NCBI GenBank assembly: GCA_036023115.1
Contig: JAYKKT010000047.1
Span: 2,354,001 to 2,418,000 of the forward strand
DNA length: 64,000 nucleotides
Direction of reading: 5' to 3'
Origin: Brasenia schreberi
Taxonomy: Eukaryota; Streptophyta; Magnoliopsida; Nymphaeales; Cabombaceae
In this document: positions 1 through 64,000 of the stretch, one piece after another
Layout: every line of letters starts with the position of its first letter
Numbering within the stretch: the first letter of the stretch is position 1
Program-made: the position numbers and the translations under genes
The notes under the pieces: model-generated
Database searches by the model: none
What the model saw: the letters and a program-made list of their open reading frames with translations, nothing else
Told to the model about the DNA's origin: nothing

Positions 1-395
1 ACTGAGAACCAGAACGAGGGATCACTCAATTCGATTCCAGTTTCACCTCTTATAGAATCAGAACCGAAACTGGCAATTCCAAACTACTAGTTTTGGTATT
101 TTTAAAAAAAAATCTTATACTTTTAAAGTTTTTAATAAAAGTACCGGTTACATGCGGTTCCATAATAGTACCGGAGCAGGTCCCTAGCTGGTTCAATTAT
201 GGCTTCTGGTTCTTGGCTAATTGGAACTGACGATTTGAAACCGTAGGTTCCGATTTACCCAAAACTGGACATGTCTACTATTTCCTATGATCCAAATCCA
301 AGTTTAGCAATCCAAACAGGATCCAATCAAGAGTTTGATTTAAAATCGGTATTCACATCCAAAATCACTCTGTTTGGACCTGCTAAGGAAGAAGA

Positions 396-700
396 GTCTA
401 CAACAACAACAACTAAGCCTTTTCCCATAGTAGATGGGGTCGGCTACATGGATTCTTTGTTTCCACATAGCCCTATCATGTGTCATGTTAACATTTAACT
501 CACAATAAGCTAGATCATTGTTTATTGTTTCTTTCCAACACTTTTGTGGTCGTCCTCTACCTCTTTTAATACTTTCAAAATTTAGTTTTTTTGTATCTTC
601 TTACACTTCTTACGCGTTCTTCTTTTGATCTTTTTTCTATATGTCCGAACCATCTTAAACGATATTCTCTCATTTATCCTCTATTGGGTTTGATACAGTT
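396..700 (-). mobile_element. RTE LINE 3' fragment
   Basis: Begins on the plus strand with CAACAACAACAACTAAGCC, then GGGGTCGGCTACATGGATTC, matching the 3' ends at 11440 and 31215. It ends near the equivalent of the [10 protein letters not shown] coding block. Divergent and truncated at the 5' end. Confidence 0.85.
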
Positions 701-1330
701 TAGTGGACCTTAATTGAATAGAATAACCTTGCATTGAGGGGAGAAATATAGCAGGGACACCAACAGGGTGTTTGATTGCAAGGTCGGGACTATGGAACTG
801 AAACGAGTTTGAGTCAAGGCCTGCATTTGATCATAATGCTCTGGTAGAAGCGTTGGTGATACGAGGAAGGTGTTGAGAAAGTTTTAATGGTGGCATTCAA
901 TTCAATGCCTCCTTGTTGTTTCTGTGTTAGCTTCTTCCTCGGTTCCATCTAGTGATGATGGCGACCTTACATAATTTTCAAGGTGTGGCTCAGGAAATTT
1001 TTAATGATTTTCAGTATTTTGTATTGGAGTTTTCTTTTTGGACATGTTGGTGAACCCCAGATCCACATAGAAGATGGCAGAACCAGCTTTTACAAAGAAA
1101 GTAAGTAGGATGGGGATGCATGCTGTTGGGTCTGTGTCTGCAACGTTATCCGAAACCCAATTTTGACTTTCATGCCAAATGCGAATAAAGCCAGTTTAAT
1201 TCAACCTGTCGTTACCTTTATAAGAAACATAAATGTTATCAATAAAACCAATGATTTTTTTATCTTTTCATACTCTTTCCATGAGACTCAATACTTGAAT
1301 CTTCTCTTAAGAAACTATTATAGATATCAA
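701..1330. other. Intergenic stretch with no recognisable gene
   Basis: No ORF with a recognisable domain, no splice-linked exons and no clear repeat boundaries were seen. Confidence 0.5.
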
Positions 1331-1504
1331 AGTGGTGGATCTAGAAATTCTTTTGGGGTAGAGCAAATAGCCCCCAAATGGTTTTGGGTAGAGCAAACTA
1401 TGCATTGTAGCCCATGGATCTTACCATGGGCTATAGACTTTAAGTTGAAAATCGATTTTGGATATTTTGGGTGGGGCACTCCGCTCAATATGGATCCACC
1501 ACTG
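1331..1504. mobile_element. hAT-type MITE with 8-bp duplication
   Basis: A 174-bp element with terminal inverted repeats AGTGGTGGATC and GGATCCACCACTG, flanked by the direct duplication GATATCAA at 1323-1330 and 1505-1512. The 8-bp duplication and CAGTGG-type ends fit non-autonomous hAT elements. It has no coding capacity. Confidence 0.85.
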
Positions 1505-1972
1505 GATATCAATTGACTTAGCAATTGGATCATTGTCGGTATCGTGTCATTGACATGGGTTTTACCCTTTTAACTATAGGTGCTCCACGACGAGGAGTAT
1601 GGGCTCATGGATCCCCTTTAACGTTAACCATATCTTTGGATGGGGTCCATTCTCGCCCAATCGCGCTTAACTTCTAGTTCTATGAGCTTTAGTAGATTAA
1701 GAGTGAAAATATTTCAATTGCATAAATGATATAATAAAGTTTTGTGAAAATATTGTAACTACCTAAGGCAACTCTCCTTCTTTATCTAAGCTTTAGACCG
1801 GATCTACAATGTGACCACTCACTATGGTGAAGTTCATCATTTGTTTGAGGATAGAAGAGGTTGTTTTTGTCAATGACAAGCTTGGGACAGGCAAAAACCT
1901 ACCAGGTATATTCATTGAAAAAAAAGATCATGTAAATATTATAGAGCCATCGGGAACTAGTTGTGGGACTAT

Positions 1973-2099
1973 CAGTAGTGGATCTGGTGGGGTGGGTACC
2001 ATGCTACCCGAAATTCTGAAAATTGATATTTTTGTATTGAAGTTTCAAAAAAAAGATAAAGCACGCTCCACCCGAAACAAATTTTTGGATCCGCCAGTG
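1973..2099. mobile_element. Related hAT-type MITE, second copy
   Basis: Ends CAGTAGTGGATC and GGATCCGCCAGTG resemble the element at 1331-1504. The flanks GGGACTAT (1965-1972) and GAGACGAT (2100-2107) match at 6 of 8 bases, consistent with an aged 8-bp duplication. The interior includes GGGGTGGG and CCACCC blocks. Confidence 0.65.
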
Positions 2100-2107
2100 G
2101 AGACGAT

Positions 2108-2639
2108 CCTTCAAATTATATCCTATTATATTTTTTTAATTGCAAACATGGAGTGATATTGTCATAAAAAGGAAATACCAAGGTAGCCCTCTCAAGGTCC
2201 CCGATTTATGACCCACAATTGTGAACCCCTTATACCCTTGTATTTAAGAACTCAAGAGGTCCTTGGGGGAGGACTATATGCTTTTGGGTTTCATATCCCC
2301 TATGGTTATAATTTTTAATGGGGTGCTTGATTTTGATATCAAGACCACAATTTAAATTATAATTCTATTTTTGATAGACCTCATAATCAAGTAAAAAGTA
2401 TAATTATCACTGTTGTTTACTGCATTGAGATACGTGTTTGATTATGTGGAGAACATAGTCCCAAGCCTCGTGATCAAACACTACAACTCAACATTTTGAA
2501 CTTTGGGTATATCAATGAGGAATTATGCTTCTTTTGAGTTAGCCTTATTATTCTTAGCTTTCGCTAGCCACTTCCCTAGCCATATATATTAAAAGCTCCA
2601 AGCAATCGAATGCACTCTGCGCACTAAAGGAGAAGGTTT
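2108..2639. other. Intergenic stretch, nothing recognised
   Basis: AT-rich sequence with no coding signal or repeat boundary that I can support. Confidence 0.5.
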
Positions 2640-2655
2640 AGGATGCAAGTGCTTT

Positions 2656-2782
2656 TTCTTTTTGGTTATAAGAGGAGGCCGAAGCCTAATACACACCCAC
2701 ACATGCACCCTCTGGGAGTCGAACTCCTCACTACCAACAACGGCTCTAGAGTGCCCTACCACTGAGCTAATACTCTGGGTGC
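2656..2782 (-). mobile_element. tRNA-derived SINE (copy A)
   Basis: On the minus strand it opens with a tRNA-like head: an A-box-like TTAGCTCAGTGGTAGGGCAC and a B-box-like GAGTTCGACTCCC. A body with GGCTTCGGCCTCC follows, then an A-rich tail. Flanks AGGATGCAAGTGCTTT (2640-2655) and AGGATGTCAGTGCTTT (2783-2798) form a 16-bp target-site duplication with two mismatches. It is not a functional tRNA because no folded 3' acceptor half is present. Confidence 0.9.
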
Positions 2783-3273
2783 AGGATGTCAGTGCTTTGA
2801 TCACTGCTCTACTAGCAACCGAGTTGTGGCCGACTGTGATATAACATGATGAAAATTTAAGCAAAATAATAAACTATAATAAACTCATCAATAAGGGACT
2901 TCACTAACTCAAGTACCTTAGTTTCACCCATTTGGTCAGATCCAAAAAATAAAACAGGATCCGGTGGATTCAAGTTAAGTTATGATCTTCGCATCCGAAC
3001 AAGGATCCAGCGGATAATTGGATCTGACTAGGTCCACATTTGCATATAAAACTACAACCACACGAGCTAAACGGGTCGTGTTCAGTCAAAATTCTGAACC
3101 CAAATCCAAGTCCGAGTTATGCAAGTTTCAGTTAAATCGGATTCAGTAATTCAAGGATGCAACCCGAATTTGAACCCCGTTTTTTTTGGGAAGGATGAAG
3201 CCACGTGCACGTCTCGGATATCGAATGCATAAACTACAATTTGTGAGTCGAACCCATGAATTTTTAGTTCTTT

Positions 3274-3386
3274 TCCTTTCAGGGTATGGCGAGTCCGAAG
3301 CCATAGATGCGTTCCCTGAGTATTGAACTCATGACCTCCAACGTCGAGTGGACCCCTCGCCAGGGGAGCAACTGTTCGTTGCGCTG
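3274..3386 (-). mobile_element. tRNA-derived SINE (copy B)
   Basis: Bounded by a perfect 14-bp duplication ATTTTTAGTTCTTT at 3260-3273 and 3387-3400. On the minus strand it has a B-box-like GAGTTCAATACTC and the family body motif GGCTTCGGAC. A second partial tRNA-like piece with GGTTCGACTCAC lies just left at about 3190-3258. Confidence 0.8.
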
Positions 3387-3400
3387 ATTTTTAGTTCTTT

Positions 3401-3592
3401 CTTGCACTCACTCGCACACACATGCGCGTGAGCACTCACAAGCACTCGTTATCCCTCCCTTGAACGCCTCTGTGTGTGTGTGTGTCGGAGAAGAAGGAAG
3501 TGATGGCGTCCATCAATACGCTAACGAGCCACCTGTTGTACTCACAATCGGATCGTATGCAAAACCCTATCTCTTCTTCTTTCTGCACCTGT

Positions 3593-3630
<38 letters not shown>

Positions 3631-4180
3631 GTGTCTTGTTCGTTTCTGAGCCATGCAATCGAGTTCTGGTTGCTTCTTTTCCATGTTACTATGGTTCCGT
3701 CCTCAAATACAACTTTTTAGGTCACAAGCGTGAGTTAAGAAGAATTTGGTACATTTTCAAGTAAAATTTACGGTTCTTGCTTTTGAAATTTCTGGATGAA
3801 TTTCGCTACCGGTGGAAATAGGTTTTGTTCGAATAGTGTAATACATACGCGTAATGAAGGAACTCACATTCGTCTCCTTTTCTTATGGTGGTCGTATTTG
3901 GCGTTTCATTAGCTTCTTTCCATTAGCTGAAGCTATTACTGCTTCGGGGTAATTAGCTTCCTGTGTGGGTTGTGATTTGACAGTCTGATTGCATGACGTG
4001 TATATTAAGAAAAAAGAGAAGAAATGGTACATGTGTGTATCAGTGTTCCATTCTAATGTGTTATTTGTTCCTTTTAGTTCTTGGACCCTATTAGCATATA
4101 TTGGAGTTCCATTTTGTAATTACTAGAATATATTAATTGGGATATGTTTGCTTAGAATGGATATAATGGCTAACTTGATC
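3401..4180. other. Non-repetitive stretch with CT and GT microsatellites
   Basis: Holds (GT)n at about 3470-3485 and (CT)n at 3597-3628. An ATG at about 3503 opens MASINTLTSHLLYSQSDR, which runs into the CT tract. It could be a first exon of a lost or unrecognised gene, but no downstream exon was found. Confidence 0.35.
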
Positions 4181-4289
4181 CTTGCCTCAGGCGAGCATGG
4201 TATCAAAGATATTGTTTTGGATTACCATACTGTTACTCTTCCTTGGTTGTCCTGAAAAAGAATGTGGTTGACCTTCTCAAAATCAAGAG

Positions 4290-5480
4290 TATATCTCCTT
4301 GGCATGAATCCAAATTGGTTCTCCGTTATACGCGATACTTGTCTTAACTTAAGTTTGATAATTTTTTTCCCATAATTTTATAGTATGGCTCTTGATACCC
4401 CGATAATTCGCACAATTCTAAATGTCTCCCTTTTTCTTATATATGGGTATAAGTGTACTCGCTCTTCATTCCTTAGGTATCTTTTGGTTTCTCCATATTT
4501 CATTAAATAGTCTTGTAAGTCAAGTGATTCTTTTCTTTCCTAAAATTTTTCGTAATTCGCACAATTCTAAATGTCTCCCTTGTTCTTGTATATGGGTATA
4601 AGTGTACTCGCTCTTCATTCCTCAGGTATCTTTTGGTTTCTTCATATTTTATTAAATAGTCTTTTAAGTCAAGTGATTCTTTTCTCTCCTAGGATTTTTC
4701 ATAATTCGCACAATTCTGAATGTCTCCCTTGTTCTTGTATATGGGTATAAGTGTACTCGCACTTCATTCCTTAGGTATCTTTTGGTTTCTCCATATTTCA
4801 TTAAATAGTCTTGTAAGTCAAGTGATTCTTTTCTCTCCTAGGATTTTTCAAACTTCTGTAGAAATATTGTCCGGTCCTACAAATTTACCATCCTTTATAT
4901 GTTTAAGAGTCTCTTTGACTTCATTATTTTGAATACGTTGGTAGAAATTGTGGTTTATATACTTTTCTGATTTGGCTAACTCTCTTAAGATAATACTAAC
5001 ATCTTTGTTTTCATTAAAAAAATATATAAATAATTTTTCATCTATTTTTGTATATCATCATCTGCCACTAGAATTTTCTCATCCTCATCTTTGATGCATC
5101 TAACAAAATTAAGATACTAGTTTTCTTATCTCTAGCCCTAACTATCCTAAAAATATTTCTTTTACCCTCTTTTCAGTTGAGATTTCTATATTAGATATTC
5201 CCAAATTTTAGCTTTTGCTTCACCACGGTTTTTTCACTTCTTTCTTTGCTTTCTTGTAAGCCTCTAAAGTTTCACTAGTCTTCTTAGCATAATGTAATTT
5301 GTAGCATGCCCTCTTTGCCTTGATTTCATCTTGCACCACTTCACTCCACCAAGCTTATTTTTGTGCTGGAACACTTCCCTTAAATTCACCTAACACATCT
5401 TTCGCTACTTTCCTAATATGTATAGCCATATTGTTCCACTTCCACATATCACAAGGTGAACCAACATAATTTCAAGCATC
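4290..5480 (-). mobile_element. RTE LINE fragment with an internal triplication
   Basis: Corresponds to roughly 32380-33240 of the longer LINE in this window (between reverse transcriptase and endonuclease). A 149-bp unit that occurs once there is present three times here, at 4404-4552, 4553-4701 and 4702-4850. No intact ORF. Confidence 0.85.
4404..4850 (-). repeat. 149-bp LINE segment in three tandem copies
   Basis: Each unit starts TAATTCGCACAATTCT and contains TATGGGTATAAGTGTACTCG and TTTTTGGTTTC-type blocks. Copies differ by a few substitutions, so the duplication is not very recent. Confidence 0.88.
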
Positions 5481-5489
5481 TCCTCCACT

Positions 5490-5800
5490 AACATAATGTC
5501 AACTCCAAATAACATACATCAAGGTACTTCATTGTGAATATGTTTTGTTAACTCATCAATCACCATTATAAATAAGTATGGACTTGATGTAACTCAATAT
5601 TAACTTCAAAGAAGTCTATCATTCTTTCATAAGTTCTCACACATGTTTTTGCACATTCGTACATGTCTCTAAAAAGGTTTATGTATGTCAATGGGATACC
5701 TATTTTTTTCAAGGATTTTCAAAGAACATCCCTTGGTACCCTATCGTAAGCTTTTCTTATCTCTAGCCCTAGTTATCCTAAAAAGCAGTTGAATTGAAAA
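5490..5800 (-). mobile_element. Second RTE LINE fragment, out of order
   Basis: Matches the reverse transcriptase region equivalent to 31990-32270 of the longer copy. In an intact element this precedes the piece at 4290-5480, so the two are rearranged or come from separate insertions. Confidence 0.75.
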
Positions 5801-5865
5801 AGAACCCATTTGGGTTCGATCTGTGAGTTGAAGATGTTAAAACCTTTTTTTTTACTTTATCTTAG

Positions 5866-5906
5866 CCGACCCCGTCTAGTATGGGAAAAGGCTTAGTTGT
5901 TGTTTA
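5866..5906 (+). mobile_element. Ultra-short RTE-tail insertion (41 bp)
   Basis: Flanked by a perfect 16-bp duplication TTTTACTTTATCTTAG at 5850-5865 and 5907-5922. The insert is only the LINE 3' end, from CCGACCCCGTCTAG to GGCTTAGTTGTTG. Two more inserts with nearly the same 5' boundary are at 42604-42645 and 61454-61502. Confidence 0.92.
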
Positions 5907-6034
5907 TTTTACTTTATCTTAGTTTTAAATTACACATCAGTTCACACCAATCTCGACGACCTATCGTTGTTTTTCCCAAAAAAAAGTTGGATTCAAAAGT
6001 TGAAATTGGCATCAACTTAAACTGATCTTGTTGT

Positions 6035-6245
6035 ACTTAGACATCAGAACTGGAACTGAACCAGGGATCCCCACAGTTTGGTTCTGGTTTCACCGGCAAT
6101 TCAAACCATCATTTCGGACATCTTTTTATTCTTTTTTGAATTTTCAAATTCTTTTATGTACTGTTATGGGTTTTAGCGGTTTGCAACATGGTTTCAGTTC
6201 TGTTCCAGTTCTTGGTATTTGGAGAACCAGAATATGGCCATGTCT
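6035..6245. repeat. Degenerate GGTTC/GAACC-rich dispersed repeat
   Basis: Many GGTTCTGGTTTC and GAACCAG words, ending GGCCATGTCTAG. Similar blocks occur at 1-265, 22556-22860, 61740-61910 and 62577-62755, most with a GGCCATGTCTA-like end. No TSD or coding capacity was established. Confidence 0.6.
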
Positions 6246-6357
6246 AGTTGTACTTTGGTTCGACATTGGCCTAGCAAAATATCATGATGTTGGCGTACTT
6301 AATTTTGCATGGAGGGATCAGGATCTTATAGTTTCTTAACATAGGATTAAACTGGAT

Positions 6358-6479
6358 CATAGCACGAGTGGTAGCTCTCATGGCTAAGGGGTCTACTCAC
6401 AAGTTGAAGGTCAGGTGCTCAATACCCAGGAGGTGCACATGGCTTGGGCCTCCCCATTGCACAGCACACACACAAAAAA
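6358..6479 (+). mobile_element. tRNA-derived SINE (copy C)
   Basis: Starts with a tRNA-like head (GAGTGGTAGCTC, then GGTCAGGTGCTCAATACCC as a degenerate B box). It carries the body motif GGCTTGGGCCTCC and an A-rich tail. Flanked by AAACTGGAT at 6349-6357 and 6480-6488. Confidence 0.75.
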
Positions 6480-6777
6480 AAACTGGATTGCCTTGGGGAT
6501 TATGTCATGATGAGGAAACACAATACACGGGCATTATTTGGCATTATATAGCTCATGATGAGGAAATATAATAGTTCTCCAAGCTTTTTTGCTTGTTTAA
6601 GAATTTGAAATTTGAAAGCCGAACCTTCCCCAGCTGCTGTTTTTGTTCTTTTCTAATTTTTTTATTTGACCGTTGATAAGATGAACATTATTTGTGGGAG
6701 GGTTTAGCGTTCTATCTTCTTGCCTCGACTATGGATGGCGATCTCTAACACGATTCTGAAACCCATCCGACACGGAC

Positions 6778-6962
6778 CCGACGAGAATTGAGCACAATGG
6801 CAACCGAGCCCACTTAGTACAGGAGAAGGAAAGGTTTTGGTTTTATCACACACGACCCAGAAACCTACCCGACGAGAGAATCGAGCATAGTGGCGATCAA
6901 CGATCTATGTAGTCGAGCCCACTTAGTACAGGAGAAGGCATGGTTTTGGTTTTACCACAAAG
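6778..6962 (+). repeat. Imperfect tandem duplication upstream of the QWRF gene
   Basis: Two direct copies start with CGACGAGA (about 6778 and 6870). They share GAGCCCACTTAGTACAGGAG followed by GTTTTGGTTTTA. The second copy carries about 20 extra bases (GATCTATGTAGTC region). It sits 300-500 bp before the proposed start codon, where promoter elements would be expected. Confidence 0.7.
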
Positions 6963-7018
6963 TCTATGTACAGGGTCGTTTACGACACGAGTCTCTGTGA
7001 TATGCGGTGTAACTTCAT

Positions 7019-7275
7019 TCAAAAACAGGAAGCGCGCCTCACTAACCCTCGCGCATTTAAGACCGGCAGGATGAGTGACAGTGACACGGAAACAGTTTGA
7101 TATGGAAGCGAAACAGGTTCCTCATCTTCTCTCTCTCTCTCTCTCTCTCTCAAGGAGTTTGAACGTTGTTCTTCCACTGTGACGGCTTTGCCTATGCCGA
7201 CGTCTCTCTCTCGCTCTCTGCATTTAGTACCTACTACTCCCACTGTAGTGTCATGGACGATTTGCTTTGGAATTC
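7019..7275 (+). promoter_or_regulatory. Probable 5' leader of the QWRF gene with CT microsatellite
   Basis: A CT tract lies at about 7130-7150 with a shorter one near 7203-7220, as is common in plant 5' untranslated leaders. An ATG at 7253 opens a short out-of-frame uORF that overlaps the proposed start at 7276. No TATA box was assigned with confidence. Confidence 0.4.
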
Positions 7276-10200
7276 ATGTCTAAGCGGAGTGGTATGTCTG
7301 ATATGATAATGAAGACACCCATTTATCTGCGTTGCTGGAACTTGAGTTTAATGTTTGGTGGAATGCATATCTCACTCAATGGTTGTAGTTCGTGAACTTG
7401 CCGAAACTTTCAGGTTATTTTGTTAAGGGGATGCGGCTGCTGTTCCGTGAATCATCTTGAAGGGCATTATGAGTATGTAACCAAAAGGATTGATTCGGAT
7501 AGTTTTAATGGCGTTAAGAGTGTTTGTATTCTCTATTAGAATTTGATTTGGGTGTTGTTATTCTTTTGCTACAGCTTCAATTGAGCAACACAGCTTTCGC
7601 ATTACAGATTCTGATCAAAAACCGCCATTGGCGCCTTCGGACAAGAATAATGATGGGGTCACCTCTCGAAAACCCAAAACCAGGGAAATTAGTTCTAGGT
7701 ATATGCACTCTTCTTCATATACTTCATCACTTTTGACTCCTACAGTTCCAACGAGACATTGCCCGTCTCCAATCATCGGCCAAAATTCCGCATTACAGAA
7801 TCTGAAACGAGCCCAATCAGTGCAGAGAAGACTACCATCAAACCAGTCCCTCTCTGGCAGGCCAACTGCCGCTGCTCAGGATTCAAATTTTAACAATGTT
7901 ATTGCCGATTCGAATAGCTTGGCGACCGGCAGGTCGCTGGATGGTTTATGTCCATCCATGCGTAATTCTTGCGATTCCTACCAGGCTGACAGCTGCACTC
8001 ATGTTAACAAAAGAGAACAGCATGTGGGTCATCCTTCATTGACGCCTTCCACCAATAGGCAATATGAATCTTCTGCAATTCCCTCCAAGGCAGTGCCGAA
8101 GAGACCGGAGGCAACTTTTCGGACCAAAAATGGTGATGAACCTGATAATTCAAAGGCTTTGGGTAATTCTCATGCTAAAATGGTTGGTCTCCATCATCGG
8201 GTGAGTAGAAGTGTATTGAAGGGGAATGCCGTCAACAGAAGTTTAGATCTCTGTGATAAAACTAGCAAGGCTGCTGCTTCGTTAGCTCAAGTACTGGGAG
8301 TGCAATATGATTCTATCAACAGGGATTTCCAGCAATCCGTTACTGAAGACTGCTTGCTGGTCAAGCAAAATAATGCAGTGAGGAGAATGTCATTTGATGG
8401 TAGAGCAGAGTCTGAAAATCACGGAACCGTGATGAAGGAGAACTTGCATTTCGCTGAGGAAGATTGTTCGTCTCATGTTTCAGATAGTTTCCTGCGTTTG
8501 TCTGATTCCCTGTCTGCTTTGGAGATTTTTTCAATCGGATGTGATCTGAACATAGAGGGAGATGTGGGGAATTCAAGAAAAGGTGATGGAGTGACAACTG
8601 CTAAGGAAATTATTGTGTCTTCGAGGTTCTTGCAGACGACAAACAATAGGAGTCAGCGTCATCAAAGGTGGCGATCTTGTACACCAGAGCGACACACATC
8701 ATCTTCGACTCCGCGTCCTTCTCGAACACCGCAGCAGGCAAAGGGTACTTCGTCAAATCTACTAGAAAGAGTTACGTCAAATCCTTCCATCGATGGATCT
8801 CAATCTTTGCCTTCATCACCCATCAATTTTGTAACGGCTTCCTCACCATCAACAGGTTTGATCAGTCCATCCAGGATAAGGGAGCAAATTCTGTCCAGAA
8901 CAAACTCTTTGCGTGTCCATTCTATCAGTTCTTCATCCATTCCCAATCTTGTTGTGGAAGAAAGGAAAGGAAATAAGCGTTTAAACCAGGTAAAAGATTC
9001 TCATCAGTTGAGGCTTCTTTATAATAGACATTTGCAATGGCGGTTTGCCAATGCCAGAGCGCATGCTGCATCAGCTGTCCAAACTGCGAAGGCAAAGGTA
9101 AGATCAAATACTTATAAGTTCTTTGTTCTTTCTTGCGATGATTGCAATTTTAGATACTTCTCTTTTGTGCATACTGAGTTACATCCACCACCTTTGAATG
9201 GATTCAGATTTATGCGTCAAGAACTTAAGTTGCAAAAGCAACTGCTTGGAAACTGTCGTACTAGTTATGAAGAACATTCTGGTAAATGGATGCTCAAATG
9301 CTTTGGCCTCTGAACCACGCCCTGGCTGATAGGACCATAAAAGATTGATAATGCCTTAAATCACAATAATGAGTATACAAATGAAATTATCTGTTGAGTT
9401 AATCTCCGTTTCCCCATCTTTGTTCTGTTTCAAGAATATGACATATTTCATTTATGTACTAATGGACAAGGCATGGAAAACACTATAAGGCGCTTGGAAG
9501 TACACAAGCCAATATCCTTTCTACTTTAGAATTAGGAGAGGTTTACAATCATCTCTTTTTCTTTATGATGCAGGATCTCCTTTACAATGTTTATGCAGTT
9601 ACTTTGGACCTATGGCATCGTGTGACATTGAAAAATATTGAGCTTCAACAACTGCGCTGGGATATGAATCTGTATTCACTTCTTAAAGGGCAGGTGATGC
9701 AGTTTTTTTCCGTCTGTCTTGCTAAATAGATTCTTAGTGGTTTCAGTATATGCGAGTGCATCCAATTTACCTGGTTATTCGTTGCAGTTTCAAGGTCCAT
9801 ATAATTATTTAAAGGTGATTACCAATTTTTCAATTAATGATCACATTCTCCTGCTGATTAAAACTTCAGTTCAAGAATAATTCAACAAGAATTTCTCAGA
9901 ATTTTTTCGCTATACTTATAAGTTCTTGTTCATCACGTAACTTTTTTGTTGCTGTCCTATCTATGACAAAGAACACCTAGTCTGATCTGGTTCCAGAATG
10001 AGTTAAATGTTTTTATCTTGTTCTCAACTTTTTATGATGAAGACATTACCGCCATGAGTCATGGGTTATACGTGACTAGGTGTTAGTTGTTGCAATGCAG
10101 GAAAAGATAGGGTCCTTCCTATCTGCATCTGCAAATTGATGTCTCTAGGTACAGTTGAGAACCAGGAGACAAGAGGGTCGCACTAATCTTTCCTTGTAAA

Positions 10201-13200
10201 TTCACCTTCTATGACATGAAACACTTAATTGTAAGCTTGCAAGAAGAATTTGAATTTGTGCTAGCAGATGACAATATGCTCTTGAGCACTCCAAAAAAAA
10301 TGAAACGAAAATTACTTTACAGGGATGCGAAGAAAGGTAGTATGTATAGAAGAAAACAGTAATTGTGGACAGAATTGGTGAGTAATCATTATATGTACAG
10401 TGGATGCTATGCACTCTACCCAAAAATGCAGAGTAGAGTGCACCATTTTGCAAAAGTAACCATGCACATGTGATCTTCATATCCAAAAATCTTAGATTCA
10501 ACTATTTATATGCTTTTGTTGGTAGTAGACCAGATTTTACAAGGGTTTGAACAATTTTAATGGTTTTGCCTTTTAAAGTTAAAACATAATCATTACATTT
10601 GAAAAAATGTGATATGCACATATATAGCATTTCCATGTTCTTTTGGCATTCCAAATGCATTTCTACGACTAGGCTTGCATTGGACAATAGTTTGAGGGCT
10701 GGAGTTTTACTTGAGTACACAAGTCTTCTCCCTAATATAGTTACATTTGTTAATTACTTTTATGATAAGTGTTTTTGTGATGCCAACATGAAATTCATTA
10801 AACTCGAGTTATTCCTTTACTTTGCAAATGTTGTACTTGAATGTTGCTGATACTTAGATTTTCTGCTTAAATTTCATTGAATTGTGCGTGTATGTTTCGG
10901 GCCTGCCATTTTTCTTTATTCAAGTTCTTTTAATTCAATGGATCTTGTGAATTAAAATAGGCAATTATTCAGGTAAACGATGCTCTCTAACCATGTGCAT
11001 GGTATTGAGTGATATAGGTACCTTATCTTGATGAGTGGGCTTTGTTGGAGGAAGAGCATTCTTCCTGCTTATCTGGTGCTATTGATGCTCTACAGAGTAA
11101 AACTATTCGTGTTCCAGTTACAGATGGCATAAGGGTATGTTTCACATTTGTTCTTGAAATGTAACGGAAGAGTTTCAACTTTCACGTGTGTTTGTGTATC
11201 TATCGTATGTTGCTCCTCATGTGGACTCATTATAACAGAAGAAATAAAAATTCCCACCATGTTGAAATTCTCTTAATGATTTAGATTAGTTATTTCAAAA
11301 GATGTGCTTAATAGATATCATTTGAAGGCTATGAATTTCTGATTCTTATATAACGCATACAGTTCCCACATTTTCTTTCTTGGAGTTATGGTTTGGTCTG
11401 GTGGGGGAGAAAGGGAACTTTAAAAACAACTAACAACAACAACAACTAAGCCTTTTCCCATACTAGACGGGGTCGGCTACATGGATTCTTTGTTTCCACA
11501 TATCCCTATCGTGTGCCATGTTAGCAGTTAACTCCCAATAAGCTAGATCATTCTTTATTGTTTCTTTCCAACACTTTTGTGGTCATCCTCTACCTCTTTT
11601 AATACTTTCCAAATTTAGTTTTTCTAACCTTCTTACAGGTTCTTCTTTTGATCTTCTTTCTATATGTCCAAACCATCTTAAACGATGTTCTCTCATTTTA
11701 TCCTCTATTGGTGCCACTCCTAATTTGTTTCTAATAACCTCATTATGTATACGGTCTTTTCTTGTATGACCACTCATCCATCTCAACATCTTCATTTCTG
11801 TCACAGACATCTTTTGTACATGTTGTTGATTAACTGCCCAACACTCAGAACCATAAAACATGACAGGCCTAATTGCTGCTCTATAATATTTACCTTTTAA
11901 TTTTAATGGTATCTTCTTATCACAAAGAATACCTGATGCTCCTCTCCATTTTAACCAACCAGCATTAATTCTATGTTTAACATCTCCATCAATTCTTCCA
12001 TCACTCTAAAAAATTGACCCTAGGTATTTAAAACTTTCCTTTGGGGGAATGCAATGTGTGCCAATTTTAATTTCTATGTCCTCTGAAGTAACCAAATGAT
12101 CAAACTTACATTCCATATATTTTGTCTTTGTTCTACTAAGTCGGAGGCCTTTGCTTTCTAATGTTTCTCTCCATAGTTCCAATTTTCTATTAACTTTTTC
12201 CTTAGACTCCTCCACTAATACAATGTCATCTGCAAATAACATACACCAAGGTACTTCATCTTGATTATGTTTTGTTAGCTCATCCATCACCATTATAAAT
12301 AAGTATGGACTTAAAGTTGATCCTTGATGTAACCCAATATTAACTTCAAAGAAGTCTGCCGTTCCTTCATGAGTCCTCACACATGTTTTTGCACCATCAT
12401 ACATGTCTCTTATAAGGTTAATATATGTCAATGGGATACCTCTTTTTTCCAAAGTTCTCCAAAGAACCTCCCTCGGTACCCTATCATAAGCTTTTTCTAG
12501 ATCAATAAATATCATGTGAAGGTCTTTCTTTTTTGCTCTAAAATGTTCCATAAGACGTCTCAAAAGGTGAATCGCTTCAATAGTAGATCTGCCTGAATCC
12601 AAATTGGTTCTCTGTTGTACTTGATACTTGTCTTAACCTACGTTCGATAATTTTTTCCCATAATTTTATAGATATGTCATAGAAAGGGAACTTTAAAACA
12701 GGGGGAAAATTCCTAAAAAGATAATATGCATGGGTTATGTATGCTTTGAATTTTGATAATCCCCAAATTTGAGCTTCTCTCTATTATTGTCTACTGCTAC
12801 TTTGCATATTTCCTCCTTTTGTGTTTCCCGTTTAAACTTTTGCAGACATCAGTCATAACTTGAATGGGGCTTGGATATGTTCTTCTGACCCAAACAATAG
12901 TTAGAATTCTTTTGTTAGCATATGTTGATTCTAACAGCCTCAGATGGATCATGTCAACCAGTTTGCGTGCTTTGTGAGGACCTAAAACTTGCTGAGAGTA
13001 AAAATGACTTCCAAAAGCTGAGAATTTGCCATGAAAAGTGTTTTATGGGCATCCAAAGCAAACTTCCTACCTAAACTGAATTACTTGATCGTATTCTCTC
13101 AAAACCAGAGAATTACCACACACACCCCCAAAAAAAAACTTCCCTTCGCTCTCTTGATCAATCAACAATTATGGTTTTGGCCATTTTGTTTGTAATTCCA

Positions 13201-15403
13201 AAATTTCTTCTGTTGCTTCCATCATGGTATAGATTTTCTCTATTACCCTCATAAGAGGACAAACTCCGCTCATGTAAGGGATCACCCTTTCATGGTCGGT
13301 CTCAAGCCCGAATAAAGGAGGAGGTTACGTTAGGCTTCCGACAGCCAGCGTAAAACTTTGTCGGACTTATTTACCATGTATTCTACAAATTATGATAGGG
13401 CTCTGTGGAAACAAAGAATCCATGTAGCCAACCCCATCTAGTATGGGAAAAGGCTAAGTTGTTATTGTTGTACCCTCATTAGAGGACAACTACTAGGTTA
13501 CATGAGTCTGTGACCATCCGTTGATTGATTTCCCTTTCTAATCTGGTCCGATCTAGGCACATTTCCCTAAAGTAATTATCAGTTTTGATTTTATTTAAGA
13601 ACTTGCTGCTAGTTATTTTTTTGTGCAAGTCTTGTTGTGCATTTATCTTTTTGTAGTGTCTTATTAGTAACAAAATCCCAAGTAAATGTTAGTTCTGTAA
13701 CTTTTTCAGGTAGATATCCAATCCATGAAAGAAACCTTGCTTTCAGCATCAAACGTGATGCACATGATGGATTTGTTCATGTTTTCTTTACTGCCAAAGG
13801 TGACAACAACTTCATCATATGTTTCGGAAACTTTTGTTGATTGTTTCTCATTAAACTCATCTATGATCCTGAATAGTTCTATCTGTTATCTTGTAGAAAT
13901 AGATAGATGTATTCATTTTAGATCTGGGGAAAGGTTTTCCTAATCCACTTCATACAGCACTAATTCTTGTCTATCTAGTTTGAATAATTGAATATTTTCT
14001 TGTATATGATAGGGAGTGTCATCAGTGAATTTGTTTTTAGGAAGTTGGGATTCATGTCACCCCAGCTTCTTTTTCTCATAGGTGGACCCCAGCAACTTGG
14101 AGCAGGGCCTCTCTTTGATTATCTCCAGAAGAGGGTTTTGGTATTAGTGAACAGCTGCCCTACGTTAAAGAAAAAGTTAGAGCCGGTGGATGATTTACCG
14201 TTGTTGACAACAGAATGGGCTGGTCATTTTGGACTGTTGCTTTGAAGATGCTCAAGTTGCAGGATGTGTTAAGTAGGAACATGCTTGAAGAACTTTGGAC
14301 ATGGTTATGCTTTTGTAAAATACCATAACTTTGGACATGTGTTAAGTAGGAACAGAATGGGTCGGTCATTTTGGCTGATTTTTTTGGTTAGTTTGAGGGA
14401 GAAAAATAAAAGGGTCTCTTAGGGGATGGTTCTTCTTGGAAGTAGTTTGATCTTTTGATTATTCACAAACGCATTAGCCTTGGGGATGTTTTTGATATGA
14501 TCAATTTGTAGATCTTTCTTCTCATGTAAGTAGTGCATCCTCTTCATGCTTTACAGTAAACTTTTCTTGTGAGAGAGAGAGGCCTTATTCAATTGGGTTT
14601 GGAATAGTTGCAACTGGAGGTTGCCACTATTTTTCTTTTCAAATGGTTTGGATTGAGTTGGAAACCAATTTTTTACTTCAGTTGCTTCAAGCGGGTAATA
14701 AAATGAGTTCAGATTTTGTGTCCTGCAGCATTTCTCTTGCATGTAAACGCACATTTTGGGCAATCTCTCCTCTAAAATATGGATTTTTACTGAGAACATT
14801 TTCATCTAAACTAGATAAAGTCTGATCCATAATGGAGCTGAGTAGAGCTGAGAACTTTCATGTTATTACACAGCTTGAAGGTTCAAATTAGCTGCCTTAC
14901 CATGAGCTTTCTTTGGTGCCAACAACCATTGTTATTTGTGGTTTCATATTTCTGAATGCTTGAGGTGAATTTATCAATACAATTTCTGTCTCTTTTCGTC
15001 CATGGTTGGTGAAAGTCTGTCATGGTGTTGAATGGAAAGTATTGCTTTGAATTTCTTTCTCTTACCTAGATTAGCATGATTAATTTACAGGTAGAAAGGC
15101 TTAATTGTTTTACCTCTGAACTTGCTGAAATCTTTGCACAAGAGAGTACACTCGTTGACGAATGTGGAGATCTACTGTCTACAATTGCAGCAATGCAGGT
15201 AAGGAAGGACTCTCTGGTTATGGAATTCGTTTCTCTCTCTTAGTTCCATGTTGATTTTGTCTGCCAAGATTTTATGTGGGATAACAAAGAGAAAGTGATG
15301 CAAACAGGCACAAGAGTCCAGCTATAGGGCGCATCTGACACAACTAAAGCAAGCAAGTATTGATGCCAAGAAAACAAGTCCGACAGTTCAAGAAATGGTT
15401 TAA
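7276..15403 (+). CDS. QWRF: QWRF motif-containing / augmin subunit 8-like protein, 7 coding exons
   Basis: Family members bind microtubules, and AUG8-type members belong to the augmin complex. Coding exons: 7276-7291 (inferred), 7575-9097 (or from 7608), 9574-9693, 11018-11134, 13710-13799, 15091-15198, 15308-15403; every junction is GT-AG and in phase. The product is about 678-689 aa. The signature QWRF lies at 9035-9046 within [13 protein letters not shown]. The N-terminal two thirds is Ser/Arg/Lys-rich and disordered, with a conserved [11 protein letters not shown] block near the start. The C-terminal exons give a helical region with [18 protein letters not shown] and [13 protein letters not shown], ending TVQEMV before TAA. 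No frameshift or stop was found. There is no ATG in the main frame before the residue encoded at 7628 (TTG), so the start must be upstream; ATG at 7276 (MSKRS) joins in phase. The family call is firm; the exact member and the start are less certain. Confidence 0.88.
11426..12680 (-). mobile_element. 5'-truncated RTE-clade LINE in a QWRF intron
   Basis: The element is flanked by a perfect 18-bp target-site duplication, AGAAAGGGAACTTTAAAA, at 11408-11425 and 12681-12698. On the minus strand it encodes a 198-aa open stretch of reverse transcriptase (12006-12602) with [17 protein letters not shown] and the catalytic LFADDIVL block, then a C-terminal part (11583-11861) with [14 protein letters not shown] and [10 protein letters not shown]. 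The 3' end is GGCTTAGTTGTTG-type with a short TTG repeat instead of poly(A), which is characteristic of RTE/BovB-like LINEs. The endonuclease domain is missing. The host exons on both sides are intact, so the insertion is tolerated as intron sequence. Confidence 0.93.
13262..13470 (+). mobile_element. Short LINE-tailed retroposon, copy 1 (QWRF intron)
   Basis: A 209-bp insert with an 18-bp duplication of TACCCTCATNAGAGGACA at 13244-13261 and 13471-13488 (one mismatch). The first ~105 bp are not LINE sequence. The last ~95 bp match the RTE 3' end found at 11440-11500 in the other orientation. The 5' part contains the hairpin TCCGACA...TGTCGGA. Copies 2 and 3 are at 41971-42175 and 61939-62140. 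Confidence 0.88.
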
Positions 15404-15705
15404 AACTTTGTTTACCAAAGCAAGTACAACTACTTGGTTCTTCAAGAGTGTGTACCTTCTCTTGGCTTATCACAATTGAGCATGCCTTTCAGATACAGGA
15501 AGCTTCTGTGTCATCGATTATGGCCCTCCCTTCCCATTTTTAAAATTTTATTGTAATTCTCACATTGTGGAAATCCCAACCACCAGAAAAGAAATCTGAG
15601 TGCAGTGATTCGGGAAAATAATCTGCCAAGGACGATTTCATTAATTTGGTGCTGCTTCCCCATTTAGGTATCCCATTGAAGTTTTTTCTTGATGCAGTGG
15701 TTGTC

Positions 15706-16271
<566 letters not shown>

Positions 16272-16980
16272 TAGTTAAAATTCAAATTAAAAAAAAATCT
16301 TAATACATTTCGGTGATGCAATAAATGCACCCCAATACTATTTGCTTTGTGACTTAATAACGGTCTCAACTATTGATCTTAAAGATTAAACAATTGAAAC
16401 CTTTAAAAGGATTAGATCATGGATGAGTGTGTGCATAAACTATTCTCTCTTCATATACTCAAATTTTGAAAGTTTAAACAAAATATGCTCCCTAAGTTGA
16501 ACCCGTGGGCTGAGCCCACTGTGTAAACATCAGCTATTCAACCACCCTAATCTTTTAGAACTTGCATGGAGCAGTCCAGGTTGGCGATTCAATAGAACTC
16601 AAACAGATAAGGGCTTTGAAGGTGCATAAGAAAGAGCTAATCAAACTGAATGAACCATCCAAAGTTTGGAAAACTTCTCAAGATCGCTAATAGCGACTTG
16701 ATTTTAGGACTTTCGGGGACATGCTAGAGGAAAGAAAATAAAACCCAAAGATGGGAACACCAAGAATCAACATGAATCAGCTTATGGCGCAGAAATTACT
16801 GTACCAATCCAAGTGCCCAATGGTCCTTCACATCAGCAAGATCGTTGTGCTTCCCACCATTGCGTATGCATTTCTGAGTGTTGCAGAAACGACCGAATTT
16901 ACTCGAAGGACTGTTGGGATGAACAGTTCCTAAAAAAGATTGACTTGAATTGATTCATGCCTGAGAGAAACATCAGCTGG
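16272..16980. other. Spacer between inverted-repeat arms, part 1
   Basis: Contains a 60-codon ORF at 16751-16933 without recognisable homology. Nothing else supportable. Confidence 0.4.
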
Positions 16981-16984
16981 TTAT

Positions 16985-17645
16985 GCTCTTAATCATTCAT
17001 AATAAAAGAATTATCTGCCATCCTCAATTGGTGCCTTGTTCACCAAAAGCTCTTCGCTATTATGATGACATTCTTGATCATTCAATTATTTTAGAAGATA
17101 GAAAAATTAAGATTGACACACATTCTAAGGAAATTTTTAAATACCTAGAGTTTGAGTGATGAAAAAATTGATGAAGATATATGGTTGGGTAAAATGAAGA
17201 GATGCACCAGGTATTTTATGTGACAAAAAAATATCATTAAAGTTAAAAGGTAAAAATTATAGAGTAGGAGATAGGCCTTCTATGAGGGAAAACAGTTTAA
17301 GATATCATGACAAAAATCAAGATACTGAGATACAAGGAAAGACTATACACAATTTAGAAACAAATTGAGAGTAACACGAATAGATGATAAAATGAGAGAA
17401 AATGATTTAAAATGGTTTGAATATGTAGAAAAATGACCAAAAAAAGCTAACATGAGAAACTAAATTATTTGAATGTTAAAAGAAGAACAGAAAGACCATA
17501 AAAGTATTTGAAAAGAAATGACAAAGAATGATCTAGTTCATGTTGAGCTAACTGCTATCATGTCATATGATCGGATTCTATGAAAACAAAAAAAATCCAT
17601 GTAACCAACTCCATCTATAGTGAAAAAGGCTTAGTTGTTGTATCC
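16985..17645 (+). mobile_element. Degenerate RTE LINE 3' fragment
   Basis: Plus-strand equivalent of the reverse transcriptase C-terminal region with many stops and indels. It ends CCATGTAACCAACTCCATC and GGCTTAGTTGTTGTA, the family 3' end. Considerably older than the copies at 11426 and 31200. Confidence 0.8.
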
Positions 17646-18724
17646 ATCTCCCAAAATCCCATATTGCTTAATCTCTATCAGTATCTAGGTCCCACATTAA
17701 CTCCAAGAACACTAAACCCAGACTGATATTTATGGTTTGCGGCAATGTTGTAAAAAACATATTGGACCGCATGTTGCACGGGTTATGTTACATGATAAAT
17801 GCACCATATTGTATGACACTCGTGCGGAACTATTTTATGTAATTTGAAAATATTAAAAATGCAAAGAAAAAATTCAAAAATCATAAAAAGTTGAAAAGTG
17901 AAATTAATCAAACAATTAAGATAAGAAAATACAACCAAAAACACTAAATTATTGAATACGATACATGCACCTGGATCATGTCAAATGTTGTAAAGTGGTA
18001 TACCTATGAGAAAGAAAAGACAAAGCGGTTCTCTTCCGGCAAACTCAAGAACTGCGTAGAGTATACTTGATTTAGAAAATTTGGTCTAAATGCACTCCAA
18101 CTCTGGTTTTGGAAACAAGGCAAAACGCATCAATCCAAGCACAAAAAAGAGAGATAGGGCAACTGCCCAATATGGTGTCAACTTTGGTGCCCCGACCCTT
18201 TTGTTCTCCTCTTTATTTACAATTAAAAGATCACAAGACAAACTTCTTCATGGGCAACTTATTCAGATAACCAAGAAGTACCGAGAGCTGCAACAGCTGA
18301 AGGCTTTGGATTTACTGAGACACAATGAAACTTGAGAGACAATGGGGTTCGCTCCAAAATATCCGTTTGAATTGGAATCCCTTTCCCTAACATTCCGATT
18401 CTCATCTCTGACAAGAATCCGATTCACCTTCCTTTACTTTTTTTCTGATGCTTAATCTACCAGATGGAATTCGTTTCGCACCCCTTTCCCCAGTACCCGA
18501 TTCCCACATCTTTTCCCAGTAATGTGGATTCTTGGAAGCTGCATGGGACCCCATTCTGTTGGGAGCTGCTGAAGCTATCAGAGAATAGATTTGCTTCAGC
18601 AGCTCAATGGTCAGTGAGTTGACAATAATAGTACATTAGGAATTTAAAAATCCGAGGACTCATAAGCAGATGCATTCGGCATTTGGTCTTCCAAAATACA
18701 TTGCTTTCCGAGTTCTTTGATGTT
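17646..18724. other. Spacer between inverted-repeat arms, part 2
   Basis: No gene recognised. Contains an 81-codon ORF (18090-18335) without a known domain and a perfect short stem-loop at 18563-18605. Confidence 0.4.
18563..18605. repeat. Perfect 13-bp stem-loop
   Basis: Arms GAGCTGCTGAAGC (18563-18575) and GCTTCAGCAGCTC (18593-18605) with a 17-base loop. Bases outside the arms extend pairing weakly. Too short for a typical plant miRNA precursor. Confidence 0.7.
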
Positions 18725-19241
18725 CCTATCTCGCTAATCGGATGGCTGAAATCCTTGAGAATGTTTAAGCATCGATACGTATGGGCATTAACTAAGTTAT
18801 CTGTCTGTATATATACATATATAAAGATAGTAGTAATAATATATACTCAATCAAATACATGCTTAAATTTTTTCAAACATTTCTACTGTTTGATCTGTAC
18901 AATCAACCTTGGATATTTGAAATGAAAAAGTATATTGTATCCTTGTATATTCAATTAGAGAATAGAAAGTACAATGATACAATTTACTTTTTGATCTCTC
19001 TCTCTCTCTCTCTCTCTCTCGATATATATATATATATATATATATCGAGAGAGAGAGAGAGAGAGGGGGTAAGGGCAAAGTTCTAGTTAGTTCCCTAATA
19101 CGTTTGCTGTTGAGTACCAGATAATTGGTAAATTTCAAGCAGATTCCTTTCTCTTCTTTATGCGATTTCACCCGTGAACAAGCTGATTAGAGTTCAATAG
19201 GACAAATTTGGACTGGTAATTATCATTCTTTTTCACCATAA
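18725..19241 (-). repeat. Right arm of a long inverted repeat
   Basis: 517 bp, reverse complement of 15706-16271 with scattered substitutions. The CT-TA-GA tract is much shorter than in the left arm, which accounts for much of the length difference. The sequence matches on both sides of the microsatellite, so this is a true duplication and not chance low complexity. Confidence 0.93.
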
Positions 19242-22200
19242 TGAATAAGATTTAAGGGATAAACATCAAGAATTACGTGTGTAGTGGAAATTCCTTGAAT
19301 CAGGATCAGCTTTGGTTGGATTCTAAACTCGATTCCAACCATTGCATCCTCTGAAAAGCTATTCTCGAAGTCATAAAATTAGGTGTGTGAGAGAGAGGGA
19401 GAAAGATTGGGAACAATCCCATATTTAATAGGAACTCGTCAGTCAATGGAATATCATCAATTTTGGTTGAATGACAAGCGTGACTCCGACAAGTCAAATC
19501 TCTAGAAAGTGATTCTCAAGGCATAAAAAAAGCATAAAATCAATTATTTTTACTTATTAACCAAGGAAATTACAGTCGAGCACTGAACATTAACGGAGTT
19601 TGTTTAATAATAACCTTACATCATGATGCTGCTTTAATCTGAAGCACTACCAACCCCTTTCTGTCATTGACAAAAATCCAAAAAAAATCTTACAATTCAT
19701 ATTAAAAAATAACTACACTTTTGTGCCCCCGAAAAACTTCTAATTTGTTGGTGATAAATATTTATATTGATCAGCAATTGATGCCACACTTCTTCAAATC
19801 AGGACCCTTAGCTCTCGTCACAAACGGATCGACCTTCACCCACAACAGCGAAAAGATGGAAGCCAGAAGCACAGACCATATAACAACATTGGTGGGAGTC
19901 CGGACCCACGATTGGTATCCGTTGCTGATGGCGTCGGAAACTCCGGCGACGACACCGATCAGATTGATGATGAGAAGTGTGGTGGGTGGTATGAGAAGCG
20001 TCGTCCATTTTATGGTGTAGAGCTCGCCGAACTCTTCGTCATCGGAAGCTTTGGACGTGACGGTGAAGTTGGTGTCTATTCCGGCCAATATTTTGAGGAG
20101 TCCTTGAATGACCGCGAAGAGGTGAGCGGAGACGCCGCCGATCACCCGGAACTTGCTCGTTGCGCCATCATTCTTCGATGCTGACGCCTTTCCACCGGAG
20201 CTCGAGGATGCCAGTGGCAAAGATGGAGATGAAGAGCATGATGAAGAAGAGGCTGGCAAACGTACTGATCTGCATGTGTATAAAGAAAATCATGTAAGCA
20301 TAAGGAATCAAAATTACTATAAATTACCAAAACCGAACCTTATCCGACGATAGGTACGTCGGCTGCATGTATCTCTGGTCGCCACTGTGCTTTCTCTAGT
20401 AACTTATTAGCATTTAATTCTAAAACAGATGACTTTATTTTAACAAATGACTGTCATCATATTGGAAACGCATTTCAATGAAATGCCAAACATACTAAAT
20501 TTAGAAGAAATAAATCTTCGAATGAAGTATTCTTGGAAGAATTGAGTTCGAGCATGGTAACTTTCAACAAATCCAACTATACTACTTAATTTGGAAAGAA
20601 TAAACCTTTGAATGGTATAACATTGTTGGAAGACTTGAGTTCGAGCATGGTAACTATAGGCTGTTTTGGAATATGAAAACAAAAGCATGTGCATGGTTAA
20701 AGATATTAGCATTTACCGTGGGCATGATGAATTTTCCGGAGAGTAAACAGACGGCCGGGAGAGTGCAGTAAGCTAAAAGAGGCAAGGAGGTGAAGGGGTA
20801 GATGGTGGTGTTGATGTAAGCAAAGCGTTCCAGCCATTTAAGATGGCCCCCTTTATTTCCATACCAAAATGGGCCGTGCCTACTGAAGAAGCCCACCGCA
20901 GAACTTGGTTAAGTCGGTCCGATAGATTGATGGGTGCCGACCCTTTGAATGCCGGACGCTTCGGCATGCAGTATGTCGACCTCCACCCGCGACAATGCAT
21001 CTTAAAGCCTGTTAGAATATCCTCTGTGATTGAACCATATATCCAGCCCAGCTGCAAAGACAAATATGTAAGATTTTGTTTTCATAATTGCTCTAGCACA
21101 AGGAGCATCGAAATTGTTATGAGCAAGTTGAGCTACATAAGATCCATAAATATTTGATTCAATGCCTAGATAAATATTGATTGAGTGATGCAATATGTAA
21201 ATGTTTAACCTCCAATCCCTATTCAGTTCTGTCTTCATAGCCACAACTGATGACGTGAATGGCTTCTTTGAGCAGAGCAACTGGACTGGCTGAAGGGGGG
21301 AACACCTCCATCTTCCATCAACGTAGATGTGATCAACGCTGCTGATTGCCCGAATTTCTTCTCAAAATTCATCTGTGACATCAATACTTGTCGTCGTCGA
21401 ATCCTAGATTGAAATCATTAAACCAGCAGTTAAGTTATGAAAGCTTCAAGTATCTGTAACTCTTTCTGCTGCATTTCGCCAAGATTGTACCTTGACCACC
21501 CGTGTCATGCGATCCATTCTGATTACGGTTTGATTTTCCTTTTCTGAACTGATCCTGGTCCTTTCGACGATCGAATCATGGACAGCAACCACAGCTTACC
21601 ATCTTGGGACGTTTGGGACCCTTAGGAGGCTCATATCCATACAGAGCTTGTCGTCGGAAAACGCAGCCAGTGCCAACATAAACTGGACCTTGAATTCCAT
21701 CCAACCCTTTCATGTTGATCTGTGATTTTTCATAAACAAAGTGTCCCCTGTTATAAGATATAAGTATATTGAACTTATGCAAGTAGCGGAAAGTTATGAC
21801 CATCTTATTGCATATGCTTGATTGTCGGATCTGTTATGCACAATATTTCAGCTATAATCTACTGCTAAAGCAGTTGAATCTTACGTCGAAGAAGACGGTA
21901 TTGCGATTCGCATATCGATCGTGCTTGTTGATCCCATCAAACCTCTGCGGGAACTAAGCATAGCAGACCTTTCTCCCCATTTGCGGATCCATCAAGAAAC
22001 ACATTGCCTCTCTTATGGCCTTGCTGTTATTTATCTAATGATCACAGTCCAGATTGAGCATGAATGGTGCATTTGTCAGTATGGCCGAGACGCGAATCTG
22101 CATTTTCCATTTAGAGCGTCAACCACACTATCACGCACACACGCACCTTTTGCAATTAGTAGCAAGATAACCGACACTATATAGAAGCCAACATCACTAA

Positions 22201-22555
22201 CGTATAAAAGGTCCAAAATCAGCCAGCTACGATACCACACACACACATATATATATAGGTACTTGGATCGACATATCCAGGTATTCTGTTGTTATTTTTG
22301 GCATTTATTGACAAGTATAACTCTGTGTCATATGATATCAATCATTTTCACTTTTTTGTATGATATTTTATTCATTAAATCTAAAGAATATTACATCACC
22401 TTGTAAAATGCGGTACAATATAAGCACATAATATGATAGAGGTCTCCTATCACATCTGCACTATCACTAAAAACCATCGTACTTTTTGATAGCCTTAACA
22501 TTTACAGCAATCTGATTCCTACAGTACTTACCAGAGCGTTCATGGCGCCGGCCTT

Positions 22556-22860
22556 TTTGTGGTGCTGAAACCCAGGCCTAAACATAGCCGGTTTCAAACT
22601 GGCACGCCGGTTTCAACCGAAAACAAACCGGATCAAGAACCGAACCTAGTGAGACCGGTTCCAGAACCAGGATGCACCCAGTTCTGTTCCAGTTCTACCT
22701 TCCATGTAACCAAAACCGGAAAAGGTGGTTCCTTTCATATATTTGTTTCCTAATTCAAAATTTTAATAGTTTTTTCGGTTCTGAGTGATTGAAGTCTCAA
22801 AACTGGAACTAACCCCAGACTGATTCGGTTTCGAGGTAACAGGAGCCGGCCATGTCTACC
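22556..22860. repeat. GGTTC/GAACC-rich repeat within the CESA pseudogene
   Basis: Same degenerate family as 6035-6245. It contains ACCGGTTCCAGAACCAGG and GTTCTGTTCCAGTTCTACC and ends GCCGGCCATGTCTA. It lies where missing CESA exons would be expected, so insertion may have come with their loss. Confidence 0.55.
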
Positions 22861-24697
22861 CGAAGACATATTTGTCATTTCCAACAATGTTTGAAACTCA
22901 CCAAATGAAACAATGTTCAAGATCAATTATGCAGTTTTATATAAATAACAAATCAATTAAGCTGATTTTGGTAGTTTTAAAGTAAAATAGCTGGTTGGCT
23001 ACCTCAAAGGGAGACGATCAAGATATGTCTCGCGATCGATGGGGAACCACTTGGGAAACTGGTCAAGAATCCAGGAGAAGGCGAACCAAATCTTGCAGAT
23101 GATGGAGGTAAGCCACAGTCCAATGGTATCCTAAGCTGGATTCAGGATTCGGAGGAAGAAGGCAAGCACCACCAGCCGCAGCATGATCACCATCCTGTAT
23201 GGGTTAATCTTGCTCGATGTGATCGGTACCTTACTTGACAATGGCTGCCTTGCTTCATCCATCCTGATGAACTCAAAGTTTGAATGCCAGAGTTTAAAAC
23301 TCGCAGTTAATTGGAAGGAAATGATAAATCATGATCTTACTTTTATAGAGTTGTGTAATAATATGCTATAAGATTGAAGGTTGATTAAAAATCACCGAAT
23401 CCAATCCGATTGTGCCTCTTAGATGGCTTGGTTTCGGTTTTGATGGGATACAGATATTTAATTCAGATCGTCAAAAGCATTGAATCTGTATCTGATCCAG
23501 TTAGTGGTCAGACATGATATCGGATTAGGATCCTGACTCTTATTAAATCAGATCTGGATTCAGATAAATCTGATCCATGACATACAAAAGTTCAGAAGTA
23601 GGCTCATAAGAATGTGACCAAGTTCATGAAATGGGAAAAGTTTATGAACTTGGTCGTGTTCTAATGCAACAGATTCTGGTTCCTACAAAATCAAAGGTTT
23701 AGAGCATACAGCGGCATGTCTGGATCAATATCATCAGGATCTGGACCCAGAAATCCTTGTTTGGTTTTTAACTCTTCCATCCTGTCTCTCCACCCAGCTT
23801 GCATTTCACTCTATTGAGATCCCAATTGTATGTTCCATTTCCTGATCCAAATTAAGATCTTCGATTAACCAAAACTTCTTGTATTTCCGTCAATCATGAG
23901 TCGACCCAAAGAAACATATATTCAGGACCAGAGGGCTTACCATACTCGGTAAGGGGATTTGGATGAACCCGTTTGTGGATCGAAGAAGCAGCAAGTCCAT
24001 TTTGATCCGAATGATTTGGAAGTGGAAATTCCCCACTTACCTATATAAAAGGAAAAAGATTATATCATGAGCATATGACGACTTGAATCACCATTAACTT
24101 CTAGTTAGATCTAGATCCAAATCCAAATCCAAATCCAAATTGGACATCCCATTCTTCTCAACCTGTTTGGTAGGGGGGAAATTTCGTGTACATTACCGGG
24201 CGGGATAACAATAGGAGTGTCAGCGAAGCGGGCATTAGTGACAGAGTGGTCATTGTCCTCCAGACCCCGGCCATACCGCATCTTCCCATGGAGCATGTCC
24301 TCTGCTTGGTGCTGTCGAATGGTATTCGAGCCGCCGTCCTTGCTCGATGTCATCCACATCCTCTTCGTCCTCGTCCCCATCCACCCTCGGACTCCCTGCA
24401 AAACTTGGCTTACGTTAATACATTGAGGCAATGATTCCTGCCTCAAAGAGACCATGCTGGACTTTGGCTTATGCAGGATGTTACGAGCTCATGAGAGTCG
24501 AACCCCCGACTCCTCATATAGCAGCTATAGTTTTTTCTTGTTTTCCTTGTGAGAAATTCGTATACCTTTGTTATAAACTCATTTTGTATGAATAACCTTT
24601 TTTTTAATGTTGTTTTAGGTGGATGTGTTCGGGTCAGGTTTTATATTGCCAGCTTGAGGTCTAACGGGTTGAGAAAATTGTACGTACCCTTGAGCCT

Positions 24698-25260
24698 CTT
24701 GTATCTGGTCTTGCACTGAGGGCAATGCTGGGTGCCTTCCCTTCTTTCATATTCATAGCATGGGCGGCACACCGGGAAGCCGCACTCGTTGCACGCAATA
24801 AACAGCTCACCGTCGGCCATTGTGCCGATGTAGTCGCCACATATCTCTCAGAGGTGGCCGTCTACCGGTCTCAGTGGCCTCGGCTGCACCAGAAAAGCTG
24901 CAGCTATGTGGGGAATGCAAAATTGCAGACTAGAATGCAATGGTTGTGTACATCCAAACATGCCACAAAGAGTTTCACTTCTTGTATCTGGTCTTGCACT
25001 GAGGGCAATGCTGGGTGCCTCCTCTTCTTTCATATTCATAGCATGGACGTCACACCGGGAAGCCGCACTCGTTGCACGCAACAGCTCACCGTCGGCCATT
25101 GTGCCGATGTAGTCGCCACATATCTCTCAGAGGTGGCCGTCTACCGGTCTCAGTGGCCTCCGCTGCACCAGAAAAGCAGTAGCTATGTGGGGAATGCAAA
25201 ATTGCAGACTAGAATGCAATGGTTGTGTACATCCAAACATGCCACTTAAAGAGTTTCACT
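24698..25260 (-). repeat. Tandem duplication of the CESA zinc-finger exon
   Basis: A 283-bp unit at 24698-24980 is repeated at 24981-25260 with high identity. It covers most of the zinc-finger coding exon plus intron. The second unit lacks four bases (TAAA) after CACGCAA, which shifts its frame, so only the first keeps [23 protein letters not shown] coding. Confidence 0.9.
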
Positions 25261-25823
25261 TCATTGTATGTGTAGCCTATCATATCAAAGTAGTTTGGAT
25301 TGGCCGTTGGTTCAAATCCATATCCATGAATGGTTTGGGTCGTCTTATCATATCATATCCATGGGGCTCAACATAACTTACGGGCTCAACATCTCATCTT
25401 CATAGAGAAGATGAAATATTTGCTTGTTTAAGTTAAAATTTGATTTTTTTTGGTCCAACCTTTTAATTTTAAAAAGTAAAACTATGTCTCATTGAGCACA
25501 TGTGCACCCACCCAACTAATAAGGCAGCATGTTTCTCTAGCATGTATATCTAAGTCCTACATGAGACTATACAAGCTGAGACTGAGCCTTTCAAACATGT
25601 TGAACCATACTTACGAACTGAGCAAAGGAAGAGCTTGCCATGAGCCAAGATGAGTCGAGCAATGAGCAGGTCATCTTGTTTTGCAGTCGTATTTACTAAC
25701 GAAAACACGCAGTTTAGGGGCTTGGTAAGTTGTGGTTATTAGTTTTACCTCTTCATGGCCCTGGATGACCACCAACTCGTTCCTGTTGTGAGATCCTGCA
25801 ACCGATCCAGCACTCGCCTCCAT

Positions 25824-27600
25824 TTTCTTCGGCTTCCTGCAGGTGGATGCTCGAGAATCGTCTCCTTCAGGATTAGTTGGTAGTGTCAAGACTCCCTTAT
25901 ATAAGGACCTTTTCTTCCTCGTGGTGGGGTTGGATTTTCCTTCATTTTCAGTTTGTTCTTAGGTCGCCTTTGCTGTACATTCAAGGGAAGCTCTCAACTA
26001 CTGGACCCACATTTACATCACCCAACTATGGTTGGTGTATAAAATTAAATTACAAGAACACAGATCATAAATTAGTGAGGAAGTCTTGCACCAGTAATAA
26101 GGGTGAAGCCGAACCGGGTTCAGTCTTCATAAGATCTAAAGTGTGAATCAAACATATCCGCATTTGCTTAGTTGAAGTTTTTTCAACATTCGGATCCAAT
26201 TTTTCCCAATCACGGTCACTTGCATAGATCGAATCCAATCTTGTTATGTTTCACAAACAGTGTTGTTTCACCTCTATGGCACCAACCGTATTTATTGCAG
26301 AGTAAGACTTGGTTTTGGTTGGTTAAGCTCTATTTGCAGAATAGTATTCTATCTAATTCATAGTTTCGGTTCGATTAGTATTCATACATCAAATTCAACT
26401 TAATCGATCTTGCCTCGCTTCGTTCACACCATGTTGATTTGGATCGATCTACAAAGCACTAAGGCCTTGTGGTCAAGTATTTGCTTGGTTGGCTTGGCCA
26501 GTCGGGTATACGGGAAGGAATGTGAAGCTCAGAATGGCAATTAAGGTGGGGAAGACGAGTACGTTGGTGCGGGACTTCCACCAAACATAAAAGTAAATGT
26601 ATTCCCAGAATGCATGTGCTTATTTATGGGAATAGACGAGTGAAGATTCAAGCTAGCAACAGGACTGTCAACACGGAAGCATGGCAAGGACACGACCACA
26701 AAGATTTGTGTTTGTGGCCACTGAAAGCAACAAAGAAGGGTTGCGTTCGGCTTGACCTGCTTATGACACAAACATGGAAGAGCACAGCATGTGTATGACA
26801 CACACATGAAATAGCACGCATACGAAAACGACCTGGAACACAAAATTGTTACCTAAAGATCATGTACAGCAACCTCTTCCTGTTTCCTTTTTCCCTAAGC
26901 AAGAGAGGGGACCATGTTGATCAATTAACGTGAAAGAGCTGTGAATGGCCACTCCCAAGTTGGTTTCATCCCGTAAGCTTGCATCACCAACCAAATCAAG
27001 ATAGCGACTCCAAACCGAAGGCTTGAGGAAAAACTTGGGAACTTTGATCTTTTAATCCAAAGCGAAACCATGTCATCTTTCTTTAATAGATACATTGGTG
27101 CCTGCCTTCTTGTTCACAATTACAAGGAGACAACACCCAAAAGAACCACCCTACGCCTTGCTGTTGTTCACGATTACAAACCAAATGTGCCTAACCAGGA
27201 CAGTGGAAGCCTTTCCTCCTCTCTTTGAAACAGGGCGTTTCCCCTCCTGGTTTTATCCATGTTACAAACAATTGTGTTTCATCATGCCTCTGGATTCTAT
27301 AATTTTCTGAGGAACAATTGAACCCACCTGCCATTATTCTTCAGTTCTGCATCGAGGTCTTTCTATAGAGGTATGCAAACCGAATCAGTGATCGACTTCA
27401 AGGCCTTCTTACCAACCTACTAATAAGATTCTAGGTTAGAGAAACAAAGTCCCATGAAAAAAAACAGATCAGTAGAATCCAAAAAGTAGGACATGACCAA
27501 AAGGAAAGAACATAATAATAGGATTTAACATAATAGTCACATTAAACTCAAGTTCAGCTCAAGCACTGCCAAAATTTGCAGTAGCTCTGGAGAAAATCTG
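25824..27600. other. Intergenic stretch, no gene recognised
   Basis: Only short ORFs without known domains. It separates the CESA pseudogene from the 3' end of eIF(iso)4G and probably includes the former CESA promoter. Confidence 0.45.
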
Positions 27601-27841
27601 TGTTTCCCTTCCTTTCCAATATGATGAACATGAATCGATCTCAAAAATATACAACTCATCAAAATTTCCCACCTCTAAGATCAAATGTGGTTCTAACACA
27701 ACATGCTTAACTCAAACAAAAGAGGGAGAAGGAAATAGAAGCAAAACAAAACCCCATACTCATCTTAAGTTACATAGGTCACGGAGGAACACAGAACCAT
27801 CAAAGACGATCTGACCCCTCTGCATATGCAACCACATTCGT

Positions 27842-30800
27842 TCAGGTGAGAAGGTGCTCACATGATTCAACATCTGTCTTTTGCCCTGCGAGAATGGCCT
27901 GTCCAGCTGCATTTGATTTGATGCCTTGCATGACAGCGTCGAATGCCAATTTCCGGTAGAATGTATCTTCAACCTTCTGTAGCATTTCTTGAACCAGCTT
28001 GAAATCCAGAACCCCAGCCAAGATAAGCCTGCCTATCACCTCACCAAAATTGCTCGGAGCTTTGGGTGCATCCAAGGCTATATCATCCAAAATCGATCCA
28101 TATTGCAAAAGCCCAGCCTCAAGATCTCGAAGAGTCAGCAACTTCTTTACAAACAGGAATTCCATGAGCTTTGATATAGGTTCTACACATGGTGGGCTCT
28201 TGTTAAATGCCAGGAAAATTGCTTCTTTGACAAATTCTGGGAGATACTCAGGACTCTTCAGCTCCAACACACACTGAAGTGCTTCATTTAGATCACGGAT
28301 GCTAAAGTATTCCTCCAACAAGTTTATCGCCTTTCTCTTAAGATCAGCAGAATTCACCCTCGAGGAAGGTGCAGGTTTATCCAGCGCTGATGGAACCACG
28401 GGCTCCAATGGTTTCAACAAACCAGACACACTAACAGGCTTTGCAGAACTTGGTGCAGGTGTAGCCCCAGTTCCCTGCAAGAGGGCACTGGTCTTCCCAG
28501 CAATGAAGCCACCACTGCCTTGAGGCAGTAACCTCATGTTAAGAGACGTTTGTTTTCCAACAAGCAGCGGTGTAGAACGGCCGCTAGAGAGGCCACCGGC
28601 CTGCATGGATAACACATCCATCCTCAACATGGATCGGCTACGAGGAACTTCCCAATTGTCAATGCCAGGCATTCCAGGCATCTTCCTGGTTCCAGGCATC
28701 CCAGGCATTTTCCTGGTCCCTGGCATTCCAGGCATCAAACCCCTACACCAGGTCGGCCAATGGGGAAGCCCCCCAGGGCTGGCATTTCCTTGAACACCGG
28801 GCCACGGGTATTTCTAATACTAGCAGTGGCACCTGGACGAAACCCAAGATTTTTTCAGCTTCTGAATGAATTTCACTGATGGTTTTGGACTTTCACCTGC
28901 ATGAGTCAACATCAAAACTTGATCAATAACAAGTGCATCTAAACATTAATTGGCATAACCTATCACAGAACAATAAATTGTATAAATTTACCTCTTCATT
29001 ATTCATAGGAACCCAGTTATTAACACGCATAAATCTAAAACATCACGAAGTATGAACCTAAGCCGTGGTACAAGTTGGGGTTGGTGCTCAGTTCTTTCAA
29101 TCGGCTAAAGTACATATCATTTATACGCCGTGATTTAGGACTTTCATCAAGCTGCTTTGCCAATAGTGTTGAAAAATTGACATATGGGCTTCAACATTTT
29201 CCTCAGCTGGACAAGACTTGCTGTCTGGAGTGTCCCAAAGCTCCTGTTCCAAGTAACAACCATGCGGATAAGTGGATACTCCCAAACCAACAAGAATTTA
29301 TATTATGTAACAGTAAAGTCTTAATCCCTGTTAGAACCTGAACGATGTGATGAACGATTTTCTCAGGAACCATCTTCTGCTTCAAGAGTTCACCGATGAG
29401 TCGGATGTTACCAAGAGTTCGAAGCTTCACCATCCTTTCCTTATCCTTGCGTTCAAGCTCTTGTTCTGCCGCAGTCATCTGCTTAATCTCAGCTCTTAGC
29501 TTGTCAGAGCTTTCAAATGCCTCTTGACAAGTATTCAGCAGAACCCGCTTAAATGTGATTTCTTTGCCATCAGGTTTGTCGGAAGGAAAAGAAGGAAGCT
29601 TTGTATTCAGATCAAAACATAGCAGCGCATACATGGGGCAAAAGGTAGGCTCAAGGACTGCTTTTTCAAATATCAGTGAGATGACACCCTATGTATAAGC
29701 CAAGAACAAAATTCAGTAAATTAAACAGATATTGTGCAATATAGTTCACCAATTAGAACCCAGACAACCAATAAACCTTTAGGATATCAACTGATGTGAT
29801 CCCAGAATCAATAAGCTGGCCTTTAAGGACATCAAACTTTTCAGGCGTCAGCTTGTTCAGAATCCTACAAAACGGAAATGCTATCATCAGGAAAACACAA
29901 GCAAAACAGCTGCGACTCTGTAGTAGATGGCCTATAATGTCGTTAACTGAAAAACATAAGGCAGGTAAACAAATACTATTTTTATGCTGAACCTGATAGA
30001 GCACTACTTTGTTGATTTTGTAGATTTGTTAACTCAGCATCTTAAAAACTGAGTTATCACGAGATCATTGTTAACTTGTAATATGAAAGCTGGGCCTTTA
30101 AGGCCCAGCAGGTCCATCGACATGGGCCAAGTTGGACCGGCCCTCAAGGGCCAATCAATCCCTAACGGTAGTGTAGCCATTGGGAGCTGCTGCTCCCACT
30201 CTCTCGCTTCTCTCAATTGTAATAAATCCTCCTTAAATAAAGGATGTTGTGCAGTTAATAAATCAGAGCTTTTTGTGCTCACTCGGTTCGGCTAGTGCAC
30301 CAAGTGTTTGGTGATTTGACTTGTAGAAGACCTTGTGTGATCATTTGTGTTTGGCTTGGTAGACATTATCCACTACATCATAACGCTAATTTCACATAGT
30401 ATCAAAGCCAGAATGGCTCATTTAGAGCTACATTGGGATCCATGATAATTGTGAAAAGATTCTCAAATGTGGACGTTGATTGGTCATCTCAAAGAAATCA
30501 AGGTGTTTTTTGTATTTCTTGTTGTTGAGAAAATAAAAAAAAAGTGAAACATTTCATTGTTTGTTGGTTATCAAATCTTATAAAGTTGAACACATATCAT
30601 GAAAAAAATTATATATAAAAACTATTAAGATTATATTGACGGTACGATCAAAAAGCCAAAATGGATAAAAGAAGGGCTTCATGAGAATTAGTTTCTCAAG
30701 ATGCATGAAAAATACAAGCAATTAAAAAAATAAGAGAAATACAATGACAAAATCACATGGATGTCCAAATGTGGATAAAAAACTTTGTAGTAGAATTACA

Positions 30801-33800
30801 AGTTTGATAATGCCTATAAGACTTTGGAATACATTAAGAAAAATCATTCTGAAGACGATTTTGTTTTCAAATAAATTTGATGAAAAAGATGATAATACTC
30901 AAACAAGGTTTCATAAGCATTTAGGAATATCACAATGAGATTTTTGATCTATTTAACTTAGAAGTTTTGACAAATTCGAAAAACTTAAAATATGGATGGA
31001 TGAGTTTCAAGAATATCTTAACAACCATTATTTTTTCTTGTTTATAAGAAGAATATGAGATGAATTTGAGAACATAAGATCAAATTTGATACATAGAAAA
31101 CTGAGATCCAAAAGATAAGAAATATTGACCAATTTAGTTATAGAATAAACTAGATTGTAAAATATAAGAGACAACAAAGAAGTGGTTCTTGCCGCATCCA
31201 CAAACAACAACAACAACAACTAAGCCTTTTCCCATACTAGACGGGGTCGGCTACATGGATTCTTTGTTTCCACAGATCCCTATCGTGTGCCATGTTAGCA
31301 GTTAACTCCCAATAAGCTAGATCATTCTTTATTGTTTCTTTCCAACACTTTTGTGGTCGTCCTCTACCTCTTTTAATACTTTTCAAATTTAGTTTTTCTA
31401 ACCTTCTTACAGGTTCTTCTTTTGATCTTCTTTCTATATGTCCAAACCATCTTAAACGATGTTCTCTCATTTTGTCCTCTATTGGTGTCACTCCTAATTT
31501 GTTTCTAATAACCTCATTATGTATACGGTCTTTTCTTGTATGACCACTCATCCATCTCAACATCTTCATTTATGTCACAGACATCTTTTGTACATGTTGA
31601 TGATTAACTGCCCAACACTCACAACCATAAAACATGGCAGGCCCAATTGCTGCTCTATAATATTTACCTTTTAATTTTAATGGTATCTTCTTATCACAAA
31701 GAATACCTGATGCTCCTCTCCATTTTAACCAACCAGCATTAATTTTATATGTACCATCTCCATCAATCCTTCCATCACTCTGAAAAATTGACCCTAGGTA
31801 TTTAAAACTTTCCTTTTGGGGAATGCAATATGTGCCAATTTTAATTTCTACGTCCTCTAAGGTAACCAAATGATCAAACTTGCATTCCATATATTATGTC
31901 TTTGTTCTACTAAGTCGGAGGCCTTTGCTTTCTAATGTTTCTCTCCATAGTTCCAATTTTCTATTAACTTTTTCCTTAGACTACTCCACTAATACAATGT
32001 CATATGCAATAACATACACCAAGGTACTTCATCTTAAATATGTTTTGTTAACTCATCCATCACCATTATAAATAAGTATGGACTTAAAGTTTATTCTTGA
32101 TGTAACCCAATATTAACTTCAAAGAAGTCTGTCGTTCCTTCATGAGTCCTCACACATGTTTTTGCACCATCATACATGTCTCTTATAAGGTTAATATATG
32201 TCAATGAGATACCTCTTTTTTCCAAAGTTCTCCAAAGAACCTCCCTCGGTACCCTATCATGAGCTTTTTTTAGATCAATAAATATCATGTGAAGGTCTTT
32301 CTTTTTTGCTCTAAAATGTTCCATAAGACGTCTCAAAAGGTGAATTGCTTCAATAGTAGATCTGCCTGACACGAATCCAAATTGGTTCTCTGTTGTACTT
32401 GATACTTGTCTTAACCTACGTTCCATAATTCTTTCCCATAATTTCATAGTATGACTCATTAACTTGATACCTCGATAATTCGCACAATTTTGAATGTCTC
32501 CCTTGTTCTTATATATGGGTATAAGTGTCCTTGCTCTCCATTCCTCGAGCATCTTTTGGTTTTTCCATATTTCATTAAATAGTCTTGTGAGCCAAGTGAT
32601 TCCTATTTCTCATAGTATTTTCCAAACTTTCTATAGGAATATTATATGGTCCTACCGATTTACCACCCTTCATATGTTTAAGAGCCTCTTTGACTTCATT
32701 CTTTTGAATATATCGATAGAAATTGTGGTTTATATACTTTCTGACTTGGTTAAATCTCCTAAACTAATACTAACATCTTTATTTTCATTAAAAAAGATTA
32801 TAAAAATTAGTTTTTCCATCTATTTCTTATATCATCATTTGCCACTAGAATTTTTTCATCCTCGTCCTTTATGCATCTAACATAATTAAGATCTTTAGTT
32901 TTCTTATCTCTAGCTCTAGCTATCCTAAAAATATCTCTTTCACCCTCTTTTGAGTTGAGTTTTTTATATAAGTCCTCCCAAATCTTAGCTTTTGCTTCAC
33001 TAACGGCCTTTTCGCTTCCTTCTTTGCTTTCTTATATGCTTCTAAAGTTTCATTAGTTTTCTTAGCATAATGTAATTTGTAACATGCCCTTGATTTTATT
33101 TTGTACTACTTCACTCCACCACCAAGCTTCTTTTTGTGCCGGTACACCTCCCTTAGATACCCCTAATACATCTTTCGCCACTTTCCTAATATGTATAGCC
33201 ATATTGTTCCACATATCACACGGTGTGCCAACATAATTCCAAACATCTCCTTAAGGACTTTCTGTTTAAATATGTCTTCTTTCTCCCTTTTGAGGTTCCA
33301 CCATTTAGTCCGAATAACTCGATGCACTCTTTTCTTCTTTGTCCATTTTTTTATTTGTAAATCCATAACTAAAAGTCGATGTTGGGTGGTTAAGCTTTCT
33401 CCTGGAATTACCTTACAATCTTTACAACACGCTCTATCTTTTTTTCTACAAATAAAGTAATCAATTTGTGTTTGTGATAAGCCACTCTTATAAGTAATTA
33501 AATGTTCATCTTGTTTTTTGAAGATTGTATTGACTATAAAGAGATCAAATGCCATAGCAAAATTTAAAATCTCCCTACCTTCCTCATTTATATCCCCAAA
33601 ACCAAAGTTTTCATGAATCTCTTGATATCCTAATGTCTCTTTACCGACACGTCCATTTAAATCTCCTCCTAAACATATCATCTCCCTTTGTAGAATCTTT
33701 TGAAACACCTTATCTAACTCTTCCCAAAAAATTGTCTTTATACTATCTTCTAGTCCTACTTGGGGTGCGTAAGTACAAATTATATTCAAAACCTCTGCTC

Positions 33801-36800
33801 CTAACAATAATTTCAACGTCATGATTCGGTCACCATATCATTGTATGTCTACTACACTCTCCTTTAAATCTTTATTTATGATAATACCAACTCCGTTTCG
33901 AGCCTTTTCTTTACCTGAGTACCATAATTTAAAACATGTATCCTCTATCTCCTTTGCTTTTTCTCCAACCCATTTTGTCTCTTGTAAACATAGAATATGA
34001 ATCTTTCTCCGAATCATAGTATCTACCACCTCCATTAGCTTACCGGATAATGTTACGATATTCCAAGAACCAATACGAATCTTATCATCTAGGACTAGTT
34101 TCCTTACCCCCCCCGCATCCGTCCATAATCAAAATGCGGAGACCCTCTCTGAAAATTACAGACAAAAATAATGAAGTAAACAGACAAGTCAAGGGTAATG
34201 TAATGTCTTGTCAAACAAGAGTTGATTTACCATTATTACAAGGAGAGTGCACATATCAAGACCATAAGTCCTCTCTTATTGAAGAGATACTCAAGTGACT
34301 GCCATTGACAACAAAGAAGAAGTGCTACCTTCAAGAATCAAAGCCTACATAGAAGAAATATTCAAAGAGAAGGCAAACATCTCCAGGTTGGCGTTATCAA
34401 CTTCTTTCAAAAATCAAGGTATGCCATAGTTTTTATACTCATGATGTTTCTTTTCATATAACAAATGAATATAAATTGTTAAACAACTGCACATAAGTTA
34501 GAAGTGTTTAGAGTCGATCGAACTAAGCTAGATGTTAAAGAAATTGATAACTTAAAAATAATTTCTTTAAAATACCACAAGCACGTTTTATACCATAATT
34601 AAATCTTAATATTCTCTCGGTTTCTCATATTTTTTATAATGATTGCATTGTTACCTCCTGTATGGTGATAATCTTATGTCGAATAAGGTGATTGGGCAAG
34701 GATATAAAAAAGTGGTCTCTACGTTATGGATAATTTAGCTATGTCAAATTTTGAAACACATGGAATTGTTTGTAATGAGTTTGGGCTTTGACACAAAAGA
34801 TTGGAGCATCTTATGTAAGCAAAACGAATAATTATTCATGGATAAAAATTAATGAAAAGAATGATTTCATTTGCAAATATTGTATATTTGACAAAAGACA
34901 ACATGCACCAATATCACAAAAAAATGCTTTCGAATTAGTGGACTCTGATGCTTGAGGACCCTCTCCTATACCCTCAAAAAAAGAAGTGACCTATGATGTT
35001 ATTTTTGTAGATGACTTCACTTGACACATATATACTTTTTGATTCAAATTAGAAGTCTTTAAAAACTTTTTAACTTTTTGAAAATGATCAAGGCTCAATT
35101 TGAAAACTAATATCAAGAATTTAAAAATCGACTCTAGTAGTGAATATCTCTCAAATGACTTCAAAAGCTATCTTTAAAAACATGGAATTTAGCATAAAAA
35201 AATCTTATACAAAAACTCTCTAACAAAATGATTTAACCGAAAGAAAACATAAACATGTTATTAAAACCAGTGTTGTTCGTATCGCACCGTGATACGTATC
35301 GTATCGTATCTACGATACGGGGGCCCGTATCGCAAGTGCGAGAGTATCGCACTGTATCGTGCGATACGGCCCGTATCGCACGATACGCCCTGGGAACCTT
35401 ATAAAGGGTCCCGGCCCGAGAGAAACCCGCGATTTTTCGCGGGTTTCCTCTCTCCTTTTGGGTTCTTCAAGCTCCCTAAGAGTCGGTTTTCGCCTCCTTG
35501 GTGTTCAAAGCTCTAAAATCGTGCCCTACGGTGTCCGTCCAAGTCTCCAAACTCGGATTTAGGTATATTTTTAATGTTTTTTTTCATTTTTTTCCTTTAT
35601 ATTTATTGTTTTTTGTGTTATTTCGGTTTTTTTTTTGAATGACCAAATATGAAGTAATTAAGTGTGTGTATACGATTTTTATTGCATTCATGAAGTGGGA
35701 GACACTCGATTTGAGTGTTATTTGAAGATTGGGGGATTTACGAAGTGCTTTTATTTTCAGGTTTTTGTTTGAATTAAAGTACTCCATTGAGATGGCAGGA
35801 AGGGGTGGTAGAGACTCATTCAAAGTCTGATGATCCGGCATGACAGTGGGGTATACCAGTTGAGGGTTCAAGGTTAAAAATCAGATGTTTATTTTGTGAA
35901 AAGGTGGTTAGTGGTGGAATTTCAAGGTTGAAACACCACCTAGCAGGAACCAGAAAAGAAGTTGCTCCATGCACAGGCAGAGTTAGAAGTGTGCCAGAAG
36001 GTATTAAATGACAATGCTTGCAGATGATTGAGAGCATACAGGAAAGGAGACAACAAAAGGATGATTTTCAGATGTGTGAAGAAGCTGATGATGCTACTGC
36101 CACTGGAGTTGGATTCACTGATAGTTTGCCTTCAGATGTTAGAACAGATATTGGTAGTATCAGTTCCCGAGCACCTAGCAGAGGAAAGAGGCTTGCAGCT
36201 GAAGACTTTAGAGGTGGCAGAAGAGAAAGTTCAGGAAGGAGTAGAGAAAGAGCTTGTTCTTCTAGCATACATTCGTTCTTTCTTCCTTCCACTACACCTG
36301 ATGCTCAGCCAGAAATTCGTGCTGCTATGGCTTCAGAACAACTGCACGATCAAGCAGACTTGCAGTAGGCAGATGGTTTTATGATGCATGCATTCCATTT
36401 AATGCAGCAAACAGTTTTCATTTTCAAGCAATGGCAGATGCAATTGCTAACATTGGTCCAGGATACAGGATGCCCTCTTATCAGAAGTTGAGAGGGAAGA
36501 TATTAGATCAGACCGTGATTGAAGTACAGCAATACTGTTCGACTTTGAGACAATCGTGGAAGGAAACAGGATGCACTATCATGGCAGATGGATGGACCGA
36601 TAGACGAGGAAGAACATTGCTAAACTTTCTTGTATATTGTCCTAAAGGACTCATGTTTTTGAGATCTCTAGATATGTCAGAGAAGAGGCACACTGCAGAG
36701 ATCCTACGAGAGGAATTTGATAAGGTTATACAGGAGGTTGGGCTAGAAAATGTAGTCCAATTGATTACAGATAATGCAGCTAACTACAAAGTAGCTGGAA

Positions 36801-39800
36801 AGGAGTTAGCTGATATTTATGGGACTTTCTACTGGACACCATGTGCAGCCCATTGTTTAGATCTCATCCTCGAGGACATTGGTGAGATGGATGAAATAAA
36901 GGCAGCAACTGAGTGTTGCCAAGATATTACAAAATTCATTTACAACCATGCATTTGTTTTGTGTATGATGAGGAGATACACAGAAGGTGCAGAGCTTCTT
37001 CGCACAGCTGCAACTCGGTTCGCAACAAACTTCTTATCTGTACAGAGTATTGTGAGACAGAAGCAAGCTTTAAAGAGAATGTTCTCCTTAGATGAGTGGC
37101 AACAATTTGCAGAGTTGCCACAAAACAGAAGGAACAGAAAGTTAAATGAGATTGCAGAAACGGTTTTTAGAAGTTCATTTTGGAATGCATGTATCAGATT
37201 ATTGAAAATTACTTGTCCTTTAGTGAAAGTTTTGAGATTGGCTGACAGCGATGAGAAACCATCTATGGGCTACCTTTATGAAGCCATGGACAGGGCAAAA
37301 GAAGCGATCAGAAATAACTTTAATGAAAAAAAAAGAGATTATGTGCCCGTGTGGAAAATAATTGATAGTAGATGGAATAAACAATTGCATCAGCCTACTA
37401 TCTAAACCCATCATTGAGGTACTCAACAACCTTCAAAAAGGATGGTGAGGTTAATCGAGGAATCATTGAATGCATCGACAGATTAGTCCCTGATGAGAGC
37501 ATAGTAGATGCGATACATCGAGAGATGGAGATATATGATAATGCTCTTTACTTGATGGGTTTCCCTGTTGAAATTCGCAACCGCTCTACGATGCGTCCAG
37601 GTACATTGTTTATTTTCATATTTAAGTTGCATCTTATATTACTGTGTATTATTATGTCTCTAATGCTTATATTTTTTTTACAGATGTTTGGTGGAACAGG
37701 TTTGGAAGTGATTGTCCAAACCTTAGAGATTTTGCAGTTAGAGTCTTAAGCCAAACCTGTAGTGCAACAGGTTGTGAAAGAAATTGGAGTGTTTTTTAAC
37801 ACATCCATACAAAAAAGCGCAACAGGTTGGAACACAAAAGGCTTAATGATTTGGTTTATATTCGTTGTAACATGCGCCTTCGTGAAAGGTAATGTTGTAT
37901 TACTTTCAAATTTTCAATTCGATATTATTTAACTTTAGTTTTCAATTGTTAATATTACTTACTAATTGTTTATCTTTGTTTGTGTCGTAGGCAATTAAAA
38001 AAAGTAAATAGAGAAGAAAGTCAATTCGATCCAATAAGTTTGGATAATTTTGAGATATTAGAAGATTGGGTTATGGAAGACACTGAAGAAAATGCCCTCC
38101 TAACAGAAGAAGACGTTGCCTGGATTAATTTGGAAGGAGCGCAACAACATTATGGAGATGAAGAATTTGATTTTGAAGAAGAAGGTGTGGGCATGACTGA
38201 TGATGATGAGGATCTGCAACAAGAAGATGAAGATTATTTAGTTGATGATCTTGATTACAATTTATAAAATGTAACATTATATGTAACTGTAGTGTACTGT
38301 AAAGTGTAAATTATGTCTGTATTTTATTTTTTAGATTCAAAATATGTAAATTTGGATGCAATTGTTCAATGTTGAATGCTCAATATGTACTAAACTTACA
38401 TTATATGAATTTAAAGCAATTATCAGATTTTTCTTGATTTTTTCCTGATTTTTTTTTTACTATTTTTTATTAATTTTTAATTAATTTTTGTATTATTTTA
38501 ATATTAAAGTACGATACGATACGATACGATACGCCCGTATCGTGGAGCCCAACGATACACGATACGATACGCGTCAGACATCACTGATTAAAACTACTAG
38601 AACCCTATTGATTGCAAGTAAAATTCCTAAATACTTAGGCTGGAGTCGCATTGAAAAATTGTATTCAAATGAACCTAGTTATAATTGGTTAAAATTACTT
38701 GATGTAAGTGTTATATTTATGCGGATAAAAATATTTATACGGATAAAAATATGTGTACGGATAATAATGATAAATTAGGACCCAAAGCTATTGAATGTCT
38801 TTGTTGACTATGGTATTGACAAAAAAGGTATAGATGTTACAACTGAAAAGAAGATAAATTCTATGTGTCTAGAGATGTCAAATTTATTAAAGACGAGTAT
38901 TATTATTATGAAGATGAGTAAAAAAAACACCCAAGATAGTTATATTTTTTGGATGAAATCTCTAAATAACAATGAAAAAACACAAGACGAAAGTATGGTC
39001 TAACTAGAGTGTGAACATAGAGATCAAGAAGCTAGAGAAGAAATCCTAAGACCTTTTGAACATTATTATGTAAGAAGAAATAGAAAAAATGATAATATCT
39101 CAAGCAAAAGAGTCATAAAACCTCCACAAAGATTTGTATCTTATGAAACATTTCAACCACAACGATGAGTTAAAAGCTTTAGAAAAGAATAGTACTTAGG
39201 ACATTATGCCTAAACCCAAAGAAAAAAAATCACGGGGTGTAGGTGGATCTGTAAAATCAAAATGCATAGTGATTGATCTATTGAAAGATAGAATGCAAGA
39301 CTTCTAGGTAAAGGTTACTCATAAAAATAAGGGATTGACTACGAAGAAGTTTCTGTTCATGTTGCTCGTATGACTATTGTTCGCATATTGATTTTTGTGC
39401 TAATAGAAACTGAGACATATATCAATTGAATGTTAAAAATGCTTTTTTGAATGGTAATCTTTGTGAAAAAATATATAGCTATTCTTCTGAGACTCAATGC
39501 TCCACGTGATTATGTTCTTAGACTAAAAAAGGTATTATATGGACTTAAACAGACAACTAAGGCTTGGTTTGATAGATTTGAAAATTTTATGCATGCACAA
39601 AATTTTTGCTGAGGTTATATTGACATTGCTTTGTTTGTAAGAATAATTGATGCAAGTATCGTGATCCTACTTATGTAGGTAGATGATATGATTTGGAAGT
39701 GATGAGAATGGGATATTGCAAATCAAAAGAGATATTCATGAAGAATTTGATATGAAAGATTTGAGTGTACTTAGTTACTTCTTGAGAATATAAGTAACTC

Positions 39801-42800
39801 GTAATAACAAAGATTATTTTATGTCACAAACAAAATTTGTTAGTAATGTTACCATGTCATGATTGACTGATGACAAAAAGGTGAACACGTTGGAGGTGAT
39901 TGGGACCAAACTAAGAAGTACAGATAGAGAAAAGCTAGAATATCTCACTACTTATAGACAAATGATATAAGATTTAACATATTTTACCATCACTCGACCA
40001 TATATAACACATGTAGTACATGTGGGCAAGTCAATTTCAACAAGCTCCCATCAGTATCCACATGAGTTCAGTTATGTGTATTTCAAAATACATAAAGGAT
40101 ACACTTGAAATGAGGATCATTCTAACATCATCATCTTCCCTTAAATTAATTGTCTATACTAATGTTGATTGGGGTAGGGATATCAATGATAGACATTTCA
40201 CTACTCGATTTTGTGTGTTTTTAGGTGACTCACTAATCTTGTAAAAAGGAGCATATGGTGTCCCTATCATCTACGAAGATAGAATATAGAGTCATGGACC
40301 CTACAGCAGCAGAGATATCTTAGATCACCGAACTTCTAGTAGACATGGAGATTATTCTCTAGAACTCTATAGAATTGCTTTGTGACAATAAAAGTGCCAT
40401 GTATATTGCTTCGAACAATATATTTCATGAACAAACCAGGCACATTGAGATGGATTGCCACTATATTCGAGAGGAATGCTTGAAGAAAATGTTGACTTTA
40501 TGTTATGTTCATTCAAAGCTACAACTAACATATTTCTTCTTGTGAGCCCCTAGATTTGTGTTGACAAACTTTCGGTATATAGACCACACGTTTGAGTGGA
40601 GGCATTAACTTATAATAGGAAAGTTGGGCCTTTAGGGCCCAATAGGTCCATCGACATGGGCCAAGTTGGATTGTCCCTAACGGCCAATCAATCCCCCCGT
40701 TGAGAACTTCCATAAATAGAGGATGTTGTGCATTTAATAAATCAAAGTTTTTTTGTGCTCACTGACTTGTTTGATATTGTGCATATTCGGTTTGACTTAT
40801 GCACCAAGTGTTTGGTAATTTGACTTGTTGAAGATCTTGTGTGATCATTGGTGCTTAGCTTTGTGGACATTATTGACTACATCGTAGTGCTAATTTCACA
40901 ATCATATGCATGACAAATGTTCAAATCAACCACACCAACCTCAAATAAACTTTATTTGTTCCTCGCATAAAACATTTTCTTGCATAATAAGAAAGCAAAT
41001 TACTTATATAAATTTGTACCAGGATTTTTACCTTTATTTCTTCCAAAGCTTGTTTGTCTTCACCAACAGGAGAATAGTATAAATGTCATAAACAGTAAAA
41101 TAGCTGTCATAACCCACACTCAATTCAATACAGTTTTTCCTGTTCTGTGCATGAGCAGATAAGGGCGTGTGTGGGGCATCTAAAATCATTTGACATGAAA
41201 CAAAACAGTAGTAATGAATGTAAATCCGAAAGCACAATGTGTAATGGATGCCAATGAGAAAATTGAGTAGAGAATATCTTTCTACACTTATTTGAGGCAC
41301 AATTAGAGGACAAATTCAACTTTCAACTCTGATTGTTGCCAATTAGGTTCAAACAAGCAGAAACCAAAAAGTAGAACGTCAATGCAAATATATAAGTTGC
41401 CTCAACAAAGAAAACTCCAAACAGAGAATACAGCAAAACCAATTCCTTGAGAAGGTTATTACAACTGGAATATGTCTTTCTCCTAGATAACCTCTCCATT
41501 GAGAATGGCACAGAAAGGAGCATGATATGCACCATTAAACAACCTATATTTCACTCAAAGATGAAGAAAAGTAAAAGATCAAAATTTGTATTCATTTGTC
41601 TACAGAACTAGGGTAAATAAAAATATGGACGAACAGAAATTGCAGCATATTGCCTTTATCATTTGGAAAAAAAGTTTGAAAGGTCAAAAATACCATCTGC
41701 CAGTATCAAGGTGATCACATAAGTTCTCACAAGAGCTAGGTTTTGAATACTCTGCAGGCATGATGAAAACAACCATAACAATATCTGCACTCAAGGTTTA
41801 CCCTTTTACTGTCTTCAAAACTTGTTCTTTCTCTGATAGACTTCCTCTCCGAGCTGACCAAGGAACTTCAGCCTTGATAAGAGCAGGAGCAGCTCCCACC
41901 TAACAAAACGTACACAACAGATAAGCTCAAAGAATTAGAAATTAACCAAAGCAGTATATATAGAGACACAAACAACAACTAAGCCTTTTCCCATCTAGAT
42001 GGGGTCAGCTACATGGATTCTTTGTTTTCACAGAGCCCTATCATAATTTGTAGAATCCATGGTAGATAAGTCCGACAAAGTTTTACACTCGTTGTCGGAA
42101 GCCTAACGCAACCCTCCTCTTTTATCGGGGCTTTGGACCGGCCATGCAAGGATAATCCCTTACATGGACGGAGTTTATAGAGACACACATAGTAAAATTC
42201 TGTGTTATGTGTATCCCTATGTATCGTAGCATATTGTATTATGGGGAATCCCGATAAGATAAGAGGGATGTATTGCACAGAGGCAGATTATCAGCATGTA
42301 TCATGGTTGTATCCCATGATAAAGGGGTGTATCACCTGTAGCCCCTGGTTTATAAAGAATAGCATTTTTTTCTTTTTGTTCAATGTTTCTGTTTTTCTAT
42401 GAAATAGTAATATAACTTTGAGCCAATTTTCCCTACCCAAATTCAGTAACACTCATTGGAGTGAACTGTTAGTACCTCGATATGCTGCAACAAAATTAGG
42501 ATTTTGCTGAAGAAAAGAAAATCTTGTTGGTTGTTGTGACAATTGTCACTTCAAGAACAAAATGTGGAATTAAGACCCAAGACTTTTAGGGTCATTAAAT
42601 CATACAACAACAACTAAGCCTTTTCCCATACTAGACGGGGTTGGCTAGGGTCATTAAATCATCTAATTTGTTAATTCTCCATTTGACAAACTAAGTGTTT
42701 ATTAAATACATCCATAGGAACTAACATTAGCATAAATACAACCATAAGAACACATTGTAATATAAGATATCACTCGTTGTACCTACACTATTAGCAGAAA

Positions 42801-45800
42801 TACACTCATAGAAACATATTGTAATATAAGATATCATTCATTATACCTATATTTAAGATCAGTTTGTTATTTATTGTGCATATTGCACAATAGGTAGGAG
42901 TGATTTTTCTTGTACCTATATATTAACTAACTACTTCCATGATGAAAGTTGCACTTTAATTTGAATTAATGTTCAATGAATCAATGTTTCATTTTTATTT
43001 ATAAGAATTGTTTAGAATTTTTTTATTTTTCCTACTTTTTCTATTTTCTTATTTTTTACATTACTTTAAAAAAAGGTATGATACATATCGTATCATGAAA
43101 AAAATACATGTTAAGATATGGTACCCATAATACTGGTAAAATTGATGGTCCTTAAAATCACAGCAATTTAAGGTTGTCAGCTTATGGAGAAAATATCGTG
43201 ATATGCTAGAAAATATCACTTGTGCTGAAAATATCATGATATGGTCCCAATATTTTTAAGGAAACTTTTATTCAGACATTCTTATATTCTAGGTTCCAAC
43301 TATGTAATTCACTCCTGGCATCTTTTATGTACAAACTTCAGTAATGAAAATGGATTTAAAAATCATTATTTTAAAATTACCGCTTTTGTTTGTATTTAAC
43401 ATTTTTCTATAGCATCCAATATTCTCTAGAGATCTGTCAGGAAATATAATTTCTTTCAAACATCTCGCGAGAAAAACCTAACCAAGAAATTGCCATAAAC
43501 AATAACATGACTCTGGTTGGATGTTGGATGTATAAACAAATTTTAGATGTATTTTTCAAAGTAAAAAGTTTGTTCATAAAAGTGTCAGCTGAATCTTTGC
43601 TGCCAGAGAGAGAGAGAGAGAGAGAGAGAGAATACTCCTTGTAGAGAAACCTGAACCTTAGAAGAGAACTGAGAGCTCAGCTGATCTGCACGGTTTGAAT
43701 TCAGTTCTTGTTGTCTTGAATTTGGAGCATATGGGTCAGACTCTGACCTCCTGCTCGAGTATTCCTTGTTATCCCGAATTGATTCCCAGGATCTCTCTTC
43801 CCCAGAAGCAGGAGCTTGAGCTGCTCGACCTCGCCAATCACGATTATCAGGCTCAGAATAAAAACTTTGTGGTTGGCTTTGTACCTGCATGCACCAACCA
43901 AAATGCTTTATTGAAGTTGACAATTGATATAAAAGACCAAAATCCTTAGGAAAACCTAGGTATGACCCTCTCTGAGATATCATTGTCAATTGGAGTTCTA
44001 GGATAAGACATAATTCAATCTGGAAGAACAACTTAACAAACTTACATTAGAATCAGCACGACCCCAACTTTGTTCTTCACCAAAAATTTCCAACTCGATT
44101 TCTTGTTTGATCTTCACAATTTCTTCCGGAGGTTGGACAATCTACAAGCATAGACAGAAGAAAACTGAAATATGAAGAACAGATATATAGACTAAACTTC
44201 CTATCATGAAATGACAGTCAATAGAATAGGGCAATCTCGATTGAGCGAATGGATGAACTAACATTTATCACGAAATTTATTAAATAAATAAATTTTTAAG
44301 TACCTCACGAAACTGCAACAGTTGATTTCGTGTATACCGAAGGCGCTCATGAGCATCAAAACTTCCCTCCACATTCTATAACATGAGTTAGAACATTAGA
44401 CATGTTCAAAGGCATACAAAAGGAATGAGAAGCGATTCCATCAAAATTTGCATTCCAGAAAATCCAGAAACAACAAAATCTATGGTTCCAGCAAGTTCAA
44501 ACCACAGGGAGGTGTTAATATACACAAAAATGGAAGGATATAGATGTCCTCACAAAGAAAGAACGTGCAATGATCAAATTCACGAAAACATTGGCAGTTA
44601 GACGAAACAGACTTCAAGTTTCAGGCAAGGATGCAGAAGTACCTAACTCTAATGATCAATGCAAATTTTGAAAAGAGATAAGTACTACAAGCTTGAGCGA
44701 ATCACACATGACTGCTATAATAAACTTTCTTAATCTGAACAAGATCTCAAAGGATATCACCTTAGTCCTCCACAGCATGCTAGACCAAGATAACCACAGT
44801 TAAACAATAAAAAGGAAAGCTCAGAATCCAGATGACAGAAAAACTGTCAAGATTATCACAACATTATTTATAAACAACCATTCCAATATCTTGAAATACC
44901 AAACAGAAAGAAACAAAAATTATCAGAATATACACCAAAAGACGATTTACATTTAAAAACACGAGGAAATCCACGAGAGTTCTCAAGTTCTCAAAAATCT
45001 GGCTGGTAGGTGCATATCCAAGCTTGCAAAAGTGTCGGTTACCTGAAAATCCCACCAAGATTTTCCAACATGGTTCTTATTGAATCATGCATGCCAAAAA
45101 GTCTAGTTTTTTCCACACTAGCTGCCCAACCTAGGCGACCGCCAAAAGGCCACAAAATCGTGAATACCACATTAGCTGGTTCAAGAGAACTACACGGAAA
45201 CAGGGAAGTCGTATATAAAAATGTTGCCGGAGTTAACCACATCTCTTTTGAGAATCCCACGAATCCGGGATTCTGGAACCACAATCAGCCAAAAATCCAT
45301 AGTAGTTGGCTATGCCCACTAAAACAGAACACTTCAATGAAGCTAATTTTCATTGTTATCCCCAGATATCAACTCCAGTCCAATGTCAGGAGAAAAGGAG
45401 CATTTACATAGATCGAATCTTATGTTCCAGAGCAGAATCAAGCACGTTTAAACTGAAGACGACTACTTAATCGAAACTTCAGCAGCTAACCAAACCGCAA
45501 GCAAAACCAAACAGAGTACAAAACCAACGAAGTAGACAGAAACCATCAAAACAGAAACAAAGATTTAGACCCCGGATAGCTATTGATATTCCGACAGAAC
45601 AAGCCGATCATCCGAAATCACCAGGGAACTGATGATAAAGCGAGATAATTTGTGGTTCACATCCACCGTCGATCCGAAAACCACACAAAGACGACATCTT
45701 TGAGCAAAGAAAGAAAAGGATAACACGGAACAAGAAATCCTAGATCTGAGAAGCCGAAGAGGAATCGGAAAACTGACCTTGAGCGAACCGAAGACGAAGC

Positions 45801-45951
45801 CGCCGCCGGAAACTCCATGTGGGCGTAGCAACGAAAGATCGGAGGAGGCACCAGAGGAGGTCCCGGTGTCGAAACGAGGAGCGGGGAGACGCGCTCGACC
45901 TCCTGCTCCACCACCAGGCCTCAAGCTAAGCACCGTCTGATCCGCCTGCAT
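27842..45951 (-). CDS. eIFiso4G: eIF(iso)4G translation initiation scaffold, 9 exons, possibly damaged
   Basis: Scaffold of the plant-specific eIF(iso)4F cap-binding complex; binds eIF(iso)4E and eIF4A in the cytosol. Exons, 5' to 3': 45778-45951 ([15 protein letters not shown] start), 44304-44375, 44046-44141 ([15 protein letters not shown]), 43651-43884, 41802-41899 ([20 protein letters not shown]), 29777-29864 ([19 protein letters not shown]), 29338-29688 (MIF4G core, [19 protein letters not shown]), 28992-29243, 27842-28896 (MPGMPGTRK repeats, then MA3 domain, ending ESCEHLLT). Exons 1-7 and the last 298 codons are open with phase-matched GT-AG introns. Exon 8 and the first ~165 bases of exon 9 need about nine single-base corrections to read the conserved protein. 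Intron 5 is about 11.9 kb because of nested transposons. Either a functional gene with a local sequence-quality problem or an early pseudogene. Confidence 0.85.
28731..29243 (-). other. Cluster of frameshifts in eIF(iso)4G exons 8-9
   Basis: In exon 8 the conserved reading runs NVEA, shifts by an extra C to [10 protein letters not shown], shifts by an extra base to [20 protein letters not shown], then loses one base before [13 protein letters not shown] and one before RVNNWVP; the net change is zero and the exon stays 252 nt. In exon 9, shifts occur near VKxK, [14 protein letters not shown] and GRPGVG before the frame is restored at MPGMPG. Most changes lie in or beside runs of the same base. 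Confidence 0.8.
30069..30396 (+). repeat. Copia 5' LTR
   Basis: 328 bp, begins TGTTAAC and ends TTCACA. It contains a TATAA-free leader region and the motif ATAAAGGATGTTGTGCAGTT, shared with the 3' LTR. Confidence 0.88.
31200..34112 (-). mobile_element. Near full-length RTE-clade LINE nested in Copia
   Basis: About 2.9 kb, minus strand, with CCGCATCC at 31192-31199 and 34113-34120 as a short duplication. The 5' part encodes an AP-type endonuclease: [19 protein letters not shown] (33838-34035), then after an in-frame [35 protein letters not shown] and STTQHRL-like blocks (33163-33822). The reverse transcriptase follows at 32091-32552 and 31570-31890, and the C-terminal part at 31237-31569. 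The catalytic FADD block is broken by a frameshift near 32010. It ends in the GGCTTAGTTGTTG tail with TTG repeats. Not competent, but the most complete master-like copy here. Confidence 0.92.
35268..38586 (+). mobile_element. hAT DNA transposon with BED/DUF659/hATC transposase
   Basis: 3319 bp with perfect 8-bp duplication ATTAAAAC at 35260-35267 and 38587-38594. Ends are CAGTGTTGTTCG and, reversed, CAGTGATGTCTG. Both subterminal zones are packed with GTATCG/CGATAC words. It is inserted in the Copia element, so it is the younger of the two. Confidence 0.96.
35825..38267 (+). pseudogene. hAT transposase, nearly complete but broken
   Basis: Domain order: BED zinc finger (about 35830-36000; C..C in [10 protein letters not shown] pair in SRLKHHLAG) with a TGA where Trp is expected; a low-complexity linker; DUF659 plus catalytic core in a 324-codon open stretch (36431-37405) with [29 protein letters not shown] and [16 protein letters not shown]; hATC dimerisation region (37414-37900) with [25 protein letters not shown] followed by a TAA, and [15 protein letters not shown]; a last exon (about 37990-38267) with an acidic tail ending LVDDLDYNL. 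At least two introns are apparent. A frame break at about 37400 and two nonsense codons make it non-functional as read. Confidence 0.9.
40603..40900 (+). repeat. Copia 3' LTR
   Basis: About 298 bp, preceded by the purine-rich GAGTGGAGG (polypurine tract). Its first two bases are CA where the 5' LTR has TG. It ends TTTCACA directly before the ATCAT duplication. Confidence 0.87.
41971..42175 (-). mobile_element. Short LINE-tailed retroposon, copy 2 (eIF(iso)4G intron)
   Basis: 205 bp flanked by TATAGAGACACA at 41959-41970 and 42176-42187. Minus-strand reading starts AAACTCCGTCCATGTAAGGG and shares the TCCGACA hairpin and LINE tail with 13262-13470 and 61939-62140. Confidence 0.9.
42604..42645 (-). 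mobile_element. Ultra-short RTE-tail insertion (42 bp)
   Basis: Perfect 17-bp duplication TAGGGTCATTAAATCAT at 42587-42603 and 42646-42662. The insert read on the minus strand goes from GCCAACCCCGTCTAG to GGCTTAGTTGTTGTTGT. It lies in intron 4 of eIF(iso)4G. Confidence 0.95.
43606..43630. repeat. (GA)n microsatellite just inside eIF(iso)4G intron 4
   Basis: About 12 AG units, roughly 20 bases past the donor of exon 4 (donor at 43650). On the transcript strand it is a CU-rich tract close to the splice donor. Confidence 0.8.
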
Positions 45952-46200
45952 AACTCTCACGCGTTTCCTCCCGTCCCTCGGATTCCGGCCGATGCCTCGC
46001 CTGAAGAAGGCGCAAAAGAATACGGAAAACGAAGAAGAGAATTAGCGAAAGGGATATTTTTCTCTCTCTGTCTCTCTCCCCTCTTGCTGCTGCGGAGAGG
46101 AGGAAAGAAAGGAGGGAAGAGAGGAGCAACCCTCGTGAAATTTTGGGGTTTCCATTTCTGGCGTTTCTTTTTCTCTTGAATTTCCATATGGTCCCTCATC
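45952..46200 (-). promoter_or_regulatory. Probable eIF(iso)4G 5' leader and core promoter region
   Basis: Lies directly upstream of the MQADQ start codon. It has purine-rich stretches on the transcript strand and CT-rich tracts on the plus strand (46060-46080), and is more GC-rich than its surroundings. No unambiguous TATA box. Confidence 0.4.
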
Positions 46201-46369
46201 ATGATTGCTAATCTCTAATCTCCAATATGGCTCTGCTTTCCTTTACTCTTCCATTTAGGTGGTCGTTTTTTCTCCTTATAGTTCCACTTCGTCCAAAAGT
46301 CTAGCTGATCGCCTCATCTCTTCGTACCCACTCGTACCCACCAGTCGGGATGGCAACATTGACCCGAAC

Positions 46370-46710
46370 CATGCGTATGTAAATATGTGTTTGTGTGTAC
46401 AAAACATACATACAGATATATGTGTATAATACACAAACACATACTTATGTACATAAATACATACATAAAAACAGTCTGAATGATGATATTGACCCGACCT
46501 GAATGTGACAGAGAATACCCAGCCTCATCAGGTTTGGGTTCAGGTATGGAAAAAAGATGTCCCAACCCATACCCATACACATGTAAAAAAGATGTCTCAA
46601 TTCATACTCATACATTCGTATGTATATGTGTTTGGATGTACAATACATACATATACACATGTATGTATAGTGCAGATAAATACATACTTATGTACATAAA
46701 TACATGTATA
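46370..46710. repeat. Duplicated TACATA-rich block
   Basis: Two copies (about 46371-46470 and 46615-46710) share GTATGTAxATxTGTTTG-type and ATACTTATGTACATAAATAC sequences, separated by about 145 bp of GC-richer sequence with CCCAACCCATACCC. Each copy is also nearly self-complementary. Confidence 0.65.
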
Positions 46711-46974
46711 TATACGTACACTCCCATTTCGCCATGTACTGGTTGATGGAAAGAGAACTTACTAATCGTTGTCATCCCTGCCTATCGGGTACATTGTTTG
46801 AGTCCTAGGGATGTCATATCGTAGTGGTCTGATGATAATACAGTGGCATTTGTTTTGGATTTGGATATAAATATAAATTGCTAGATTTGAAATGAAAAGT
46901 GTATACAAAGTCTCGAAAACACAACATGACCCTGAAAAAGAGCATCTCGTGTCCTACCCGTCACCCTAAGTATA

Positions 46975-47935
46975 ACAACAACTAATCTTATGCTACGTAT
47001 ATTTTTTATTTTGATAGAGCTCAATCATATATCATGCTAACTGTTAACATAAACTATATCATTCTTTATAGTTTTCTTTTGTGATTTTTTTCTTTATCTT
47101 TTAATAGTTTTTCATATTTTTTTACTCGAACTTTCTTTTGTCATCTTTTTGCATGCTCAAACCATCTTAAATGATTTTTATCTGAATTTGTTATTATGAG
47201 TTTCACTCTCAATTTATTTTCAATAACCTCATTACGTATACATTTGTTTCTTTTATGATTACTCATTCATCCCAATCTTTTCATTTCTATCATGAACATC
47301 TTTTATATATTGATAAATAATTACCCAATACTTCAAACTATAAAACATAATCAATCGAATTATTGCTCTATAATATTTACCTTCCAATTTAATGGTATTT
47401 TTTGTCACATAAATACCTAATATATTTCTTTATTTTAACCAACTTTCATTAATTTTATGTATAACATCTTCATTCATTTTTCTTATCGCTCTAAAAAACT
47501 GACCTAAATATTTAAAACTTTTTATAAGAAATATAATTATGTCAATTTTAATGTTTATGTCATTTGAAGTAACAAAATGGTTAAACTTGCATTCCATATA
47601 TTCTATTTTTGCTTTACTTAGTAAAAAAATGATGTTTTAATATTTTTCTATAATTATAATTTTTTATTAACTTTTTTCTTAAATTCATTCACTAATACAA
47701 TCTCATTCGCTAAAAACATACATTAAAAACCTTTAACTATGTTTTATTAACTTGTCAACAATTAATACAAATAAATATGAATTTAAAGTTGTTCTTTCAT
47801 GTAATCCAATATTAATTTTAAAAAAATTGATATTTCTCATAGATTCATGTTAAGATTGATCAATATCTCTTTTCTATGATTCTTTAAAAACTATCTCATA
47901 ACATTGTATCATAATGTCATGCACCATACTTCTTT
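46975..47935 (-). mobile_element. Very degenerate RTE LINE fragment
   Basis: Follows the order of the 11440-12400 LINE (CTATATCATTCTTTATAGTT, then the MSGHTRK-equivalent region, then reverse transcriptase) but is AT-drifted with numerous indels. The oldest RTE copy in the window. Confidence 0.75.
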
Positions 47936-47959
47936 TTAGAACAATAGGGATGTCAAAAA

Positions 47960-50130
47960 AACATTTTTAGTAAGTGTGAAGCTTGTATACATGGATAACA
48001 TTTTTCAAGAAAATAGTAAGGGCAACAACCCTATTAAAAATCATTCACACTAATTTATATGGACCTTTTATAGTAATATCACATCGAGAAAATGTTTATT
48101 TTATAACCTTTATTGATGATTACTCAACGCATATATACATATATCTCTTAGCACATAAAATTGATGTATTTGAAGTATTAAAAGAATATAAGAAGGAAGT
48201 TGAAAATCATCTGGGACATACAATCAAAATCTTAAGATCGGATAGAGATAGAGAATACACCTCTGTAGAATTTTTAGAATTTTGTAAAAATTTTGGTGTA
48301 ACAAAACAAAATATAATGCCAAGATACCTCAACAAATAGAGTAGCAGAAAAATATAATATGACCTTACTGGAAATGGCAAGGTCTATGTTAATAGACATT
48401 TCACTTCCAAAGGTATTTTGGAGAGAAGCAGTAAGTACAATTGTGTATATACTCAACAGAGTACCTTATAAAATTATATTCTTTACACTATATAAGATGT
48501 GGTTTGGAAGAAAACCAAACCTCGGTCATCTTAGGAGGTGGAGATATATCGCTCGTGTGAAGATCATTTATGAGTTTAAAGACAAGTTAGACAATAAGTA
48601 CTTAAGATATACATTTATTGAATATTCTAAAGGATCTAAAGGATATCGGTTTTATTATAAGGAACATTGAGTAATAGAAAGCAAGGATGGTGAATTTAGA
48701 TGAGCTCACTAATAACTTAACATATCAGTAGACTATTGACTAATCTGAATCAATAGGCTACTAAAAATCCATGGATAAGAAAATTGGTGAATCCATTGAG
48801 AAAAACGAATTCTGAAAATTGACTTATTTGCCAAAAAAAATGAAAGTCATAGATTGTAAATGGATTCTGAAAAAAATGTAAAATTGATAAGTCTATCGAC
48901 AAGTTAGATGTGGCTATTGATAAGTCATAAATTGGTTACAAAGAAATTTTCGCAAAAGAATGGAATAAATTATGTTGAGACATATTCCCATGTTGCGAAA
49001 TTTGCATCAATAAGGATAATCCTTGCAATATCAGGATATTATGATTTGTATTTACATCAGTTAGATTTAACAATTGCTTTTATAAACGAAGATTTAGATG
49101 AAATCATATATATACAACAACCCAAAGGATACAAAGTTAAATGCTAATAATATAAAGTAAATAGGTTGAAAAAAAAACCTATATGACCATAAATAGTCAC
49201 CTGATCAATGGTATTTGACTTTTTAAAATGCGATAATTGAACTTGGGTTTATGGCTAATGATCTTGACCATTGTGTATATGTTTAAAATAGTGGAAGCTA
49301 CTTTGTGATCTTATCGTTATGCGTAGATGACATATTGTTAACTGGAAATAATAATGAGATGATTGTCAAACTAAGTCATGGTTAAACTAAATGTTCGAAA
49401 TAAAGGATATGGGAGAAACATCTTATATCCCGAGTATAAAAATTTCTCGAGACAGAGAATCTAAACTCTTGTATCTAAGTCAAGAGAGAGATATCAATTA
49501 TATCCTCAAGAAGTTTAAAATGGGCTAATACAAGTCTGCATCTATACCCATTGCGAAAGGGGTTAAACGGAGTAAGGTTGATGGTCCTGGTGAATAAGAC
49601 AATAAGTCTAATATTCTTTATGCACAAGGTGTGGGTAGCTTCATGTATACTATAGTGTAAAAAACCTTATATCAGCTTTGTTGATCTTGTAATAGGATAT
49701 CAAAGTAATCTTGGTTGAAAGTATTGGATAGTTGTAAAAAGGATTCTTAGATATATCAAATGAAAAAAAACTTGAAACTTTGTTTTCAAGCAGGTAAAGT
49801 GAAAGTGATAGAATACTCAGATGCTGACTTGTTGAGAGCAAAGATGATAGCAAATCAACTTGGAGATAAATATTCTTACTTAAAGGTAGAGTTGTTTCTT
49901 GAGTATGTAAAAAAAAGGATTGTGTAGTGTTATACAAAGTTGAGTATGTTGCTTGTTGTATGGTTGCAACAAGTACCGTTTGGATAAGTCGCTTCATATG
50001 TGACTTGAAGCTAGATATAGCCAATGAGCCGGTTGTTATTTTACTGTGACAATAATACAACAATTACTTTGATTAAGAGCAGAGCCGATAATTCAAAAAA
50101 CAAGCATATAAGGTTAATTACATGAGTGCC
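47960..50130 (+). mobile_element. Degenerate Ty1/Copia internal region
   Basis: Integrase core remnant at 47983-48339 (FITFIDDYSTHIYIYLL, then KILRSDRDREYTSVEFLEFC), continuing MTLLEMARSMLIDISLPKVFW at 48359-48670. Reverse transcriptase remnants at 48908-49147 (LHQLDLTIAFINEDLDE) and about 49310-49340. RNase H relic at about 49800-50100 (CDNNT block, KHIR). No LTRs were identified, and it is distinct from the Copia at 30069. Immediately upstream is the LINE relic at 46975-47935. Confidence 0.85.
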
Positions 50131-51980
50131 ATAACTTCATATGTAGGGTAGTCCAACAAGCCGAATTTGGTGAGTAGCTCATTTCTCGTAGAGCTGGCTC
50201 ATGTTGATACAGGTAGTGATGTTCGAAACCTATTATTAAATTGTTCGTTATTTCATACGACTTGAGCACTTGACACATAAACCAAGTTCAATTTTATTTG
50301 AACTCATGCTTACGTTCTAGCTCGTGTTCAAAACTATATTTTCGTATTACCAAAATAAATGCCCATAGTTCACCTATATAAACTACAGGAGCGTAATCAA
50401 GCCACACCAAGCTTGAGTTCAGTGAAACTATCGATTTGATTCGTTTAAGAAATAAAGCTTTCTCTATATATAGGGAGAGAAAACATATTCATTCACAAGC
50501 ATAGTACTTATATTTTATTTAATATTACAAGGTCTAATCAAAACAGTAGTTGAGACGACCGAAGAAATTTAGAGGATTGGACCTTGATTTTTTTACTGCC
50601 ATATAGTAGGATTTGATAGGTTGCATATAATTTGACCATTTTTATTAAAAACAGTTCTCTTGTGAATAGTGTTTGGATTTTTATTTATACTTAAATAAAT
50701 GAATATGAACTTGGTTTATTATTTTACTGGGTTATACCGTTATTAAATTGAATTGTCTAAGTCACATGGCATGAACGAGTCATGTTTCCATATCGAATAA
50801 GTTTTGTGGATCGTTACATAAGACGATATCAAATTTGAACTTTATCCAAACCAACTTTGCATTCTCGAGATTGGGCTTAGCTCAAACCACATTTCGAGCC
50901 TCTCAAGCTTTAATGGTTATTAAGCAAGTTGTTGCAACGCTTTGTAGTTTAGGCTGATAGAATTACAGCCAATTAACAAGGAGCTCAATGAAGGTCACAA
51001 GCTTAACATCAGTGGGTTCGTCAATAAGCTGACCCGAGCCGATCTCTTAGCAGCTTGGTACCAGGAGCCGGTTACTTGTAAAGGGGGCGAGATAGAGGGG
51101 ATGGCAAGCCACGAAATTGTGAGTAAAAACAGTGGCTTTTGTGGATGCGTAGAGCCGCGCAAAACGGAGAAAAGGGGGAGATTACGTAAGAAGCCCCTAC
51201 CGTTATGCATTGCCACGATGGATACGCTAGTTGCCTACGTGGCATGCATCCATCTTCGGTGGGTCCCGGAAGGAGGCGGCAGAAACATCGAGATTTCTTG
51301 CGACCTTTGTTCTTGATGTGCCTCCAGGCAGTCAGTCAGCAAGGGTCATTAGCAACACACGATGACACGGTATAGCCCCTCTGCAACGAGCTCTCGTCGC
51401 TCGTGTCGTATTCGTATTGGTTATATTCCGTGTTAGTGTCAAAAAGGTTCAACCCGAATATAAACTGATTTTTTTGGTACCGGATGTCAATTAGGTTTCC
51501 AACTATCAAAAAGCTTTTTGCTTGAAAATTATTAACAAGAATCCATCTTCATGCTCTCTAATTCATATCCTTATGCCAATAAGACTTTTTTTTTATGGAC
51601 AACCATTCATATGTTGATAACAAGGTCTTGTTTGTCAACTACAAATTGAGGATTTATCTCTTCACATTCCTTGACCTCTTCCATTCCATTGGTCGAAGAA
51701 ACTGTGCTTCCCCTCGAGTGGGTGAGTTTCTCCTCCAGGGGAAGCGTGCTTCTCTATTTTGGAAAGGTATTCACTTACGAAACGCTCCGAAATCATTCGT
51801 TTCACACTTCCAAATCGGGAACCAGGAGACAATGCTTCTCTATCCTTAGTTACATGACTTTTGAGACTAAACAAGCCAACGGTTCGGCAGTGAATTGAAT
51901 AACAAACAAAATGCTGCAAAGAATGCACGCAGCATGTTTATGTTGAAAGCTAGACTACTAGACACCATCCATTAGAAACT
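50131..51980. other. Intergenic stretch, no gene recognised
   Basis: AT-rich to about 50.9 kb, then a GC-richer block at 51000-51400. Short ORFs show no known domain. The expected last exon of the CNNM-like gene was looked for here and not found. Confidence 0.4.
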
Positions 51981-52093
51981 CAGGTGAGCGACTGTTCATT
52001 TACTCTTTCAAAAACTCTCCATTGATCAAATGGACAGCAGATGAGGTCATTTGTTACTGACACCCTTAACAAATATATGTACATGATAGATAC

Positions 52094-54964
52094 CTGCAAG
52101 AGTTCTTCGATAACGTCTTCCATTGTGACTATACCAACAGCTTCCTCCTCTTCACTAAGATTAGGTACAAAGTTGTCCTCGATTTGAAGAACATCTGCAA
52201 AGATATCCCTTGCCCATTTCTTGCCTCTTGCAGTATCTCGGTGTGATAAAGAAGGGAAAGTCTTAAATCTATGAAATGGAGTTTGAGTCTTCACGTCCTT
52301 TACTTGGTTAGTAGCAGAAGAATCACCATCAATAGTCACTAGCACATCGTTTCCTAAACCAAGAAGACAAGAGACCGTGACCCTTCTGAATAGAATAAAA
52401 TTGAAGTGTAGTTCTCAATAGAACAAAATTGATTTGGTTGGAAATCAGAGATCAAATTCAAATTCATACCACCATTTTCATTGCCATGCTCATGCTGTTC
52501 GTTGGATCTTACAACAACCGCCATGTGACTATGACCCTTCTGAAACTCATTTAGAATGTCATAGTCATACAAGAGCATATTCTCGGAAATCCTGTCAAAG
52601 GAGCATCAAATATTAAAGTCAGAGGTGAAGGAAGGATGCAAGACCTTAGGTATAGATTTCATATCCACGGTTCCCGGATCCAGATTGACCAGGCTCACTC
52701 CCACTGTGACAGTTCATATACCTAACACCCCCATGCATCAGATACTGAGCTTACAGACAAATGCCAGGAAAGAGTTGCATGCCTATGTTCTGCAAGAAGT
52801 GGCCTTTTGTCTTCATTTTTTTTGTGCAACTACAGCATAAGCATAAAGTGGCCATCCGAGTGCACTGTGCAAAGCTCCAGGAATTAATTACTTTGAGCCA
52901 ACTTTATGTTTAGAAGTACACTATACGCATCACACTTGCATGTGGATGCATCTTGTTCACTCGATGCACACACACACACACACACACCACGAGAACACAC
53001 TGATAACCATCAGATGGCACACTTTATGTTTAGAAGTATGCCATCATTTGTGTATGTTCATAATTTATCTCTACAAAGCGGATACAGGCCTTTGAACCTA
53101 AAAAAACCGTATGTGACCAGTCAATTCCTTTACCTATGGTATCTAGAAGCCCCCTGAAGGCTGAGACCCGTAAACCTAAATGACGGTAAAATAACAATAC
53201 AACACACCTGCATCGTGATGTTGCAGTGAATAGCTGACTATATAATGAATTCAATAAGTAGAGAAATCAAAACCTAACATCAGTAAGAAAGCCTTTTGCT
53301 TATATGGCCTAAAGTGTGGGGAAAGTGGAATATGAAATTCTTTGAGATATAATACAAACACAGACCGGCCACTATCATGATTTATTTTCGAAGTGGCATC
53401 ATCACGAGGTTGACAACCATAGATGGCACGGATTAAAGTGGTATCATGTTACTCCCAGTTAGAGCTTTTAGTTTAAAAACTTAAAAGAAGTTAGTGTACA
53501 GCCCTACCCGGGAAGTACAATTTCCGAACGATAAGCATCCGATTTGGGTGGGGCACCTTATTAGAGGTGTCCCTGTCACATAGATTTATTCAACAGGATC
53601 AACCAACGATATTGCACAACAAAAGGAAAAAGGAAAAAGGAAAAGGGAAACAAATCCCAATGTAATGATAAACTTATAGTCTTATACCACTAAGCCAGGG
53701 ATGTAAAAGGAAAAAGGAAAAAGGAAAAGGGAAACAAATCCCAATGTAATGATAAACTTATAGTCTTATACCACTAAGCCAGGGATGTATATATGGTAAA
53801 GGTGACTTTCGGAAATCTGTTGAAAGAGCATAATGACTACCATATCAAAGTCAACAGTGCTGTATGAGTGAAATCAATCCAAGTAAGGAGGGAGATAAAA
53901 TTTCATTTGTAGAGAAACCCTTTGTGCCTTTAAGGAAACAAGGGCCAGAGGTGACAATCTTACCTCCGTGGCAAGGCATTGGTGTCCACCTCTTTTGCAT
54001 CAATTAATGATATTTTTTATGCTCTTGATGCCAATGACTTTGATCCCCACACTTTCATATCGGGACCAAGGCCTCATTCTGCTTGTGCGCTGGCATCTTA
54101 TGAGACACCAAAGTTTGGTCTATCAGACACGGCCAATGGACCTTGACCTTAGGCAAGACAAACAGGACAAAGTAACATTCTTGATTAGAAGCAAAAAGAG
54201 TAATCATCTAGATAACAAACCTTGGTATTTTAAAGGATTGTAACATTCCTAACAGGTACCTCATCTGCTGGGTGTATAGTTAACAGATTTTTCACCTGAA
54301 ATTGTGCCGGGTGGTAACATTTAGAATTTTAGAGGGAGAAAAGTCTCTCAAAGATCAGGAAAACAAAAATTCAGTTGAATTAACAAATAGTATATGAGTG
54401 CATACATGATAGACAAATCTCTTAAACAAGAAACAAATCAATTTGAAGCAGCTGGAAGTCATCACACTAAAGTCATGAAGATAACTGAATTCAATGAACA
54501 CACACTCATCTTCTACGAACATCTGAACTTAAAAAATATGGAAGATAAAGAACTATTGAATAGTATATTAAAATCAGAGATGCCACCGTGGTAATAATCA
54601 AGTTTATACCATTAATTATTAATATATCCATCCACACACCGAACCAAAGACTTGCAAAAGGAAGAAAGATGCTTGTAGCTCCATGTTCTGTTTCTCAAAT
54701 CCTCTGTGCTGCTGACCCTTGATGACAACCATCTGCTCTATGACACCTATCAGAGAACTTCAAGAATAAGAATTTTGTTAGGTAGAAGATTCATCAGCAC
54801 TTGCACAATAGACAACTGAAGCTATTAAGCGCAGTTACCTATCAAGTTTAGCATTGATATCAATAGCAAAAGTTTCGGAGAGTGCTTGCCGGTTTCTCTG
54901 AAAGCTCAAGTGCCCCAGCTATGATAGTCGTTTCATCATGGGTAAGTTCACCACCCTTCCCAGC
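52094..54964 (-). pseudogene. CNNM/DUF21-CBS domain protein remnant
   Basis: Exon-like blocks on the minus strand in correct order: 54839-54964 ([20 protein letters not shown], then a frame break before [11 protein letters not shown]), about 54240-54295 (VKNLLTIHPADEVPV), 52470-52591 (ILNEFQKGHSHMAVVVR), 52094-52353 (ending EEEEAVGIVTMEDVIEELLQ). These belong to the CBS-pair part of plant DUF21/CBS membrane proteins, thought to relate to divalent-cation transport. The N-terminal DUF21 membrane domain, the exon with the GHSRVPVY-type motif and the C terminus are not visible, so this is probably a gene relic, although blocks 52094-52353 and 52470-52591 are open and joined in phase. Confidence 0.7.
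53621..53788. repeat. 84-bp perfect tandem duplication
   Basis: Units at 53621-53704 and 53705-53788, each with AAAGGAAAAAGGAAAAAGG followed by CCCAATGTAATGATAAAC and CCACTAAGCCAGGGATGT. Near-identical, so recent. Confidence 0.92.
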
Positions 54965-55757
54965 CTGCCCGAAGAGTCCAACTCGAACATTACAAGGATT
55001 GGAACAGCCATATCACATCTTGAATATGTTTCATGAGAAAATAAGAACACCAACTGTTGCAAATCATCTCACTTATCCAACTAGAAACCAGAACATCTCA
55101 TTGAAGATGTTCAACAAATAAAAAAAGGCAAAATTGTTACACGGCGAAAATTTAGTACTGCTAAAATATGCACATTTGGATCTTCACGATGCATTTAATT
55201 CTAGTAATTTAAAAGCAAAACTTTCTAAATAAGCCATTGAGAACAGGATGTAATGGTTTTTTTATTAGAAAAAATTAACAAAATCAATCTCAGTGATCTG
55301 ATCAAGGGCCACAAATAGTTGGTTATATATATATATACATAAAAAGGTCTGCCCACCAAAAAACGAAAGCATGCATTCCTTTTGGATGGATATACAAACA
55401 AATCACGAGTAGTGTCATGACGTGCTCTATGTGAAGTTGGTAGAATGCAATTAAGAGAATTTATCCGTTACTGATAGATTTATCTATATGAAATCAAATA
55501 AATCCTTAAAATTAATATAGTCATGCTATTGAAAAACATTTAGATAATATTACAATAATGCCCCAACATCTCTATTCACTGTCTGTCTCTTTTCAGCCCT
55601 CTCCTCCACAGCAGAAGATAGAAGTGCCTCTCGAGGTGATCCAAAATGACAGGGAACCCACCAACTCAAAACAGAGTGACTTGTTAACTCCTTCGGAGTT
55701 AAGCCAACCACAACACGCAAGCGACTTCCGATCACGAAGTCAATGGAGGGGATTCAA
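54965..55757. other. Spacer between CNNM relic and PPR gene
   Basis: AT-rich; no DUF21 membrane domain was found where it should precede the CNNM blocks. It contains the 3' flank of the PPR gene. Confidence 0.45.
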
Positions 55758-57911
55758 TTACCAGTAATCCCCACATGAACAACTTCCTTCCTTAAAATGA
55801 TGAAAACGTTTAACATCCCTCACAATGATTTCTCTATGAACTATGTTGCATATGAATTTGATAGCTATATGGCAGTCACTGCAGATTCGTAGATTCTTCA
55901 TCACCATTATCCTTGAGCCGGAAGTCGTGTTCAAGAGTGCAAAAGCAATTGCCAATCTCTCACTATGACCATAAAGCATTTCCTCCTTCACCTCCTCTTT
56001 TAGCTCGTGCAGCACCAACTCTGTGTCAGGAATGTAACCAGCCTTTCTCATTTGATAATCTAGAGCCTCTAGCAGTGCCATCATCTGCTCATGTTGTGGA
56101 TGTGTTTTATCCTCGACAGTGAACCCATGAAGCTTCCCATTCACACGCGTTGCACTATAACCCGGTGTCTTTTTCATCCCCATCTTCTTCATAATCTTTC
56201 TAACTTCTGCAACATCATCCCACCTCTTTCCCATAGCATAAACATTTGAAACTAGTGCATACATGCCCGGATCATCTGGCTGCATGTCACATATTATCTT
56301 TCCCACCATCGTTCCAAGCTCAATATCACGGTAAGTTTTGCACCCTGCAAGCAGTGCACTCCAGACACCAATGCCTGGCTCAATTGTCATTGATTTGATG
56401 AGCTCATGGGCTTCCTCTAGTCGACCAGCACGAGCCAATAGATCAACCATGCATGCGTAATGCTTCTCAGTAGGCTGAATGCAGAACTCATCGGCCATTA
56501 TACGGAACCAGTGCCGGCCTTCTTCAACTAGGCCTGCATGACTACATGCAGATAAGAAAGAAGCAAACGTAGCATCATCTACCTTTGCCTCCCTACGATG
56601 CATTTGCTTGAAGAGTTCAACTGCATCCACTCCAAGACCATGAATGCCATAGCTTGAGATCATTGCATTCCAGGCAATCGAATCTTTAAAGCTCATCGAA
56701 TCAAATACTTTCCTTGCTGTTACCAAGCTACCACATTTGGCATACATATCGATCAAAGATGTTGCTGAAATCACATCGAAATTGAGCTTCTTGATGATGA
56801 AACAATGTATTGATTTTCCTTGCTGGAGAAGGCCAATATGTGAACAAGCTAATAATGCACTCACAAGAGCAACTAAATCTGGCTCACATGTCTCTTTCTG
56901 CATTGCAATTAACAAGCTAAGTGTTTCACCTGCGAGCCCGTTCTGCGCATACCCAGACATCATTGCTCCCCATGACACTGCGTTCTTCTCCAGCATCGCA
57001 TCAAACAAGCAGCGAGCTGCACCTAGAACACCATTTTTTGCATACATATCCACAAGACAAGTATTCAGCACCACATCAACGAAAAGATTCCTCCTTAAAA
57101 TATGTCCATGAACAGAAAGACTGAGTTTAAGAGTCCCCACGTTGGCACAAGCTTGAAGCAAGCCCACCATGACAATTTCGTCACCACCAACTCCTGCCAA
57201 CTGCATCCTCCTGAAGAATTCCAAAGCCTTCTCCCCCATCCCGCACTGTGCATAACCAGTAACCATTGTAGTCCAAGTAACAAGGTCTTTCATAGGTATT
57301 TTATCAAACACTTGGATAGCTTGATCCATTTTTCTGAATTTAACATATAGATTAACACTAGCAGAACCCACAAACACATCGCCACCGTACCCCGATTGCT
57401 CAGCAAAACTCAGAATCTCTTCTCCCTTTCCTAAATCTTGAAGCTTAATGCAAGCCTTTACAGCGAGAGAGAATGTGGAGCTATCGGGCGGGACTCCCTT
57501 GGAGACAAGCCTATTATACAAATCTAAAACTTCTGAAGAATATCCATTTCTCGAATAGCTGATTATCATGGCATTCCATATGGCAATGGGTGTCTGCGGC
57601 ATTTCGTCGAACACTTTCCGTGCAACATCCAGAAAACCAAATTGTGAGTACAAAACGATCAATCTTCCCCATATTGCAAGATTCAAACAGGAACCCCTAA
57701 TTACAAGGTGAGCATGAACTTGGCCGAGCGTTCTCACGTCGTTGCACGCACGGAGAAGAGAGGCATAATGAAGTTGGCGACTCTTAATAATATCAATTAA
57801 GGACGGGTGCTGCGAAGTGAGAGATTTGCATGCGAATTCCTTTATTACATTGGACGATGCTAGAAGATGAAGTTTTGGCCTTGATGAACCTAAAACATGG
57901 CTAAGCATCAT
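55758..57911 (-). CDS. PLS-class DYW pentatricopeptide repeat protein
   Basis: 717 aa, intronless and uninterrupted. DYW-class PPR proteins bind specific organellar transcripts and usually direct C-to-U editing. An N-terminal ~45 residues rich in Ser/Lys/Leu may be an organelle transit peptide. PLS repeats follow (VFDEMPQTPIAIWNAMIISY, then LVDMYAKNGVLGAARCLFD and similar), then the E region (WSALLAGCKTYRDIELG, YALVSNVYAMGKRWDDVAEV), and a DYW deaminase-like domain with HSERLA (HxE zinc/catalytic signature), CSDCH and the terminal CSCGDYW. Two adjacent ATGs (57909-57911 and 57906-57908) can serve as start. Length and architecture are normal for the class. The target transcript cannot be read from the sequence. 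Confidence 0.95.
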   Translation of the reverse strand: MMLSHVLGSSRPKLHLLASSNVIKEFACKSLTSQHPSLIDIIKSRQLHYASLLRACNDVRTLGQVHAHLVIRGSCLNLAIWGRLIVLYSQFGFLDVARKVFDEMPQTPIAIWNAMIISYSRNGYSSEVLDLYNRLVSKGVPPDSSTFSLAVKACIKLQDLGKGEEILSFAEQSGYGGDVFVGSASVNLYVKFRKMDQAIQVFDKIPMKDLVTWTTMVTGYAQCGMGEKALEFFRRMQLAGVGGDEIVMVGLLQACANVGTLKLSLSVHGHILRRNLFVDVVLNTCLVDMYAKNGVLGAARCLFDAMLEKNAVSWGAMMSGYAQNGLAGETLSLLIAMQKETCEPDLVALVSALLACSHIGLLQQGKSIHCFIIKKLNFDVISATSLIDMYAKCGSLVTARKVFDSMSFKDSIAWNAMISSYGIHGLGVDAVELFKQMHRREAKVDDATFASFLSACSHAGLVEEGRHWFRIMADEFCIQPTEKHYACMVDLLARAGRLEEAHELIKSMTIEPGIGVWSALLAGCKTYRDIELGTMVGKIICDMQPDDPGMYALVSNVYAMGKRWDDVAEVRKIMKKMGMKKTPGYSATRVNGKLHGFTVEDKTHPQHEQMMALLEALDYQMRKAGYIPDTELVLHELKEEVKEEMLYGHSERLAIAFALLNTTSGSRIMVMKNLRICSDCHIAIKFICNIVHREIIVRDVKRFHHFKEGSCSCGDYW

Positions 57912-57959
57912 CCATCAAGTCCGCAGGGGCGAATTCCCATGCAGAGTTCAGTCGCGGCG

Positions 57960-58080
57960 GATTCGTAGGTGCAGAAGAAGTACTTTCGCAACTTGAAGGG
58001 CATGAGTTCGATACCCAGTGGCACTGGCGCGAATCTCAATACCCCTCCCCCAAGGGGGACAAAATGCTGCAGTACTTTGT
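57960..58080 (+). mobile_element. Possible degenerate SINE
   Basis: GGGCATGAGTTCGATACCCAG resembles the B box of the tRNA-derived SINEs in this window. The A box is weak and no duplication was found. Confidence 0.35.
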
Positions 58081-58085
58081 CTTCT

Positions 58086-58370
58086 GGTTCGTGGTTCCAG
58101 CGAAACTGTCCGCACTTTCAAGTTCCACTAAACATCAAACGTTAATGTAGAACTATGATTTTAAAACATCAACACTAAGAGGGAGGTGGACCGCAATAAC
58201 TGGACCCGACTACAGGGGTTCGTGGTTCCAGCTTAACTTAACCCTGATTTTTGGTGTCCGCACTTTCAAGTTCCACTAAACATCAAACGTTGATGTAGAA
58301 CTATGATTTTAAAACATCGACACTAAGAGGGAAGTGGGCTGTAGAACTGCACCCAACCACAGGATCTGTA
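58086..58370. repeat. Tandem duplication of ~132 bp
   Basis: Units starting GGTTCGTGGTTCCAGC at 58086 and 58218 share GTCCGCACTTTCAAGTTCC and CTATGATTTTAAAACATC blocks, with a ~20-base insertion in the second. Divergence is about 5-10% by eye. Confidence 0.85.
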
Positions 58371-58827
58371 CTCGTGAACTTCACATGAAAACTCAAGTGT
58401 CTCTTTTCTTATATTTTCACCTATCTCTAACGAAAACCAAACGTTAATATCATTCACGAATCAAATACAAAACCATGATTTCTCAATTAAAGTCTAAGTC
58501 TAGAGTTATAATACTAAGAGCTTACCATCACGAATCAAAACACACCTTCTTGAGGTATCCATCAGACTGTTCAGTCCACCCACTAAACTGACATGAAACA
58601 ACTAAAACAAATTGAGGATTTTTTTTGAAAATTTAAACTGAACCAAAGCAAATCGAATCGAAGAATGGTTCGATTCAGGTTTTGGTTATAATTGATTTCC
58701 TCTTAAAACCTTGTCAAGGTTTAGTGCAAGTTAAGTTGTGAGACCCGGAGCACAAGTTGATCCAAAAAGATTAATAACATGAAAACTAATTCAAAACATA
58801 AAAAAAATTGATATATAAGAATTAACA

Positions 58828-59095
58828 ATCAAACCTTTCCCAATACTAGATAAGGTGTTGCTTTGTTTTTATAGAACTCGGTCTTGTGTCATTCTACTAG
58901 TTAACACAATATAACTTAGATCATTCTTTATTCTTTTCAATATTTTTGTGATCTTTTCTTTTTAAAATATTTTCACTATTTACTTTCTTACATATTCTTA
59001 TTGGAGCTTCCTTTCATCGCTTTTATATATTTCAAACTATCTAAAATAATGTTTCCTAATTTTATGATGTATTGGTGTGATTCTCAATATGTTTT
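58828..59095 (-). mobile_element. Degenerate RTE LINE 3' fragment
   Basis: Starts ACAATCAAACCTTTCCC and follows the 3' terminal order of the family (ACTAGATAAGG, then TTAGATCATTCTTTATTC). Highly diverged. Confidence 0.7.
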
Positions 59096-59915
59096 TAAGT
59101 TTGCCATCAACAAAAAATTGCTATGTATCAGTAATGAAAGGAATTGCTCCAGTCAAGAGTCCACAGCACCTCAGATCATGTTGCTTCCAACGACAACTAC
59201 ACTGTTCTATAACCGCCCATCTGTTTCTGTCAAATACTGAAGCATGGAACATTGTTTCCAGCCGTAAATGGCAGTGTAAAAAATAAGCATCTTCAACGTT
59301 GCCTTATCTTAGTCTTTTCTTACACCAAGTGGGGTTGGCGAGAGGGTGTACCACGAGAACTTCCATGAAGGTCACCCCATCCTACTACTATTCTTGCCGA
59401 AGCATGCTTAATTTCAGAGTTCGGCTGAGATTTGATGCATTCATGCCGAAAATATCATGTTGGTCGTTGGCCACTTAATGCAAGCCTCATCCTTTGGACA
59501 TGACAATGGCCATTCAAAGGTGATTCCCCAACGACACCCTAGAAACGTTATTGTCAAAAACAAGGTTTGAGTTCAGTAGCATTTCATGGCAAACTGAAAA
59601 TGTTGGTGTACTCAAGTAATTAAGCTACAGATTTCGATGGACCACGAACATGAAAGGAAGCAGCAATGCACAGAAGAAAACAATCATATAGAAATGATAG
59701 GGAATCAATTGGAGAGAGTCCAAGAAACTTCGAAGAGAATTTGTTCAATAAGCAGCAGCACAGTAATAGACTTTGTTCAATAAGCAGGATAATCCAAGAC
59801 AGTAAAGGCTTTAAGAAAATAGAAAAGATAAAGAGAATTCTAAACAAACTCAAAAGATAACAAAGTCTAGAACTAATTAAACAGAGGTAAATTAAACCAT
59901 AATCTTCCAATTTGC
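59096..59915. other. Intergenic stretch, no gene recognised
   Basis: Only short ORFs with no known domain. Nothing repetitive with clear boundaries. Confidence 0.4.
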
Positions 59916-59918
59916 AGA

Positions 59919-60308
59919 TCAAATGGAAGGATTTTTTTCTATAAACAGGCATTTAGCATTAATGAGGTCCCTGAAAAACCAGATACGAACTACCATGCCC
60001 GCTTTTAGTTCATTTTCAACGCTAAATCTCTGCCAACCAGTAATTACCCGACATACGAAGTTGATTTCGCGAACTCTCTCAGCAATTTGCCCCTTGTAGC
60101 TTTTAAGAAGTATATGCAGTCCGAATTTACTTGCCATTTCCATCCTCTCATATTCGCTTAGCAGATCATTCAGTTTCTCGTAGCCACCTTCAGGTACTTT
60201 AGATGGCTGCATCAGTTGATCCTCCACACCCGCTGATTCCAGGAGTAGGCGCAGGTGATATGCATCGCATTTGTGATAAGAAGCTTTTTCAGAAGAACAT
60301 GGGTACAT
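59919..60308 (-). CDS. B3-like (DUF313-type) single-exon protein or fragment
   Basis: 129 codons starting MYPCSSEKASYHKC. A helical middle section (LNDLLSEYERMEMASKFG) precedes VITGWQRFSVENELKAGMVV and RIWFFRD, which resembles the end of plant B3 domains of the DUF313 kind (GWN..V..N.L..GD...LW.FR pattern). If right, it would be a nuclear DNA-binding-type fold. The N-terminal half of the domain is short or unusual, and no neighbouring exon was found, so it may be a truncated duplicate. The last ~10 residues after FRD look like non-coding run-on. Confidence 0.45.
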   Translation of the reverse strand: MYPCSSEKASYHKCDAYHLRLLLESAGVEDQLMQPSKVPEGGYEKLNDLLSEYERMEMASKFGLHILLKSYKGQIAERVREINFVCRVITGWQRFSVENELKAGMVVRIWFFRDLINAKCLFIEKNPSI

Positions 60309-61046
60309 TTCTGAGGAAACACCTTCCTGTTTAGATTACTGTTTTATATATCTATATATGTGGACAGAGGGGGCGGGGAGTTCCCATGCAAATAGTGAGG
60401 CTTAATCCAAAAAAGAGAACACAGACACACACAGTGTGCACTTAATGAACAAACTGTGCATTAGGCAGAGTACAGCTGTGCAAATATTCATTTCTTTGAG
60501 AGTAACTGCCACCCGGGAAAAGTACCTGCAACCTGGGCATAGGGGAAGCAAAAACTTCATTTTTCTGTTCTTAAGCTGCATATTTAGTTATAATCCGTTA
60601 TGTCATACAAAAGAACTTTACAATGGTAGCAGATAGCATTGGCAGGGGCAGAATGCGCATTGAGTATATTCTCAGATAGGGTGATTGGCTTTGTTATTGA
60701 ATTGAGATGCAACCTAGTGAGCACTCGAAAGTTAGATAACAGGACTGACCCATGGATCTGTTAGAAGAAAAATGCAAGAAGTGATGGTCATGGCGCTCAA
60801 TAGAAGTATAATAGGACAGATAGATTAAACCATTCTTATGTGGGAGAAGAAAGCAAATTCATGGAGCTCCAAAGGGGTGGCGTTAGAATTAGCAGGTAAA
60901 CACTTTAAAAGAGGTAGAAGAAGGTACAAATATTACGAACAAACAGTTTTGCCTATTATTAGAGATCGAGAATTATGAACTAAATGCATGAGATTGTCTT
61001 TTTTCTATTTTACCCTCATCGATTGGAGTTGATCAATGAAGTACAC
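60309..61046. other. Upstream region of the B3-like ORF, no gene
   Basis: Contains GC-richer GGGGGCGGGG near 60369 and an ACAC stretch near 60425. No coding evidence. Confidence 0.4.
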
Positions 61047-61060
61047 GAGTCTTTCTCTTC

Positions 61061-61192
61061 TTCTTTTTCTGAACAAAACAAAAATGCCTATATTTTGGTT
61101 ACAAGACCGAAGCCTAACACACATATATGTATGCATACCCCAGGAATCGAACTCACCACCTAGCATGTTGAAGTTAGAGAGCCCTGCCACTT
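61061..61192 (-). mobile_element. tRNA-derived SINE (copy D)
   Basis: Perfect 14-bp duplication GAGTCTTTCTCTTC at 61047-61060 and 61193-61206. Minus strand shows AAGTGGCAGGGCTCTC (A-box region), GAGTTCGATTCCT (B box), GTGTGTTAGGCTTCGGTC and an A-rich tail. Confidence 0.92.
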
Positions 61193-61453
61193 GAGTCTTT
61201 CTCTTCCTTCGTGGCGATCACAAACCTCTTTGTTTATGGGTACCCACGCTTAAATTGCTCGATCCTGGATTTGGACCCACTGGGCAATGTCCAATTTGTG
61301 CAGAACATCCAAGTAAGATCTGCACTCCCACCTTAAGGCTCTGCATACCTGGCTCGAAAGCCTTAACTCAATAACAGGGGTGGCTCAAGGGTAAAGCCTT
61401 TAGGCCTCCGAAACTTTTAGGTCCCGGATTTTTAATCCACAGTTAATAGTATA

Positions 61454-61502
61454 CAACAACAACAACTATTAAGCCTTTTCTCATACTAACGGAGTCGACT
61501 CA
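61454..61502 (-). mobile_element. Ultra-short RTE-tail insertion (49 bp)
   Basis: Perfect 15-bp duplication ACAGTTAATAGTATA at 61439-61453 and 61503-61517. The insert on the minus strand runs from GTCGACTCCGTTAG (after four extra 5' bases) to a TTG-repeat tail, with an extra AAT in the tail part. Confidence 0.92.
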
Positions 61503-61739
61503 ACAGTTAATAGTATAAGTCTCCAAATTTTAAGGCCAGAATAAGGTTCAATTTTAGTATTTTGTTTTAGGCCTGAACTTGTGACCAGCTACTTCCGCTC
61601 AATATTTTATTGAATACGCCAAAAATTACAAAGGGATCCGAGGAGTCACTTGCACTGATGAACCTCGCGATAAGCAGATCATCTCTCATTCCGAGTATAT
61701 GGTCGATATAGATCTATCGAAATAATTAGAACTTAAATT

Positions 61740-61910
61740 TAAGAGGAAAATGGAGCAGAACCAGAATTGGGTCAAACCAGAACCAGAACCAGAACCAAGC
61801 TGGGGATCCCTCAGATCTGTTCCGGTTCTACCTTCTATGGAACTGAGACTAGGCCAGAACCAAAACTAGCGGTTCAAATGGCCTAGTTCAGCCTTTTCTG
61901 TTATGAACAT
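61740..61910. repeat. GAACC-rich dispersed repeat copy
   Basis: Contains ACCAGAACCAGAACCAGAAC and GGGGATCCCTCAGATCTG, then TTCCGGTTCTACCTTC. Same family as 6035-6245 and 22556-22860. Confidence 0.55.
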
Positions 61911-61938
61911 TTTTATTTGATTATATTTTTCCGGGTTA

Positions 61939-62140
61939 AACTCCGCCTATGTAAGGAATCACCCTTTCATGGCCGGTCCCAAGCCCGGAAAAAGGAGGAG
62001 GGTTGTGTTAGGCTTCCGACAGCCAGCGTAAAACTTTGTCGGACTTAACATGGATTCTACAAAAAAAAAAAACAAAGAATCCATGTAGCTGACCCCATCT
62101 AGTATGGGAAAAGGCTTAGTTGTAGTAGTAGTAGTAGTAG
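61939..62140 (+). mobile_element. Short LINE-tailed retroposon, copy 3
   Basis: 202 bp with a perfect 17-bp duplication TATATTTTTCCGGGTTA at 61922-61938 and 62141-62157. Same unique 5' part, hairpin and LINE tail as copies 1 and 2. Here the terminal repeat is (GTA)n instead of (TTG)n, and an A-run lies at the junction of the two parts. Confidence 0.93.
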
Positions 62141-62162
62141 TATATTTTTCCGGGTTATGAAC

Positions 62163-62575
62163 GTTGGCATTTAATCATCAACATGTACAAAAGATGCCTG
62201 TGACAAAAATGAAGATGTTGAGATGGATGAGTGGTCATACAAGAAAATACCATATACATAATAAGGTTATTAGAAATAAATTATGTCTGGGATCAATAGA
62301 GGATAAAATGAGAGAATATCGTTTAAGGTGGTTTGGATATATAGAAAGAAAATCAAAAGAAGAACCGGTAAGAAGGTATGAAAAACTAATTTTTGAAAGT
62401 ATTAAAAGAGGTAAAGGATAACTACAAAAGTGTTGGAAAAAAACAATAAAGAATGATCTAGCTTATTATGAGTTAAAGGCTAACATGACATATGATAGGG
62501 CTCTGTGAAAACAAAGAATCTATATAGCCAACCCCGTCTAGTATGAGAAAAGTTTTAGTTGTTGTTTGTATGAAC
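62163..62575 (+). mobile_element. RTE LINE 3' fragment
   Basis: Encodes a diverged C-terminal part with [20 protein letters not shown] and [18 protein letters not shown] (62164-62421), then the family 3' end and GTTGTTTG. It directly follows the retroposon at 61939. Confidence 0.88.
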
Positions 62576-62629
62576 ATTAGGGCTCAAACCAGAACCAATT
62601 CTGTTCCAGTTGGTTTCAAGAGAACATTT

Positions 62630-62728
62630 GGTTACAATGTGAAGCATCAGAAAGCCCTCTCAGGGAATCGAACTCGCCACCTGAGAATAGGCAAGCCCAG
62701 TTTGTGAGCTAACTTTGTGGGTCCAAAC
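62630..62728 (-). mobile_element. Partial tRNA-derived SINE
   Basis: Minus strand: TTAGCTCACAAACTGGGC (A-box region) and GGCGAGTTCGATTCCCTGAG (B box). It sits inside a GAACC-rich repeat (62577-62755), whose GGCCATGTCTA end follows. Confidence 0.7.
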
Positions 62729-62759
62729 GGGCCATGTCTAATTAGCAGTACAACACACT

Positions 62760-63215
62760 CTCAAAGCTAACTAAAAATGCCTGAGGCACAAACATCTTAG
62801 TTAACATATGCAAAAACATGATCAAACCCAGATTAACCCGAACCGAGCAAATGGATCAAGTTCGAGCCCAAACCCAAATCCAAACACATGAACATGATAA
62901 ATAAGTCCGGTAGGTTTGAGTAGGAGCCAACTCATTGACAACCAGGTTTAGGTAACTAGACTAGTACATATCCATTTAGCCTTTTGGCTAATTCATAACT
63001 TAAAGCAAAAACTTTTACAGCTTAGAAAGGCTAATGAACAACTGTATACACTTTTTTTATCCTTTCAAGCTTCAAAAGATAATACTACAATATAAATCAT
63101 TGTTATCACTTTCTTTCTTTTAAAGATGAGTGTACTTACTCACCCCGGAGCTTACCACATGCCTCCCAATTTTCGAACACCCAAAAGGGTTGTCAACTCA
63201 CATGACATAGGCTTG
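62760..63215. other. Intergenic stretch, no gene recognised
   Basis: AT-rich with no domain-bearing ORF. CAAACCCAGATTAACCCGAACC near 62820 recalls the GAACC repeat family. Confidence 0.4.
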
Positions 63216-63724
63216 CATGCTTGGCTTTGGCCTCTCCGTCGTAAAAAGAAAATTGTGGACACTTGGGATGTGTTTGATACAAGGTTTTAGGAGAATTGGA
63301 CTTCGATTTTATTATGCTTACAGTTTTAAGTATTATTTGCATGAAATGAGGAACCTAAGTAATATTGAAAATATGGTTGCAAGTGCTCATTTGTCAAAAA
63401 TATAATCACCATCGAAAGGTGGACCATATGAACTAAACCTATGAACCTATGAGGTAAGCATTAAAAACCCTCTCCGGTGTTGGCACAAAAACCAAAGCTT
63501 TAGTGTCATTCGCAAATTAGTCACACAACCACAATTCTTTTGGAACCATGATTGTAAACCCATATGTCTAGACTTGGAGTTCTTGTACCAAGGGCCTAAC
63601 ACCACGACTCAAACACCGGGGGACTTTTAAATCTCTCCCCTGAAGGCCAAACACCAAAAAATTGTGTTTTCGGGTCCACCTTGCGTGGTGCTTGAGGGGA
63701 CACGAGAGACAGGCTCCCATAGTG

Positions 63725-63840
63725 CAGATAGAGCAATAGCTTACCTAGTCAGGGGGTCGATGTACAAGTTAAAGGTCGTGAGATCGATGACCAGGGCATG
63801 CACTGGTTTCGGCCTCCCGTTTGTACAAAAGCAAAAAACG
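63725..63840 (+). mobile_element. Degenerate tRNA-derived SINE
   Basis: AATAGCTTACCTAGTCAGGG and GGTCGTGAGATCGATGACC match the promoter-box positions of the family, then GGTTTCGGCCTCC and an A-rich tail. A 3' piece with GGCTTTGGCCTC lies at about 63222-63260; both are followed by GTGGRCACTTGGGA. Confidence 0.6.
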
Positions 63841-64000
63841 TGGGCACTTGGGAAGTAAAACCACCTTGCTCTCATGTCGTGTCTTCGTGTCATCAATGTA
63901 TTAATTATCAAAAGAAGATTGTGACGTGTCTTTGAACCAACCCCAAGAGAGGTCTGCTACATCAAAAGCAAACACCAAGAAGGCCGATTCTATAGGTAGA

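Follow-up and report, generated by a model that had tools for sequence, protein, structure and literature searches.

The stops behind LINE 5′ truncation are generally regarded as scattered. A premature change to second-strand synthesis has been proposed as a cause (PMC7617806), and two joining pathways at LINE 5′ junctions, one by annealing and one direct, are set out in PMC4245944. The closest described systems are the RTE-clade LINEs of flowering plants, which are marked by TTG tails according to PMC3747384, and which share with the elements described here an RT domain, a TTG-type 3′ repeat, a very short 3′ UTR, and many 5′-truncated copies with target-site duplications (TSDs). In the same paper, the tobacco TS SINE and RTE-1_Stu have a common 3′ end and TTG repeats. 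Angiosperm SINEs carry a 37-bp 3′-end Angio-domain (Seibt et al. 2020, as reported in PMC9033089). Outside this clade, recognition of a stem-loop by LINE proteins is known from zebrafish ZfL2-1 and ZfL2-2, and in these and in UnaL2, all of the stringent type, the 3′ stem-loop is a probable handle for the LINE protein (PMC4176376). In platypus U6-L2 chimeras, the RT quits a short L2 3′ segment early and continues elsewhere (PMC4476161).

The window analysed here, a 64,000-nt stretch of a Brasenia schreberi contig, resembles these systems in several respects and differs in others. Its SINE and LINE share about 75 nt of tail, like the TS/RTE-1_Stu pair, whereas its micro-inserts hold the hairpin unit only, with no SINE body. 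The unit TAGCC...AGTTG is, like the Angio-domain as far as that source presents it, 37 nt long and 3′-terminal in the window SINE, a likeness of length and place only. Where the platypus RT switches to another RNA, the end here joins the target. UnaL2, ZfL2-1, and ZfL2-2 belong to another LINE clade, and inserts ending at the stem-loop are not described in the available part of PMC4176376; similarly, the accessible parts of PMC3747384, PMC2887409, and PMC13295347 do not describe a discrete hairpin-foot truncation peak for RTE-clade plant LINEs. In the literature searched, we found no description of LINE truncations peaking at the foot of a 3′ hairpin, although most subscription papers lay outside it and an earlier report is possible. 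The parts are of known kinds, and the hairpin-defined truncation peak is unreported in that literature.

Parent elements and the tail hairpin

The following LINE and SINE copies were identified in the window:

31183-34306, minus strand: LINE copy of about 3.1 kb, within a 13-bp candidate TSD
31217-31253, minus strand: 37-nt hairpin unit TAGCC...AGTTG of this reference LINE copy, with T(−17) at 31253 and TATGGG from 31236
11426-12680, minus strand: 5′-truncated LINE copy, 1255 bp, 18-bp TSD
41971-42175, minus strand: SINE copy, 12-bp TSD, with about its last 75 nt common with the LINE
61939-62140, plus strand: SINE copy, 17-bp TSD
13307-13471, plus strand: a further SINE copy of this family, for which no TSD defines the ends

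An RT domain (RVT_1, E 2e-17) was detected in the ORF at 32091-32609 (minus strand) of the 3.1-kb copy; a 224-aa fragment upstream of it (33163-33837), examined for an endonuclease in this one broken LINE copy, had no Pfam match. Like plant RTE LINEs, the element ends in (TTG)n and has a very short 3′ UTR. Judged by its RT domain, TTG tail, and short 3′ UTR, the parent element appears to be an RTE-type LINE. The SINE family (near 13.3, 42.0, and 62.0 kb) has a 3′ end of about 75 nt in common with it.

Tail positions are numbered from the T of TATGGG (position 0), so that TAGCCGACCCCGTCTAG spans −17 to −1. The predicted RNA fold of the tail combines an outer stem, AGCC:GGCU, with an inner stem, CCCGU:AUGGG; it closes at A(−16):U(13) and leaves T(−17) unpaired (pairing probability 0.05-0.07), with a predicted energy only modestly under that of shuffled sequences (z −1.64). 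Since the LINE reading frame stops at the TAG at 31237-31239 (−3 to −1), the hairpin overlaps the gene end. The tail is very abundant in the 1.055-Gb assembly, where a genome-wide search gave 43,788 places at most 3 mismatches from a 35-nt tail pattern; the 23-nt core TATGGGAAAAGGCTTAGTTGTTG occurs 28,767 times without mismatch, both counts being lower bounds.

Two diverged tails of the TAGTCGAGCCCACTTAGTACAGGAGAAGG type, at 6801-6843 and 6910-6952, perhaps belong to another LINE subfamily. An old LINE copy at 4403-4856 holds three 149-nt tandem repeats, with a further match at 32475-32630.

Three micro-inserts with a common 5′ end

BLAST returned 11 tail matches in the window with E < 1e-7, the best weaker match being 27 nt long. 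Three of the 11 are micro-inserts:

5866-5906, plus strand: micro-insert 1 (41 bp), from hairpin tail (TAG)CCGACCCC to TTG tail; it reappears among the listed genome-wide pattern matches as G000:C47:2359851-2359885
5850-5865, plus strand: micro-insert 1 TSD, 5′ copy, 16 bp
5907-5922, plus strand: micro-insert 1 TSD, 3′ copy
42604-42645, minus strand: micro-insert 2 (42 bp)
42646-42662, minus strand: micro-insert 2 TSD, 5′ copy, 17 bp
42587-42603, minus strand: micro-insert 2 TSD, 3′ copy
61454-61502, minus strand: micro-insert 3 (49 bp), diverged tail
61503-61517, minus strand: micro-insert 3 TSD, 5′ copy, 15 bp
61439-61453, minus strand: micro-insert 3 TSD, 3′ copy

Because the TSDs (16, 17, and 15 bp) are perfect and unlike one another, these are three separate insertions, as the first-pass annotation of this window had concluded. 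That annotation had also given them a common start at (G)CCGACCCC; the common 5′ end is confirmed, whereas the site moves 3-4 bases upstream, to T(−17). The TSD ends overlap the LINE by TAG in micro-insert 1 and by TA in micro-insert 2, so that either could start anywhere from T(−17) to C(−14), CCGACCCC being the 3′-most reading; micro-insert 3 has a diverged start about 4-6 nt upstream of CCGAC. Given this overlap, T(−17) of TAGCCGACCCC is the most suitable position for the shared 5′ end; it lies one base beyond the predicted hairpin stem. The annotation had proposed looking for an RNA stem end, and the predicted stem foot, A(−16), adjoins the insert start.

Start positions in two samples

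We mapped LINE start positions in two samples, both drawn from the first contigs of the assembly only. Sample 1 comprised 100 places listed for the exact 23-nt core (L009-L108), in which inserts shorter than the core are invisible; nine SINE copies, chimeras, and internal deletions (L013, L020, L022, L030, L043, L051, L052, L084, and L085) were set aside before counting. Sample 2 comprised the last 51 of 100 listed places matching the 35-nt pattern (after C16:3284407; L121-L171), with none set aside; it needs an intact GCCGACCCCG, so that starts are visible only from about −15 in the upstream direction. The combined sample held 142 copies (91 + 51).

The distribution is not broad and peakless: starts are sharply concentrated at T(−17) of TAGCC. 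Starts numbered 4 in bin 0 to −8, 2 in −9 to −15, 8 in −16 to −18, 1 in −19 to −25 (L161, at −22, with no TSD), 0 in −26 to −50, 6 in −51 to −100, 6 in −101 to −200, and 8 in −201 to −337, the 20 starts over −51 to −337 being spread out. The rate over −101 to −337, about 5e-4 per nt per copy from starts defined by BLAST without a TSD check, predicts 0.21 starts in −16 to −18 against the 8 seen (39-fold, Poisson P = 7e-11), and the earlier judgement that random truncation was unlikely holds up. P is 9e-8 when this bin is restricted to its 6 TSD-backed starts (L026 and L128 being the two without). The bin was chosen after sample 1 had been read, whereas sample 2 came later and by itself has 4 of its 51 copies starting at −17.

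The map also contains a diffuse excess of even shorter inserts that was absent from the first-pass annotation, with 6 starts over 0 to −15 against 0.73 expected; TSDs flank three of these and are lacking from L074, L078, and L098. The truncation rate upstream is about 40 times below that of the peak and several times below that of the hairpin interior, the 3′ flank of the peak being known from the two samples alone. A pattern for starts 3′ of TATGGG had 744 matches, most of the 100 listed being, by eye, tails with small internal indels. When 12 hand-picked from this list were fetched, 3 were insert-like, with starts at about +4 (L109, 9-bp TSD), +2 (L112, 13 bp), and +1 (L113, 17 bp), and 9 were indel copies or unclear.

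Thirty 3-kb loci (L009-L038) contained five extra tails; the second copy in L029 is a TSD-backed insert starting near −17, and that in L022 starts near −50, with a TSD recognised by eye. The −17 micro-insert of L131 lies, by eye, within an antisense copy of the same LINE and has a 17-bp TSD.

A genome-wide peak and its controls

A start pattern of four non-LINE bases, eight free bases, and an intact TAGCC tail had 425 matches across the genome, against 0 for a reversed control pattern. Among the 100 matches listed, 79 no longer share the LINE base at −18, and just 10 agree with it for at least 3 bases upstream of −17, the pattern that starts lying almost all at −17 would give. Twenty additional places, next in listing order (L172-L191), were examined in a TSD test: TSDs end at most 4 nt from −17 in 14 of the 20, against 0 of 180 displaced control windows, and the other 6 lack a TSD close to −17 at the threshold applied. 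When every end position between −240 and −5 was scanned, stray matches scoring at least 9 turned up twice (L173 at −175 and L187 at −100), so the TSD caller is not noise-free. Most insert TSDs here are 12-20 bp; a TSD peak of 10-12 bp is given for RTE-clade elements in PMC4245944.

A control pattern placed 8 nt further upstream had 291 matches. Of the 100 listed, 74 are still element-like over −32 to −26, many in an A-rich form, AAAAAAACAAAG, interpreted as a SINE variant; the other 26 are possible starts, 6 of them exactly at −25. Scaling from the 100 listed matches with assumed base frequencies, and with match counts that are lower bounds, we estimate that about 1,345 copies start at −17, compared with about 46 at −25 and 22 per position across −25 to −33, a roughly 30-fold deficit at the upstream control site. 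A SINE-like variant in which AAAAAAACAAAGAATCCATG replaces the usual GTGGAAACAAAG is common in this control list, and a similar A run occurs in the window copy at 62.0 kb.

The three window inserts could in principle be coincidences, or the survivors of a selective loss of long inserts, short ones being less harmful and perhaps retained more often. Length selection, however, should not divide 42-nt from 60-90-nt inserts so sharply, and the peak recurs in two further sets of places and genome-wide. Chance or ascertainment, which we rate as extremely improbable, is refuted by the two-sample counts, the genome-wide pattern, and the TSD test. The truncation peak is real, strong, and sharply placed, and truncation at this site is not random.

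At L188, a micro-insert and its TSD are immediately followed by a second tail, from TAGCC, after the same 16-bp flank, so that the locus either was duplicated in tandem or received an insertion twice.

Junctions and template RNAs

The junction table comprises 23 TSD-backed junctions near −17, with the diverged window insert 3 and the within-hairpin starts left out. Eight are direct joins exactly at T(−17), nine share 1-4 bases with the target, including window inserts 1 (3 bases) and 2 (2 bases), and six have 1-3 extra bases. The shared bases raise the idea that trimming or annealing at a target TAG gives cDNAs of various lengths a common start that is only apparent. At least 3 bases are indeed shared at 5 of the 23 junctions, or 4 of 22 against 0.4 expected once L188, with its second tail alongside, is excluded. 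Yet the eight direct joins have no shared bases and six junctions have extra ones, and since those direct joins fall exactly at T(−17), shared bases do not set the site. As the sole cause, microhomology is largely refuted and in our view highly doubtful; annealing at TAG stays as one joining route. A T stands just before TAGCC in 52 of 100 inserts listed and is the last TSD base in 7 of the 8 direct joins, a possible preference of second-strand cleavage.

The same table bears on the idea that cleavage or trimming, perhaps through a 5′-3′ exonuclease halted by a hairpin-bound protein, shortens LINE or SINE RNA as far as the hairpin, so that a 3′ fragment of about 40-50 nt, with hairpin and tail retained, is copied and the RT runs off at −17. 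Run-off predicts the direct joins (8/23) and the extra bases (6/23), the latter counting to that extent against the RT exit favoured below, and the sharpness of the end (79 of 100 listed matches unlike the LINE at −18) agrees with it.

The base at −6 informs on the template. It is A in 11 and G in 9 of the 20 fetched inserts (L172-L191), A in 6 of 6 SINE copies, and G in 70 and A in 13 of 85 other copies, a set that still takes in L029 and the set-aside L013, L084, and L085. The excess of A in the fetched inserts over the other copies (11/20 vs. 13/85, Fisher P = 5e-4) weakens to 11/24 (P = 0.004) when the four sample-1 inserts at −17/−18, all with G, are included. These data suggest that both LINE RNA and SINE RNA serve as templates. 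Because both base types occur, the micro-inserts look like ordinary products of LINE and SINE RNA, and a self-propagating micro-unit, a version of the discrete unit raised in the first-pass annotation, finds no support: the TSD-backed micro-inserts consist of tail hairpin and repeats only, with no SINE body upstream of the tail. The SINE-like A could also point to an influence of small-RNA abundance under template processing, an argument that the four G-bearing sample-1 inserts weaken.

A search for chimeras, with a second RNA between TSD and TAGCC, in five TSD-less copies (L026, L074, L078, L098, and L128) gave little: four of the five had no far candidate, and for L026 the search returned only a 10-nt match from 32 nt past its core, plus a 9-nt match. 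Template switching at −17 is therefore not demonstrated.

A proposed RT exit after the hairpin

Because truncation here is not random, TPRT often ends just past the copied hairpin. An end past the 5′ side of the stem points to release after copying, a template ending there, or folding of the cDNA; a plain structure pause would be expected on the 3′ side, the first that the RT encounters, and stops there would give inserts too short for detection here. The RT stop and the processed small RNA template suggested in the first-pass annotation are both plausible on these data. We favour, at a probability of about one half, micro-inserts made through TPRT by RTE-type LINE machinery, with first-strand synthesis ending once the 3′ hairpin has been copied. 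The templates would be LINE RNA and probably tail-sharing SINE RNA. The RT, presumed by analogy with the zebrafish LINEs to bind this hairpin, may grip the 37-nt unit as an RNA handle, and copying the handle would break the contact. The complex would then either release, leaving an insert of 40-50 bp, or pass into stable elongation, comparable to the escape of RNA polymerase from a promoter. The cDNA end would attach to the target in one of three ways: directly, through 1-3 extra bases, or by annealing where bases are shared. The raised failure within the hairpin fits trouble over the first ~40 nt of synthesis.

A processed template would likewise account for an end just outside the 5′ side of the stem, where a structure pause is not expected, but by itself it does not explain the excess of starts within the hairpin; we consider it possible, if on balance unlikely. 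The third route, in which the fully copied hairpin folds in the nascent cDNA and strips itself from the template like an intrinsic terminator, agrees with an end falling where the full inverted repeat is copied. However, the stem has only 4 + 5 pairs, with an interruption, and the RNA:DNA hybrid is likely the more stable, which makes this route improbable.

Under the favoured RT exit, the presumed RNA handle of the enzyme fixes one stop. About 1,300 genomic copies with an intact tail are estimated to record this stop, and they offer a natural means of assaying TPRT over its first 40 nt. The peak also offers a concrete, testable route by which SINEs gain LINE tails. More speculatively, the 37-nt tail hairpin might act as a functional cassette, with an RT exit built into its 5′ foot and SINE tails born there, an idea that we put forward as tentative and rather doubtful. 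If it were true, exit into target DNA would yield micro-inserts, perhaps the smallest regular retroposons, exit onto another RNA would weld exactly the 37-nt unit to a new body, and it would be explained why many angiosperm SINE families have just a 37-bp 3′ domain in common. The window SINE alone is no proof of this, because its LINE-derived part extends to about −51, not −17.

Other features of the window

A 367-aa frame at 36302-37405 resembles a hAT-type transposase. Long inverted repeats at 15706-16280 and 18716-19241 are 92-98% complementary, lie about 2.4 kb apart, and contain CT/TA microsatellites in both arms; the pair looks like a fold-back or terminal-inverted-repeat element.
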